A DNA stretch of 64,000 bases from Pseudothauera lacus (GTDB taxonomy: Bacteria > Pseudomonadota > Gammaproteobacteria > Burkholderiales > Rhodocyclaceae). This document shows positions 1 to 64,000 of the stretch, piece by piece. The stretch covers positions 1 to 64,000 of the forward strand of contig NZ_PZKC01000002.1 of assembly GCF_003034845.1 (NCBI RefSeq), in the 5' to 3' direction. The first letter of the stretch is position 1; every line of letters starts with the position of its first letter. The notes under the pieces were generated by a model that saw only the letters and a list, made by a program, of their open reading frames with translations, was not told where the DNA came from and searched no databases. The position numbers were made by a program, and so were the translations under genes.

Positions 1-1027
1 CCAGTTGCGCCAGGCTGCGCTGGCCCTCCTGCGAGCGCGCCAGGCTCTCGCGCGAGCGTTCGCGGACGTCCTCGGTGCTGGAGGCGATGTGGGTGATGTT
101 GCCGAGCATCTCGTCGACCGCGGCGGCCGCGCTCACCGACTGCTCGTTCTGGCGCCGCGAACTCTCGGCCAGACGGCCGGCACTCTCCGACAGGCCATGT
201 GCCGAACCATTGACCGCCGCGGCGGATTCGCTGACCTGCTTCACCAGTCCGGCGATGGTGCTCATCATCTGGTTGAAGGTACCCGCGGTGGAGCCGATCT
301 CGTCGTGCCCCTTGATCGTCAGGCGGCGCGACAGATCGCCTTCGCCGCGGGCGATCTCGGCAAGGCTGTCGGACATGTTGGAAAGCGGCCGGCTGACGAA
401 GGAACGTACGAAGAGGACGACGAAACCGAGCAGCGGGATGGATACCAGTATCGCAAAGAGGAAGATCTGGTTGCGGAAACTGTCCACCGCCTCGTTCACC
501 TGATCGAGCGAGATGCGCATGCTCACCGCGCCGAGGACGGTGCCTTCGGGGACCATGTGGCAGAGCAGACAGTCCTTGCCGAGATAGTTGGCCGAGGCGC
601 GTGAAGGCATCACCACGCGCAGATGCTCGCCGTAGTGCTCATCGCGCTCGACGCGGATCACCGCCTCGCCGCCGGCGAGCACGCCGCGTTCGGCCTCGTC
701 GGTGGCGGTCTCGGCAGCACTGCCGGGACCATAGATACGGGTCGTGCCTTCACCGCGCAGCACCTTCAGATCACGCACCGAGGAGAGTTCCTTGATCTGG
801 TCGAGGAAGACGTCGCGCTGGTCCACGGTGCCGGTGATCATCATCCCGGTCAGCCCCGCCATGGTCATCTCGTTGATGGTGCTGGCAAAGTCCTTGGCCT
901 GCTCGATGGCGGTGTTGCGGCTGACCCGCGTCTCCCAGATGATCATGGTGTTCCAGGCCAGGATCAGCATCAGCCAGATCGCGCCGGTAAGACGGAACCA
1001 GATCGGCATGTCGGCCAGACGACGCAT
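1..1027 (-). CDS. Methyl-accepting chemotaxis protein with a periplasmic c-type heme motif (3' end outside window)
   Basis: Read on the minus strand from ATG at 1027 (GGGAGA seven bases upstream), open through the window edge, about 342 residues visible. The order is a membrane segment at about residues 9-28, a periplasmic region of roughly 155 residues, a second membrane segment near 187-207, a HAMP linker, and the start of the cytoplasmic signalling coiled coil. The periplasmic part contains C-L-L-C-H at residues 153-157, the CxxCH signature for covalent heme attachment. Chemoreceptors with heme-containing periplasmic PAS-like domains are known from Geobacter, where they sense redox state or gases. 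The likely role is taxis to a redox or gaseous ligand. Divergent from a cytochrome c' gene. The signalling tip and methylation sites lie outside the window. Confidence 0.9.
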   Translation of the reverse strand, partial: MRRLADMPIWFRLTGAIWLMLILAWNTMIIWETRVSRNTAIEQAKDFASTINEMTMAGLTGMMITGTVDQRDVFLDQIKELSSVRDLKVLRGEGTTRIYGPGSAAETATDEAERGVLAGGEAVIRVERDEHYGEHLRVVMPSRASANYLGKDCLLCHMVPEGTVLGAVSMRISLDQVNEAVDSFRNQIFLFAILVSIPLLGFVVLFVRSFVSRPLSNMSDSLAEIARGEGDLSRRLTIKGHDEIGSTAGTFNQMMSTIAGLVKQVSESAAAVNGSAHGLSESAGRLAESSRRQNEQSVSAAAAVDEMLGNITHIASSTEDVRERSRESLARSQEGQRSLAQL

Positions 1028-1094
1028 GGTGTTCTCTCCCTGAGCGCAAGTCGAGTGGGTGCGCAGTGAATGTCGCCATTATCTACGACCTCAG

Positions 1095-1111
1095 AACTAA
1101 GGTCTTTAGTT
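1095..1111. promoter_or_regulatory. Short inverted repeat between chemoreceptor and cytochrome c' genes
   Basis: AACTAA and TTAGTT separated by five bases, 68 bases upstream of the chemoreceptor start. The position in a 240-base divergent intergenic region suggests a regulator-binding site; no known regulator consensus was recognised. Confidence 0.3.
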
Positions 1112-1147
1112 TTCGGGGAAAAACGGCCGCCACCTCTTCATACGATC

Positions 1148-1173
1148 GGAATATGAAAGAAAAAACATATTCC
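1148..1173. promoter_or_regulatory. Inverted repeat upstream of cytochrome c'
   Basis: Perfect 8-base arms GGAATATG and CATATTCC around a 10-base A-rich spacer, about 95 bases before the cytochrome c' start. The symmetry and the AT-rich core in otherwise GC-rich DNA look like an operator. It does not match NsrR or FNR consensus as I know them; the regulator is unknown. Confidence 0.35.
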
Positions 1174-1267
1174 CTGAAACAAAACGCTGCGATGATTGTC
1201 GCAGTGGGGTCCGGACGCGTATCCTCCACCCGTATTCCTTAAAAACAGCCAAGCCAAGAGGTCACAC

Positions 1268-1735
1268 ATGAAGAAAATCATCGCTGGCGCCGCATTCGGC
1301 ATTGCCGCCCTTTCCATCGCCACCTCCGCCGCCGCCCAGGTCAGCGTCGAGGACGCCATCAAGTTCCGCCAGGCCGGCTATGCCTTCATGAGCTGGAACA
1401 TGGGCAAGATCAAGGCCCAGGTCATCGACGGCCAGCCCTACAACCAGGATCAGGTTGCCGCCGCTGCCAACGCCATCGCCGCCATCGCCAACTCCGGCAT
1501 GGGCGCGCTGTATCCCGCCGGCAGCGACACCGGCACCGGTTTCCGCGCCACCAAGGTGAAGCCGGAGTTCTTCCAGAACATGCCTGACGTCGGCCAACTC
1601 GCCGGCAGCTTCAACACCGCCGCCAATGAACTGGCCGCTGCTGCCGCCACTGGCGATCAGGGCGCGATCCGCGCCGCCTTCGGCAAGGTCGGCGAGACCT
1701 GCAAGGCCTGTCACGACAAGTACCGCGCCAAGTAA
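1268..1735 (+). CDS. Cytochrome c'
   Basis: 155 residues beginning after AAGAGG. A signal peptide spans about residues 1-23 (cut after Ala-Ala-Ala before Gln24), so the mature protein is about 132 residues, the usual size of the four-helix-bundle cytochrome c' family. The heme motif C-K-A-C-H is at 145-149, at the extreme C terminus as is typical of this class. These periplasmic proteins bind NO (and CO) at a five-coordinate heme and protect against nitrosative stress. It lies between a heme-motif chemoreceptor and a membrane cytochrome b, so all three may concern redox or NO. Transcription ends at the strong hairpin just downstream. Confidence 0.93.
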   Translation: MKKIIAGAAFGIAALSIATSAAAQVSVEDAIKFRQAGYAFMSWNMGKIKAQVIDGQPYNQDQVAAAANAIAAIANSGMGALYPAGSDTGTGFRATKVKPEFFQNMPDVGQLAGSFNTAANELAAAAATGDQGAIRAAFGKVGETCKACHDKYRAK

Positions 1736-1756
1736 GCAGGTATTGCGCAGCACCGG

Positions 1757-1794
1757 ACGACAGAACGGCCACCCGCGGGTGGCCGTTCTGTCGT
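1757..1794. terminator. Bidirectional hairpin terminator
   Basis: A perfect 18-base inverted repeat (arms 1757-1774 and 1777-1794) between the ends of two convergent genes, cytochrome c' and cytochrome b561. It touches the stop codon of the minus-strand gene. The U tract is short. Confidence 0.8.
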
Positions 1795-2484
1795 TTACCA
1801 GGCCGGTACCGGCGCCGGGGGCGGCGGTGGCGGCAACAGGCCGCCGCTGGCCACCCACACCGCGAACAGCGCCACGGCCAGCGCCACCACGAAGGCCAGC
1901 CAGCCACCACCATGGGTGGATTGGGCCTCGCCATCGTCGACGTCCTTCCAGCCGGTGATCATCGGCTTCACCAGGTTGTCCTTCTTGACCCGGGCGTAGA
2001 ACAGGATGGCACCCACATGCACCGCCACCAGCGCCGCCATCACCCACAGCATGTCGCGATGGATGCTGGTGATCCAGGAGCTGAAGGAGGCATCGACGAG
2101 GCTGCGCAGGGGGCCGCTGAAGGCGATGTCGTCGGTGGCGAAGAGGCCGCTAAGCGCCTGGAAGCCGAACAGGCCAAGGAGGGCGAGCACCGACAGCGCG
2201 CCGAGCGGATTGTGGCCGATGCCGCGCCAGTGGCCGCGCAGGTAGGCAACGATGGCGGCAGGCCCGCGCACGAAGCGGGTGAAGCGGGCGGTGTCCGAGC
2301 CGAGTACCCCCCAGGCCAGGCGGAAGCTGATCAGGCCAACGAGAATGAGGCCGAGGCGCTCGTGGTGGACCATCATGTTGCCGCCGTTGAGGCCGGTGAA
2401 GATGGCCGCGGCCACGACCACCACGGTCAGCCAGTGAAACAGGCGTACCGGCAGATCCCAAACGCGGATGCGCTTCTTCGTCAT
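1795..2484 (-). CDS. Cytochrome b561-type membrane protein
   Basis: 229 residues from ATG at 2484, preceded by AGAGG; an ATG 24 bases earlier has no ribosome binding site. Family: di-heme cytochrome b561 / Ni-Fe hydrogenase cytochrome-b-like membrane proteins. Four hydrophobic helices carry candidate heme ligands His17, His40 or His41, His142 and His156. An additional C-terminal helix (about 194-215) and a poly-proline tail follow. Such proteins pass electrons between the quinone pool and periplasmic c-type cytochromes. The gene begins 20 bases after the double-UvrA stop and may be read with it; pairing with cytochrome c' across the shared terminator is common for b561/c' couples but is inference here. 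Confidence 0.88.
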   Translation of the reverse strand: MTKKRIRVWDLPVRLFHWLTVVVVAAAIFTGLNGGNMMVHHERLGLILVGLISFRLAWGVLGSDTARFTRFVRGPAAIVAYLRGHWRGIGHNPLGALSVLALLGLFGFQALSGLFATDDIAFSGPLRSLVDASFSSWITSIHRDMLWVMAALVAVHVGAILFYARVKKDNLVKPMITGWKDVDDGEAQSTHGGGWLAFVVALAVALFAVWVASGGLLPPPPPPAPVPAW

Positions 2485-2504
2485 TGTTCTATCCTCTGCT
2501 GTCA

Positions 2505-8108
<5,604 letters not shown>

Positions 8109-8217
8109 GGGGCGATGGGCGACGCGGGAAGGGATCAGGCGTCGATTATCCCGGAAACCGTTACCGTCAGACGCCCTGACTTGAGACAGTGTGCGGCACC
8201 AACCCGGCCGCGGCGGA

Positions 8218-8679
8218 TCAGCGACCGGCAGCGTCCTCGCCGGCTTCCTCGACCGGTGCGCCATCCTGTGCCGGCTCGCGCACCGCCTGCACGGCGCCCC
8301 GCCCGGCTTCACGGATCTTCATCGCCGCATCGCGGGTGGCATCGAAAATGCGCCGCGCGGCTTCCTCGGTGGCCTCCTTGGCATCGCGCCCGCCGCTGCC
8401 CGCGGCAGCACCGGCTTCGACGGCCTTCTCGCCCACCTCCTCGATGACTTCCTGCACCCCTTCGACGACCTTGTCCACACCGCCTGCCTCATCCTCCACA
8501 TCATCCTGCGCTGCTGCCTCGTCCTGCGGCGGCGCGGGAATCTGGCGCTCCTCGACCGGCGCCGGGGCTTGGGTCGGCACAGGGGCCGGAGTGGATGCTG
8601 CGGGTTCGGTGGATTCGCCGGAACAGGCGGCGAGGCCGACGACGATGACGGCCACGAGGCACGTCGCGAGGGGTTTCAT
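8218..8679 (-). CDS. Predicted lipoprotein with an Ala/Glu-rich amphipathic C-terminal half
   Basis: 153 residues from ATG at 8679 with AGGAG seven bases upstream. A type II signal peptide with lipobox L-A-A-C predicts lipid attachment at Cys19. A Pro/Ala/Glu linker of about 40 residues follows, then an acidic, alanine-rich region predicted helical. Its last third repeats with an 11-residue period (units beginning AKEATEEA, IFDATRDA, IREAGRGA), like LEA or apolipoprotein helices. No enzymatic motif is visible. Likely an envelope structural or stress lipoprotein; function unknown. It stands alone between the double uvrA and efp on the same strand. Confidence 0.75.
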   Translation of the reverse strand: MKPLATCLVAVIVVGLAACSGESTEPAASTPAPVPTQAPAPVEERQIPAPPQDEAAAQDDVEDEAGGVDKVVEGVQEVIEEVGEKAVEAGAAAGSGGRDAKEATEEAARRIFDATRDAAMKIREAGRGAVQAVREPAQDGAPVEEAGEDAAGR

Positions 8680-8813
8680 GATCGACTCCTGAAGGGGGTG
8701 AATGGCACAGCGTATTGTTGGTGCAAAACTACCTGTTCTGACTGCGAATGCAATGCGCAAGATCCTCTTTTGCACGGCGAATGCGCAATTTTTTGCATTT
8801 CTGCCCGCCACCA

Positions 8814-8847
8814 ACGCAAGAGGCCCGCAGTTGCGGGCCTCTTGCGT
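8814..8847 (-). terminator. Terminator after efp
   Basis: Perfect 16-base inverted repeat (8814-8829 / 8832-8847) 16 bases beyond the efp stop. There is no clear U run on the minus strand, but its strength and position fit a transcription end for earP-efp. Confidence 0.65.
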
Positions 8848-8862
8848 GATGCTGGAACGCGC

Positions 8863-9420
8863 TTACTTGACGCGGTTCTTGTACTCGTCGGTACGGGTAT
8901 CGATCTCGATCTTGTCGCCGATCTCGACGAAGGCCGGCACCATCAGCTCGAAGCCGGTGCCGATGGTGGCGGGCTTGAGCACCTTGCCGGAGGTGTCGCC
9001 CTTCACCGCGGGTTCGGTGTAGGTGACTTCGCGCACCACCGAGTTCGGCAGTTCGACCGAGATTGCCTTGCCGTTGTAGAACACCACTTCGCAGGCCAGG
9101 CCGTCTTCGAGGTACTTGAGCGCGTCGGTCATGTTCTCGGCTTCGACTTCGTACTGCTCGTAGTCGGCGTCCATGAACACGTACATCGGATCGGCAAAGT
9201 AGGAATAGGTCACTTCCTTGCGGTCGAGCTGGACGACTTCGAACTTGTCGTCGGCCTTGTACACCGACTCGGACGGCGCGCCGGTGAGCAGGTTCTTCAG
9301 CTTCATCTTCACGACCGCGGCGTTGCGCCCGGACTTGTTGTATTCGGTCTTCTGGACCACCAGCGGGTCGCTGCCAACCATGATGACGTTGCCGGAGCGG
9401 AGTTCCTGTGCGGTTTTCAT
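8863..9420 (-). CDS. efp: Translation elongation factor P
   Basis: 185 residues, the normal size, with the KOW-like N domain and two OB folds. EF-P enters the ribosomal E site and relieves stalling at polyproline stretches. The modification loop reads S-G-R-N with arginine at position 32. That is the form rhamnosylated by EarP in Neisseria, Pseudomonas and betaproteobacteria, not the lysine form modified by EpmAB. The modifying enzyme gene sits 54 bases upstream on the same strand, supporting this assignment. A strong hairpin follows the gene. Confidence 0.97.
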
Positions 9421-9474
9421 GCTGTTTCCTGGAGTCTTTCAGCCGCGGCAGCGCCGCTGCAAATCATTAAAAAC

Positions 9475-10641
9475 TCAGGATTTTACCGCTGCTTTGTGAA
9501 TTTGCGCCAGTGTCGCGCAAAGATCCGGAAGGGTCGCCAGATGCTCGCACCACAGCGCCGCATGGGCACTTGCACGCGGCAGTGCCGGAGCAAGTCCGGG
9601 CCACGCCACGGCCGGTGATTGCGGCATTGCGGTGGCCTTGTCCGGAAGGCCGTTCCAGGCCAGTGCGAAGGCGCGCAAGGCGGCCGCCGCGTCGTCGTCG
9701 AGCATCGCCGTGTAACGCTGCAGGAAGGCTTCCAGCTTGACGCGGTGGGCATCTGCCTGCTGCGCGTAGATCTGCCAGACGAAGGGACGCGCCGCCCATT
9801 GCGCGCGCACGAAGGAGTCCTCGCCGCGAACGAAGTTGAGGTCGCAGGACCACAGCAGACGGTCATAGTCGTCCTGGGATAGAAAGGGCAGCACCTGCAC
9901 CCGCAAGGCCTTGCGCTGCAGCGGCACGCCGGGCTGCAGCACGCTGCCGAGCGCGGCAGCGGCGTCGACCGCCATCCTGCCTGCGGGAATCAGCAGTTCG
10001 ACCGCCCGTTCGCCGTCGGCCCAGCACCCCAGCAGGCTGCTCAGTTGTGGATGGCCATACGCGAACAGCGATACCGCCAGCGCTCCGGGGATCAGTGCAA
10101 TGCCCTGTGCCGCCAGCCATTCTTCGCGCGCCCTGGCATCCCCTTGAAAGGCCGTGCGCGCGGCAAGCAGGCCGGGCTCACGGAGCAGGCCGCCGGTGCG
10201 CGGCTCGAAGCCGGGAAAACAGAAACGCTTCTGCAAGGCCAGGCGCGGGTGTGGTGAAGCGAGCAGATGGCAGTCGGCGACCCAGCTCTCGGCAGAGAGG
10301 TATTCGAGGTTCAGCCATGCCGGTGCCACCGGCAAGGCCGCCATGGCCTCCAGTTGCGCGGCGGGCAACTCGCAGGCAAAGGCTTCGATGACCACCATGC
10401 CGGGCTGCAGGGCGCGGAAGTCGTCCTCCCAGTGGCACAGCTCGACTCCGCTGACCCATGCGCCTGAGCTGCCGGCCTGTGGGCACAGGCGCAGCAGGGT
10501 CGCCCAGTCATCCACCCACAGCCGCGGGCGCAGGCCGCGGGCAGCCAGATCGCGCGCCAGCCGCCAGCACACGCCGATGTCGCCATAGTTATCCACAACA
10601 CGGCAGAAGATCTCGAAGTCCGGACGGACGCTGGCAGGCAT
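9475..10641 (-). CDS. earP: EF-P arginine rhamnosyltransferase EarP
   Basis: 388 residues from ATG at 10641 (M-P-A-S-V-R-P); an in-frame ATG at 10755 would add 38 residues without family resemblance. It is an inverting GT-B glycosyltransferase using dTDP-L-rhamnose to modify Arg32 of EF-P. The N terminus has the family signature F-C-R-V-V-D-N-Y-G-D-I-G with Asp17 and Asp21, corresponding to the catalytic aspartate region. It lies directly upstream of efp, in line with a shared transcript. The 5' part of the coding region contains a perfect DnaA box (10589-10597). Confidence 0.95.
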   Translation of the reverse strand: MPASVRPDFEIFCRVVDNYGDIGVCWRLARDLAARGLRPRLWVDDWATLLRLCPQAGSSGAWVSGVELCHWEDDFRALQPGMVVIEAFACELPAAQLEAMAALPVAPAWLNLEYLSAESWVADCHLLASPHPRLALQKRFCFPGFEPRTGGLLREPGLLAARTAFQGDARAREEWLAAQGIALIPGALAVSLFAYGHPQLSSLLGCWADGERAVELLIPAGRMAVDAAAALGSVLQPGVPLQRKALRVQVLPFLSQDDYDRLLWSCDLNFVRGEDSFVRAQWAARPFVWQIYAQQADAHRVKLEAFLQRYTAMLDDDAAAALRAFALAWNGLPDKATAMPQSPAVAWPGLAPALPRASAHAALWCEHLATLPDLCATLAQIHKAAVKS

Positions 10642-10879
10642 GGCAGTGGGCAAGTGACGGAGGAAGCTGGGGAGGACTTGTGGGTAAGTGGGCAAAAGCG
10701 TGGGGGAGCGAAAACGGTCTACATTTTCTCCACAGCCGTATGGCAATCCTGCCAAGCGCTTTTCATCAGCTTAAAGCCATTTAAAAACATAACTTTATAT
10801 TAGTTATCCACAGAAAATCAGGCACTGTTAACATCTTTGTTGTTTATATAAACCTTAAAAACAGAAGAAAACACTCACC
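10642..10879. other. AT-rich gene-free region with DnaA box
   Basis: A 238-base gap between two leftward genes. Bases 10740-10870 are strikingly AT-rich against the GC-rich background. TTATCCACA occurs at 10804-10812, and the same box in the same orientation lies 215 bases to the left inside earP. The region probably holds the earP promoter. The AT-rich tract plus DnaA boxes could bind DnaA, but no gene for replication control is adjacent. Confidence 0.5.
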
Positions 10880-11641
10880 CTACGCAGCACCCGCCAGACC
10901 ATCCCAGACCAGCCGAACCCCGGTCAGCAGCAAGGCACCATAGAGGATGCGGTAGAACAGCGGACCATCCAGCCTGCCGAGCAGGCGCAGGCCCATCCAG
11001 TAGCCCAGCGGGGCCGCCAGGGCGAGCACGAAGCCGGTCTGCAGGGTGGCCATAGGGAAGAGGCCGAGAAAGCCGTAGGGGACCCATTTGGCGGCGTTGA
11101 TGGCAGCAAAGAACATTGCGCTGGTGCCGACGTAGATGACGCGGTCGAGGTTCTTCGGCAGCAGGTACATCGACATCGGCGGACCGCCGGCATGGGCGAC
11201 GAAGCTGGTGAAGCCCGAGGTCATCCCCCACAGGCGCCCAAGCCAGCGGTCTGCCCTGCCGCCGGCAAGGAGGCGACGGGGTGGCCCGAACCAGCGTTGA
11301 ACGACGAAGAGGATGGCGATGCTGCCAATGATCAGCTTCAGCCCGGCAACGTCGAGGTAGCGGAATACAAGGGTGCCGATGAGGATGCCCACCAGGCCGG
11401 CGGGCAGCAGCAGTTTCAGCAGGGCAAGGTCGAAGCGCTTGCGGAATACCGCCAGACCGATCAGATCCATCACCAGCAGTGACGGCAGCATCAGCGCGGC
11501 AGCGTGTGCCGGTGAGGTGACAAGGGCGATGAGGGGCACCGACAGCACGCCGAAGGCGCCCCCGAAGCCGGCCTTGGAGATGCCGAAGAGGGTGATGGCG
11601 ACGAAGGCGACCGCCAGCAGCAGGGGGTCGCTGCCAGCCAT
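10880..11641 (-). CDS. TauE/SafE (TSUP) family membrane exporter
   Basis: 253 residues from ATG at 11641, whose A is shared with the TGA of the upstream pseudouridine synthase gene (TGATG), indicating translational coupling. About eight hydrophobic helices with the TSUP pattern: a glycine-rich G-I-S-K-A-G-F-G-G segment in the first half and the matching H-A-G-G-P-P segment in the second. Family members export sulfite or sulfonate-derived anions or move other small carboxylates; the substrate here cannot be told. An in-frame upstream extension lies within the neighbouring gene and was not used. Confidence 0.85.
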   Translation of the reverse strand: MAGSDPLLLAVAFVAITLFGISKAGFGGAFGVLSVPLIALVTSPAHAAALMLPSLLVMDLIGLAVFRKRFDLALLKLLLPAGLVGILIGTLVFRYLDVAGLKLIIGSIAILFVVQRWFGPPRRLLAGGRADRWLGRLWGMTSGFTSFVAHAGGPPMSMYLLPKNLDRVIYVGTSAMFFAAINAAKWVPYGFLGLFPMATLQTGFVLALAAPLGYWMGLRLLGRLDGPLFYRILYGALLLTGVRLVWDGLAGAA

Positions 11642-12357
11642 CAGGCTTGGGGTGGATAGTTGGCGAGCTGGGTGAGGTCGGCTTCTTCGAGCCAGCGCCA
11701 CTGTCCCGGGGCGAGATCGGCGGGCAGGGTGAAGCCGCCGATACGGCTGCGATGCAGGCGTTCGACGTGGTTGCCGGCAGCCGCCACCATGCGCTTCACC
11801 TGGTGGTACTTGCCCTCGGTGACGGTCAGCCGCAAGGCCCGTTCGCCGGTTTGCTCGCAGGCCGCGGCAGCGATGGGCAGCGGTTCGTCATGCAGTTGCA
11901 CGCCGCGCAACAGCGCGGCAACCTGTTCGGCGGTAACAGTCTCGGCGCAGATCACTTCATACACCTTGGGCACGCGCTTCTTGCCCGAGCTCCAGAAGTG
12001 GATGAACTGGCCGTCGTCTGAAAACAGCAGCAGTCCGGTGCTGTCGTGATCCAGGCGGCCAACGGCCTGCACTCCGCGGGTCACCAGCGCCGCCGGCAAC
12101 AGGCTGAACACACTGGGGTGGAACTGCGGTTTGTGCGAGCACTCGTGGTCGGTGGGCTTGTGCAACACCAGATAGACCTGCGGGCGATAGCGCCAGGTTT
12201 CGCCGTTGACGGAAAACTCGAGGTTTTCCGGCACAACTTCGGCAAACGGGTCGTCAATGATGTCGCCGGCAACGCTGACGCGTTCGGCACGGATGAGGGC
12301 ACGGCATTCCTTGCGGGAGCCGAAACCCTGGGACTGGAGGAGGCGTTCTAGTTTCAT
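11641..12357 (-). CDS. rsuA: 16S rRNA pseudouridine synthase, RsuA family
   Basis: 238 residues. An N-terminal S4 RNA-binding domain (about 1-60) precedes the RsuA/RluB/E/F catalytic domain. The signature G-R-L-D-H-D-S-T-G-L-L-L at 100-111 contains catalytic Asp103. The size and S4 domain match RsuA, which makes pseudouridine 516 in 16S rRNA; assignment to RsuA rather than RluE rests on overall resemblance. It overlaps the downstream TSUP gene by one base, a pairing with no obvious functional logic. Confidence 0.88.
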   Translation of the reverse strand: MKLERLLQSQGFGSRKECRALIRAERVSVAGDIIDDPFAEVVPENLEFSVNGETWRYRPQVYLVLHKPTDHECSHKPQFHPSVFSLLPAALVTRGVQAVGRLDHDSTGLLLFSDDGQFIHFWSSGKKRVPKVYEVICAETVTAEQVAALLRGVQLHDEPLPIAAAACEQTGERALRLTVTEGKYHQVKRMVAAAGNHVERLHRSRIGGFTLPADLAPGQWRWLEEADLTQLANYPPQA

Positions 12358-12415
12358 GGCTCGATCTTATCCCGCACAGGGTAAACTGTCGCCCGCAAAG
12401 CAAGGGAGCGTGTGG

Positions 12416-12883
12416 GTGAAATTCGAACATCTGGTCCAGGTCAACGACCTCGCCGATCCGGCGCAGCCCCGTCTGACCCGCGAGGAGCTGTGGTTCGGCC
12501 TGCTGTGCAGGGCCGAGGATCCGCGGCCCTTCCTGCCCGGACTGGAGCGCTGCGTGATCGTCGAGCGTGCAGGTGAACGCCTCGAGCGCGAGCTGCATTT
12601 CGGCGCTGCGGTGGTGCGCGACAGCGTGGTGCTGGCCGAGCTGCAGTGGGTGCGCTTCGATTCCGCGGCGACTGCCGAGCATGCCGGCGGCAGCCTGACC
12701 ATCCTCATCGAGGAGCCCGCTGCGGATGAGCTGTTCCTGCGTTTCCGCTACCACACCTCGCTGCCCGAAGCATCGACGCAGGACGAGCAGCTGGCGGCCT
12801 TTGTGCGTTCGGCCTATCACGAGTCGGATCTCGACACCGTCAGGGTAATCCGCGCCATCGCCGCCTCGGGCCGCCTGCAGTAG
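12416..12883 (+). CDS. SRPBCC-fold AtaL-like protein (DUF1857)
   Basis: 155 residues from GTG at 12416, chosen because AAGGGAG ends seven bases before it and the protein then opens V-K-F-E-H-L-V-Q-V-N-D as in the family. Longer in-frame ORF sequence to the left overlaps the divergent rsuA gene. DUF1857/AtaL-like proteins have the START/Bet v1 (SRPBCC) fold and are thought to bind hydrophobic ligands. The ligand is unknown. Divergent from rsuA and followed by rdgC on the same strand. Confidence 0.85.
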   Translation: MKFEHLVQVNDLADPAQPRLTREELWFGLLCRAEDPRPFLPGLERCVIVERAGERLERELHFGAAVVRDSVVLAELQWVRFDSAATAEHAGGSLTILIEEPAADELFLRFRYHTSLPEASTQDEQLAAFVRSAYHESDLDTVRVIRAIAASGRLQ

Positions 12884-12968
12884 GCCGGCGACATTCCCTT
12901 GTTTCCCCTCCGGCGCCACGCTGTGCTGCCCGGGCTCTTGTTTGACAGTGAATCAGGACATCCAGACC

Positions 12969-13925
12969 ATGTGGTTCAAGAATCTGCAGATCTACCGCCT
13001 TCCCGCGCCGTGGGCGATCACCCTCACCGAGCTTGACGATCAACTCGCACGCCGGCGTTTCCTGCCCTGCGGCAGCCAGGAAGCGGAATCGCGGGGGTGG
13101 ATCGCGCCGCTTGGCGGCGACGGTCCGCTGGTGCATTCCATCGGTGGGCAGTGGCTGATCGCGCTGGGCATCGAGCAGCGCCTGCTGCCGGCCTCGGTGG
13201 TGCGTCAGGTGGCCGACGAGCGTGCGGAGGAGATCGCCGCGCAGCAGGGTTACAAGCTCGGCCGCAAGCAGATGAAGGATCTGCGCGAGGCCGTGCAGCA
13301 GGAACTGATGCCGCGCGCCTTCACCCGTCGCCGCAAGATGTACGCGTGGATCGATCCGGAAGGCGGCTGGCTGGGCATCGATGCCCCCAGCCAGACCCGC
13401 GCCGAAGATCTGCTCGAAGTGCTGCGCCAGACCCTCGACACCCTGCCGCTGGCACTGGTGCGCACCGAGCGCAGCCCGGTGGCGGCGATGGCCGACTGGC
13501 TGGCAGGGGGCGAGGCGCCGGGCAACTTCACCATCGACCAGGACTGCGAGCTGCGCTCGGTCGCCGACGAGAAGGCCGCAGTGCGCTACGTGCGTCATGC
13601 GCTGGATGGTGACGACGTGCGCGCCCATCTGGTGGGCGGAAAACTGCCCACCCGCCTGGCACTGACCTTCGACGACCGCGTGAGCTTCGTGCTTACCGAA
13701 AAGACCGAAATCAAGCGCCTCGACTTTCTCGATGTGGTCAAGGAACAGATCGACGACAAGGAAACCGATGCGCAGGCGCTCTTCGATGCCGGTTTTGCGT
13801 TGATGACCGGCGAGCTGCGCCTGCTGCTGCCGGCGCTGGTCGAGGTGCTCGGCGGTGAGCTGAAGGCGGCGGTGGACACGCCGGCCACCGGCATGGCCGC
13901 GGCGGCGGGCGATCCGCCCTTCTGA
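12969..13925 (+). CDS. rdgC: Recombination-associated protein RdgC
   Basis: 318 residues, near the usual 300. It begins M-W-F-K-N-L-Q-I-Y-R-L at the second in-frame ATG, preceded by AGGA. RdgC forms a ring dimer around double-stranded DNA and restrains RecA loading; in Neisseria it affects pilin variation. The mid-protein segment Q-G-Y-K-L-G-R-K-Q-M-K is the conserved basic region. The gene ends at a strong palindromic terminator. Confidence 0.95.
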   Translation: MWFKNLQIYRLPAPWAITLTELDDQLARRRFLPCGSQEAESRGWIAPLGGDGPLVHSIGGQWLIALGIEQRLLPASVVRQVADERAEEIAAQQGYKLGRKQMKDLREAVQQELMPRAFTRRRKMYAWIDPEGGWLGIDAPSQTRAEDLLEVLRQTLDTLPLALVRTERSPVAAMADWLAGGEAPGNFTIDQDCELRSVADEKAAVRYVRHALDGDDVRAHLVGGKLPTRLALTFDDRVSFVLTEKTEIKRLDFLDVVKEQIDDKETDAQALFDAGFALMTGELRLLLPALVEVLGGELKAAVDTPATGMAAAAGDPPF

Positions 13926-13936
13926 GCGGCCTGTTT

Positions 13937-13966
13937 GCCGCGGGTATCGGCGCCGATACCCGCGGC
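13937..13966. terminator. Bidirectional palindromic terminator
   Basis: A perfect 30-base palindrome (15-base arms meeting at 13951/13952) between the convergent rdgC and aspartyl-protease genes. It would form a stem with a very tight loop; U tracts are weak. Confidence 0.7.
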
Positions 13967-13976
13967 AGCAGTGCGT

Positions 13977-14501
13977 TCAACTGCCGTGCGCGCGCAGGAT
14001 CAGCGTGTCGCCGCGCTGGTGGAATTCCAGGTGCTTGAGCACGCTCATGCCCAGCAGCACCTGGTCGTCGCGCATGCCGGGGTTGAGATGGCTGCGCACG
14101 TTGCGCGCCAGGAAGGGGCCGAGGCCGAGTTCGGCGATGGTGGTGGTGCGCACGGTGACCGCACCGTTGGCGGTCATCACCTGGGCAGCGGCACCCGGGC
14201 TGAGGCCCAGCGCGGGGCCCAGGTGGGCGGGCACTGAAACCTGGGTGGCGCCGGTGTCGAGCAGGAAGACCACCGGCTGGCCGTTGATGGTGCCCGGCGC
14301 GACGTAGTGGCCCATGCGGTTGCGCTGCAGGACCAGTTCTCCACTGCCGCCGGGCATTACCGCGAGGTCGCGGTTTGGGTTGTAGCGCCGTTCCAGCTGT
14401 TCGCTGAAGAACAGCCACAGCAGACCGAGGATGGCCAGCGCCGCCAGCCAGCTCATTGCCCGGCCGAGGCGGCGGGTGGGATCGGGTGGCGGCGCGTTCA
14501 T
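13977..14501 (-). CDS. Membrane-anchored retropepsin-like aspartyl protease (TIGR02281 type)
   Basis: 174 residues. One membrane segment at about 17-33 is followed by a periplasmic retropepsin-like domain with the active-site triplet D-T-G at 82-84 (D-T-G-A-T). Later N-G and L-L-G-M-S-V-L motifs are typical of clan AA single-domain proteases, which work as homodimers. Substrate unknown. It lies 16 bases downstream of prfC and is probably cotranscribed. Confidence 0.88.
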   Translation of the reverse strand: MNAPPPDPTRRLGRAMSWLAALAILGLLWLFFSEQLERRYNPNRDLAVMPGGSGELVLQRNRMGHYVAPGTINGQPVVFLLDTGATQVSVPAHLGPALGLSPGAAAQVMTANGAVTVRTTTIAELGLGPFLARNVRSHLNPGMRDDQVLLGMSVLKHLEFHQRGDTLILRAHGS

Positions 14502-14517
14502 TGGCGGTTGCTGCCGT

Positions 14518-16146
14518 TCAGCCCAGCACCTGGCCGTGCTCGCGGGTGGCGTGGAAGCCCACCTTGGGCCACTTTTCCATGGTCACCTCCAGGTTGTAGC
14601 GGCTGCTGGCCAGATACACCGGGTTGCCGTCCACGTCCTTGCCCAGGCGCATCACCTGTTCGCGCTCGAAATTACGCCGCGTCAGTTCGTCCGGGAAGGT
14701 CAGCCAGCGCGCGGTGTGGATGTCGGCGGATTCGAAGATCGCATCCACCTTGTACTCGTCCTTCAGGCGTTGCGCGACGACCTCGAACTGCAGCACGCCG
14801 ACCGCGCCCAGCAGCATGTTGCCGCCTTCCAGTTCAAAGACCTGGATCGCCCCTTCCTCGCCGAGTTCCTGCAGGCCCTTCTGCAGCTGCTTGGACTTCA
14901 GCGGGTCGCGCAGGCGCGCGGCGCGGAACAGTTCCGGGGAGAAGTAGGGGATGCCCTTGAAGCCGAGGTTTTCGCCCTCGGTGAGGGTATCGCCGATCTG
15001 CAGCTGGCCGTGGTTGTGGATGCCGATGATGTCGCCGGCCACGCCGTCGTCCATCAGCACACGTTCGTTGGCCATGAAGGTAAGCGCGTTGGCGAGCTTC
15101 ATCTCGCGCCCGGCACGCACGTGGCGTACCTTCATGCCGGCGCTGTAGCGTCCCGAACAGATGCGGAAAAAGGCGATGCGGTCGCGGTGCTTGGGATCCA
15201 TGTTGGCCTGGATCTTGAACACGAAGCCGGAGAATTTCTCTTCCGCCGGCTGCACCATGCGCGTGCCGGTCGAATTGACGGCTGCCTCGCGCGGCTGCGG
15301 CGGGGGCGCCCAGTCGATCAGCGCCTGGAGGATTTCCTGTACGCCGAAGTTGTTGATACCCGAACCGAAGAACACCGGACTTTGCTTGCCGGCAAGGAAT
15401 TCGCCGATCATGAAGGGGTTGGAGGCGCCCTGGATCAGCTCGACGTCATCGCGCAGCTGGCCGATCTCCATCGGGAACAGGGTATCGAGCTGGGCGTTGG
15501 CAATGCCCTTGATGACTTCCGCCTCGCTGCGCTTTTCCTCGCCGGCGGTGAAGCGCAGCACCTGGTCCTGCTGCAGGTGATAGACGCCGCGGAAGGCCTT
15601 GCCCATGCCCAGCGGCCAGGTCACCGGGGCGCACTGGATCTTCAGCACATCCTCGATCTCGGCGAGCAGGTCGAAAGGTTCGCGCACCTCGCGGTCGAGC
15701 TTGTTCACGAAGGTGATGATGGGCGTGTCGCGCAGGCGGCACACGTCAAGCAGCTTGATGGTCTGCGCTTCCACGCCCTTGGCGGCGTCGATCACCATCA
15801 CCGCGGCATCGACCGCGGTGAGCACGCGGTAGGTGTCTTCGGAGAAGTCCTCGTGGCCGGGGGTGTCGAGCAGGTTGATGGTGTGGCCCTGGTAGTCGAA
15901 CTGCATCACCGAGCTGGTCACCGAGATGCCGCGCTGCTTTTCCACTTCCATCCAGTCCGAGGTGGCGTGGCGCGCGCTCTTGCGCGCCTTGACGGTGCCG
16001 GCAAGCTGGATGGCGCCGCCGAACAGCAGCAGCTTCTCGGTCAGCGTGGTCTTGCCGGCGTCGGGGTGGGAAATGATGGCGAAGGTGCGGCGCTTGGCGA
16101 CGTCGCGCATCAGCTCGGGCGGATAGGGGGTGTGGGTGTCGGTCAT
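14518..16146 (-). CDS. prfC: Peptide chain release factor 3
   Basis: 542 residues. The GTPase domain has H-P-D-A-G-K-T-T (27-34), D-T-P-G-H-E-D (94-100) and N-K-L-D (148-151), followed by domains II and III in RF3 rather than EF-G order. RF3 speeds recycling of RF1 and RF2 from the ribosome after peptide release. Full length with no internal break; upstream of the aspartyl-protease gene in the same direction. Confidence 0.97.
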
Positions 16147-16341
16147 GAGGGCGCAGGAAAAGCGAAACCGCCGGCCGCAGGCGGGGCGCTTGCGGTCAGG
16201 CGGTGCGAAAGGGGCGATTTTATCAGGAAATCATGGGATTAAAGCCGCTGGCGGCTGCGCGCTGGTGACATCCCGCATTGCCGGCGGTCCACCAGCGGGC
16301 GTACAGTCGGCGTTTCTGTTGCACCGCAATAGCGTGCCACG

Positions 16342-17295
16342 ATGTCCGACTTCCTCAACATCCTTGCCTTCTCCTTTTCGGTCACCGGACCGATCTTCGT
16401 CATCCTGGCGCTGGGCGTGGTGCTGCTGCGCACCGGCATGCTTACCGATGCCTTCGTCGACGCCGGCTCGCGGCTGGTGTTCAACATCGCCCTGCCGGCG
16501 CTGCTGTTCATCAGCATCAGCCAGACCCGTATCGAGGAGACCGCCAACTTCGCCCTCGTCGGCTTCGGCCTCGGCGCCACGCTGGCGGCTTTCGTGGTCC
16601 TCGAATGGGTGGCGAAGCTGTTCGTGCAGCCCGAACGCGACCGCGGCGTGGTGGTGCAGGGCGCGTTCCGCTCCAACATGGGCATCGTCGGCCTGGCCTA
16701 CTGCGTGAATGCCTACGGCGAGGCCGGGCTGGTGGCCGCCTCGCTGTATCTCGGCCTGGTCACCATCCTCTTCAACATACTCTCGGTGATCACCCTGCAG
16801 CGCTCGCTGCATCGCGGCGGTGGCGGCCTCGGGCGGATGGCGAAGGGCATCGCCACCAATCCGCTGATCATCGGCATCGTCGCCGGTCTGGCGGTGTCGT
16901 GGACCGGCCTGCCCTTGCCGCAGATTGCCCTCAAGTCCGGGCAGTACTTCGCCGATCTGACCCTGCCGCTGGCGCTGCTGTGTACCGGCGCTTCGCTCAA
17001 CTTCCGCAGCCTGCGCGACGAGATGGGCAGCACGGTGTTTGCCAGCGCCGCCAAGCTGGTGGCGATTCCGCTGCTCTTCGTAAGTGGCGGGGTGGCGCTG
17101 GGGTTCCGCGGCATCGAGCTGGGCGTGCTGCTGTTGATGTCCTCGGCGCCCACCGCGGCGGCGAGCTATGTGATGGTGCGCGCGATGGGTGGCAATGCGC
17201 CGCTGGCGGCCAACATCATCGCCCTCACCACGCTGGGTTCGCTGCTCACCACCAGCGCCGGTATTACCCTGCTGCGCGCACTGGAGCTGATGTAA
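16342..17295 (+). CDS. AEC-family transporter (auxin efflux carrier-like)
   Basis: 317 residues with about ten hydrophobic helices in two halves, each with the unwound small-residue segment typical of the AEC family. Bacterial AEC members (for example MdcF) move malonate, malate or related anions; substrate here not identifiable. The gene starts 195 bases from the divergent prfC. An ornithine-cyclodeaminase-family gene follows after nine bases, so the pair is probably an operon. Confidence 0.87.
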   Translation: MSDFLNILAFSFSVTGPIFVILALGVVLLRTGMLTDAFVDAGSRLVFNIALPALLFISISQTRIEETANFALVGFGLGATLAAFVVLEWVAKLFVQPERDRGVVVQGAFRSNMGIVGLAYCVNAYGEAGLVAASLYLGLVTILFNILSVITLQRSLHRGGGGLGRMAKGIATNPLIIGIVAGLAVSWTGLPLPQIALKSGQYFADLTLPLALLCTGASLNFRSLRDEMGSTVFASAAKLVAIPLLFVSGGVALGFRGIELGVLLLMSSAPTAAASYVMVRAMGGNAPLAANIIALTTLGSLLTTSAGITLLRALELM

Positions 17296-17304
17296 GGCGA
17301 TAAG

Positions 17305-18240
17305 ATGGACGCTTTGCCGCCCCCAAGTACCATGGCCGATACCCTGCTCTCCGCCGCCGCGACCGCCGCCCGCCTGCCCTATCCCGAACTCGCCGCGGAG
17401 ATTGCCGCGCTGCTCGCCGATGACACGGTGGTGGTGCCGCCCCGCCTGGTGCAGCCGCTGCCCGGCGGTGGCAGCCTGTTCGTGATGCCGGCGCACGATG
17501 CGACGGTGGCGATCACCAAGCTGATCACCTTTACGCCGGCCAATGCCGGCAGTGCGCGGGCGACCATACAGGGTGACGTGGTGGTGTTCGACATTGCCAC
17601 CGGCACGCGCCGGCTGGTGCTCGATGGCCCGACGGTGACGGCGCGGCGCACGGCGGCGGTGTCGCTGCTGGCCGCCCAGCGTCTGGCGCCGCGGCCCGAT
17701 GGTGCGCTGCTGATCGTCGGTGCGGGGGTGCAGGGGCGGGCGCACCTGGAAGCCTTTGCCGCCGGACTGGGGGTGAAGGAGGCGTGGATCTGCTCGCGCA
17801 GCGCCGCCAGTGCGCAGGGGCTCGCCGCCCATGCGCGCAGCCTGGGGCTTGCCGCACGGGTGGTGGACGATCCTGCCGCGGCTCTGGCGCACTGCCCGCT
17901 GGTGGTCACCGCGACGCCAGCGAGCGCGGTGGTGCTCGATGCCGCGCCGCGTAGCGATGCCTTCATCGCCGCGGTCGGTGCGTTCACTCCGCGCATGGTG
18001 GAGCTGGGTGCGCAGATGTGCCGTGAGCTGCACGCCCGCGGCACCGTGGTGGTGGATACGGGCGATGCCGGACACGAAGCCGGCGATCTGCTGCAGGCCG
18101 GCATCGACGTTGCCGCCCTGCCCGCGCTCGCCGCGGTGCTCGCCGGCGAGCCGGTGCGTCCGCCGGGCCCGGTGCTGTTCAAGAGCTGCGGCTGGGCAGG
18201 CTGGGATCTGGCTGCCGCCCGCCTCGCGGTGCGCGGTTGA
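17305..18240 (+). CDS. Ornithine cyclodeaminase / mu-crystallin family imine reductase
   Basis: 311 residues. It has a Rossmann NAD(P) motif G-A-G-V-Q-G-R near 143-149 and the N-terminal substrate domain of the mu-crystallin family. Bacterial members of this subgroup reduce delta-1-pyrroline-2-carboxylate and delta-1-piperideine-2-carboxylate in proline, hydroxyproline or lysine metabolism; true ornithine cyclodeaminase is the alternative. ATG at 17305 lies behind AAGGCGATAAG; a second ATG at 17332 is possible. Coupled to the transporter upstream, which might move a related amino acid or keto acid. Confidence 0.83.
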   Translation: MDALPPPSTMADTLLSAAATAARLPYPELAAEIAALLADDTVVVPPRLVQPLPGGGSLFVMPAHDATVAITKLITFTPANAGSARATIQGDVVVFDIATGTRRLVLDGPTVTARRTAAVSLLAAQRLAPRPDGALLIVGAGVQGRAHLEAFAAGLGVKEAWICSRSAASAQGLAAHARSLGLAARVVDDPAAALAHCPLVVTATPASAVVLDAAPRSDAFIAAVGAFTPRMVELGAQMCRELHARGTVVVDTGDAGHEAGDLLQAGIDVAALPALAAVLAGEPVRPPGPVLFKSCGWAGWDLAAARLAVRG

Positions 18241-18249
18241 AGCCGTTGC

Positions 18250-20082
18250 TCAGGGCGGAAAGAGCACCGGCAGCAGTACCACGCAGATCACCATCACGAC
18301 GACGGTGAAGGGCACGCCGATGCGGACGAAATCGGTGAAGCGGTAGTGTCCGGGGCCGAGCACGAGGGTGTTCACCGGTGAGGACACCGGCGTCATGAAG
18401 GCTGCCGAGGCCGCCAGCGCCACCGTCATCGCAAAGGGATAAGGCGAGACGCCGAGCTGTTGCGCGAGAGCGATGCCGATGGGGGCCATCAGCACGGCGG
18501 TGGCGGTGTTGGAGATGAACAGGCCGACCACCGCGGTGAGGGCGAAGAGCATCGCCATCACCACGCGCGGCGAAGCCTCGCCGGTTAGGCCGAGCAGGGA
18601 GGAGACGATCAGGTCGATGCCGCCGGTCTTCTGCAGCGCGGTGGCGAAGGGCAGCATGCCGATGATGAGGATCAGGCTCTGCCAGTGGATGGCGCGGTAG
18701 GCGCTGTTGAGGTCGATGCAGCGCAGCGCGCCCATCAGCAGGCAGCCGATCAGTGCGGCGATGACGTTGGGCAGGGCGCCGCTGACCATCAGCCCAACGG
18801 TGACGGCAAGCGCCAGCAGGGCCAGCGGTGCGCGGCTGGCTGCCGGCGCAGCCTCGTCGATCTCTGCCGGCAGGCTGAGAACGAGGAAGTTCTGCGGCTG
18901 GGTGTGGAGCAGGCGGATGGCCTTCCAGGTGCCGGCGATCAGCAGGGTGTCGCCCATCTTCAGTTTTTCGTTGAGCAGCCCTTCTTCCAGTGGCTGGCCG
19001 TTGCGCCGCAGGCCCATCACGTTGATGCCGCGCTGCGAGCGCATGCGCAGTTCGAGGATGGAGTGACCGATAAGCGTGGAGCCCGGCGGCAGCGTGACTT
19101 CGGCCAGCCCCAGCTCGCGCGACATGTCGGTGAAGTAGTCGTTGCGGAAGACACGGTCCTGCAGACGCATGTCGGCGATGAAGCGCTCGATGCCCGCTTC
19201 GGCGCAGGAAAAATCCACCAGCAGGATGTCACCGGCGAGGATCTCGCGGTTCGCCGAAGTGCTCAGCATGACGCGGCCGAACTGGCGTTGGCGTTCGATG
19301 GCGATGACGTTGGCGCCGTGGCTGGCGCGCAACTGCAGCTCGCCAAGGGTGCGGCCGATCATTGGCGAACTCTGGGCGACCATCATGCGGCGCACCCGGC
19401 TGAGCAGGCGGTAATCCTCGGCCAGTTCGCGCAGCCGGCGGCGGCGCTGGTTGCGCTCCGGCTGCGCTTCGGGCTTGTCGGCCAGCCAGCGGCGCGCGAA
19501 CAGCATGTAGAGCACGCCGGCGGCGAGCACCACGATGCCGGCGGGAGTGAAGTCGAAGAAGGCGAAGCCGTCGTAGCCGGCGCGCTCCAGTTCGCTGCTG
19601 ACCACCAGGTTGGGCGGAGTGCCGACCAGCGTGAGCATGCCCGACATCAGTGCGGCGAAGGCCAGCGGCATCATCAGGCGCGCCGGACTGGCGCCGATGC
19701 GGCGGGCGATGCTGAGCGCCACCGGGATGAAGATCGCCACCACACCGGTCGAGCTCATCACCGAACCGAGGCCGGCCACCGCCAGCATCAGCAGCACCAG
19801 CAGGCGGGTCTCGCTGCGCCCGGCGGTGCGCACCAGCCAGTCGCCGACGCGGTAGGCGACGCCGGTGCGCACCAGGCCTTCGCCGATGATGAAAAAGGCC
19901 GCGATCATGATCACGCTCGGTTCGCTGAAGCCGGCCAGCGCCTCATGCACCTCCAGCGTGCCGCTGACCACCAGGGCGAGCATGGCGCTCAGCGCCACCA
20001 CGTCCATGCGCGGACGGTTGGCGATGAAGGCCGCAACACAGGCCCCGAGCAGGACGAAGACCCACAGCATTTCAAGATTCAT
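18250..20082 (-). CDS. SLC13/DASS-type permease with two TrkA-C domains
   Basis: 610 residues. The N-terminal block of helices (about 1-200) and C-terminal block (about 400-610) carry the DASS repeats, including S-S-T-G-V-V-A and S-N-T-A-T-A-V segments that form the Na+/anion site. Between them is a cytoplasmic part with two RCK_C (TrkA-C) ligand-binding domains (about 220-390). Homologues transport sulfate or dicarboxylates. Convergent with the reductase gene, ten bases apart. Confidence 0.9.
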   Translation of the reverse strand: MNLEMLWVFVLLGACVAAFIANRPRMDVVALSAMLALVVSGTLEVHEALAGFSEPSVIMIAAFFIIGEGLVRTGVAYRVGDWLVRTAGRSETRLLVLLMLAVAGLGSVMSSTGVVAIFIPVALSIARRIGASPARLMMPLAFAALMSGMLTLVGTPPNLVVSSELERAGYDGFAFFDFTPAGIVVLAAGVLYMLFARRWLADKPEAQPERNQRRRRLRELAEDYRLLSRVRRMMVAQSSPMIGRTLGELQLRASHGANVIAIERQRQFGRVMLSTSANREILAGDILLVDFSCAEAGIERFIADMRLQDRVFRNDYFTDMSRELGLAEVTLPPGSTLIGHSILELRMRSQRGINVMGLRRNGQPLEEGLLNEKLKMGDTLLIAGTWKAIRLLHTQPQNFLVLSLPAEIDEAAPAASRAPLALLALAVTVGLMVSGALPNVIAALIGCLLMGALRCIDLNSAYRAIHWQSLILIIGMLPFATALQKTGGIDLIVSSLLGLTGEASPRVVMAMLFALTAVVGLFISNTATAVLMAPIGIALAQQLGVSPYPFAMTVALAASAAFMTPVSSPVNTLVLGPGHYRFTDFVRIGVPFTVVVMVICVVLLPVLFPP

Positions 20083-20252
20083 GTCAGGTGTGTTGCAAAG
20101 AATGTGCGGCAGGAATGGGTGACGGCGGGTATGTTAACGAGTGCACGGCCGCCGGCGCGGGAATCTTTCCGCACCGGCGGCATCACACAGCTTTCCCGGC
20201 CGCGCCGCTGTCCTGCCTGATCGACGGGCGCGCCCCCGCACAAGGATTTGTC

Positions 20253-20588
20253 ATGCCGTCGAGATACCGTCAGTCGCCGCCCTTTGCGCGCATCCCGCTG
20301 CAGGCCGGCGCCCCGCTCAGTCCGTGGAAGAAGCTTGCCGCCGTGCTCGTCGGCGGGGCGATGTTCGTGCTCGCGCTGATGTTCTCGGTGGTGCTGTTCG
20401 CCGTCGTGCTTACTGTCGGCGTGGTGGCGTGGGCCTGGCTGTGGTGGAAGACCCGCGCGGTGCGCCGGCAGATGCGTGCCGCCGCTGCCAGTGCGCCGCC
20501 GCCGGGAGCGCGCCCGGGCGGCGGGCTGGTGATCGAGGGTGAGGTGATCCGCGAGGTGCGTGAAGAAGACGCCGCGCCGCCGCGCTGA
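20253..20588 (+). CDS. Small membrane protein of unknown function
   Basis: 111 residues from ATG at 20253 with AAGGA upstream. A long hydrophobic stretch at about 26-65 can form one or two helices, followed by a basic segment (K-T-R-A-V-R-R-Q) and a polar tail ending in an acidic I-E-G-E-V-I-R-E motif. No family recognised with certainty. It lies 14 bases before another membrane protein gene, and the two are probably cotranscribed. Confidence 0.7.
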   Translation: MPSRYRQSPPFARIPLQAGAPLSPWKKLAAVLVGGAMFVLALMFSVVLFAVVLTVGVVAWAWLWWKTRAVRRQMRAAAASAPPPGARPGGGLVIEGEVIREVREEDAAPPR

Positions 20589-20602
20589 CCCGCCCGCAAG
20601 CG

Positions 20603-21409
20603 ATGGCCATCGCCACCCCCCTGTCTGCCCGCCGCGTCGCCCTCGTCGCCGCACTGCTTGCGCTCGCCGCGCTGGCCTGGCTGAAGCCGCTCGACCAGCT
20701 CGCCGAGCGCTACGCCGAAGCCGGAATGAAGCGTGCAGTGGCCAGCTTTGCCACCGCGCGGGCGCTCAACGCGGTGATTTCGGTGGTGCAGGGCACCGAG
20801 GTGAGCGGCAGCCTGGTGGTCGGCATCACGCTGACCCCCGGGCAGGTGCTGGATCCGCTCAACCAGCTCGTCGAACAGTTTTCCACGCTCATGCTGGCCG
20901 CCAGCGTGGCCTTCGGCATGCAGTTGCTGCTGATGAAGATCGGCGCCTCGTGGGCCATCAGCCTCGTCCTCAGTGCCGCTGCGGCATGGCTGGCGTGGCT
21001 GGTACTGTGCGCCCGGCCGCCGCCGCGCTGGCTGCTGCGCGGCTTCGTCGCCCTGCTGCTGGTGCGCTTCATCGTGCCGCTGGCCTCGCTCGGCAGCGAA
21101 GCCGCCTATCACCTTTTCATGGCTGACGAATACCAGGCCCGCCAGGCCAGTCTGGAGCAGGTCGACCAGGGCCTGCTCAGCGTGCAGGGCAGCGAAGGCA
21201 GCGGCGGGGTGTGGGAACTGGGCCGCCAGGTCGACCGCCTGAAGGGTGCCATCGCGCAGCTCAAGGACACCGCCGACCGCATCGTCGACGACGTCGTGCG
21301 CATCATCGTCGTCTTCGTGCTGCAGACCCTGGTGCTGCCGCTGCTGGTGATGTGGGTGCTGCTCAGGGTTGGCCGAGGGCTGGTGACGGCAGGGGGCGAA
21401 TGGCGCTGA
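20603..21409 (+). CDS. Multi-helix membrane protein of unknown function
   Basis: 268 residues. Helices are visible at about 8-27, 93-110, 113-137, 145-165 and 232-255. A loop of about 55 residues before the last helix is predicted alpha-helical and polar, with heptad-like spacing (V-D-R-L-K-G-A-I-A-Q-L-K). I do not recognise the family. Follows the 111-residue membrane protein by 14 bases, as a likely two-gene unit. Confidence 0.72.
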   Translation: MAIATPLSARRVALVAALLALAALAWLKPLDQLAERYAEAGMKRAVASFATARALNAVISVVQGTEVSGSLVVGITLTPGQVLDPLNQLVEQFSTLMLAASVAFGMQLLLMKIGASWAISLVLSAAAAWLAWLVLCARPPPRWLLRGFVALLLVRFIVPLASLGSEAAYHLFMADEYQARQASLEQVDQGLLSVQGSEGSGGVWELGRQVDRLKGAIAQLKDTADRIVDDVVRIIVVFVLQTLVLPLLVMWVLLRVGRGLVTAGGEWR

Positions 21410-21436
21410 AACCGCGCCGGTGATCCGTATTGCCGC

Positions 21437-22327
21437 CTACAGCCCGCGCAGCCAGGCCGGGCGCAGCGCCGCCCCTTCCGGGCGCTCGATGGCCGCACGC
21501 ACCTCGGCAAGCAGGCGCGCCTTGTCCGCCCCCAGCGTGCCCTTGAGCACCAGCCAGTTCGATGCGTGGTCGGAACGGAACACCGTGCGGCGCAGTTCCA
21601 GCGCCGCAAGGAAGCGTTCCATCTCGACGAACAGGCCGTGCTGGTCGAGCGCCTGCCATTCTGGCCAAGCCTCCATGAAGCGCCGGCCGTGGTCGTGCAG
21701 GGTAACTACCAGAGTGGACAGGTACTCAGGCTGGGTGGCGTTGGCCAGCCGCGCCGAGTTGTCGGCGTGCTGCGCACTCAGCGCCTGCCCGCCGAGGCCG
21801 TTGAGGATCATCACCGAACGCGCGATGCCGGCCTCGCCCAGCTTGTCGAGCGCGCTGCGCGTGGTCTCGAAGCTCTCGCCCTTGTTCACCCGCGCGAGCA
21901 CCTCGTCGTCGCCGGACTCCGCGCCCAGATAGGCGAGCTTGAGCCCGGCCTCGGCCAGCGTGCGCAGCTCGGCCACGCTCTTCTTCGCCAGATTGCGCGC
22001 CAGGCAGTAGCTCGACACCCGATGCACCGCCGGCAGATGGGTGCGGATCGCTTCCAGATAGACCAGCAGGCGGCGGGTGGGCAGCACCAGCGCATCGCCG
22101 TCGGCAAGAAAGACGCGGCGCACCTGCGCGCCGTAGCGTTCGCCGGTACGACGGATCGATTCCAGCATCTCATCCTCGCCGCGCGCGCGAAAAGCCTTCT
22201 GCGCTGCGGTGTACATCTCGCAGAAGGAGCACTTGTTCCACGAGCAGCCATCGGTGACCGGCAGGATCAGCGACTCGGCCTCGCTGGGCGGGCGGAAGAC
22301 GGGTTCGACGTAGCGGATGGGGAGCAT
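21437..22327 (-). CDS. Radical SAM protein with a CX4CX2C cluster motif
   Basis: 296 residues. The iron-sulfur motif is C-S-W-N-K-C-S-F-C at 28-36, with four residues between the first two cysteines instead of the usual three. A glycine-rich SAM-binding stretch (Y-L-G-A-E-S-G) follows near 145. No extra cluster or B12 domain is present. The Elp3/MiaB-like radical SAM fold is evident but the reaction is unknown. It stands alone, convergent with the unknown membrane gene pair and divergent from the defence remnant. Confidence 0.85.
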   Translation of the reverse strand: MLPIRYVEPVFRPPSEAESLILPVTDGCSWNKCSFCEMYTAAQKAFRARGEDEMLESIRRTGERYGAQVRRVFLADGDALVLPTRRLLVYLEAIRTHLPAVHRVSSYCLARNLAKKSVAELRTLAEAGLKLAYLGAESGDDEVLARVNKGESFETTRSALDKLGEAGIARSVMILNGLGGQALSAQHADNSARLANATQPEYLSTLVVTLHDHGRRFMEAWPEWQALDQHGLFVEMERFLAALELRRTVFRSDHASNWLVLKGTLGADKARLLAEVRAAIERPEGAALRPAWLRGL

Positions 22328-22459
22328 GAGGTTTGCGCTTGACGGGCCTTGCAGCGGTCGTTGAAGGGCGGTGGCCAGTATACGACGCAGCGCAGACGCG
22401 CGCGTTTCACGCCGCAGGCCAGCGTGCTATCTTCCGATGACACATGGCTGGTGTGCTCA

Positions 22460-22702
22460 ATGAACAAGAAGAACCTCTCCGAACGCGACATCTGCACCAG
22501 ATACGTCACCCCGGCACTGAGTGCCGCCGGTTGGGATGTGCACACCCAGGTGAGTGAAGAGGCCCACCTCTCCGAACAACACCGCATCCTCGCCAGGGGC
22601 GATGAACTGATGGCGCTGTGTGACCGCCTGCAGATCGACCTCGCCGCCGCCCGCGCCCACCTGGCCGACACGCTGGTGCAGGCGGCGCTGGAGGCGGCCT
22701 GA
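22460..22702 (+). pseudogene. In-frame HsdR-HsdS fusion scar of a type I restriction-modification system
   Basis: An 80-residue ORF made of two unrelated ends. Residues 1-37 match the start of type I restriction subunit HsdR (M-N-K-K-N-L-S-E-R-D-I-C-T and A-G-W-D-V-H-T-Q). Residues from about 38 match the C-terminal coiled coil of specificity subunit HsdS (S-E-Q-H-R-I-L-A and D-E-L-M-A-L-C-D-R-L). The simplest reading is one deletion from early hsdR to late hsdS that removed the nuclease, methylase and target-recognition parts but kept the frame. It ends three bases before darT. It cannot restrict or methylate; a retained small protein is possible. Confidence 0.82.
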
Positions 22703-22705
22703 GCC

Positions 22706-23386
22706 ATGACCGCGCCGCGCCCGATCCGTTTGTTCCACATCACCGCCATCGCCAACCTGCCGGCAATCTGTGCGGCGGGCGCCTTGCTGTCGAAGAACCG
22801 CGGTGCGGCGAACGGAATCGCCTACCAGAACATCGCCCACAGCGGCGCTCAGGGCGCGCGGGCAGTGCGGCACCTGCCGGACCCACCGGGCGGAGGCGTG
22901 CATGACTTCGTGCCGTTCTACTTCGCGCCGCGCTCACCGATGCTCTTTGCGGTCAACGGCGGCAAGGTAGCGGGATGCGCACTTCGGCAGGCCGACATTG
23001 TCCACATCGAAACGACCGTTGAAGCGGTTACCGCGACCGGGGCGGCTTTCGTGTTCTTTGACCGCAATGCGACCCTTGCCTACAGCCAACCGTATACGGA
23101 CTTGAACGACATCGACGATGCCGTCGCCTGGGATCTGCTGACCGAGCCTCCGCAGCTCGATGGCTTCTGCCAGTACTGGCACAATCGGCACGCGGATCCG
23201 CGCCATGTGGACCGGATGGAGCGCAGAATGGCCGAGTTCCTTGTGAGCGACCGTGTGGCGCTGGAGGCGTGCACCCGCATCGGCGTATTCGACACCGCGC
23301 GGCAGGCCGAAGTATCGACCATACTTGAGGCAACGGGCGTGAAGCTGCCGGTGATGGTTGTGAAAGACTGGTATTTTCTGGAGTAA
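22706..23386 (+). CDS. darT: DarT-type DNA ADP-ribosyltransferase toxin
   Basis: 226 residues. DUF4433/DarT fold: L-F-H-I-T with His11 at the NAD site, P-F-Y-F-A-P-R-S-P-M near 70-79, and Arg-Met-Ala-Glu-Phe-Leu with Glu177 as the probable catalytic glutamate. DarT uses NAD+ to ADP-ribosylate single-stranded DNA at short motifs, blocking replication; DarTG systems act against phages. The gene starts three bases after the hsd scar and four bases before darG, so the three share a transcript. No frameshift or missing key residue is visible, so the toxin should be active if made. Confidence 0.92.
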   Translation: MTAPRPIRLFHITAIANLPAICAAGALLSKNRGAANGIAYQNIAHSGAQGARAVRHLPDPPGGGVHDFVPFYFAPRSPMLFAVNGGKVAGCALRQADIVHIETTVEAVTATGAAFVFFDRNATLAYSQPYTDLNDIDDAVAWDLLTEPPQLDGFCQYWHNRHADPRHVDRMERRMAEFLVSDRVALEACTRIGVFDTARQAEVSTILEATGVKLPVMVVKDWYFLE

Positions 23387-23390
23387 TGAG

Positions 23391-24485
23391 ATGACGATCC
23401 AGATCATGCAGGGCGACTTGCTCAGGCAGGACGACGTGGACGCCATCGTGAACACCGTGAACTGTGTGGGCGTGATGGGCAAGGGTATCGCGCTGCAGTT
23501 CAAGAACAAGTGGCCGGCCAACTTCCGCGACTACGCGGCTGCCTGCAAGGCCGGCGAGGTGCGCCCGGGGCGCATGTTCGTGCACGACTCGGGCGGGTTG
23601 ATGAAGCCCAACTACATCATCAACTTTCCGACCAAGGACCACTGGCGCGGAGGGTCGCGCATCGAGTTCATCCGCGATGGGCTCGCCGATCTGGTGACTC
23701 AGGTTCGCAGGCTAGGCATCCGTTCGATCGCGATTCCGCCCCTTGGCTGTGGCAATGGCGGCCTGGAGTGGTCCCGGGTGCGCCCGTTGATCGAGAACGC
23801 ATTTGCCGCACTGCCCGACGTCGATGTACGGCTGTTCGAGCCCGGAGAGGCACCCGATCCGAGGTCCATGGAGGTCAACACCGCGCGCCCAAGGATGACG
23901 CCTGGCCGTGCGGCGATACTCAAGTTGATCGAGACCTACCGCGCGCTGGATTATGGGCTGTCCCGCATCGAGGTGCAGAAGCTTGCTTACTTTCTTCAGG
24001 AGTGTGGCCAGCAGCTGGAACTGAAGTTCGTGAAGCACCATTACGGACCGTATTCGGATGCCTTGCGCCATGCGCTGCAGCGCATGGAAGGCCACTTTAT
24101 CCGCGGTGTTGGCGACGGTGTGGTGGAATCAGAGATTGCACCGCTGAACGAAGCCCTGGTCGAGGCAGAACGTTGCATTGCCGAAGAGGGTAATGAAGCC
24201 CTGAATGAACGCGTCGAGCGTATCGCCGTGCTGATTGACGGCTTTCAGTCGCCGTATGGGATGGAGTTGTTGGCAACGGTCCACTGGGTATGTTCGCGTG
24301 AAGGCGCAGGCAGCGCGGATGAAGCCTTGTGCCGCATCGGCGAGTGGAATGGGCGCAAGAAGTCGTTGATGTCCGCAGGCCATGTGCAGGCGGCCTGGCT
24401 GCAACTCCAACGTACGGGATGGCTGGGCAGGCAGTCCTCGCGGCGCACCCCTGCCGACGAAGCGAGACATTGCACAGCGGGGTGA
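23391..24485 (+). CDS. darG: DarG-type macrodomain antitoxin
   Basis: 364 residues. An N-terminal macrodomain (about 1-150) has V-N-T-V-N-C-V-G-V-M-G-K-G-I-A near 20-34. The segment N-F-P-T-K-D-H-W-R follows, whose Lys82 probably matches the catalytic lysine of DarG. This domain removes ADP-ribose from DNA thymidine or guanosine. A separate C-terminal domain (about 175-350) opens K-L-I-E-T-Y and should be the DarT-binding neutralising part. GGAG precedes the ATG. The last 15 or so residues are basic and low-complexity. It protects the cell from the adjacent DarT. Confidence 0.92.
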   Translation: MTIQIMQGDLLRQDDVDAIVNTVNCVGVMGKGIALQFKNKWPANFRDYAAACKAGEVRPGRMFVHDSGGLMKPNYIINFPTKDHWRGGSRIEFIRDGLADLVTQVRRLGIRSIAIPPLGCGNGGLEWSRVRPLIENAFAALPDVDVRLFEPGEAPDPRSMEVNTARPRMTPGRAAILKLIETYRALDYGLSRIEVQKLAYFLQECGQQLELKFVKHHYGPYSDALRHALQRMEGHFIRGVGDGVVESEIAPLNEALVEAERCIAEEGNEALNERVERIAVLIDGFQSPYGMELLATVHWVCSREGAGSADEALCRIGEWNGRKKSLMSAGHVQAAWLQLQRTGWLGRQSSRRTPADEARHCTAG

Positions 24486-24565
24486 GTGCACCGCGACAGG
24501 GCGGCAGCGGGCTTTCTTGATGAATTGTGTGCGTCGCCTGCAGCTGGCAGCGGCGGGGCAGAAAA

Positions 24566-24603
24566 GCAGCAGGGCCACCCGGTAGTCCGGCCGGCCCTTC
24601 TGC
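24566..24603. terminator. Possible terminator between darG and gyrB
   Basis: Arms of 11 bases with one mismatch (24566-24576 / 24593-24603) and a smaller CCGG/CCGG hairpin inside, in the 199-base gap between the convergent darG and gyrB genes. No clear U tract. Confidence 0.4.
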
Positions 24604-24684
24604 GCGGTGCTCAAACTGGTGTCTCAGGGAAGCACTGCTATACCACAGCCCGAACGGATTTGATCGGTGTTCCCTTGGCGGCGC

Positions 24685-27414
<2,730 letters not shown>

Positions 27415-28524
27415 TTAAATTCGCATCGGCATCACGACGTACTTGAACTGCTCGTTGCCGGGCAGGGTGATCAGGGCGCTGGAATTGCCGTCGTTGAAGC
27501 GCCATTCGACGTGTTCGGACGACAGGTTGTTGAGCACGTCGAGCAGGTAGGTGACGTTGAAGCCGATGTCGAGGGCAGCGCCGTGGTAGTCCACTTCGAG
27601 CTCTTCGACGGCCTCTTCCTGTTCGGCGTTGGTGCTGATCAGCTTCAGGCTGCCGTCGCCGAGCACCAGGCGCACACCACGGAACTTGTCGGTGGTGAGG
27701 ATGGCGGCGCGCTGCAGGGCGGCGAGCAGCGGCAGGCGGTCGAAAGTGATCATGTTGGGGTGGTTCTGCGGGATGACGCGCTCGTAGTCGGGGAACTTGC
27801 CATCGATGAGCTTGGAGATCAGCTCCACGGCGCCGAAGCGGAACACCACCTGGTTGCCGGCCAGTACCACCTCCAGCGGGTCGTCGTTGTCGGCGAGCTG
27901 GCGGGAGAGCTCGAGCACGGTCTTGCGCGGCAGGATGGCTTCGGTGCGTTGTGCGACGGCGTTGTCGAGCGTGCTGGCGGCGTAGGCGAGGCGGTGGCCG
28001 TCGGTGGCGACCATGCGCAGTTCGCCGCCGTCGGCGATGATCAGCAGGCCGTTGAGGTAGTAGCGGATGTCCTGCTGGGCCATCGAGTAGGCCACCTGGG
28101 CGAGCTGGCGCTTGAAGGTGCGCTGGGCGACGGTGAGGCGGACGACATCGCCGTCGGGCAGGTTCATGCGCGGGTAGTCGGCGGCGGGCAGGGTCTGCAG
28201 CGCGAAGCGGCTCTTGCCGGCTTTCACGGTGAGACGCTTGTCGTCGAGGCTGATGCTCACCGCGGCGCTGTCGGGCAGGGCGCGCAGGATGTCCTGCAGC
28301 TTGCGCGCGCCGACGGTAATGGCGGTATCGCTGCCATCCTGGTGGCCGGCGGTGGCGGTGCGGATCTGGATCTCGATGTCGGTGGCGAGCAGGGTGAGGG
28401 TATCGCCCTGCTTCTCGATCAGCACGTTGGAGAGGATGGGCAGGGTGTGGCGCTTCTCGACGATGCCGGCAACCGACTGCAGCGGGGCGAGGAGCGCGTC
28501 GCGGGTGGTGTTGAGCAGGAGCAT
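27415..28524 (-). CDS. dnaN: DNA polymerase III beta sliding clamp
   Basis: 369 residues, normal for the clamp, in three repeated domains. It opens M-L-L-L-N-T-T-R-D and ends Y-V-V-M-P-M-R-I, the usual clamp terminus. The dimeric ring tethers polymerase III to DNA and recruits other repair and replication proteins. It starts 34 bases after dnaA and is followed, after the repeat element, by gyrB. Confidence 0.98.
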   Translation of the reverse strand: MLLLNTTRDALLAPLQSVAGIVEKRHTLPILSNVLIEKQGDTLTLLATDIEIQIRTATAGHQDGSDTAITVGARKLQDILRALPDSAAVSISLDDKRLTVKAGKSRFALQTLPAADYPRMNLPDGDVVRLTVAQRTFKRQLAQVAYSMAQQDIRYYLNGLLIIADGGELRMVATDGHRLAYAASTLDNAVAQRTEAILPRKTVLELSRQLADNDDPLEVVLAGNQVVFRFGAVELISKLIDGKFPDYERVIPQNHPNMITFDRLPLLAALQRAAILTTDKFRGVRLVLGDGSLKLISTNAEQEEAVEELEVDYHGAALDIGFNVTYLLDVLNNLSSEHVEWRFNDGNSSALITLPGNEQFKYVVMPMRI

Positions 28525-28558
28525 GGCGTCTGGTCTGGGTGGAGGTTGATCGGTGGGC

Positions 28559-30013
28559 TTACCCGCGCAGGACCTGGGTGAGCACGTGTACGTCGTGGTT
28601 GAGCTGGGGGTCGCCCTGGCGCAGGTCGGCGATGGTGCGGCAGGCGTGCAGGACGGTGGTGTGATCGCGCCCGCCGAAGGCCTCGCCGATCGCCGGCAGG
28701 CTCATCGGGGTGAGGTCCTTGGCCAGCCACATCGCCACCTGGCGCGGGCGGGCGACCACACGGGTGCGTTTCTTGGAGTGCATGTCGGCGACCTTGATCT
28801 TGTAGTAGTCGGCCACCGTCTTCTGGATGTGCTCGATGGTGAGCTGGCGGTTGTGGGCGTTGAGGAGGTCCTTCAGCGCTTCCTTGGCGAGTTCGAGCGA
28901 GATGCCGCGGTTGTGGAAGCGCGCGTAGGCGACCACCTTGTTGAGCGCGCCTTCGAGTTCGCGGACGTTGGAGCGCAGGTTCTTGGCGATCAGGAAGGCG
29001 ACGTCGTCGTCCACCGCCACGCGCAGCGCCTCGGCCTTCTTCTTCAGGATGGCGACGCGCATTTCCAGTTCGGGCGGCTCGATCTGCACGGTCAGGCCCC
29101 AGTCGAAGCGCGAGATGAGGCGGTCCTCGAGGCCCTGGATGTCCTTCGGGTAGGTGTCGCAGGTGATGACGATCTGCTTGCGCGCCTCGGTGAGGGCGTT
29201 GAAGGCGTGGAAGAACTCTTCCTGGGTGCGGTTCTTGTTGTTGAAGAACTGGATGTCGTCGATCAGCAGCAGGTCGAGCGAACGGTAGTAGCGCTTGAAG
29301 GCGTCGAAGCTCTTCTGCTGGTAGGCGCGCACCACGTCGGCGTAGTAGTCCTCGACGTGCACGTAGCGGATCACCGCGCGCGGGTTGTGCTTGTATACCG
29401 CGTTGCCGATGGCGTGGATGAGGTGGGTCTTGCCGAGGCCGACGCCGCCGTAGACGAACAGCGGGTTGTAGGAGGTGCCGGGGTTCTGCGCCACCTGCAT
29501 GGCGGCGGCGCGGGCGAGGTCGTTGGCGCGCCCGGTGACCAGGGTGTCGAAGGTGAAGTCGGGATTCAGCCGGGTCTTCTCGTAGGCCAGGTCGGCGCTG
29601 GGGATGGCGGCTTCGGGTTCGACCTCGGCGACGCTGATGTCAGCGGGGCCGCCGGCGTGCGCCGCGCCTGCCTCAGTGCTGGCGTGAACTGCCACGGCGA
29701 CGGGCTTCTGCGCGGCCGGCGCGCGTGCCGCAGCGGCCGGCGGCAGCGACAGTTCAACCGCCACCGGGGCGTGGAAGAAGGCTTCGGCGAGTTCCTCGAT
29801 GCGGCGCAGATAGCGCTCGCGCACCCATTGCAGGACGAATCTGTTGGGGGCGACGAGCTGCAGGCGGGCTTCGCCCTGTTCGTCCTCGGTCCGCGCGCTG
29901 AGCGTCTTGATCCAGGTGTTGAACTGCTGTGGGGGCAGTTCGTTTTCAAGGCGCGACAGGCAGAAGGACCAGAAGTCTTGGTTCACGGAACGTGTGGTCT
30001 GAGCTTGTGACAC
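28559..30013 (-). CDS. dnaA: Chromosomal replication initiator DnaA
   Basis: About 484 residues. Domain I carries F-W-S-F-C-L-S-R-L and P-Q-Q-F-N-T-W-I-K; an Ala/Pro-rich linker (domain II) follows. The AAA+ domain has G-G-V-G-L-G-K-T-H and L-L-I-D-D-I-Q-F, and domain IV ends with the DnaA-box reader [11 protein letters not shown]. The start is uncertain: GTG at 30013 is used here; TTG at 30022 and GTG at 29986 are also in frame and none has a clear ribosome site. Transcribed away from rpmH. Confidence 0.97.
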
Positions 30014-30190
30014 GGCGGTCAAAACGCGCCCGGCCCCGGGAAATTGCGCGTGGCGCAGGGGGCAGTGGCGGCCTGAGTGCTTGTTATATCGGGATGCCCA
30101 TGCCGGCAGGCCGGGGCGCGTGACGGGCGCTGCCGGCCCCTCCTTGAGCCGGCGGGACGCATCGGGGGATTCTACCCTTCAGCGCCCGAC

Positions 30191-30199
30191 TTATCCACA
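30191..30199 (+). promoter_or_regulatory. DnaA box TTATCCACA
   Basis: Exact consensus DnaA binding site upstream of dnaA and rpmH, positioned to serve in origin firing and dnaA autoregulation. Confidence 0.75.
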
Positions 30200-30219
30200 G
30201 CAGGGGGGAAAAATTGTTC

Positions 30220-30248
30220 TTGACAAACATGGGATTATCCAATTAAAT
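30220..30248 (+). promoter_or_regulatory. Sigma-70 promoter of rpmH
   Basis: TTGACA at 30220-30225, a 17-base spacer, and TTAAAT at 30243-30248, 33 bases before the rpmH start. The -35 is perfect and the -10 matches four of six. Expected to drive rpmH and rnpA strongly. Confidence 0.75.
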
Positions 30249-30281
30249 CCTGCGTTTGACCTTTCTTCAGGCAAGCTGAAA

Positions 30282-30416
30282 ATGAAACGCACCTACCAAC
30301 CTTCCGTCGTCCGTCGCAAGCGCACCCACGGCTTCCTGGTCCGCATGAAGACCCGTGGCGGTCGTGCGGTGATCCGTGCCCGTCGTGCCAAGGGCCGTCA
30401 TCGCCTCGCCGTCTGA
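30282..30416 (+). CDS. rpmH: Ribosomal protein L34
   Basis: 44 residues beginning M-K-R-T-Y-Q-P-S and rich in Arg and Lys, the invariant form of L34 of the 50S subunit. It sits behind a strong promoter and immediately before rnpA, as in most bacteria. Confidence 0.98.
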
Positions 30417-30417
30417 G

Positions 30418-30777
30418 GTGACTGAGCTTTCAGGCGTCGATGTCTGCTTCCGCGACGCCTACAGACTACGCAAAACGGATGAGTATTCATCCGTTTTTGC
30501 TTTTCGGCGGGCCATCAAGGGGCGCTGGTTCATCGCCCACTACCGACCCAACGAGGGGGCCACGGCCCGGCTCGGGGTGGTGGTTGCCAAGAAGCTGGCA
30601 CGCCGGGCCAGTCTGCGCAATCTGATCAAGCGCATCGTGCGCGAGAACTTTCGCAAGACGCGTGCAACCCTGCCGGCGCATGATGTGGTGGTTCGCCTCC
30701 ATGCGCGTGCCGACGAGGCCACACGTGCGGCGCTCAACGAGGACATCGCCCGCCTGCTGGCGCGGCTGCCGCGATGA
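30418..30777 (+). CDS. rnpA: Ribonuclease P protein component
   Basis: 119 residues from GTG at 30418, one base after the rpmH stop, which implies coupling; no ATG is available at the expected length. The conserved basic signature R-R-A-S-L-R-N-L-I-K-R-I-V-R-E-N-F lies near residues 61-77. It binds the RNase P RNA and helps mature tRNA 5' ends. The next gene is yidC, 110 bases on, without the customary yidD between. Confidence 0.95.
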   Translation: MTELSGVDVCFRDAYRLRKTDEYSSVFAFRRAIKGRWFIAHYRPNEGATARLGVVVAKKLARRASLRNLIKRIVRENFRKTRATLPAHDVVVRLHARADEATRAALNEDIARLLARLPR

Positions 30778-30887
30778 GTCCGCGCAAGGGGAGTGCCGAG
30801 AGTGTATCGTGTCGCCCTGCAAGGGCGCGGCGGCGGGTTTATCATTGCCCGCTCCGCGTATCGTCCGCTTACTGAATAGAAGTCCCC

Positions 30888-32546
30888 ATGGATCAACGTC
30901 GCCTCATTCTCTTTCTGGTCTTCGCCTTTGCCCTGGTCATGCTGTGGGATAACTGGCTGGAGTACAACCGTCCGCAGGCGCCCCAGCCTGCAGTTGCCGC
31001 CGGCGCCGACAGCGGCGTGGTGGGCGAGGTGCCGACACCGTCGCCGGGCAGTTCGCTGACCGCGGTGGCGCCGCCGGGCGGCGAGGCCACGATGGCTGCA
31101 GCGACGGTGCCACGCATGGTGGTGCGTACCGATACCATGGTGGTGGAGATCTCCGCTCAGGGTGGCGACATCGTCCGCATGGAGCTGCCGGCGCACAAGT
31201 CCAACGAGGATCGCGAGCGCAACTTCGTGCTCTTCGATGACGGCGGTCGTCACATCTATGCCGCGCAGTCCGGGCTGATCGGCGAGGGCCTGCCCAATCA
31301 CAAGACGATGTTCGCGCTGCCCGCCGACGAGGTGGTCCTTGCCGAGGGTGAGAACAGCGTGGTGGTGCGGCTGCAGGCGCCGGAAGAGAACGGCGTGGCG
31401 GTGACCAAGGTGATGACCTTCCACCGCGGCAGCTACGTCATGGACGTCGCCTACGAGATCCGCAACAGCGGCGAACGCGCCGTGCGTGCCGATGCCTACT
31501 TCCAGTTCACCCGCGACGGCAAGCCCGCCGAGGCGGTCGAGGTGTTCGGGGTCAATACCTTCACCGGGCCGGCGTTCTACACCGATGCGGAGCGCTTCCA
31601 GAAGGTGCAGTTCGAGGACATCGAGCGCGGCAAGGCCAAGTTCGCGCGCAATGCCAGCGATGGCTGGGCGGCGATGGTGCAGCATTACTTCGTTGGCGCG
31701 TGGCTGCCGGTCGAGGGCGTGGCGCGCGAGAACTTTGCCCGCCAGGTTGGTGGCGGTCTGTTCTCCGCGGGGGTGATCCTGCCGGTGGCGCAGATCGAAG
31801 CCGGTCAGGAGGGCAGCGTGGCGGTGCGCCTGTATGCCGGGCCGCAGGAGCAGGACAAGCTCAAGGACATCGCAGCAGGTCTTGATCTGGTGGTCGATTA
31901 CGGCTTCCTCACGGTCATTGCTGCGCCGCTGTTCTGGGTGCTGTCGTGGTTCCACAGCCTGACCGGCAACTGGGGCTGGGCGATCATCCTGGTGACCGTC
32001 GCGATCAAGCTGGTGTTCTTCCCGCTGTCGGCGGCGAGCTACAAGTCGATGGCCAAGATGCGCGTGCTGGGCCCGCGCATGCAGCGCCTGAAGGAGCTCT
32101 ACGGCAACGACAAGGCCAAGATGCAGCAGGAGATGATGAATCTCTACCGCACCGAGAAGATCAACCCGCTCGGCGGCTGCCTCCCCATCCTGATCCAGAT
32201 CCCGGTGTTCATCGCGCTTTACTGGGTGCTGCTCGGCAGCGTGGAGATGCGTCACGCACCGTGGCTGGGCTGGATCCAGGATCTGTCGACGAAGGATCCC
32301 TACTTCATCCTGCCGGTCATCATGGGCCTGTCGATGCTGGTGCAGATGAAGCTCAACCCGGCGCCGCCCGATCCCATGCAGGCGAAGATCATGATGGCGC
32401 TGCCGTTCATCTTCACCATCATGTTCCTGTGGTTCCCGTCCGGCCTGGTGCTGTACTGGGTGGTCAACAACCTGCTCTCCATTGCCCAGCAATGGCAGAT
32501 CACGCGGATGATCGAGGGTGCCAAGAAGGCCGGAAAGCCCGTCTGA
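30888..32546 (+). CDS. yidC: Membrane protein insertase YidC
   Basis: 552 residues, the long Gram-negative type. N-terminal membrane anchor (about 4-21), a linker rich in Ala/Pro/Gly, a periplasmic beta domain (about 75-320), then five conserved helices with N-P-L-G-G-C-L-P near 425. YidC inserts inner-membrane proteins alone or with SecYEG. The last 29 bases overlap the mnmE start. Confidence 0.98.
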
Positions 32547-33870
32547 CACCATCGCGGCGATCGCCACCGCGCCCGGGCGTGGTGGCATCGGCGTGGTAAG
32601 GGTGTCGGGGCGGGGGCTGGAAGCCTTTGCCCGGGAGCTGTGCGGTTTCGTCCCGCAGCCCCGCATTGCCCGTTTCGCCCGCTTCATGGATGCCCGGCAA
32701 CAGGCCCTCGACGAGGGCCTGTTGCTGTTTTTCCCCGCGCCGTATTCCTTCACCGGTGAGGACGTCATCGAGCTCCAAGGGCATGGCGGTCCGGTGGTCA
32801 TGCAGATGCTGCTCGCACGCTGCCTGGAGCTGGGCGCACGGCTGGCGGAGCCGGGTGAGTTCACCAAGCGCGCCTTCCTCAACGGCAAGCTCGATCTTGC
32901 GCAGGCCGAGGGGGTTGCCGATCTCATCGAGGCGTCTACTGCTGCGGCGGCACGCTCGGCGCTGCGCTCGCTGTCCGGCGTATTCTCGCGCGAGGTCGAG
33001 GGCATCCGCGACGGCTTGATCGATCTGCGCATGCTCGTTGAGGCGACGCTCGATTTCCCTGAGGAAGAGCTCGATTTCCTGCATGCAGCACATGCCTTCG
33101 AGCGTCTCGATGGCTTGCGCGCGCGTGTTGATGACCTGCTCGACCGTGCTGCCCAGGGCGCGCTGTTGCGCAGCGGGGTGAACGTGGTACTGGTCGGCCA
33201 GCCCAATGTCGGCAAGTCCAGTCTGCTTAACCAGCTTGCCGGTGAGGAGCGCGCCATCGTCACGGCGGTGGCCGGCACGACACGCGATGCCTTGCGCGAA
33301 ACGGTACAGATCGAAGGCATCCCCTTGCACATCATTGACACCGCCGGCCTGCGTGATACCGCCGACGAGGTCGAGCGCATCGGTATCGCCCGCACCTGGC
33401 GCGAGATCGAACGCGCCGACGTCATCCTGCGCCTGGTGGATCGCTGCGGCGAAACGGGCGCGGAAGAGGGCATTGACGCACGCCTGCCTGGCGGGGTTGA
33501 GCGCATCGTCGTCCACAACAAGATCGACCTGCGTGGGGAGGCAGCGCGGCGCGAGCTCCGTGATGGCACCGTGCATGTACACCTGTCTGCACGGGAGGGT
33601 GCCGGCATCGATCTGTTGCGCGCCGAACTGTTGCGGGTCGCCGGCTGGCATGCGCACGGCGAGGACGTAGTGCTTGCCCGTGAACGCCATCTCGAGGCCT
33701 TGCGCGACACTGCTGCAGCGATCGTGCGTGCAGGGGAGTGCGGCGACGCGCTCGAGTTGCTCGCGGAGGAGTTGCGCGCGGCACAGGACGCGCTGGGCAG
33801 CATTACCGGAGAGTTCAGTGCCGATGACCTGCTCGGGGTGATTTTTTCGCGCTTCTGCATCGGCAAGTAA
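32518..33870 (+). CDS. mnmE: tRNA modification GTPase MnmE
   Basis: 450 residues from GTG at 32518, overlapping yidC. An N-terminal tetrahydrofolate-binding domain ([15 protein letters not shown]) is followed by the G domain with G-Q-P-N-V-G-K-S near 227-234, D-T-A-G-L-R and N-K-I-D. It ends C-I-G-K (447-450), the catalytic C-terminal motif. With MnmG it makes the 5-carboxymethylaminomethyl group on wobble U34. mnmG, its usual neighbour, is not in the window. Confidence 0.97.
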
Positions 33871-33911
33871 GGTCTTGCCGTTCGTTGTTGCCTGCACGCC
33901 AGTGGGCTGAT

Positions 33912-33927
33912 TGTTTCACGTGGAACA
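33912..33927. promoter_or_regulatory. parS site 1 (one mismatch)
   Basis: TGTTTCACGTGGAACA, 15 of 16 identical to the palindromic ParB-binding consensus TGTTTCACGTGAAACA. It ends two bases before the downstream ATG, and the single change (GGA for GAA) supplies the only purine-rich ribosome-binding core for that gene. It lies about 3.7 kb from the dnaA-rpmH gap, where parS sites are expected. Confidence 0.88.
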
Positions 33928-33928
33928 G

Positions 33929-34693
33929 ATGGATATCGATCAGCTCTTCCTGGTGCTGGGCCCCGCAGCCTTCTTTGCGGGTTTTGTCGACGCAGTCGTC
34001 GGCGGCGGCGGTCTGATCCAGATCCCGGCCTTGTTCGCCGCCTATCCGACTACGACTCCTGCCACCCTGTTCGGCACCAACAAGGTGGCCAGTATCGTTG
34101 GCACCAGTTCCGCGGCCTGGCAGTACGCCCGCAGGGTACGCATACCATGGGCGGCGGCACTTCCGGGCGCGGCGGCGGCACTGCTTGGCTCCTGGTATGG
34201 GGCCAAGGCGGTGGCCTACCTGTCCCCCGAAGTCCTGCGGCCGCTGATTCTCATCCTGTTGATCTTCGTCGCCACGTACACCTTTATCCGCAAGGATCTT
34301 GGTACCGGATCCAGCGAGGACAACCGCCGCGGACGCACAGTCGCAATCGCCGCCGGCATCGGGCTGGTAATCGGCTTCTACGATGGTTTCTTCGGGCCTG
34401 GAACCGGGAGTTTCCTGATCTTCCTGTTCGTGCGTACGCTGGGCATGGATTTCCTGCGCGCCTCGGTGACCGCGAAGATCGTCAATGTGGCGACCAACTT
34501 TGCAGCCATCGGTTACTTTGCGCTCAATGTCGAGATCCTCTGGAAGCTGGCGGCGCTGATGGCAGTGTGCAATCTCAGCGGCGCGGTCCTTGGCTCCCGT
34601 ATGGCACTGCGCCACGGCAGCGCCTTTGTGCGGCGCATGTTTCTCGGGGTGGTGTGTGTGCTGATAGCCAAGCTTGCCTGGGACCTTCTCTGA
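33929..34693 (+). CDS. TauE/SafE (TSUP) family transporter between two parS sites
   Basis: 254 residues from ATG at 33929; an in-frame ATG at 33911 would translate the parS site as F-H-V-E-Q and has no ribosome site. About eight helices with two related halves: D-A-V-V-G-G-G-G-L-I-Q-I-P in the first and Y-D-G-F-F-G-P-G-T-G in the second, the TSUP (former DUF81) pattern. Substrate unknown; sulfite/sulfonate-type anions are usual. ParB bound at the upstream parS would cover the translation start and probably the promoter, so expression may depend on ParB. A second member of the family is at 10880-11641. Confidence 0.88.
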   Translation: MDIDQLFLVLGPAAFFAGFVDAVVGGGGLIQIPALFAAYPTTTPATLFGTNKVASIVGTSSAAWQYARRVRIPWAAALPGAAAALLGSWYGAKAVAYLSPEVLRPLILILLIFVATYTFIRKDLGTGSSEDNRRGRTVAIAAGIGLVIGFYDGFFGPGTGSFLIFLFVRTLGMDFLRASVTAKIVNVATNFAAIGYFALNVEILWKLAALMAVCNLSGAVLGSRMALRHGSAFVRRMFLGVVCVLIAKLAWDLL

Positions 34694-34709
34694 GGTTTCA
34701 CGTGAAACA
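34694..34709. promoter_or_regulatory. parS site 2
   Basis: GGTTTCACGTGAAACA, identical to the 16-base parS consensus except the first base, and containing the complete TTTCACGTGAAA palindrome. It begins at the base after the TSUP stop codon and lies 782 bases from parS site 1. The remaining 98 bases before speD hold an AT-rich tract but no clear promoter. Confidence 0.92.
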
Positions 34710-34807
34710 GCATACGGCGTGATTGGTAGAAACTGTATTCGCGCCAATATTGCGATTTCCTTACGTGCTAAAATCGCCAGCTTTCTGTAGTTGGATCGAA
34801 GCGCACC

Positions 34808-35194
34808 ATGAACGGACTTCATCTGATTGCGGACCTCTACGACTGCCAGTGCACACCGGCAGTCCTTGAGGACCGTGCAGTACTCGAACGGCTTTGTGTG
34901 GATGAGTGCCGTGACGCCGGGCTGACGCCCCTTGGCGCCTACTTCTACCAGTTCATGCACGACGACGGCCAGAAGGCCGGCGTCACCGGCACCGTGGTCC
35001 TGGCCGAGTCCCATCTCGCCATCCACACCTGGCCGGAAAGCGGCGACGTCACCCTCGACGTCTACGTCTGCAACTTCTCCCGCGACAACAGCGACCGCGC
35101 GCGGCAGGTCTTCCAGCGCGTGCTCGATACTCTCAAACCGCGCGACTCGGCCTGTCACGAAGTGCTGCGCGGCAAGATTCCTGCCGAGGCCTGA
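34808..35194 (+). CDS. speD: S-adenosylmethionine decarboxylase proenzyme
   Basis: 128 residues, the short prokaryotic class. The self-cleavage site is at Glu67-Ser68 in A-E-S-H-L-A-I-H-T-W-P-E; Ser68 becomes the pyruvoyl group. It makes decarboxylated SAM, the aminopropyl donor used by spermidine synthase encoded two bases downstream, so the pair forms a spermidine operon. Confidence 0.97.
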   Translation: MNGLHLIADLYDCQCTPAVLEDRAVLERLCVDECRDAGLTPLGAYFYQFMHDDGQKAGVTGTVVLAESHLAIHTWPESGDVTLDVYVCNFSRDNSDRARQVFQRVLDTLKPRDSACHEVLRGKIPAEA

Positions 35195-35196
35195 GC

Positions 35197-36081
35197 ATGG
35201 AGGAGGGCAGGGTGGTGCCGGATGAAGAGCTACTCAGCGAGTGGCTCAACGACGACGCGGGTTTCTTCTATCGTCGGGGGCGCCTGCTGGAAGAGGGCCA
35301 GACGGCCTTCCAGCGCTACGAGGTGTGGGAGACGCCGCAGTTCGGCAAGCTCTTCCGACTCGACGGCTACTTCATGACCTCGGAGCGCGACGAGTTCTTC
35401 TACCACGAGAACCTCATCCACGTCGGCGCGCTCACCCATCCTGAACCCCGCAGCGCACTGGTCATTGGCGGTGGCGATGGCGGTTCTGCCGAAGAGCTCT
35501 TCAAGCACCCGTCGATGGAGAAGGTGGTGCTGGTCGAGCTCGATGGCAAGGTGGTCGATATTGCCCGCGAGCATCTCCAGGCGGTTCACCACGGCGCCCT
35601 CGACGACCCCCGCCTGGAGCTGCGCATCGAGGACGGCCTGCGCTACGTGCGCGAAGTGGCGCCGGCCTGCGGCCAGCGTTTCGACCTCATCGTCCTCGAT
35701 CTCACTGATCCCATTGGTCCAGCCGAGGAACTCTACGGCGAGGCATTCCTCCGCCAGTGCAAGGCCCTGCTGAATCCCGGCGGCGCCTTGACCTTGCACA
35801 TCGGTGCGCCGATCTTCCAGCCCGCACGCGTGCGTGGCCTGGTTGACGGGTTGCGCCGGGTGTATGCGCGCGTGTCACCGTACTTCCTCTACATTCCGCT
35901 GTACGGCAGCCTGTGGGGCATGGCCTGCGCATCGGACACCCTCGCCCCGCAGGAGCTGAGCCCCGGGGAGATCGATGCGCGCATTGCCGAACGCCGTCTG
36001 AGCCGGCTTCGGCACTACAATGGCGCAGTGCACAGTGCGCAGTTCGCACTGCCCAACCATCTGCGCGAGCTGCTCGGCTGA
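35197..36081 (+). CDS. speE: Spermidine synthase
   Basis: 294 residues. The SAM-type binding motif G-G-G-D-G-G-S is at 91-97, and the D-L-T-D-P-I-G-P segment has the catalytic aspartates 168 and 171. Transfers aminopropyl from decarboxylated SAM to putrescine. Begins two bases after speD. The gatekeeper residues that separate spermidine from spermine or thermospermine synthases were not resolved, but the speD partner fits spermidine. Confidence 0.95.
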   Translation: MEEGRVVPDEELLSEWLNDDAGFFYRRGRLLEEGQTAFQRYEVWETPQFGKLFRLDGYFMTSERDEFFYHENLIHVGALTHPEPRSALVIGGGDGGSAEELFKHPSMEKVVLVELDGKVVDIAREHLQAVHHGALDDPRLELRIEDGLRYVREVAPACGQRFDLIVLDLTDPIGPAEELYGEAFLRQCKALLNPGGALTLHIGAPIFQPARVRGLVDGLRRVYARVSPYFLYIPLYGSLWGMACASDTLAPQELSPGEIDARIAERRLSRLRHYNGAVHSAQFALPNHLRELLG

Positions 36082-36121
36082 TCCCCAGCCGGCGGCCGCG
36101 CCCGCCAGCCTTCGTGTATCC

Positions 36122-37462
36122 GTGACCGCCAGCAGATCCCGTGCCCCGCGCGCGCACACCGCGCATCGTCCACCCCCGCCGCCGCCGCCCTCCGACAGCC
36201 TGGCCTATGCCCTGCAGCAGGCCGCCGTGCTGGTCGATGCAGTACTCGCCGGCGGCAACCTGAACGAACACTGGGAGGCGCTGCTTGGCGCCAACCCCGA
36301 ATGGAGTGACGCCACCCGCGGTGCGGTGCGCGACCTCAGTTGGGGCACCCTGCGCGACTACGGCCGCGGCGATGCCGTACTCAAGCGCCTGCTCGACAAG
36401 CCGCTCGCGGCGCCTTACCACGCCTTGCTGCTGGTCGCCGTGCAGCGCATGGAGACCCGCCCCGACCAGGTCCATACCGTGGTCGACCAGGCCGTTCAGG
36501 CGGTCGGCGCGACCGCCCCGGGCCTGCGTGGCGTGGTCAATGCCGTGCTGCGCAACGTCGTTCGTCGTGCCGACGAAGTGGACGCATGGCGACGTCAGGA
36601 CGAAGAGGCGCTGCACCGCCATCCGCGCTGGTGGGTGGAGCGCCTGCGCAAGGCCTGGCCGGCGCAGTGGGAGGCGGCTGTGGCCGCCGGCAACAGCCAC
36701 CCGCCGATGTGCCTGCGGGTCAACCGCCGGCGCAGCACGCCGGCGGCCGTGGTGGCGGAGTTTGCCGCGGCGGGTATCGCTGCCCGCGTCGTCGGCGAGG
36801 ACGGTGTTCTGCTCGACCGTCCGCTGGCGGTGGCGCGGGTACCTGGCTTTGCCGAAGGCGTGGTCTCGGTACAGGACGCCGGTGCCCAGCACGCCGCGCG
36901 CTGGCTGGGTGCGCAGGCCGGTGATCGTGTGCTCGACGCCTGCGCCGCGCCCGGCGGCAAGGCCGCCCATGTGCTGGAACTGGCCGATGTCGAACTGACC
37001 GCGCTGGAGCTCGACCCGCGCCGCGCGCGGCGCATCGACGAGAACTTCACCCGCCTGGGCGTCACCGGCCGGGTGGTGATCGATGACGCCCGTCAGCCGG
37101 CACGCTGGTGGGACGGCCGCCCCTTCCAGCGCATTCTCGCCGACGTGCCCTGTTCGGCCTCCGGTGTGGCGCGCCGCAACCCGGACATCAAGTGGCTGCG
37201 CCGCGCCCCCGACCTCGCCCGCTTCGCAGCCCTGCAGGCCGAGATCATCGATGCGCTTTGGCAGACCCTGGCGCGCGGTGGCACAATGCTCTATGTCACC
37301 TGTTCGGTGTTCGACGAGGAAAACCGCGCACAGATCGCCGCCTTCTGCCGCCGCCACGACGACGCCGAGCGCCTGCTGATCGAAGGCCGTCCCGAGCAAC
37401 AGCTGCTGCCCACCGCCGACCATGACGGCTTCTACTACGCCCTGCTGCGCAAGCGTCCCTGA
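36122..37462 (+). CDS. rsmB: 16S rRNA m5C967 methyltransferase RsmB
   Basis: 446 residues from GTG at 36122, with a proline-rich leader of about 24 residues. A NusB-like RNA-binding domain is followed by the SAM methyltransferase domain with D-A-C-A-A-P-G-G-K near 272, D-V-P-C-S-A-S-G with Cys344, and T-C-S with nucleophilic Cys394. Methylates C967 of 16S rRNA. The 3' end overlaps the next gene by 41 bases. Usual first gene of the rsmB-DUF4390-ntrYX-trk cluster of betaproteobacteria. Confidence 0.95.
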   Translation: MTASRSRAPRAHTAHRPPPPPPPSDSLAYALQQAAVLVDAVLAGGNLNEHWEALLGANPEWSDATRGAVRDLSWGTLRDYGRGDAVLKRLLDKPLAAPYHALLLVAVQRMETRPDQVHTVVDQAVQAVGATAPGLRGVVNAVLRNVVRRADEVDAWRRQDEEALHRHPRWWVERLRKAWPAQWEAAVAAGNSHPPMCLRVNRRRSTPAAVVAEFAAAGIAARVVGEDGVLLDRPLAVARVPGFAEGVVSVQDAGAQHAARWLGAQAGDRVLDACAAPGGKAAHVLELADVELTALELDPRRARRIDENFTRLGVTGRVVIDDARQPARWWDGRPFQRILADVPCSASGVARRNPDIKWLRRAPDLARFAALQAEIIDALWQTLARGGTMLYVTCSVFDEENRAQIAAFCRRHDDAERLLIEGRPEQQLLPTADHDGFYYALLRKRP

Positions 37463-38030
37463 GCGCATCCTGCGCGCGCTGCTCGTCCTGCTGCTGTGCT
37501 GCTGGGTGCCGGCTATTGCCCTGGCCGAGGATGGCGCCGGCGTGCGCCATGCGGAAGTGGTGGCGGGCGAGGATGGCTATGTGCTCAACGCCGAATTCGA
37601 TTTCGAGCTCAACAGCCGCCTTGCCGAAGCCGTCAATCGCGGCGTGGCCCTGCACTTCGTCACCGAGTTCGTCGTCCACCGTCCGCGTTGGTACTGGTTC
37701 GACGAGGTGGTGGTCGAGCGCCGCCTCAACTACCGCCTCAGCTACCACGCCATCACGCGCAGCTACCGTCTCTCGATCGGCGCCTTCCACCAGAGCTTCG
37801 ATTCCATGGAAGGCGCCCTGCGCACCATGCAGCGCGTGCGCAACTGGTCGGTGGCCGATCATGAGCAGCTCGTTGCCGGGCAGACCTACAAGGCCGCGCT
37901 GCGCTTCCGCCTCGACACCGCGCAGCTGCCGCGCCCCTTCCAGGTTACCGCGATCGGCAGCCGTGACTGGCAGCTGAGCACGGAGTGGTCCGAATGGACC
38001 TTCCATGGCGGGGAGGCGGAGGGCGAATGA
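37422..38030 (+). CDS. DUF4390 exported protein
   Basis: 202 residues from ATG at 37422, the only in-frame ATG long enough; it overlaps rsmB by 41 bases. A signal sequence lies near residues 15-36 (L-R-A-L-L-V-L-L-L-C-C then A-L-A cut site). The rest is a beta-rich periplasmic domain with W-Y-W-F-D-E typical of DUF4390. Function unknown; its fixed position before ntrY suggests an accessory role to that sensor. Its stop overlaps the ntrY start as ATGA. Confidence 0.88.
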   Translation: MTASTTPCCASVPERILRALLVLLLCCWVPAIALAEDGAGVRHAEVVAGEDGYVLNAEFDFELNSRLAEAVNRGVALHFVTEFVVHRPRWYWFDEVVVERRLNYRLSYHAITRSYRLSIGAFHQSFDSMEGALRTMQRVRNWSVADHEQLVAGQTYKAALRFRLDTAQLPRPFQVTAIGSRDWQLSTEWSEWTFHGGEAEGE

Positions 38031-40135
38031 AGCGCATCATCCTGCTGGTGACCGCAGCACTGGCCGGCATCTCGCTGTTCCTGCTGGCTTCGGCGAGTGC
38101 CAACACCGACCTGCTGGCCGGCGCCTATCCCTACCTGATCGCCCTCAACGGCGCGGTGGCGGTGACCCTTGCCGGGGTGGTGGCGGTGCAGCTGCGCCGC
38201 CTCTGGCGCGAGTACCGCGGCCGCCAGTTCGGCTCGCGGCTGAAGTACCGCCTGATGCTGATGTTCGCGCTGATGGCCCTGCTGCCCGGGGTGGTGGTGT
38301 ATGCGGTGTCGCTGCAGTTCGTCGTGCGCAGCATCGAGTCGTGGTTCGACGTGCGCGTCGATGCCGCGCTGGAAGGCGGCATTGCCCTCGGTCAGAGTGC
38401 GCTCGACTATCTCGTCGGCCAGGTCGGCGACAAGGCCGCGGACATGGCCCTCGAACTCGATGACCAGAGTGCGCTGTCGCCGACCCGCCTGAACCGCCTG
38501 CGCGAGCAGGCCGGGGTGGCCACGGTCACCGTGGTCGCCGCCAACGGTCAGCAGGTGCTGGCCACCGCATCCGACGGCAGTGCCGGTCTGTTCCCCGATC
38601 TGCCCACCCCCGCGCAACTGCGCCAGGCCCGCCAGTCGCGCCGCTTCACCCAGGTCGACGCGCTCGCCGACGGTTCGTTGATGATCCGCGTCGCGGTGCC
38701 GCTGACCACCCGGTCGCTGGTTGCCGAACCACCCTACCTGGTCCTCGGCCAGCCGGTGCCGGAGTCCTTCGCCCGCCATGCCGATGCGGTGCAGGAGGCC
38801 TACCGCGACTACCAGCAGCTCTCCCTCGGGCGCGCCGGCCTGACGCGCATCTACACCCTTACCCTGACCCTTGCCCTGCTCCTCGCCCTGCTCGGCGCCG
38901 TCGCCTTCGCCTTTGTCCTTGCCCGCCGCCTGGTGGCGCCGTTGCTGATCCTTGCCGAAGGCACCCAGGCCGTCGCCCAGGGCGACTACTCGCCGCGCCA
39001 GGCGTTGCCGGCGCGCGACGAGCTCGGCGTCCTCACCCAGTCCTTCAACCGCATGACCCGCCAGCTCGACGACGCCCGTGCGGCGGCGGAGCGCAACCGC
39101 GCCGCGGTGGAATCCGCGCGTGCCTACCTCGAAGGCGTGCTCGCCAACCTCTCCGCCGGTGTGCTGGCCTTCGCCGCCGATGGCACGCTGCGCGCGGCCA
39201 ACCGTGGCGCGATAACCATTCTTGCCGACGAACTGGGCGGCTTCGAGGACATTCCGCTGACCGACTGGCCGCGCCTCGCCCCCCTGCGCGACGCGCTGCT
39301 GAAGGGCTTTGCCGAGCACGAGGAGGACTGGCACTGCGAGCTCGAGCTGCAGCACGACGACGCCCCGCCGCAGGTGCTGCTGATCCACGGTGCGCGCCTG
39401 CCGGAAAACTCCGGCGGCGGCTCGGTAGTGGTGTTCGACGACATCAGCAGCCTCATTGCCGCGCAGCGCACTGCCGCGTGGGCCGAGGTGGCGCGCCGCC
39501 TCGCCCACGAGATCAAGAACCCGCTGACCCCCATCCAGCTCTCCGCCGAGCGCCTGGCGCTGAAGCTGCACGACCGCCTCGACGACGAGGGGCAGGCGAT
39601 GCTGGAGCGTGCCACGCGTACCATCGTCAATCAGGTCGAGGCAATGAAGAACCTCGTCAACGCCTTCCGCGACTATGCCCGCCTGCCGGCGCCGCAATTC
39701 ACCGCGGTCGATCTGCAGGCCCTCATCGTCGAGGTGCTGGGGCTCTACGAGAGCACCCCGCTCGCCATCCATACGGATTTTGACAGCGCCCGTGCGGTGG
39801 TTCGCGGAGACCCGGCGCAGTTGCGCCAGATCATTCACAATCTGCTGCAGAATGCCGAGGATGCGCTGGCCGGACGGCCAGGTGGCGAGCTTCACATCGC
39901 CACGCGCTGCCGCGGCGACCGCGTCAGGCTGACGGTGCGCGACAACGGCCCGGGCTTTCCCGCGGAGATCCTCGCCCATGCCTTCGAGCCCTATTTCACC
40001 ACCAAGTCGCGTGGCACCGGGCTGGGGCTGGCGATGGTCAAGAAGATCGTCGATGAGCACGGTGGCGACGTGCGGCTGACCAATTGCGACGGCGGCGGGG
40101 CGGAGATCCGCATCCGCCTGCGCGTCGCCGACTGA
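38027..40135 (+). CDS. ntrY: NtrY-like membrane sensor histidine kinase
   Basis: 702 residues; ATG at 38027 overlaps the previous stop and follows GGGAGGCGGAGGG. Three N-terminal helices, a periplasmic sensing region (about 115-280), another helix, HAMP, PAS, then HisKA with His494 in R-L-A-H-E-I-K-N-P-L-T-P and HATPase_c with N-box and G-T-G-L-G-L-A. NtrY kinases respond to nitrogen or redox signals and phosphorylate NtrX. Followed 24 bases on by its regulator. Confidence 0.93.
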   Translation: MKRIILLVTAALAGISLFLLASASANTDLLAGAYPYLIALNGAVAVTLAGVVAVQLRRLWREYRGRQFGSRLKYRLMLMFALMALLPGVVVYAVSLQFVVRSIESWFDVRVDAALEGGIALGQSALDYLVGQVGDKAADMALELDDQSALSPTRLNRLREQAGVATVTVVAANGQQVLATASDGSAGLFPDLPTPAQLRQARQSRRFTQVDALADGSLMIRVAVPLTTRSLVAEPPYLVLGQPVPESFARHADAVQEAYRDYQQLSLGRAGLTRIYTLTLTLALLLALLGAVAFAFVLARRLVAPLLILAEGTQAVAQGDYSPRQALPARDELGVLTQSFNRMTRQLDDARAAAERNRAAVESARAYLEGVLANLSAGVLAFAADGTLRAANRGAITILADELGGFEDIPLTDWPRLAPLRDALLKGFAEHEEDWHCELELQHDDAPPQVLLIHGARLPENSGGGSVVVFDDISSLIAAQRTAAWAEVARRLAHEIKNPLTPIQLSAERLALKLHDRLDDEGQAMLERATRTIVNQVEAMKNLVNAFRDYARLPAPQFTAVDLQALIVEVLGLYESTPLAIHTDFDSARAVVRGDPAQLRQIIHNLLQNAEDALAGRPGGELHIATRCRGDRVRLTVRDNGPGFPAEILAHAFEPYFTTKSRGTGLGLAMVKKIVDEHGGDVRLTNCDGGGAEIRIRLRVAD

Positions 40136-40159
40136 AGTTGACGCTGGACCCGGAGAAAC

Positions 40160-41407
40160 ATGGCAAAGGTATTGATTGTTGATGACGAGATGGGCATCCG
40201 CGAGCTGCTCTCGGAGATCCTCAGCGACGAGGGCCATGACGTGGAGCTCGCCGCCAATGCTGCCGAGGCCCGCAGTGCACGCAACAGCGCGCGTCCCGAT
40301 CTGGTGCTGCTCGACATCTGGATGCCCGACACCGACGGCATCACCCTGCTCAAGGAGTGGTCGGCCAACGGCCAGCTCACCATGCCGGTGGTGATGATGT
40401 CCGGCCATGGCACCATCGATACCGCCGTCGAGGCCACCCGCATCGGCGCCATCGACTACCTGGAAAAGCCCATCGCGCTGCAGAAGCTGCTCGCCGCGGT
40501 GAAGCGCGGCCTGCAGCGTCCGGCCACTCCCGGCGCGCCGGCGGCGCTCAGCCTGGCGGCGTTCACGCGCTCGGTGCCGCTGCGTGAACTGCGCCGCCGC
40601 ATCGAACAGATTGGCGACAGCTCCCGCGTGCTGCTGCTCAAGGTCGGTGCGGGCAGCATCGCCGAGCTCGCCGCGCGCAGCGTGCAGGCCGCCAATGCGC
40701 CGTGGCTCGATCTTGCCGCACTGCATGCACCGATCGACATCGCGCAGCTGCAGGGCGCCGGCGGCGGGGTGGTGTTCGTCGCCGAACTGGCCCGCCTCAG
40801 CCGCCCGCAGCAGAAGAATCTTGCTTTCACCCTGGAGCGCCTGGAGCGCTACGACCTGCGCATGGTGCTGGCCACCGACCACAGCCAGGAGGGCCTGCAG
40901 CGCCTGGGTTGGGACGACAGCCTGCTCAGCCGCCTGTTCGAGGTCAGCCTGGCGCCGCCTTCGTTGGGCGAACTGCGCGACGAGGTACCCGAGCTCGCCG
41001 CGCAGATCCTCCTTCACCTCGTCGAAGCGGGCGAGGTGCCGCGCCATCACTTCTCCACCGCGGCGCTCAACGCCCTGCGCACGCAGAGCTGGCCGGGTGG
41101 ATACGCAGAGCTGCGCGCGGCGGTGAAGTCGATCGCGCTTGGCACCCTGGAAGAGGAAATCGCCCTCACCGACGTACGCCGCATGATCGCCCCGCCGGCG
41201 GATGCCGCAGCCTACGGCCTGCCTCTCGATCAGCCCCTGCGCGAGGCGCGCGAGGCTTTCGAGCGTCTCTATTTCGAGCATCACCTGCGCCTGGAAGGCG
41301 GCAACATGACCCGCCTGGCGGAAAAGACCGGCCTCGAACGCACCCACCTGTACCGCAAGCTCAAGCAGCTCGGCCTGCAGGCCGGGCGCAAGAGCGAGGA
41401 CGGGTAA
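40160..41407 (+). CDS. ntrX: NtrX-like response regulator with a degenerate AAA+ domain
   Basis: 415 residues. The receiver (1-120) is intact, with phospho-acceptor Asp52 in L-L-D-I-W-M-P-D. The middle (about 140-335) is recognisably related to the sigma-54 activator ATPase but lacks the Walker A loop (L-K-V-G-A-G-S-I-A-E where G-E-S-G-T-G-K-E is expected) and any G-A-F-T-G-A loop. A Fis-type helix-turn-helix ends the protein (about 375-405). It should bind DNA on phosphorylation but not hydrolyse ATP or activate sigma-54 promoters, so it probably acts with sigma-70 or as a repressor. Partner of the kinase upstream. Confidence 0.92.
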   Translation: MAKVLIVDDEMGIRELLSEILSDEGHDVELAANAAEARSARNSARPDLVLLDIWMPDTDGITLLKEWSANGQLTMPVVMMSGHGTIDTAVEATRIGAIDYLEKPIALQKLLAAVKRGLQRPATPGAPAALSLAAFTRSVPLRELRRRIEQIGDSSRVLLLKVGAGSIAELAARSVQAANAPWLDLAALHAPIDIAQLQGAGGGVVFVAELARLSRPQQKNLAFTLERLERYDLRMVLATDHSQEGLQRLGWDDSLLSRLFEVSLAPPSLGELRDEVPELAAQILLHLVEAGEVPRHHFSTAALNALRTQSWPGGYAELRAAVKSIALGTLEEEIALTDVRRMIAPPADAAAYGLPLDQPLREAREAFERLYFEHHLRLEGGNMTRLAEKTGLERTHLYRKLKQLGLQAGRKSEDG

Positions 41408-41496
41408 ACCCCTGTTGCTGCGTTGCAACAAAGTATTTCAACAATCACTTCCGCAGGCGTAGAATCGCCCGCTTGTGAAGCGCACGGGCGTATGCG

Positions 41497-42900
41497 GTGA
41501 AGATCATCATCCTCGGCGCCGGCCAGGTCGGCGCCTCGGTGGCGGAAAACCTCGTCTCCGAAGCCAACGACATCACCCTGGTCGACACCAGTGCCGAGCA
41601 GCTCGCGGTGCTGCGCGACCGCCTCGAGGTGCGCACGGTGTGCGGCAATGCCGCCTCACCCTCGGTGCTGCGCGATGCCGGCGCCGACGACGCCGACCTG
41701 CTCATCGCCGTCACCCAGTCCGACCAGACCAACCTGTGCGCCTGCCGTGTCGCCAAGGCCATCTTCAACCTGCCCACGCGCATTGCCCGCCTGCGCTCGA
41801 CCGACTTCGTCGACTATCCCGAACTGCTCGACGCCAACAACTTCGCGGTGGACTTCTCCATCTGTCCGGAGCAGATCGTCACCGACTACATCAAGCGCCT
41901 GATCGCCTTCCCCGAGGCCCTGCAGGTGCTCGAATTCGCCGACGGGGTGGTCAGCCTGATCGGCGTCAAGGCCTTTGAGGGCGGACCGCTGGTCGGCCAT
42001 CCGCTGAAGACCCTGCGCTTTCACCTGCCCAACGTCGAGGTGCGCATCGCCGCCATCTACCGTAACGGCGAGCCCATCATCCCGGAGGGCGACACCGTCA
42101 TCGTGCCCGGCGACGAGGTCTTCTGCCTTGCCGCCACCGTGCACATCCGCCAGGTGATGCGCGAACTGCGCCGTACCGACAAGCCGATGCGGCGGATCAT
42201 GATCGCCGGCGGCGGCAACATCGGCTTCCGCCTCGCGCGCTCCATCGAGGCCGACTACCACGTCAAGATCCTCGAGGTCAGCCAGACGCGCGCCGAGCAG
42301 CTCGCCACCCAGCTTGGCAAGGCCCTCGTGCTGCGCGGCGATGCCACCGACGAGAAGCTGCTGGAGAACGAGGGCATCGACGAGACCGACCTCTTCGTGG
42401 CGCTGACCAACGACGAGGAAGACAACATCATGGCCGCGTCGCTGGCCAAGCGCATGGGCGCGCGCCGCACCCTGGCGCTGATCAACCGCAAGAGCTACGT
42501 CGACCTGGTGCAGGGCGGGCCGATCGACATCGCCATTTCGCCGGCGCATACCTCCATCGGCTCGCTGCTCGCCCACGTCCGCCGTGGCGACGTGGTGGCG
42601 GTGCATAGCCTGCGCCGCGGCGCCGCCGAGGCGCTGGAGATCATCGCCCACGGCAACCCCAAGGACTCCAAGGTGGTGGGGCGCCAGATCGAGGAGGTGC
42701 AGCTGCCCAAGGGCGCCACCATCAGCGCCATCGTGCGCGACGAGCGCCGCATCGACGGCAAGGTGCTGCGCCGCATGGTGATCATTCCCCACCACGACAC
42801 GGTGATCGAGCCTGGCGACCACGTCATCGTCTTCTGTACCCACAAGAATCTGGTGCGGAAGGTGGAAAAGCTCTTCCAGGTCGGCTTCACCTTCCTCTGA
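41497..42900 (+). CDS. trkA: Trk potassium uptake NAD-binding subunit TrkA
   Basis: 467 residues from GTG at 41497. It has two copies of RCK_N (G-A-G-Q-V-G near 7-12 and G-G-G-N-I-G near 233-238) each followed by RCK_C. It forms the cytoplasmic gating ring of the Trk K+ channel/transporter. The channel gene trkH follows 15 bases on. The 89-base gap after ntrX may hold its own promoter. Confidence 0.96.
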   Translation: MKIIILGAGQVGASVAENLVSEANDITLVDTSAEQLAVLRDRLEVRTVCGNAASPSVLRDAGADDADLLIAVTQSDQTNLCACRVAKAIFNLPTRIARLRSTDFVDYPELLDANNFAVDFSICPEQIVTDYIKRLIAFPEALQVLEFADGVVSLIGVKAFEGGPLVGHPLKTLRFHLPNVEVRIAAIYRNGEPIIPEGDTVIVPGDEVFCLAATVHIRQVMRELRRTDKPMRRIMIAGGGNIGFRLARSIEADYHVKILEVSQTRAEQLATQLGKALVLRGDATDEKLLENEGIDETDLFVALTNDEEDNIMAASLAKRMGARRTLALINRKSYVDLVQGGPIDIAISPAHTSIGSLLAHVRRGDVVAVHSLRRGAAEALEIIAHGNPKDSKVVGRQIEEVQLPKGATISAIVRDERRIDGKVLRRMVIIPHHDTVIEPGDHVIVFCTHKNLVRKVEKLFQVGFTFL

Positions 42901-42915
42901 GCCGCTGCCCAGCGA

Positions 42916-44373
42916 ATGCGCGCCTATCATCCGGCCCTCAACGCCCTCGGCCTGATCATCATGATCTTCGGCCTGCTGATGGGCTTTCCGCTCGCGGTAT
43001 CGGCGTGGCTGGGCGACGGCGCTACCCTGGCCTATGACCAGGCGCTGATGGTGACCTTTGCCTGCGGCGCGCTGCTGTGGATGTTCACCCGCCAGCCGCG
43101 CCGCGACCTGCGCGTGCATGACGGCTTCCTGCTGGTGGTCGCCGCCTGGGTGGTGCTGCCGGTGTTCGGCGCCCTGCCGCTGCTCGCCTACCTCCCCGGA
43201 CTGAGCTTCACCCACGCCTATTTCGAGGCCGTCTCCGGCCTCACCGCCACTGGCGCCACCGTGCTCAGCGGGCTCGACGACCTGCCCGTCTCGATCAACC
43301 TGTGGCGCACCTTCATGCACTGGATCGGCGGCATGGGGGTGATCGTGCTGGTGGTGGCGATCCTGCCGCTGCTCGGCATCGGCGGACGGCAGATGTTCAA
43401 GGCCGAAGTGCCGACGCCGATGAAGGAGAGCAGTCTCACCCCGCGCATTACCGAAACCGCCAAGGGCCTGTGGGTGAGCTACATCCTCCTCACCGTGGCC
43501 TGCGGCCTCAGCCTGTGGTGGGTGGGGATGGAGCCCTGGGATGCGCTCATCCATGCCTTCACGGTCGCCGGCTTGGGCGGTTTCTCGAGCAAGGATGCCT
43601 CGCTCGGCCACTTCCACAGCATCGAGATCGAAATCGTCGTCATCGTCTTCGCCCTGCTCGCCGGCCTCAACTACGCCACCCATTACCTGGCGCTGGTGCG
43701 GCGCAGCCTGATGCCCTACTTCAATGATCCGGAGATCCCCTTCTTCCTCGGCGTGCTGCTGCTCAGCGTGCTTGGCCTGACCATCTACCTCAGCCAGTTC
43801 CACGCCCACAGCGATCTGGGCAGCACGCTGCGCTACGTCTCCTTCCACGTCGTCTCGATTGCCACCTCGCTGGGGCTGGCGACCTACGATTACACCCTGT
43901 GGCCGATGTTCGCGCAGCTGTGGATCCTCTTCCTCGGCAGCTTCATCGCCTGTTCGGGGTCCACCGGCGGTGGCATCAAGATGATGCGCGCGATGATCCT
44001 CTACAAGCAGTTCTTCCGCGAGATCGTGCGCTCCCTGCACCCCAACGCCGTGCGTCCGGTGCGCCTGGGCAGCCAGCCGGTGTCCGAGGGCATCCTCCAC
44101 GCGGTGCTCGGCTTCTCCTTCATGTACATGGTTTCCATCGTCACCCTCACCCTGGTGCTGTCGGCCTCCGGGCTGGACATCGTCACCGCCTTCTCGGCGG
44201 TGGTGGCGTGCATCAACAACACCGGCCCCGGGCTCGGCGCGGTGGGGCCGGCGGACAACTACGCCGGGATGGACGTCTTCCAGAGCTGGGTGCTGGCGTT
44301 CACGATGATTCTCGGACGCCTGGAGATCTTCACCTTCCTCGTCGTGCTGACGCCTATGTTCTGGCGCCGTTAG
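42916..44373 (+). CDS. trkH: Trk potassium transporter membrane subunit TrkH
   Basis: 485 residues, four membrane-pore-membrane repeats. Selectivity-filter glycines are visible in L-T-A-T-G-A-T, A-G-L-G-G-F-S, C-S-G-S-T-G-G-G and N-N-T-G-P-G-L-G. Forms the K+ path gated by TrkA. Presence right after ntrYX is the usual betaproteobacterial arrangement. Confidence 0.97.
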   Translation: MRAYHPALNALGLIIMIFGLLMGFPLAVSAWLGDGATLAYDQALMVTFACGALLWMFTRQPRRDLRVHDGFLLVVAAWVVLPVFGALPLLAYLPGLSFTHAYFEAVSGLTATGATVLSGLDDLPVSINLWRTFMHWIGGMGVIVLVVAILPLLGIGGRQMFKAEVPTPMKESSLTPRITETAKGLWVSYILLTVACGLSLWWVGMEPWDALIHAFTVAGLGGFSSKDASLGHFHSIEIEIVVIVFALLAGLNYATHYLALVRRSLMPYFNDPEIPFFLGVLLLSVLGLTIYLSQFHAHSDLGSTLRYVSFHVVSIATSLGLATYDYTLWPMFAQLWILFLGSFIACSGSTGGGIKMMRAMILYKQFFREIVRSLHPNAVRPVRLGSQPVSEGILHAVLGFSFMYMVSIVTLTLVLSASGLDIVTAFSAVVACINNTGPGLGAVGPADNYAGMDVFQSWVLAFTMILGRLEIFTFLVVLTPMFWRR

Positions 44374-44474
44374 GCGGGCAGGCGCAAAACGCGGGATAAT
44401 TCCCCCTTGCCCCGGCGCAGCCCTTCGATGCGGGTGCGGCCGGAACGCCCGGACGAAACCAGGAACGTCACACC

Positions 44475-45551
44475 GTGAGCCGTCTCAAGAACGATACCTT
44501 CCTCCGCGCCCTGCTGCGCCAGCCCACCGAATACACCCCCGTCTGGCTGATGCGCCAGGCCGGCCGCTACCTTCCGGAGTACTGCGAGACGCGCAAGCGC
44601 GCCGGCAGCTTCCTGCAGCTGTGCAAGAGCCCGGCGATGGCCTGCGAGGTCACCCTGCAGCCGCTCGCTCGCTACGATCTCGACGCCGCCATCCTGTTCT
44701 CCGACATCCTCACCGTGCCCGATGCGATGGGGCTGGGTCTGTACTTCGCCGAAGGCGAGGGCCCCCGTTTCGAGCGCCCGCTGCGCGAGGAATGGGAGAT
44801 CCGCAACCTCGCCGCACCCGATCCCGGCGTCGAGCTGCGCTACGTCATCGACGCGGTGGCGGAAATCCGCCGTGCGCTCGACGGCTCGGTGCCGCTGATC
44901 GGCTTCTCCGGCAGCCCGTGGACGCTGGCCTGCTACATGGTCGAAGGCGGCTCCGGCGCGCCCACCGACTACCGCCGCATCAAGACCATGGCCTACAGCC
45001 GTCCCGATCTGCTGCACCACATCCTCGCGGTGACCGCGGATGCCGTGGTGGCCTATCTCAACGCGCAGATCGAAGCCGGCGCGCAGGCCGTGATGGTGTT
45101 CGACTCCTGGGGCGGGGTGCTCGCCGAGAACGCCTACCGCGAGTTCTCCCTGGCCTACCTGAAGCGCGTTGTCGACGGCCTGGTGCGTGAGCGTGACGGC
45201 GAGCGCGTGCCCAGCATCGTGTTCACCAAGGGCGGTGGGGTGTGGATCGAACAGATTGCCGACATCGGTTCCGACGCCGTCGGCCTCGACTGGACGCTGG
45301 ACATCGGCCGCGCCCGTGAGCTGGTCGGCGACCGCGTTGCCCTGCAGGGCAATATCGACCCCTCGGTGCTGTTCGCGCCGCCTGAGGTGGTTGCCACCGA
45401 AGCCCGCCGGGTACTCGATGCCTTCGGCCCCCACCCCGGCCACGTTTTCAACCTCGGTCACGGCATCTCGCAGTTCACCCCGCCGGAGAACGTTTCCGTG
45501 CTCGTCGACACCGTACACAGCCACAGCCGGGTCCTGCGCGCGCAGGGCTGA
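44475..45551 (+). CDS. hemE: Uroporphyrinogen III decarboxylase
   Basis: 358 residues from GTG at 44475. Signature [13 protein letters not shown] lies at the N terminus (about 24-36), with the catalytic-site G-F-S-G-S-P-W-T-L segment and G-L-D-W later. Removes four carboxylates from uroporphyrinogen III to give coproporphyrinogen III in heme synthesis. Followed by a hairpin and a long AT-rich gap. Confidence 0.97.
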
Positions 45552-45568
45552 GGAGTGGTGCGCTGCAG

Positions 45569-45610
45569 CAGGGCGCGGAGTCATTTTTGCACGAAGATTT
45601 CCGCGCCCTG
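45569..45610 (+). terminator. Probable hemE terminator
   Basis: Perfect 11-base arms (45569-45579 / 45600-45610) with a 20-base loop, 18 bases after the hemE stop. No strong U run. Confidence 0.45.
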
Positions 45611-45817
45611 TCAAGCACAAAAATTCAGATTCAGGCTTGACTTATACACAACAAAGGGTTCTGCCGTGTTTTCACGCCGGAAACCCGCTGTTTATGCGGA
45701 TAAAAACATAGGTCATTGAAAAACAACAAGTTTTAATCTGCCTATTGTTGGGGCAAAGCAGCAAAAATGCTTACGCGACGCAGGCTTGCAGCGCTTTCAC
45801 CCACTTTTCCCACAAAG

Positions 45818-45840
45818 TTATCCACAGCTTTTGTGGACAA
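45818..45840. promoter_or_regulatory. Facing pair of DnaA boxes
   Basis: TTATCCACA at 45818-45826 and, five bases on, TGTGGACAA at 45832-45840, whose complement TTGTCCACA differs from consensus in one base. Together they make an interrupted palindrome that could seat two DnaA molecules. Confidence 0.55.
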
Positions 45841-45954
45841 GCCCGGGGGCCGTTTTGGCGGCAAGGACTTAGCCCCTTTTCCCATGTCGGTTGTCAAGAA
45901 AGTGCCGCAAGCTGCTGTTTATTCAATACTAGTTGATATCGAGGAGCGTCAGGC

Positions 45955-48123
45955 GTGCCCATCGTCCGCATAGCGCTGCCCGTGCCGATTCCGCAACTGT
46001 TTGATTACACGGCAGAAGATGCAAGTCATGAGGATATCGGCCGCTGCGTGCGGGTACCGTTCGGCGGCGGTGAGAAAAGCGGCCTGATCGTCGACCTGCC
46101 CGTCGATGCCGACGTCGATGCGACACGCCTGAAGGCGGTGCGCCACATCCAGCGCGAAGTCTCGCCGCTGCCCGCAGACTGGCTGGAACTGGCGGCCTTC
46201 ACCGCGCGTTACTACCATGCCGCGCTTGGCGAAGTGGTGGCGCTGGCCTTGCCACCCGGGTTGCGCCGCGCCGACGCGGTGCGCGATCTTGCCGCCGATC
46301 CCTTGCTGGCGCCGAGCGCGGCGGGGGCGGCAGTCCTCGCTGCGCCGCGGCGCGCCAGCCGCGCCCTGCGCCTGCTGCAGCACCTCGCCGCGCAGGCGCC
46401 GCAACGGCGCAGCGCCCTGCGCGCCCATGCCGATGGCGAGGCGGTGGGCGAGCTGCTGCGCAAGGGTTGGGCCGAGGTGGTACGCGAAGGCGCGCCACTG
46501 GTCAGCGGCACACTGCCGATCCTGACCGCCGAGCAGCACGCCGCGGTGGACGCCATCGCCGCCACGGCCACAGGTTACGCCGCGTGGCTGCTGCACGGGG
46601 TTACCGGGAGCGGCAAGACCGAGGTCTATCTGCGCCTCGCCGCCAACGCCCTGGCTGCGGGTCGCCAGGTGTTGATGCTGGTGCCGGAGATCGCCCTTAC
46701 CCCGCAGCTCGAAGCACGGGTGGCAGCGCGCTTTGCCGGCGCCGAGATCGTTGCCCTGCATTCCGGCCTCGCCGAGGGCGCGCGCTCGCGCGGTTTCGTG
46801 CGCGCTCTGGAGGGGCACGCCGACATCGTCCTCGGCACCCGCCTGGCGGTTTTCGCGCCGCTGCCGCGCCTCGGTCTCATCCTCATCGACGAGGAACACG
46901 ATGCCTCCTACAAACAGCAGGAAGGCGTGCGCTATTCCGCCCGCGATCTTGCCGTCTGGCGCGCCCGCCAGCGTGCCGTGACGGTGGTGCTGGGTTCGGC
47001 GACGCCGTCGCTGGAGAGCTGGCAGCATGCGCGCAGCGGGCGCTACCGCTACCAGGTGCTGAGCCAGCGTGCATTGGCCAGTGCGCTGCCCGAGGTACGG
47101 TGCATCGACACCCGCCGCCTGAAGCTCGACGAAGGGCTCAGCGCAGCGCTGCAGAGCGCCATCGCCGCACGCCTCGAGGCCGGCGAGCAAAGCCTGGTGT
47201 TCCTCAACCGGCGCGGCTACGCGCCGGTGCTGTCGTGCCCGGCCTGCGGCTGGGTGAGCACCTGCCCGCACTGTTCGGCGAATCTCGTCGTGCACCTCGC
47301 CGACCGCCGCCTGCGTTGCCACCACTGTGGATGCGACGGCCCCATCCCGCGCACCTGCCCAAGCTGCGGCAACCACGACATCCAGCCCTTCGGACGCGGC
47401 ACACAGCGCATCGAGGCGCGCCTTGCGGAGCTCTTTCCGCGCGCCCGGGTGCTGCGCGTGGACCGCGATTCGGCGCGCACGCGGGCGCAGTGGGAAGCCC
47501 TGCTGGCGACCATCGCCGCGGGTGAGGCGGACATCCTCGTCGGCACCCAGATGATGGCCAAGGGGCACGACTTCCCGCGCCTCACCCTGGTCGGCGTGGT
47601 CGGTGCCGACGCCTCCCTGCATGCCGCCGATTTCCGCGCTCCGGAGCGCCTCTTCCAGCAGCTCATGCAGGTCGGCGGCCGTGCCGGGCGGGCCCATCTC
47701 GCCGGCGAGGTGCTGATCCAGACCGAATACCCCGAACACCCCCTCTACCGTTGCCTGGCCACCCACGATTTCGACGCCTTCGCCGCCATGGCCCTAGACG
47801 AGCGCCGCAGTGCGGGCTTTCCGCCGCACACCTTCCAGGCCATGCTGCGCGCCGATGCCCCCCTGCTGCAGGATGCCGTGGCCTTCCTGCGCGAGGCCGC
47901 CGCCGTCGCCGCCGGGCTGGCCCCTGCGCAGGTGCATATCTACGATCCGGTGCCGATGCGCCTGACCCGTCTGTCGCGCCGCGAGCGCGCCCAGCTGCTG
48001 GTCGAAGCCGCCGAACGCGGCGCCCTGCAGAGCTTTCTCGGCGCCTGGCTGGGCGCCCTGCGCGGACTGCGCACGCCACGTACACTGCGCTGGAACGTGG
48101 ACGTCGATCCGCTGGAGGTCTAG
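45955..48123 (+). CDS. priA: Primosomal replication restart helicase PriA
   Basis: 722 residues from GTG at 45955, with AGGAG eight bases upstream. N-terminal 3'-DNA-end binding domain, then helicase motifs G-V-T-G-S-G-K-T (215-222) and D-E-E-H (312-315). A zinc module of paired cysteines starts at Cys428 (C-P-A-C-G-W-V and C-P-H-C, C-H-H-C, C-P-S-C), and C-terminal helicase motifs follow. Restarts stalled forks. Preceded by the DnaA-box region. Confidence 0.97.
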   Translation: MPIVRIALPVPIPQLFDYTAEDASHEDIGRCVRVPFGGGEKSGLIVDLPVDADVDATRLKAVRHIQREVSPLPADWLELAAFTARYYHAALGEVVALALPPGLRRADAVRDLAADPLLAPSAAGAAVLAAPRRASRALRLLQHLAAQAPQRRSALRAHADGEAVGELLRKGWAEVVREGAPLVSGTLPILTAEQHAAVDAIAATATGYAAWLLHGVTGSGKTEVYLRLAANALAAGRQVLMLVPEIALTPQLEARVAARFAGAEIVALHSGLAEGARSRGFVRALEGHADIVLGTRLAVFAPLPRLGLILIDEEHDASYKQQEGVRYSARDLAVWRARQRAVTVVLGSATPSLESWQHARSGRYRYQVLSQRALASALPEVRCIDTRRLKLDEGLSAALQSAIAARLEAGEQSLVFLNRRGYAPVLSCPACGWVSTCPHCSANLVVHLADRRLRCHHCGCDGPIPRTCPSCGNHDIQPFGRGTQRIEARLAELFPRARVLRVDRDSARTRAQWEALLATIAAGEADILVGTQMMAKGHDFPRLTLVGVVGADASLHAADFRAPERLFQQLMQVGGRAGRAHLAGEVLIQTEYPEHPLYRCLATHDFDAFAAMALDERRSAGFPPHTFQAMLRADAPLLQDAVAFLREAAAVAAGLAPAQVHIYDPVPMRLTRLSRRERAQLLVEAAERGALQSFLGAWLGALRGLRTPRTLRWNVDVDPLEV

Positions 48124-48132
48124 GAGCCGTGC

Positions 48133-48822
48133 TCAGCCGTTGCGCAGCAGCCAGTCGTGGCGTTCGCTGAAGCGCTGCTGCCATACCGGTGAGAGGCCGC
48201 TGGCAGCGGCGAGGATGGCGAGTTCGGCGGGATCCGGGCGGTGTGCGAGGCGGGCGCGCCAGACCCGTGCGAGGGTGATGCCGGGGGCAGGGCGGTCGAG
48301 CAGCCGGAGTTCGTCGCCTGCGCTCACCAGACCTTCTTCGAGGACGCGGTAGTACCAGCCGGTGAGACCCTCGGCGGCGATGAGGCGCGACAGTCCGGGG
48401 TGTTCGGCGCGGCAATCGAGCTTCCAGCATGGGCTGCGTGGCTCGGAGACCTGGATGCGCGCCGTGCCGAGGCGGAAGATGTCGCCGACGCACACTGCTT
48501 CCTCGTCCCAGCCACGGGTGGACAGGTTCTCGCCGAAGAGGCCGGGGCCCAGGGCGGCGGCCAGCGCGGGCAGGCGTGCGGCCAGACCGGCGTAGTGCTC
48601 GGCCGGATAGTGATGGAGGGCCTTGTGCACGCCGCCGTGATAGCGCCGGTCGGCCTGGCGGTCGCCCTCCAAGCCCTCGGCGCCGAGTCGCACGGCGCCG
48701 CTCAGCGCGCTCTTGTAGATGCCGGTGAGCTGGCCTTCGGGGGGGAGCGGGCGCAGCCCGCCGGCGTACAGGCCGAGGAGGGGGAGGGTGGCTGGTTCGA
48801 GCATGGTCAGGGGTTGAGCCAT
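48133..48822 (-). CDS. MOSC-domain protein, YiiM type
   Basis: 229 residues from ATG at 48822, which overlaps the upstream fructokinase gene by 16 bases; ATG at 48804 is an alternative. The MOSC domain has R-Y-H-G-G-V-H-K-A-L-H-H-Y, F-G-E-N-L-S-T and S-P-C-W-K-L-D with the conserved cysteine, followed by the helical C-terminal extension of YiiM. YiiM reduces N-hydroxylated bases such as 6-N-hydroxylaminopurine using a molybdenum cofactor. Convergent with priA (nine bases apart). Confidence 0.87.
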   Translation of the reverse strand: MAQPLTMLEPATLPLLGLYAGGLRPLPPEGQLTGIYKSALSGAVRLGAEGLEGDRQADRRYHGGVHKALHHYPAEHYAGLAARLPALAAALGPGLFGENLSTRGWDEEAVCVGDIFRLGTARIQVSEPRSPCWKLDCRAEHPGLSRLIAAEGLTGWYYRVLEEGLVSAGDELRLLDRPAPGITLARVWRARLAHRPDPAELAILAAASGLSPVWQQRFSERHDWLLRNG

Positions 48823-49703
48823 GCTGCCCCGCGCACGCCGGAGGCGTCGCCATGGTGGGCAGGGAGCAGGCGGGTGGCGATGTGGTCGGAGAACACGTGC
48901 GCGCCCCACAGGCGCGGCACCCGGGCATAGAGGCGGTCGATACGCGAGAGGCCGCCGCCAAGCACGATCACCTCCGGGTCGAAGATGTTGATCACCGTTG
49001 CCAGCGCGCGAGCCAGGCGTTCCTCGTAGCGTGCCAGGGTGGCATTGCAGGCGGCATCGCCGTGCGCAGCGGCATGGGCGATGGCGGCGGGGTCGGTTGC
49101 GGTGCCGCCATGGCGGCGATGATCGGCGCTCAGCGCGGGGCCGCTGAGGTAGGTCTCCACGCAGCCATGGCGTCCGCAGTAGCATGGCGGCAGCGGCAGG
49201 TCTGCGCCGGCGGGTGCGGGCAGCGGGTTGTGCCCCCATTCCCCGGCGATGGCGTTGGCGCCTTCGAGCAGGCGGCCATTGACTACCAGGCCGCCGCCCA
49301 CGCCGGTGCCGAGGATGACCCCGAACACCGTTGCCGCGCCTGCGCCAGCGCCGTCGGTGGCTTCGGAGATGGCAAAGCAGTTGGCATCGTTGGCCATCTG
49401 CAGCGGGCGGCGGAGACGCAGCTGGAGGTCGGCGAGCAGCGCGCGGCCGTTGAGACAGGTGGAGTTGGCGTTGCGCATCACACCGCCAAGGCGCGACAGC
49501 GAGCCCGGGGTGCCGATGCCGAGCGCGCAGGGGCCGCAGGCGAGGGAGCGCTCGGCATCCTCGACGAGCGTGGCGACGGCTTCGACGGTGGCCGCGTAGT
49601 CGCCCTGCGGGGTGGCGATGCGCCGCCGCAGGCGTTCGCCGCCAGCTTCGTCGATGGCGATCAGCTCGATCTTGCTGCCGCCCAGGTCGACGCCGATGCG
49701 CAT
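48807..49703 (-). CDS. mak: ROK-family fructokinase (Mak-like)
   Basis: 298 residues. N-terminal ATP-binding D-L-G-G-S-K and the ROK signature with zinc ligands H-N-P-L-P and C-Y-C-G-R-H-G-C-V-E-T. The pattern R-N-A-N-S-T, E-W-G-H-N-P-L-P and the ending G-V-R-G-A-A-W-L match E. coli Mak (manno(fructo)kinase) closely. N-acetylglucosamine kinase is the alternative. Overlaps the MOSC gene, with carbonic anhydrase 10 bases upstream. Confidence 0.87.
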   Translation of the reverse strand: MRIGVDLGGSKIELIAIDEAGGERLRRRIATPQGDYAATVEAVATLVEDAERSLACGPCALGIGTPGSLSRLGGVMRNANSTCLNGRALLADLQLRLRRPLQMANDANCFAISEATDGAGAGAATVFGVILGTGVGGGLVVNGRLLEGANAIAGEWGHNPLPAPAGADLPLPPCYCGRHGCVETYLSGPALSADHRRHGGTATDPAAIAHAAAHGDAACNATLARYEERLARALATVINIFDPEVIVLGGGLSRIDRLYARVPRLWGAHVFSDHIATRLLPAHHGDASGVRGAAWLNP

Positions 49704-49713
49704 GGTCCCGGAC

Positions 49714-50364
49714 TCAGGCGCGGCGCAGACGGTCGACGGCGTCGCGGTGTACTTCGATGGCCTGCTCGCGGCAGCAAGTGCTGACCTTGAGGTCGCGGAT
49801 GATGCCGTCGGTGAGGGCATAGCACCAGCCGTGCACGGTGACCTTCTGGCCGCGCTGCCAGGCTTCGCGCAGCACCGAGGTCTGGCTGACGTTGACCACC
49901 TGTTGCATGACGTTGAATTCGCACAGGCGATCGAGCTTGAGCACCGGATCATCCACCTCGTCGAGCGCGTGCTGGAAGCGGTCGCGCACGTCCTGGACGT
50001 GGCGCAGCCAGTTGTCGGTGAGGCCGACGCGGTTGTTGTTGAGTGCGGCGCTGACGCCGCCGCAGCCATAGTGGCCGACCACCAGGATGTGCTTGACGTG
50101 CAGCACGTCGACGGCGTACTGGATCACCGAGAGGGCGTTGAGATCGGTGTGCACCACCTGATTGGCGATGTTGCGATGGACGAAGACCTCGCCCGGCGCC
50201 AGGCCGACGATCTGGTTGGCCGGGACGCGGCTGTCCGAGCAGCCGATCCACAGATACTCCGGAGACTGCTGATGAACGAGGCCCGAGAAGAACCCCGGGT
50301 CCTCGCTGTGGATGCGTTCGGACCACGCCTTGTTGGCGGCGAAGAGCTGCTCGATGTCGCGCAT
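49714..50364 (-). CDS. can: Beta-class carbonic anhydrase
   Basis: 216 residues. Zinc ligands Cys42, His98 and Cys101 with Asp44 in C-S-D-S-R, the standard beta-class set. Interconverts CO2 and bicarbonate. A SulP transporter of the type that can move bicarbonate lies 0.9 kb upstream on the same strand, separated by the glycosylase gene. Confidence 0.96.
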   Translation of the reverse strand: MRDIEQLFAANKAWSERIHSEDPGFFSGLVHQQSPEYLWIGCSDSRVPANQIVGLAPGEVFVHRNIANQVVHTDLNALSVIQYAVDVLHVKHILVVGHYGCGGVSAALNNNRVGLTDNWLRHVQDVRDRFQHALDEVDDPVLKLDRLCEFNVMQQVVNVSQTSVLREAWQRGQKVTVHGWCYALTDGIIRDLKVSTCCREQAIEVHRDAVDRLRRA

Positions 50365-50457
50365 GGGAATATCGGGCCAGGGATGGCCGCAGAGTTCGGG
50401 ATATCCGTAATTATGAATTATTGAGCGCCGGGGGGAAAGCCGTGCGCGCCTCCCCGC

Positions 50458-51183
50458 TCACTTCTGCCAGATTCCCAGCGCATGGAGTTGCGCGCTGGCC
50501 GCCTCGGCCCAGCCGCGGTTGGCCGCGGGGCTGGCCGGGCTGGGGTGAAGAATGCGCCCCAGGCGCACGTCCATGCCGGTCAGCGCTGCTGCGGCACGCT
50601 TCTCCGCCCACGCGCCGATGCCGATCACCCACTCCGCCTGCACCGCCTCCACGACGCTGCGCAGGTGTGCGTCGCAGGCCGCCAGCAGGGGGCGGGCTTC
50701 GGAGGCCGGGAGCTTGTCGGGGGTGAGGTTGCGGCCATGGTCGAAAAAGGCCAGCGGGCAGTAGTTGGCGACGAAGTGGCCGGCAAAGAAGGCTTCGGGG
50801 GTGCCGAAGCGGGTACGGAACAGCCCCCACAGGCGCTGCCCGCTGACCTCGCTGCGGGTGCATGCGAAGCCTTCCACGGCGCGCTGCGGATTCGGTGTGG
50901 CGGGTTGGCCGACCTCGCCGGCCAGTCCCAGCCAGTCCCTCACCGTGGCGATTTCGCCGAAGGGCACACCGGTCTGCACCATGCCGAAGGGGCCCGGATT
51001 CATCCCCAGAAAGACCACCCGGCGGCGGCCGTCGCCGTAGCGCTGCAGATAGTCGCGGTGTATCGCCCAGGCGTAGTCGAGCGGGTTGTAGACATGGCTG
51101 ACCGGCGCGGCGAAGCGCAGGCCGTCGAGCGCGTCGCCAAGCTGGCGGGCGGCGTCGATGAGGCGGGTGGCGGGATTGGGCAT
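50458..51183 (-). CDS. SMUG-type uracil-DNA glycosylase
   Basis: 241 residues. Motif G-M-N-P-G-P-F-G-M at 60-68 and H-P-S-P-A-S-P-A-A-N-R-G-W starting at 213 are the active-site and minor-groove loops of bacterial SMUG1-like enzymes (family 3). N-Y-C-P-L-A-F with the R-N-L-T-P motif agrees. Excises uracil and related pyrimidines from DNA. No partner gene nearby. Confidence 0.9.
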   Translation of the reverse strand: MPNPATRLIDAARQLGDALDGLRFAAPVSHVYNPLDYAWAIHRDYLQRYGDGRRRVVFLGMNPGPFGMVQTGVPFGEIATVRDWLGLAGEVGQPATPNPQRAVEGFACTRSEVSGQRLWGLFRTRFGTPEAFFAGHFVANYCPLAFFDHGRNLTPDKLPASEARPLLAACDAHLRSVVEAVQAEWVIGIGAWAEKRAAAALTGMDVRLGRILHPSPASPAANRGWAEAASAQLHALGIWQK

Positions 51184-51251
51184 GCGTAGGGCGAGGCGCT
51201 GAGCGGAAAGCGCCGATTATCCCCCATCGCGCGTGCTGCGGGCCTTGCGCC

Positions 51252-52862
51252 TTAGCCGCTGGCGGCGGGCAGCGGTGCGTCGGCCACCAGGCGCGCTGCT
51301 GCCTTGGCGGTGGCGTAGTCGTCGTAGAGGATGCTCTCCGGCAGGCTGGGAGCGCGGAGCGCGGCGAGCTGGCTGCGGATGGGCGGCGGCACGACCACGA
51401 AGGCGGCGATGTCCTGCGCCTTCAGGCCCTCGACCATCTCCTCCAGGGTGAACACCGCGGAGAGGTCCATGAATGGCACCCGGCTGCAGTCGAACACCAC
51501 CGCGCGGGTGCCCAGCACCTGGTCGACGCGGTCGATCAGGCGGCTGGTGGAGCCGAAGAAGAAGGGGCCGCCGACTTCCAGCACCCGCACCCCGCCGCGC
51601 ATGGTGGAGCCGGGGGTGCCGGCAGGTGCGTCCTCGTCAGCCGGCCACACCTTGAAGCTGGACTGGCCGATGAGCTGGTGGATGATCAGTCCCATCGACA
51701 GCACCACCCCGGCGCCGACGGCGACGATCAGGTCCACGAACACGGTGAGGCCGAACACCGTCGCCATCACCGCCACGTCGGTGCGCGGTGCGGTGCGGAT
51801 GAGCTTCAGCATGCGGTAGTCGAGGATGTCCATGCCGACCTTGATGAGGATGCCGGCCAGCACCGCCAGGGGGATCTGCGTGGCCAGCGGTGCGGCGCCG
51901 AGCAGCAGGGCGAGCAGGAACAGCGCGTGGGTCACGCCGGAGAGCCGGCCGCTGCCGCCGGCCTTGATGTTGACCACGGTGCGCATGGTGGCGCCGGCGC
52001 CGGGCAGGCCGCCGACGAAGGCGCACAGCATGTTGCCCACGCCCTGACCGATCAGCTCGCGGTTGGAGTCGTGCCGCGTGCGGGTGATGGAGTCCGCCAC
52101 CAGCGAGGTCAGCAGGCTGTCGATGCTGCCCAGCATGGCCAGGGTGAAGCCCAGTACCAGCACGGTGGTCCAGGTTTCGATGGAGAATTGCGGCAGCACG
52201 AACTCCGGCACGCCCATGGGGATTGCGCCGATCACCGGCACATCGAACCCGGCATATACCGACAGCACGGTCATGGCGATCAGCGCCACCAGTGGCGCCG
52301 GCACGATGCGGCTGACCCGCATCGGCGTGCGGAACACGATCACCAGGGTGAGGAAGGCGAGCAGGAAGGCCTGGCCGTTGATCGCAGCCAGTGTTGCAGG
52401 CAAGGCCAGCAGGGCCTTCAGGGGTGCGGACAGCGGCGGTGCACCGAGCAGAGGGGCGATCTGCAGCAGGATGATGATGATGCCGATGCCGCTCATGAAG
52501 CCCGACACCACTGGATAGGGGATGAAGCGCACCAGCCCGCCGGCCTTCACCATGCCGAGCAGGATCTGGCACAGGCCGCCGACCAGCACCGCGGCCATCG
52601 CCAGCGCGAGGTTGCCGCCCACCGCCACCAGGGTGGAGGCGAAGACTACGGTCATCGGCCCGGTGGGGCCGGAGATCTGCATCCGCGTGCCGCCCAGCAG
52701 CGCCGCCAGCAGGCCCAGCGCGATCGCCCCGTACAGGCCGGCGGCAGCACCTGCGCCGGACGCCACACCAAAGGCCAGCGCCAGCGGCAGCGCCACCACG
52801 CCGGCGGTCAGGCCGCCGAACAGGTCGCCGCGCAGCCCGGCCTTGCCGAACGAATACTCCAT
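51252..52862 (-). CDS. SulP-family anion transporter with STAS domain
   Basis: 536 residues, ATG behind GGGGAGG. About 12-14 helices with G-L-Y-G-A-I and the S-G-P-T-G-P-M motif, then a cytoplasmic STAS domain (about 430-520). SulP proteins carry sulfate, bicarbonate (BicA-like) or dicarboxylates. The nearby carbonic anhydrase favours bicarbonate, by inference only. Confidence 0.9.
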   Translation of the reverse strand: MEYSFGKAGLRGDLFGGLTAGVVALPLALAFGVASGAGAAAGLYGAIALGLLAALLGGTRMQISGPTGPMTVVFASTLVAVGGNLALAMAAVLVGGLCQILLGMVKAGGLVRFIPYPVVSGFMSGIGIIIILLQIAPLLGAPPLSAPLKALLALPATLAAINGQAFLLAFLTLVIVFRTPMRVSRIVPAPLVALIAMTVLSVYAGFDVPVIGAIPMGVPEFVLPQFSIETWTTVLVLGFTLAMLGSIDSLLTSLVADSITRTRHDSNRELIGQGVGNMLCAFVGGLPGAGATMRTVVNIKAGGSGRLSGVTHALFLLALLLGAAPLATQIPLAVLAGILIKVGMDILDYRMLKLIRTAPRTDVAVMATVFGLTVFVDLIVAVGAGVVLSMGLIIHQLIGQSSFKVWPADEDAPAGTPGSTMRGGVRVLEVGGPFFFGSTSRLIDRVDQVLGTRAVVFDCSRVPFMDLSAVFTLEEMVEGLKAQDIAAFVVVPPPIRSQLAALRAPSLPESILYDDYATAKAAARLVADAPLPAASG

Positions 52863-52978
52863 CTAGCCTCCCCACGACTGCTCACCGGCCGGGCGGGTGG
52901 TGGCCGATGTTCCGGGACGCTGTCTCCTCCCGCCTTGTTATGTTTTTTGTCGCAAGTCCCGGAAGATGCGGGAAAAGT

Positions 52979-52998
52979 GCGCCGCATGCAAGCGGCGC
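52979..52998 (-). terminator. Terminator after thioredoxin gene
   Basis: Perfect 7-base stem (GCGCCGC / GCGGCGC) with a six-base loop, followed on the minus strand by ACTTTTCC, five bases past the stop codon. Confidence 0.65.
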
Positions 52999-53003
52999 GG
53001 GGC

Positions 53004-53381
53004 TCAGTCTTCCTGTTTGCCGTCCTGTCCGGCGGCGATCTCGGCGCGTACCTGGTCCATGTCGAGCTTGCGCACACCGTCGACGATCTGCTCCAGCGCG
53101 CTGGCCGGCAGCGCACCGGACTCGCGGAATACCATGACGCGCTCGCGGATCACCGCCAGGGTGGGCACCGAGCGGATGCCGAACACCGAGGCCAGTTCCT
53201 GCTGGGCGTCGGTGTCGATCTTGCCGAAGACGATGTCCGGATGCGCCTCCGCGGTCGCTTCGAACACCGGGCCGAAGCTCTTGCACGGCCCGCACCAGGT
53301 CGCCCAGAAGTCGAGGAAGACGATGGGGTTGTTGTCGATGACGCTTTCGAAGTTCTCGGAGGTGATCTCGATGCTGGCCAT
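53004..53381 (-). CDS. Thioredoxin-family protein
   Basis: 125 residues from ATG at 53381 (M-A-S-I-E-I-T). Active site W-C-G-P-C at 29-33, conserved F-W-A-T and cis-proline S-V-P-T. Slightly longer than TrxA (about 108) through an acidic C-terminal tail of about 17 residues. General cytoplasmic disulfide reductase; may be a second thioredoxin rather than TrxA itself. Confidence 0.93.
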   Translation of the reverse strand: MASIEITSENFESVIDNNPIVFLDFWATWCGPCKSFGPVFEATAEAHPDIVFGKIDTDAQQELASVFGIRSVPTLAVIRERVMVFRESGALPASALEQIVDGVRKLDMDQVRAEIAAGQDGKQED

Positions 53382-53435
53382 GTGCGGCTCCGTGTGGGGG
53401 TGAGCGCCCATGCTAACCCAGCGTGGCGGACGGCG

Positions 53436-54338
53436 TCATGCCCGGCGCATCGCGCAGACTTCGTCGAGCACGGCAAGAAAACGCACGGTGACTGCTGCCG
53501 GAGCCGGTTCGCGCCACGCCACCGCGACGGGGAAGTCGGCCCCGGCATCGGCCACCGGCAGGTAGCGCACGCGCGCGATGCGCACGCAGGAAAGTTGCGC
53601 AGGCAGCAGCGCCAGACCGAGGCCGGCAGCCACCAGGCCGATCTGCGTGGTGGCCTCGCGCGCGGTCTGCACGATGCGCGGCTCGTAACCGGCGGCCTGT
53701 GCCAGTTCGCGCAGCTTGTCGGGCAGGCCGGTGCCGGTGCCCGGCGGAAAGGTGATGAAGCCCTCGCCGGCCAGCTCGGCCATGCTGACGCGTTCGCGCC
53801 CGGCCAGCGCGTGCGCGGCGTGGATCACCAGGTTGAGCGGGTCGCGGCCGATCTCGCGCAGCGCGATGCCGGGCGGTGCGGCACTTTCCTCGACGCGTAC
53901 CAGGCCCACATCCAGTTCGCCTGCGGCCAGCGCGCGGAACTGCGCCACGGTGAACAGCTCGTGCAGTTGCAGGTCGACCTGGGGATGGGCGCGGCGGAAG
54001 GCGGAGAGCAGGTCCGGCAGCATCTCGCTGAAGGGCAGCGATGAGGTGAAGCCCACGCGCAGTTCGCCGATCTCCCCCTGCGCCGCACGGCGCGCCTCGT
54101 CGGCGGCATGGCCGGCACGCGCCAGGATGGCCTGCGCATGCGCCAGGAAGCGCCGCCCGGCCTCGGTCAGTTCCACCTTGCGGCGGCTGCGCTCGAAAAG
54201 CTGCGCGCCGATTTCGGCCTCCAGATCGCGGATCTGCATCGACAGCGGCGGCTGGCCGATGTGCAGGCGCTCGGCCGCGCGGGTGAAGCTCAGCGTTTCG
54301 GCAACGGCGACGAAGTAGCGCAGGTGGCGCAATTCCAT
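53436..54338 (-). CDS. LysR-family transcriptional regulator
   Basis: 300 residues. Helix-turn-helix (about 1-60, F-T-R-A-A-E-R-L-H-I-G-Q-P-P-L-S) and a periplasmic-binding-fold effector domain. Divergent from an MFS exporter gene across 74 bases, the classic LysR arrangement, so it probably controls that gene and itself. E. coli ynfL-ynfM has the same layout. Confidence 0.93.
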   Translation of the reverse strand: MELRHLRYFVAVAETLSFTRAAERLHIGQPPLSMQIRDLEAEIGAQLFERSRRKVELTEAGRRFLAHAQAILARAGHAADEARRAAQGEIGELRVGFTSSLPFSEMLPDLLSAFRRAHPQVDLQLHELFTVAQFRALAAGELDVGLVRVEESAAPPGIALREIGRDPLNLVIHAAHALAGRERVSMAELAGEGFITFPPGTGTGLPDKLRELAQAAGYEPRIVQTAREATTQIGLVAAGLGLALLPAQLSCVRIARVRYLPVADAGADFPVAVAWREPAPAAVTVRFLAVLDEVCAMRRA

Positions 54339-54412
54339 ATATATACCAGATGTATCAATGGCGTCTGAAGAATATATTGGACTGTCTCTTGTAGGGCAAA
54401 TAGCATCACCTC
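54339..54412. promoter_or_regulatory. Divergent LysR/MFS control region
   Basis: 74 bases, AT-rich, with ATATATAC and GTAT inverted elements around ATATACCAGATGTAT beside the LysR start. This fits a T-N11-A type LysR binding site plus overlapping divergent promoters. Confidence 0.45.
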
Positions 54413-55645
54413 ATGACAGCTTTGCCACCTCCTCCTCCGCCCGCCGCCCGCCTGGAAGCCGGCTCACCGGCCTTCCGGCGCGCCAACCAGGCGCTCTTCC
54501 TCGGTGGCTTCGCCACCTTCGCCATGCTCTACGGCACCCAGCCCATCCTGCCGCTGCTGTCGACCACCTTCGCGGTCAGCCCGGCGCAGGCCAGCCTGTC
54601 GGTATCCGCCGGCACCGGCGCGCTGGCCGCGGCACTGATTCCGGCCAGCATCCTGTCCGACCGCTACGGGCGCCGCCAGGTGATGAACGTCGCCCTGGCG
54701 CTGGCCGCACTGCTGGCGCTGGCCTCGGCCTTCGTTACCAGCTTCGACCAGTTGCTGGTGCTGCGCGCCCTGCTCGGCCTGGCGCTGGCCGGCCTGCCGG
54801 CGGCAGCCATGGCCTGGCTCGGCGAGGAGATTTCGCCGGCTGCGCAGGGCCGCGCGATGGGCCTGTATATTGCCGGCAACGCGCTGGGCGGGATGAGCGG
54901 GCGTTTCATCTCCGCGCTGCTCACCGATTTCTTCTCCTGGCGCATCGCGCTGGGCCTGCTGGGTGTGCTCGGCGCGCTCGCCGCGCTGGCCTTCTGGCGC
55001 TGGCTGCCGGCCTCGCGCCATTTCAGCGCCCGCCCCGCCACCCCACGCCGCGTACTGCGCGACGTCTGCGCGATCTACCGCGATCCCGGCCTGCCGTGGC
55101 TGTTCCTCACCGCCTTCCTGATCATGGGGGCCTTCGTCGGGCTCTACAACTACCTCGGTTTCCGCCTCCAGGATGAACCCTTCCACCTCGGCCAGAGTGC
55201 CGTGGGGGCGGTCTTCCTGCTCTATCTGCTGGGCACCTTCGCCTCGGCCTGGGCCGGCCAACTCGCCGACCGCTTCGGCCGCCGCAACGTGCTGTGGATG
55301 ATGCTGCTGGTGATGGCCGGCGGGCTGGCGCTGACGGTCAGCGAGCGGCTGGCGGTGCTGATCGTCGGCGTCGGGGTGTTCACCTTCGGCTATTTCGCTG
55401 CCCACACCGCGGCCAGCAGCTGGGTCGGCAAGCGTGCGCAGGAACACCGCGCACTGGCCGCCGCGCTGTACCTGTGCAGCTACTACTTCGGCAGTAGCGT
55501 GCTGGGCACCGTGGGGGGGCTGGCGTGGAGTGCCGCGCAATGGCCCGGCGTGGTCGCCCTGCTGGCCGGCTGCAGCGCGGCCGCCCTGGCGGTGGCGCTG
55601 TGGCTGCGGCGGTTGCCGGCGGTGGAGCTCAGTCCTCGCCCTTGA
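54413..55645 (+). CDS. MFS transporter (YnfM-like)
   Basis: 410 residues, 12 helices. MFS motif A-type loops R-Y-G-R-R-Q and R-F-G-R-R-N follow helices 2 and 8, and M-L-Y-G-T-Q-P-I-L-P is in helix 1. Related to E. coli YnfM and arabinose-exporter-type drug/H+ antiporters; substrate unknown. Controlled probably by the divergent LysR. The 3' end overlaps the convergent small exported protein by 17 bases. Confidence 0.9.
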   Translation: MTALPPPPPPAARLEAGSPAFRRANQALFLGGFATFAMLYGTQPILPLLSTTFAVSPAQASLSVSAGTGALAAALIPASILSDRYGRRQVMNVALALAALLALASAFVTSFDQLLVLRALLGLALAGLPAAAMAWLGEEISPAAQGRAMGLYIAGNALGGMSGRFISALLTDFFSWRIALGLLGVLGALAALAFWRWLPASRHFSARPATPRRVLRDVCAIYRDPGLPWLFLTAFLIMGAFVGLYNYLGFRLQDEPFHLGQSAVGAVFLLYLLGTFASAWAGQLADRFGRRNVLWMMLLVMAGGLALTVSERLAVLIVGVGVFTFGYFAAHTAASSWVGKRAQEHRALAAALYLCSYYFGSSVLGTVGGLAWSAAQWPGVVALLAGCSAAALAVALWLRRLPAVELSPRP

Positions 55646-55982
55646 TGCCCCTGGCCACTCCGCGGGCACCGTCGCGCACGCCGTGGCCGATCTCGCGGCC
55701 GACGGTGGCGGCGCCCTGGCCGACCTTCACGCCGGCGTCGCGGGCAATGTGGCCAATGCTGCGTCCGCTGCCGACCACCGTGCTGCCAATGCCCTTGCCG
55801 AGCGCGACCGCCCCTTCGCCGATCTCGCGTGCGGCGCTGCCGACGGCGTGAGCGCTCTGCGCGGCGGTGGAAGAGGGCGGCGGACTGTTGTCGGCCGTGG
55901 CGGTGACGGGGAGCACGGCAAGCAAGGCGAACACGCTGCAAAGCGTCAGTGCAGGCCGCGCAATGATATTGCTCGTCACCAT
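55629..55982 (-). CDS. Exported protein of 11-residue glycine repeats
   Basis: 117 residues from ATG at 55982 behind GGAGG. A signal peptide (about 1-30, ending A-T-A) is followed by a Ser/Pro linker. Then come about six 11-residue units of the form x-G-x-x-I/V-G-x-x-A/V-x-x (LGKGIGSTVVG, SGRSIGHIARD, AGVKVGQGAAT, VGREIGHGVRD and neighbours). The period is that of LEA-type amphipathic helices, with small residues at fixed positions as in glycine zippers. No known family with certainty; perhaps a periplasmic membrane-associated or stress protein. Overlaps the MFS gene end. Confidence 0.75.
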   Translation of the reverse strand: MVTSNIIARPALTLCSVFALLAVLPVTATADNSPPPSSTAAQSAHAVGSAAREIGEGAVALGKGIGSTVVGSGRSIGHIARDAGVKVGQGAATVGREIGHGVRDGARGVARGIKGED

Positions 55983-56192
55983 CGTTGTGCCTCCATCGAA
56001 CTTGCTGGTTGGAGTATGAGCCACCGGCCATGGTTGAGCGGTAAGCGACGGTAAGCGGTACCGTGAAGTGGCCGACGGTCGCTGGAGGAATTGCCGTGAC
56101 TCGCCTGGGGCCCTGTGCTAGCGTGACGAAAGTAATAGAGATGAAAGTTTCGGGCGCCGCAAGGGACGGTGCTCACCGCGAAGAGGTGGCAG

Positions 56193-56507
56193 ATGGGCTT
56201 TGAATTGGCAGTCTTGTCCTCGGGGGGGGACGTGGTGCGGCTGGGACTTTCCGGCCGCCTTGAAGTTGGTGACACGCTGGATTTCCACAAGGCATGCCAG
56301 CCGGTCATCAAGGACCTCGGCGGCAGCGCCCTGCAGCTCGATCTGGAGCGTCTCAGCTACATCGACAGCTCGGGCATCGGTGCCCTGGTGGTGATGCACA
56401 ACCGTGCCCGGGACGAGGGCTGGCGGATGTCGCTGTGCAACTGCAGCGGCGACATCATGAAGGTCCTGCGCCTGCTCAACCTCCACCGCCTCTTCCACAT
56501 CGTCTGA
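56193..56507 (+). CDS. STAS-domain anti-sigma-factor-antagonist-like protein
   Basis: 104 residues, a single STAS domain, starting after AAGAGG. The loop D-S-S-G-I-G-A-L-V (near 62-70) contains the serine that is phosphorylated in SpoIIAA/RsbV-type antagonists. Such proteins bind a serine kinase or anti-sigma factor when unphosphorylated. No RsbW-type kinase is encoded nearby. It is the first gene of a run with a bacteriophytochrome kinase, an HD-GYP regulator and a PP2C-phosphatase regulator; the phosphatase is the obvious partner. Confidence 0.9.
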   Translation: MGFELAVLSSGGDVVRLGLSGRLEVGDTLDFHKACQPVIKDLGGSALQLDLERLSYIDSSGIGALVVMHNRARDEGWRMSLCNCSGDIMKVLRLLNLHRLFHIV

Positions 56508-56557
56508 CCGTCGCGCCACGCACCCGGCCGGGTGCGTGGCGGCGCGGGAGCCCGTGC

Positions 56558-59500
56558 ATGTTGCCCCAGCCCCCTATACAGGCAGACGACGCCGTCGACG
56601 CCGACCGCCTGCTGGCCGCCGCCCTGGAGCGTTGTGCCAGCGAACCCATCCATCTGGCTGGCGCCGTGCAGCCGCATGGCGCCCTGCTGGCCTGTGACGG
56701 TGCCGGCACGGTGCGCATGGCCAGCGCCAATCTGGCGCAGCTTACCGGCGACGACGCTGCAACCGTGCTTGGCCGCTCCTTGCCGGAGGTGCTCGGTGCG
56801 GCGGCGTGCGATGAGATCGAACGCCACCTGCACCGCGACATCGGCAATCCGTCCATTCCCTTCGCCATTGCCACCGCAGGGGGGTGCGCGCTCAGTGCCC
56901 TCGTCCATGCAAGCGACGGCCTGCGCGTGGTCGAGCTGCGCCCCGCTGCCGACGCCGCGCACCTGAACTTCGCATCGATGTATCTGCCGCTGCGCGAGGC
57001 GCTCTGGCACTTCGACCGCGACGACGATGTGGTTGCCTATTGCCGTTTCATCGTCGGTGAGATCCGCCGCCTGACCGGCTTCGACCGCGTCCTGGCGTAC
57101 TGCTTCGATGACCACTGGGACGGCGAGGTCATCGCCGAGAGCCGTAATGAGGCCCTGCCCGGCCTGCTCGGCAACCATTTCCCCGCCTCCGACATCCCCC
57201 CGCAGGCCCGTCTGCTTTACCAGAAGAACCTCGTGCGGGTGATGGAGGATACCGAAGCCGAACCCGCCGCCCTGCTGCCGGCGCGCAACCCGCTCAATGG
57301 GCGCCCCCTGGACCTCAGCCACTCTGCGCTGCGGGCGATGGCGCCGGTCCACGTGAGCTACATGCGCAACATGGGGGTACGTGCCAGCATCACCCTGTCG
57401 CTCAAGCAGGGTGGCCGGTTGTGGGGCCTGATCGCCTGCCACAGTGCCAGCCCCCGCGTCGTGCCCTTTGAGCAGCGCGACCTGCTCGGCTTCGTCGGCA
57501 AGACCATCTCGCTCAAGCTGGCCAGTCTCGAACACCTCGCCAGCAAGCGCTACCAGAGCCGCGCCCGCCAGGTGCTGCTCAGCGTTACCCACGCCGTGCG
57601 CGATGCCGGTGACCTCGGCGAAGGCCTGCGCCGCGTGCAGGGCGACTACCTCGGACTGGCCGATGCCTGTGGCTGCGTGGTGGCCTTCGACGGTCATGTC
57701 GTCACCATCGGCCAGGTGCCACCGCCCGCCTTCCTTGACACCCTGACGGCATGGCTGAAATCGCATCTTTCCGACGACGGCATCCTCCATACCGAACAGC
57801 TTGCCAGCCTGCTGCCGGTCGCTGCCGAACATGCCGGAATCGCCTCCGGGCTGCTGGCGATCGCCCTCGACAGCGAGTTGCGCAGCTACATCTGCTGGTT
57901 CCGCCCCCAGGAACTGCGCGAGATCCATTGGGCCGGCAACCCGCACAAGCAGCTCGTACATGACGACAGCGGTCCGCGCATCGAGCCGCGGACCTCCTTT
58001 GCACGCTGGATCGAGACCGCGCGCAACCGCGCCCGGCCCTGGCAGCATGCCGAGCTTGACGCCGTCAAGCTGCTGTCGCTGGCGGTGCTGCAGGGCGTCG
58101 TCCCCCACGTGCTGCGCGCCCGCGAGGCCGCCGATGCGGCCAACCGCGCCAAGAGCGACTTCCTCGCCACCGTCAGCCACGAGATCCGCACGCCGATGAA
58201 CGCGGTGATGGGCCTCACCTACCTGTGCCTGCAGACCGAGCTCGACACCCGCCAGCACGACTATCTCACCAAGGTCTATGGCTCGGCGCGCAACCTGCTG
58301 CAGCTGCTCAACGACATCCTCGACTTCTCCAAGATCGAGGCCGGCAAGCTGGCACTGGAACAGATCGGCTTCCACATCGACGACGTTCTCGAACGCCTGT
58401 GTACGGTGGTCTCGGTGAAGGCCCAGGAGAAAGGCCTGGAGTTCACCCTGCACACTGCCATGGACGTGCCGCCGGCGCTCATCGGCGACCCCACGCGGCT
58501 GGAGCAGATCCTCATCAATCTCACCGGCAACGCGGTCAAGTTCACACCCGCCGGTGGCGTTGGCGTGGACACCGAGGTGGTGCACCGCGATGGCGAGCGC
58601 GTGCGCCTGCAGTTCACCATCCGCGACAGTGGCATCGGCATGTCCGCCGATCAGCTCACGCGCATCTTCCAGCCCTTCGAGCAGGGCGACCGCTCGATCA
58701 CCCGGCGCTACGGTGGCACCGGCCTGGGCTTGTCGATCAGCCGCCGCCTGGTGGACATGATGGGCGGCGAGATCGACGTCGACAGCGCGCCCGGAAAGGG
58801 CACCACCTTCCGCATCCGCCTGCCTTTCCGCATTCCTGCCGATCTCCCCGCCGAACGTCCCCAGCTCACCAGCCTGCACGGCCTGCGCGTACTGGTGCTG
58901 GAAAGCGGAGGAGCCGGCCGCGAGGTGCTGCTGGCCTATCTGCATGCCTTCCGCTTCCGTGTCGCCGAAGCCGGCAGTGTCGACGAGGCGTGCACCGTTC
59001 TCGCCGGTGCTGCGGCCGCCGGGACGCCCTACGACCTCATCTTTGCCGACCTGCGTGCTGCCGGGTGCACGGCCGGCGAGCTTGCCGCGCGCCTCGGCGC
59101 CGCCTGTGCGGAGGGCTCCGCAGCACGGCTGGTGGTACTCGCCAACATTGCCGATGGCGATCCCGGCGGTATCCCGGCGGGTGTCGATGCGATATTGCTC
59201 AAGCCTTACACGCAGAGCCGCCTGTTCAACACCGTGGCCCGTCTGTTTGGTATCCAGGCGCTGATCGGCAGTGCCGCGCCCCGCATCGATGACGACACGG
59301 TGCGCAGCCACCTGCGCGGCAAGCGCGTATTGCTGGTGGAAGACGACGAGCTCAACCAGGAAGTGGCCGTGCATCTGCTCGCCGCCATCGGCCTCGAGGT
59401 CGACCTCGCCGGCAACGGCCAGCAAGCTCTCGAACGCCTGCAGCAGCAGCGCTACGACGCCGTGCTGATGGACGTACACATGCCTGTGCTCGACGGCTAC

Positions 59501-60373
59501 GGCGCCACCCGCGCAATCCGCGCCCAGCCCGCGCTGCGCACCCTGCCGGTGATCGCCATGACCGCCAACGCCATGCTGCAGGATCGCGAGCGCTGCCTGC
59601 ATGCGGGCATGAGCGACCACATTCCCAAGCCCATCGATCCCGACAACCTGACCCGCTGCATGCTGCGCTGGCTCGCCCCCGATCTCCCCGGCGGCAGCGT
59701 GCGCAGCCCCGTGCAGGCCCAGCCAGCCGAGCCCCTGCCCCATCTCGCCGGCATCGATGTCGAGCGTGGCATCTGGCAGACCGGCGGCACGGTGCATCAG
59801 TACCTTACCCTGCTCGGCCGCTTCCGCGGCAACTACCAGCAGTTCATCGCTGCGCTGTGTGACGAACTTGCCAGCCACCGCCACGACGATGCCATCCGTC
59901 GCGTGCATTCCCTCAAGGGCCTGGCTGGCAGCCTGGGCGCTGTTGCCCTGCAGGAGAAGGCGGCCGCGCTCGAGGAAGCCCTGCGCGCCGGTGCGCGCGA
60001 TCTCGCCCTGGATGCTCTCATCGGTGCCGTGGACAGCGAACTGCAGGCCTTTCTCGGCGAGATCGCGCGCACCGTCACGGCGCCCCCGCCGGAGGCCGCA
60101 GTGGCCGCCGGCGGCCCGTCGCGGACGGCCACGCGTGCCGAGCTGCTTGCCCTGCTCGATGTCGCGCGCAGTTGTCTGGAAGAGTACGACTCGCGCGTCG
60201 ACGAGGTCGTCGCCCGCCTGCAGCCCCTGGTTGCCGGTCAGGCGGCATGGGCCGGGCACTGCCAGGCGCTGGAAAAGTGCGTGCGCAGCTATGACTACGA
60301 AGCCGCCCTGCGTCACCTCGCCGACTGGATGGCGGAGCTGGTGCAGGACGATACGGATGCGAAAGGCCCCTGA
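56558..60373 (+). CDS. Bacteriophytochrome hybrid histidine kinase
   Basis: 1271 residues, ATG after GGGAG. Domain order: PAS, GAF, PHY, HisKA, HATPase_c, two receivers, Hpt. Cys26 in C-A-S-E-P-I-H is placed as the biliverdin-binding cysteine of bacteriophytochromes. The GAF domain has the chromophore-pocket signature P-A-S-D-I-P-P-Q-A-R. Kinase His541 (S-H-E-I-R-T-P). The first receiver keeps Asp831 but has E-S in place of the acidic pair; the second is complete (Asp972). Hpt His1117 is in H-S-L-K-G. A red/far-red light receptor that should pass phosphate through its own relay to the two response regulators downstream. Confidence 0.93.
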   Translation: MLPQPPIQADDAVDADRLLAAALERCASEPIHLAGAVQPHGALLACDGAGTVRMASANLAQLTGDDAATVLGRSLPEVLGAAACDEIERHLHRDIGNPSIPFAIATAGGCALSALVHASDGLRVVELRPAADAAHLNFASMYLPLREALWHFDRDDDVVAYCRFIVGEIRRLTGFDRVLAYCFDDHWDGEVIAESRNEALPGLLGNHFPASDIPPQARLLYQKNLVRVMEDTEAEPAALLPARNPLNGRPLDLSHSALRAMAPVHVSYMRNMGVRASITLSLKQGGRLWGLIACHSASPRVVPFEQRDLLGFVGKTISLKLASLEHLASKRYQSRARQVLLSVTHAVRDAGDLGEGLRRVQGDYLGLADACGCVVAFDGHVVTIGQVPPPAFLDTLTAWLKSHLSDDGILHTEQLASLLPVAAEHAGIASGLLAIALDSELRSYICWFRPQELREIHWAGNPHKQLVHDDSGPRIEPRTSFARWIETARNRARPWQHAELDAVKLLSLAVLQGVVPHVLRAREAADAANRAKSDFLATVSHEIRTPMNAVMGLTYLCLQTELDTRQHDYLTKVYGSARNLLQLLNDILDFSKIEAGKLALEQIGFHIDDVLERLCTVVSVKAQEKGLEFTLHTAMDVPPALIGDPTRLEQILINLTGNAVKFTPAGGVGVDTEVVHRDGERVRLQFTIRDSGIGMSADQLTRIFQPFEQGDRSITRRYGGTGLGLSISRRLVDMMGGEIDVDSAPGKGTTFRIRLPFRIPADLPAERPQLTSLHGLRVLVLESGGAGREVLLAYLHAFRFRVAEAGSVDEACTVLAGAAAAGTPYDLIFADLRAAGCTAGELAARLGAACAEGSAARLVVLANIADGDPGGIPAGVDAILLKPYTQSRLFNTVARLFGIQALIGSAAPRIDDDTVRSHLRGKRVLLVEDDELNQEVAVHLLAAIGLEVDLAGNGQQALERLQQQRYDAVLMDVHMPVLDGYGATRAIRAQPALRTLPVIAMTANAMLQDRERCLHAGMSDHIPKPIDPDNLTRCMLRWLAPDLPGGSVRSPVQAQPAEPLPHLAGIDVERGIWQTGGTVHQYLTLLGRFRGNYQQFIAALCDELASHRHDDAIRRVHSLKGLAGSLGAVALQEKAAALEEALRAGARDLALDALIGAVDSELQAFLGEIARTVTAPPPEAAVAAGGPSRTATRAELLALLDVARSCLEEYDSRVDEVVARLQPLVAGQAAWAGHCQALEKCVRSYDYEAALRHLADWMAELVQDDTDAKGP

Positions 60374-60376
60374 ATC

Positions 60377-61435
60377 ATGCTTGCCGAAGACGACACCAAG
60401 ACCGTCCTGGTGGTGGACGATACCCCCGAGAACATCGATATCCTGAAGGGCATCCTCGGCCCCTATTTCAGCGTGCGCGCGGCGACCAGCGGTGAGACCG
60501 CCCTGAAGGCAGCACGCGCCGGCCGCCGTCCGGACCTGATCCTGCTCGATGTCATGATGGCCGGCATGGATGGCTATGAAGTCTGCCGCCAGCTCAAGGC
60601 CGACGAACACAGCCGCCACGTGCCGGTGATCTTCGTTACCGCACGCTCCAGTCCGCAGGACGAGGCCTACGGCTTCTCCATCGGCGCCGCCGACTACATC
60701 ATCAAGCCGGTCAGCCCGCCGGTGGTCCTTGCCCGCGTGCGCACCCACCTGGCGCTCGCCGACCGCAGCCGCCATCTCGAAGAGCTGGTCGCCGAGCGTA
60801 CCGAGAAGCTCCTCGCCCGCAGCCGCGAGCTTGAACACACCCGCCTGGAGATCCTCCGCCGCCTCGGCCGCGCCGGTGAGTACCGCGACTACGAAACCGG
60901 CATGCACGTCATCCGCCTCAGCCAGTTTGCCCGCCTGCTCGCCGAAACCCAGGGCATGGGCAGCATCGAGGCCGAGCAGCTGATGTACGCTTCCATGCTG
61001 CATGACATCGGCAAGATCGGTATTCCCGACGACATCCTGCTCAAACCCGGACGGCTGAGCGCCGAGGAATTCGCCCTCATGAAGACCCATTGCCGCATCG
61101 GTGCCGACATCATCGGTACGCAGGATTGCGCGCTGCTCCAGCTCGCTGCGCAGATCGCCCTCACCCATCACGAGCGCTGGGACGGCGGCGGCTATCCCGC
61201 CGGGCTGGCCGCCGAGCACATCCCGCTGGCCGGACGCATCACCGCCGTGGCCGACATCTTCGATGCCCTCACCTCGAAGCGGCCGTACAAGGACGCCTGG
61301 CCGGTGGAGCGGGCGCTCGATCACATCGCCGGCGAGGCCGGCAAGGCCCTCGACCCCCGGCTTGCCCACGCCTTCGTCGCCCGCAAGGACGCCATCTGCC
61401 GCATCATCGAGCAGTTCCGCGAACATGCCGACTGA
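60377..61435 (+). CDS. Response regulator with HD-GYP phosphodiesterase domain
   Basis: 352 residues, starting three bases after the kinase. Receiver with Asp58 (L-L-D-V-M-M), a helical linker, then HD-GYP: H-D-I-G-K with His209-Asp210, H-H-E-R-W-D-G-G-G-Y-P near 265-273. All metal and GYP residues appear present, so it should hydrolyse cyclic di-GMP. Probably phosphorylated by the bacteriophytochrome Hpt. Its end overlaps the next gene by 11 bases. Confidence 0.95.
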   Translation: MLAEDDTKTVLVVDDTPENIDILKGILGPYFSVRAATSGETALKAARAGRRPDLILLDVMMAGMDGYEVCRQLKADEHSRHVPVIFVTARSSPQDEAYGFSIGAADYIIKPVSPPVVLARVRTHLALADRSRHLEELVAERTEKLLARSRELEHTRLEILRRLGRAGEYRDYETGMHVIRLSQFARLLAETQGMGSIEAEQLMYASMLHDIGKIGIPDDILLKPGRLSAEEFALMKTHCRIGADIIGTQDCALLQLAAQIALTHHERWDGGGYPAGLAAEHIPLAGRITAVADIFDALTSKRPYKDAWPVERALDHIAGEAGKALDPRLAHAFVARKDAICRIIEQFREHAD

Positions 61436-62555
61436 GGCCGCGCCGCGCCGCGCGGTCATCCTCGCCGTCGACGACACGCCGTTCAACCTCGACACCCTCA
61501 CCGAGCTGCTGCGCGACGAGTACACCGTGCGTCCCGCCCTGAATGGCGAGATCGCCCTGCGTCTGGCGCGCGGCAACACCGCCCCCGATCTCATCCTGCT
61601 CGACGTCATGATGCCGGAGATGGACGGCTACGAAGTCCTCCGACGCCTCCGTGCCGACCCCGAGACTGCCGACATACCGGTGATCTTCATCACCGCGCTG
61701 ACACATTTCAGCGACGAAAGCCGCGCCCTCGCGCTGGGTGCCGCAGACTACATCACCAAACCCTTCAGCCCCCCGGTGGTGCTCGCCCGCGTGCGCACCC
61801 AGCTCGCCCTGCAGCAGGCCCGCCGCCGCCTGCAGGCGGCCAATGCCCGCCTCCTCGCCGAGCGTGAGCTGATCGAGGATGTCCTTACCCGCCTGCGCGA
61901 GACCGAGAGCTTCGACGCCCGTCAGCTGCGCTACCACCTCTCCTCGGTGGATCGCAGCAACGGTGACATCCTGCTTGCCGCGTTCACGCCCGACGGCGGC
62001 CAGCGCCTGCTCGCCGGCGACATCGCCGGGCACGGCCCCGCCGCCGCCGCCTGCGCGCCGCTGCTCGGCCACCTCTTCTACACCGCGTGCGCGGAGGGGC
62101 ACAGCGCCCGCGCCCTCCTTGATACCCTGGGCAGCGTGCTCTTCCGCCGCCTGCCGGCACAGATCTTCCTGGTCTTTGCGCTCGTCGAGATCGCTGCCGG
62201 GCGCCGCCACGCCACGGTGTGGAACGGTGGCCTGCCCGGCTGCGTCGTGCTGCGCCCGCAGGCGCCGCCCGTGCATCTGGGCTCGCGCTCGCTGCCGCTC
62301 GGCCTGCAGGCGGCCGGTCCGGCAGCAGACGAGGGCGTGTTCGTCGAGCTGGCCGCGGGCGACCGGCTGTGCCTGTTCTCCGACGGTGTCAGCGAAATCA
62401 CCAACGCTGCCGGTGAGGCTCTGGGTGAGGAGGCTGCGGCAAGGATGCTGCAGCAATGCGGCGGCGATCCCGACGCCTTCGTTGCCGCCCTGGTCGGCTA
62501 CCAGGGCCACGACCGTTTTCGCGACGACCTCACCATCGCCGCGCTGGAGATCTGA
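61425..62555 (+). CDS. Response regulator with SpoIIE-type PP2C phosphatase domain
   Basis: 376 residues from ATG at 61425, overlapping the HD-GYP gene. Receiver with Asp60 (L-L-D-V-M-M-P), coiled linker (about 125-165), then a PP2C/SpoIIE domain with G-D-I-A-G-H-G near 198-204, S-D-G-V-S-E and D-D-L-T metal-binding motifs. RsbU-like proteins dephosphorylate STAS antagonists; the STAS gene 5 kb upstream in the same operon is the likely substrate. Light would thus control a partner switch. Confidence 0.95.
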   Translation: MPTEAAPRRAVILAVDDTPFNLDTLTELLRDEYTVRPALNGEIALRLARGNTAPDLILLDVMMPEMDGYEVLRRLRADPETADIPVIFITALTHFSDESRALALGAADYITKPFSPPVVLARVRTQLALQQARRRLQAANARLLAERELIEDVLTRLRETESFDARQLRYHLSSVDRSNGDILLAAFTPDGGQRLLAGDIAGHGPAAAACAPLLGHLFYTACAEGHSARALLDTLGSVLFRRLPAQIFLVFALVEIAAGRRHATVWNGGLPGCVVLRPQAPPVHLGSRSLPLGLQAAGPAADEGVFVELAAGDRLCLFSDGVSEITNAAGEALGEEAAARMLQQCGGDPDAFVAALVGYQGHDRFRDDLTIAALEI

Positions 62556-62568
62556 GGATGCGCGCTGC

Positions 62569-63177
62569 TCAGGTCTCGTCGCCGCCCACCCATTTCGGCA
62601 CCGCCGGCGGCCGGTAGGCGGCAAAACGCTGCAGCAGTGCCACCGGATCGCTGTCCACGATGACCATCTCGCGGTGTACCGGACGGACGAACTCCTCCGC
62701 TGCCGCATGGTCGAGGAAGCCGACCAGGCGATCGTAATAGCCTGCGGCATTGAGCAGGCCGCAGGGTTTGCCGTGGAAGCCGAGCTGCGCCCAGGTCCAC
62801 ACCTCGAAGATCTCCTCGAAGGTGCCGATGCCGCCCGGCAGGGCGACGAAACCGTCGGCCAGCTCGGCCATCAGCATCTTGCGTGCATGCATCGATGGTG
62901 TGACGTGCAGCTCGGTGAGCCCGGCGTGAGCGAGCTCCTTGCGCATCAGCGCCTGCGGGATCACCCCCACCGCCTCGCCGCCGAGGCGCAGGATCTCGTC
63001 GGCGACCGTTCCCATGATGCCCACGCTGGCACCGCCGTACACCAGGCGGATGCCGCGCGCCACCATCGCCTGCGCGAGGGCGCGCGCCGCATCGGCGTAG
63101 ACGGGCTGGCGCCCGCTGGCGGAACCGCAGTACACGCACAGGCTGCGCAGTGGGGTGGAGGCAGGGTGGTCGTTCAT
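62569..63177 (-). CDS. LOG-family protein (cytokinin riboside 5'-monophosphate phosphoribohydrolase-like)
   Basis: 202 residues. LOG signature P-G-G-I-G-T-F-E-E at 114-122 and the paired M-H-A-R-K with Arg99. Family enzymes release the base from nucleoside 5'-monophosphates (AMP or cytokinin nucleotides). Convergent with the phosphatase regulator, 13 bases apart; no functional link evident. Confidence 0.92.
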   Translation of the reverse strand: MNDHPASTPLRSLCVYCGSASGRQPVYADAARALAQAMVARGIRLVYGGASVGIMGTVADEILRLGGEAVGVIPQALMRKELAHAGLTELHVTPSMHARKMLMAELADGFVALPGGIGTFEEIFEVWTWAQLGFHGKPCGLLNAAGYYDRLVGFLDHAAAEEFVRPVHREMVIVDSDPVALLQRFAAYRPPAVPKWVGGDET

Positions 63178-63313
63178 GCGGGGCTCGTTTCAGTAAAGGG
63201 GGTGGTGATGTGCCCGGGCAATTCGGCATCGTAATGCGCGCCGCCAGGAGGGGGGGTCACCTGTTCGTTGAGCGCCTGTCCTCCGCTGCGGCCGCCAGCA
63301 GCCCGGTGCGCTT

Positions 63314-63826
63314 CTACAGCCAGCGCGGCGTGCGGCGGCGGTAGGCAAGATAGGCAGCGCCGAACTTCTCCGCCAGCGCACGCTCCTCGGGAAGGATCTG
63401 GAAGCGCGTCACGTAGGCCCAGAACGCGCAGGGGCCGAGCCACACCAGGACGGCATCGAGGCGGATGGCGAAGGCCACCAGCAGCAACAGCAGGCTGAGA
63501 TACATGGGGTTGCGCGACCAGCGGTACACCCCGCCGGTCACCAGCAGGCGCGCGCGCCGTGGATCGAGCGGGTTGATGGTGGTGCGCGCGCGGTAGAACA
63601 CCGCCATCGCCGCCAGCGCCAGCGCGGCGCTGAGCAGCGACAGGGCAACGCCGGCCACCATGTGCGCGCTGCTCGCATCCATGATCACTCCGGCCTGCCA
63701 GGCATAGGCCTGCATCGCCGCGCCGACGATGGCCGTGAGCACCGGTGCCGGCACCTTTGCGTCCAGCGCACCGGGCACGCGCCGCCCGGGGGTGGAGTGC
63801 AGCATCGTCTTCACGTCATCGGCCAT
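63314..63826 (-). CDS. Isoprenylcysteine carboxyl methyltransferase-like membrane protein
   Basis: 170 residues, about four to five helices. The C-terminal half has G-G-V-Y-R-W-S-R-N-P-M-Y-L-S and L-P-E-E-R-A-L-A-E-K-F-G-A-A-Y, the SAM-binding signature of the ICMT/PEMT family. Bacterial members methylate unknown lipids or small molecules. The 136-base gap to the LOG gene holds nothing recognisable. Confidence 0.88.
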   Translation of the reverse strand: MADDVKTMLHSTPGRRVPGALDAKVPAPVLTAIVGAAMQAYAWQAGVIMDASSAHMVAGVALSLLSAALALAAMAVFYRARTTINPLDPRRARLLVTGGVYRWSRNPMYLSLLLLLVAFAIRLDAVLVWLGPCAFWAYVTRFQILPEERALAEKFGAAYLAYRRRTPRWL

Positions 63827-63875
63827 CGCTGCTCCGGCTCCGGCACTGCTCCATCACCCAATGAACGCATCCTGT

Positions 63876-64000
63876 TCAGCTGATCTTCCGGGAGATCTCG
63901 GCCAGCCGCTGCTTCATGGCCTCGTCGACCTCGGCAGGCTGGATCTTGGAAATGATGCTGCGCAGGACGCGGATTTCGTTCGGGTCGATGACGCCATCGC
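63876..64000 (-). CDS. C-terminal fragment of an EF-hand-like protein
   Basis: Only the last 41 residues are visible, starting outside the window. D-G-V-I-D-P-N-E-I-R-V-L-R resembles the second half of an EF-hand-type calcium loop and exiting helix. A helical, charged tail ends R-K-I-S. Family cannot be stated. Confidence 0.5.
   Translation of the reverse strand, partial: DGVIDPNEIRVLRSIISKIQPAEVDEAMKQRLAEISRKIS

Follow-up and report, generated by a model that had tools for sequence, protein, structure and literature searches.

A set of four adjacent genes in the 64,000-nucleotide stretch of Pseudothauera lacus DNA analysed here (the window) encodes a STAS protein, a bacteriophytochrome hybrid kinase and two response regulators, one with an HD-GYP domain and one with a PP2C phosphatase domain. 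The four-gene set is rare yet conserved; its parts are all known, and their combination appears new. We give even chances to the reading that it forms a light-regulated branched phosphorelay with an HD-GYP output and a PP2C/STAS output. The base of this reading, namely the parts, their motifs, the gene order, the heme oxygenase linkage and the pairing of STAS with REC-PP2C, can be read from the sequences themselves.

Layout of the four genes

The initial annotation had described four adjacent genes on the + strand, and all four open reading frames are present at 56193-62555 (+) with positive coding scores from a codon-bias gene caller. The first (56193..56507, +) encodes a single-domain STAS protein of 104 aa, RsbV/SpoIIAA-like and with an IDSSG motif (Pfam STAS 2.6e-11), and the second (56558..60373, +) the bacteriophytochrome hybrid histidine kinase of 1271 aa. 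They are followed by the response regulator REC-HD-GYP of 352 aa (60377..61435, +) and the response regulator REC-SpoIIE/PP2C of 376 aa (61425..62555, +). The last three genes do nearly touch or overlap as claimed, with 3 nt between the kinase and HD-GYP genes and an overlap of 11 nt between the HD-GYP and PP2C genes. The gap from STAS to kinase is 50 nt, and operon-like spacing of the four genes is supported. Neither sigma70-type promoter-like sites (chance expectation 0.5) nor terminator-like sites (chance expectation 2.2) were found in 55600-62800, which carries little weight at the local G+C. All the domains that had been named were confirmed by Pfam above the gathering score, except the first receiver of the kinase.

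A phytochrome kinase with one canonical receiver

Above the gathering score the kinase contains PAS_2, GAF, PHY, HisKA, HATPase_c, one Response_reg and Hpt. Its photosensory module PAS2-GAF-PHY (56633..58096, +) aligns along its length with bacteriophytochromes of solved structure, 9jry at 6.8e-98 being the best and many BphP entries following. Residue 26 is the Cys of a C..EPIH motif, and PASDIP and PRTSF are also present; such a Cys links the bilin in phytochromes, and PASDIP and PRTSF are phytochrome motifs. Cys26 and PASDIP align with a solved phytochrome and with the orthologues in two relatives, G585 and G081. The Cys is kept in both, PASDIP is kept in G081 and reads PAADIP in G585, and the motif of the PHY tongue is common to all three species.

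The kinase core of HisKA and HATPase_c, with SHEIRTPMN, lies at 58148..58831 (+; Pfam and orthologue alignment). Of the two receivers and the Hpt domain claimed for this protein, the second receiver (REC2, 59327..59653, +), which is canonical, and the Hpt domain (59810..60049, +), fused inside the phytochrome kinase and with HSLKG in the orthologue alignment, hold in Pfam. The first receiver (58874..59251, +) is degenerate, with 14.2 bits against a Pfam cut-off of 30.2 and an E-value of 0.05. The acidic pair, the Asp, the Thr/Ser and the Lys of a receiver have well-established roles. All three aligned orthologues (3/3) retain the FADL Asp and the KP Lys, but only one Glu is left of the acidic pair and Thr/Ser is not conserved. 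Because the full acidic pair and the Thr/Ser are gone, this domain is probably a pseudo-receiver.

Output proteins

The STAS protein has PF01740 and PF13466 as its only Pfam matches, without a match to the SiaC family PF09345 in the Pfam scan, and scores 50.4 bits against TIGR00377 (ant_ant_sig), slightly below the cut-off of 53.45. The first Ser of the IDSSG motif, S59, is invariant in 7/7 aligned STAS rows and is presumably the phospho-site.

The third gene product carries Response_reg and HD_5/HD above the gathering score. Its HD-GYP domain (residues 132-349) matches the solved structure 4mcw at 1.6e-51 with intact motifs, and from the complete HD and HHExxDGxGYP motifs the protein is a predicted c-di-GMP phosphodiesterase. 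In G585 the latter motif is HHEKWNGGGYP, with Asp changed to Asn, which makes activity uncertain in that species.

Response_reg and SpoIIE are found above the gathering score in the fourth gene product, which ends after the PP2C domain at 376 aa without an HATPase match in Pfam and so lacks the RsbW kinase domain. Sequence similarity of its PP2C domain to SpoIIE-family phosphatases of solved structure is weak (best 3.6e-8). The Asp residues of PP2C phosphatases are metal ligands, and all 7 rows of the alignment share the GD, GD, DG and DD residues. For SenB, a solved relative, nothing relevant was found in the literature among the matches listed.

Conservation of the set and of its parts

Conservation was traced with the PP2C regulator in overlapping samples of 150 and 395 genomes of the family and in 399 genomes of the order, with at most 13, 7 and 7 scored candidates per genome, respectively, so that all counts are lower bounds. 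Co-occurrence across genomes, the check proposed by the initial annotation, was found: STAS, phytochrome kinase, REC-HD-GYP and REC-PP2C recur in the order of the window in G585, of the same genus, and in G081, of another genus of the family. The flanks in G585 are of the same kinds as those of the window, which we take to be MFS, LysR, thioredoxin and LOG genes, and the surroundings in G081 are different. That this order recurs in G585 and, with different flanks, in G081 is not expected by chance. Identity to the window proteins is 62% for the kinase, 75% for HD-GYP and 65% for STAS in G585, and 55%, 66% and 46%, respectively, in G081. The complete phytochrome set occurs in at least three of the 395 family genomes searched, the window's included, and is found in 2/6 members of the genus and in 1/3 of the genus of G081; in 4/6 genus members the operon was undetected in the REC-PP2C tracer search of the 395 family genomes.

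Close relatives of REC-PP2C within the family were found in G585, G081, G020, G126, G071, G138 (two copies) and G747 (a fragment), and the best match beyond the family, among the 399 genomes of the order, was in G422 (4.9e-66). The E-values of the rows that built the PP2C alignment are self-matches; G585, G747 and G422 were found independently. The SpoIIE domains of the window, G585, G081 and G020 group together, with support 98/90, in a tree built from 39 such domains.

Heme oxygenase makes biliverdin, and in both relatives with the complete set its gene adjoins the operon, which indirectly supports the putative biliverdin binding of the kinase. In G585 it is divergent from STAS (L176 10584-11204, Pfam 2.5e-18), and in G081 it follows PP2C with a 4 nt overlap (L058 6002-6613, Pfam 3.2e-11). 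The window genome has its heme oxygenase gene on contig C23, away from the operon, and no remnant of one was found in the window, where a single chance hit lay at ~29.8-29.9 kb (E 0.56).

The set also occurs in parts. G020, of the genus of G081, has only STAS and REC-PP2C, side by side and with matching flanks; neither a phytochrome kinase nor HD-GYP is found at the matching site, and heme oxygenase has no match in that genome at E 0.001. The pair can therefore stand alone. REC-PP2C stands beside REC-HD-GYP in G126, with no STAS detected there, and loci with other sensors likewise pair STAS with REC-PP2C.

The claim that no system with this exact set is known has to be limited to the phytochrome version, for which no description stood among the matches listed from open-licence PMC papers, since the four kinds of gene as such are found together in G138 (L063) and G422 (L158). 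Both loci hold STAS, REC-PP2C, REC-HD-GYP and a hybrid kinase of non-phytochrome type; a phytochrome module went undetected in L063, and in L158 the kinase combines an Hpt with sensors of the DAHL and PAS types. Relatives with other sensors suggest that the sensor is exchangeable. One G138 copy begins at a contig start with the end of a protein, followed by REC-HD-GYP and REC-PP2C, and this protein end is 31% identical to the C-terminus of the phytochrome kinases over 131 residues (3e-9).

Candidate counter-kinases for STAS

The serine kinase was said to be missing locally, and none is present at the locus, no RsbW gene being found within 8 kb in the window genome, G585 or G081. The absence does not extend to the genome as a whole, and the idea of a genome without RsbW-type kinase was rejected. 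The search for an RsbW-like kinase that had been proposed found one gene with profile A2 of the relatives' RsbW domains. It encodes 176 aa on contig C37 (L191 8895-9425), matches Pfam HATPase_c_2 at 3.5e-7 and keeps the ATP-site residues of the family, which RsbW-type kinases carry in named boxes. A Pfam HATPase_c_2 search of the genome listed 20 matches and missed this protein, although it exceeds the cut-off in a scan of its own; such a search can thus lose members, and the genome has at least one RsbW-like gene.

The gene before it looks like an RND efflux pump gene, in our estimation, and G585 has a similar RsbW-like gene in a comparable setting. The corresponding site of two other genera is occupied by a kinase, REC-RsbW and REC-PP2C (L162, L195), so that the C37 gene looks like a remnant. 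The RsbW-like gene is present in 6/6 genus genomes, four of them without an operon orthologue at the search threshold. It is therefore not dedicated to the operon, to which it had been considered exclusive, and either serves another function or predates the operon. The C37 protein is a possible counter-kinase and the best candidate for one acting in trans. Alternative candidates are two SiaB-type (DUF6272) proteins, the second only at the cut-off. Of the RsbW-like proteins of G081, one is beside its own REC-PP2C and one lies in a 678-aa frame that also matches SpoIIE. Other small STAS proteins of the window genome are encoded on C37, C4 and C34, the last beside a SpoIIE gene; the neighbours on C37 are presumably Mla-like genes, and a CheA-like gene, as we take it, follows STAS on C4.

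The proposed branched phosphorelay and its alternatives

Phytochrome control of HisKA, relay through REC2 and Hpt, c-di-GMP breakdown by HD-GYP and the action of PP2C on STAS are established for their families. Following these roles, biliverdin on the PAS-GAF-PHY module would set kinase activity, and phosphate would pass from HisKA to REC2, on to Hpt and then to the receivers of both downstream regulators. In one branch the HD-GYP phosphodiesterase would be switched and with it the breakdown of c-di-GMP. In the other the PP2C phosphatase would be switched and would remove phosphate from the Ser of the co-encoded STAS protein, which would then change its binding partner. The eventual target may be a sigma or anti-sigma factor, FlgM, a cyclase or another protein. 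The opposing serine kinase would act in trans, the orphan RsbW-like protein on C37 being favoured. From the gene set we infer bilin binding, the direction of light control, the routes of phosphotransfer, STAS as the substrate and the identity of the kinase.

The genes may instead be co-inherited with only one branch under light control, a different kinase serving the other regulator, which we regard as doubtful and still the most credible of the alternatives. G020 has STAS and REC-PP2C without a phytochrome, so that REC-PP2C can work with another kinase. The HD-GYP and PP2C regulators share 55% identity in the matched part of their receivers, and another HD-GYP receiver of the same genome (on C39) is 56% identical to that of the PP2C regulator. 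Likeness of the receivers was therefore rejected as a sign of a common phosphodonor. Against a single light-controlled branch speak the tight and overlapping spacing and the gene order common to three genomes.

It is unlikely that the STAS protein binds and gates the co-encoded HD-GYP protein, so that no second pathway exists and both outputs converge on c-di-GMP. We know of no STAS-controlled c-di-GMP-degrading enzyme. Such gating would be the mirror image of the STAS control of cyclases, as presented in the available part of one source (PMC8457831). The exclusion of HD-GYP and RsbW in the 39 SpoIIE loci is suggestive: HD-GYP is found in 9 and RsbW in 19 of these loci and both in 0 (hypergeometric 8e-4), as if HD-GYP replaced the kinase or target, yet contig ends truncate several of the loci, which makes absences weak, and the exclusion is not significant once relatedness is counted (independent pairs, p 0.25-1). 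As a strong pattern it thus failed. Further against gating, four loci have HD-GYP with no STAS detected (L060, with its 5′ end cut, L061, L173 and L178), the HD-GYP proteins of L173 and L178 are without a detected REC, and G020 has STAS and PP2C without HD-GYP.

The 39 loci were chosen and are not a random sample: they comprise the window, 32 loci around PP2C matches, taken from many more such matches, and 6/7 SpoIIE loci found with longest ORFs. L124 (SpoIIE in a 1775-aa frame), G556, most order-level matches and the other three SpoIIE matches of the window genome were omitted. A STAS gene lies within 8 kb in 15 of the 39, and the 19 RsbW domains are fused or nearby. RsbW is a REC-RsbW neighbour in L062, L161, L162 and L179 and lies within the SpoIIE reading frame in L159, L160, L170, L174, L069, L084, L095 and L121, no REC being detected in the SpoIIE-RsbW frames of L095, L170 and L174. 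The seven SpoIIE loci come from 80 loci related to the whole PP2C regulator, mostly by receiver-only matches. The codon-based caller, trained on 13 window genes, gave 3 SpoIIE genes in these loci and no genes at all in 12/80; all 80 were redone with longest ORFs, which gave 7. A PHY hit of the codon-based caller in L087 was absent with longest ORFs and was dropped.

Quite improbable is the version in which STAS, dephosphorylated by the light-driven PP2C, binds and gates an HD-GYP protein that responds to phosphorylation of its own receiver as well, so that the phytochrome would reach a single c-di-GMP phosphodiesterase along two routes. Very unlikely is a phytochrome that is no photoreceptor in practice, carrying no bilin or responding to redox or heme, for which it would speak that the operon has neither a heme oxygenase gene nor a detected remnant of one in P. 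lacus, and against which stand Cys26, the PASDIP-type and PHY tongue motifs kept in three species and heme oxygenase adjoining the operon in two relatives and encoded elsewhere in the window genome.

Relation to described systems

In the RsbU-RsbV-RsbW partner switch of the SigB type a PP2C phosphatase, a STAS protein and the RsbW kinase work together. The branched phosphorelay proposed here has in common with it the SpoIIE-family PP2C, a STAS protein with a conserved Ser and, as a candidate counter-kinase, an RsbW-like protein encoded in the genome, and differs in the receiver on PP2C and in the unlinked kinase. With the BphP/BphO kinases it shares PAS-GAF-PHY, the conserved Cys, PASDIP and, in two relatives, the heme oxygenase neighbour, whereas the kinase here is a hybrid with pseudo-REC, REC and Hpt and has HD-GYP and PP2C/STAS as neighbours. 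From REC-HD-GYP phosphodiesterases, with 4mcw as the best solved relative and alike in motifs, no sequence-level difference was noted.

The closest described system is that of Pseudomonas aeruginosa, where, according to the available part of the source, hybrid kinases signal via HptB, an Hpt protein, to the REC-PP2C-kinase protein HsbR. HsbR sets the state of HsbA, whose binding partner is FlgM or the cyclase HsbD (PMC6482189). The pairing of REC-PP2C with STAS is common to HptB-HsbR-HsbA-HsbD and to CrsR-CrsA of Shewanella oneidensis, and an Hpt-type phosphodonor, a candidate one here, and a c-di-GMP link are shared with HsbR/HsbA, as far as that part describes them (PMC6482189). A co-encoded single-domain STAS protein with a conserved Ser is a feature of the HsbA/CrsA type that the window shares. 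In contrast, and within the same part of the source, HsbR and CrsR have the serine kinase/anti-sigma domain fused, which REC-PP2C of the window is without; the Hpt is here fused to the phytochrome kinase instead of being a separate HptB, and the c-di-GMP enzyme is a predicted phosphodiesterase response regulator and not a cyclase as in HsbA-HsbD.

Cyclases controlled by STAS or STAS-like proteins are given in the available parts of two sources as HsbA-HsbD, BgrV-BgrR and SiaC-SiaD (PMC8457831, PMC7647112). SiaABCD of P. aeruginosa likewise has, in these parts, a phosphatase and a STAS-like protein in the control of c-di-GMP (PMC8457831, PMC7647112), and differs from the window in that the STAS protein here is without the SiaC match. 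A separate SiaABCD-like operon is present in the window genome (L022).

Light input to PP2C/STAS switches is not new as such. For the cyanobacterial HltA, an RsbU-like phosphatase with GAF, a light link to an RsbV homologue is proposed in the available part of the source (PMC9430166), and red light acts on SigB of Bacillus through RsbP/Q in that of another (PMC3019169). The combination of a phytochrome with STAS, HD-GYP and PP2C had no description among open-licence PMC papers, among the matches listed, and a phytochrome phosphorelay with HD-GYP joined to PP2C/STAS appears to be new. If the branched phosphorelay is correct, c-di-GMP breakdown and a STAS partner switch would both answer to a single red/far-red sensor in a compact natural light-controlled module, which would allow a direct test of environmental input to HsbA-type STAS proteins.

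A second phytochrome and further heme oxygenase family matches

A second phytochrome, of 489 aa and without an output domain, is present on another contig of the P. lacus genome (C23, about 295-301 kb; positions 6162-12001 of the fetched stretch L154), beside a heme oxygenase; also adjacent is a CheR-PAS-GGDEF-EAL protein, incomplete as it runs past the edge of the stretch examined. This phytochrome and the CheR-PAS-GGDEF-EAL protein perhaps form a split light-controlled c-di-GMP system. A second heme oxygenase family match (C4:92438-93064, L153) falls within the C-terminal portion of a protein of 725 aa whose start presumably resembles an AMP-binding enzyme, and a similar match was found within a 776-aa frame in genome G108.

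A DarTG-like gene pair in the window

By sequence, the genes for a DarT-type DNA ADP-ribosyltransferase and a following macrodomain protein (22706-24485, + strand; Pfam 1.2e-54 and 1.6e-23) are a DarTG-like toxin-antitoxin pair, adjoined by a gene which we take to be gyrB-like.

Possible partner-switch genes and the orphan RsbW-like kinase

Contig C34 carries a SiaABCD-like operon (L022 3626-7390) encoding SpoIIE with HAMP, DUF6272 and SiaC; the place of SiaD is taken by a protein of 268 aa. A SiaB-like protein and a SpoIIE phosphatase on the same contig (L021 4160-6668), together with a divergent STAS that scores below the Pfam cut-off, are another possible partner-switch set. In genome G071, REC-RsbW and STAS on one strand and REC-PP2C on the opposite strand (L062 8115-10663) possibly constitute a partner switch with receivers on kinase and phosphatase alike.

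The profile built from RsbW domains of relatives (A2) retrieved from the PDB (E 0.01) a sole solved relative of RsbW-type kinases, 9qih 'SenB' (304 aa, 9.6e-15); a literature search gave no paper on 'SenB' among the matches listed. The orphan RsbW-like kinase on contig C37 (L191 8895-9425), preceded by a presumably RND-like gene, was matched in all six genus genomes searched, and the site itself was viewed in P. lacus, G585 and G057. Since the corresponding site in other genera holds a kinase, REC-RsbW and REC-PP2C, the orphan kinase may be a remnant now serving a new partner.
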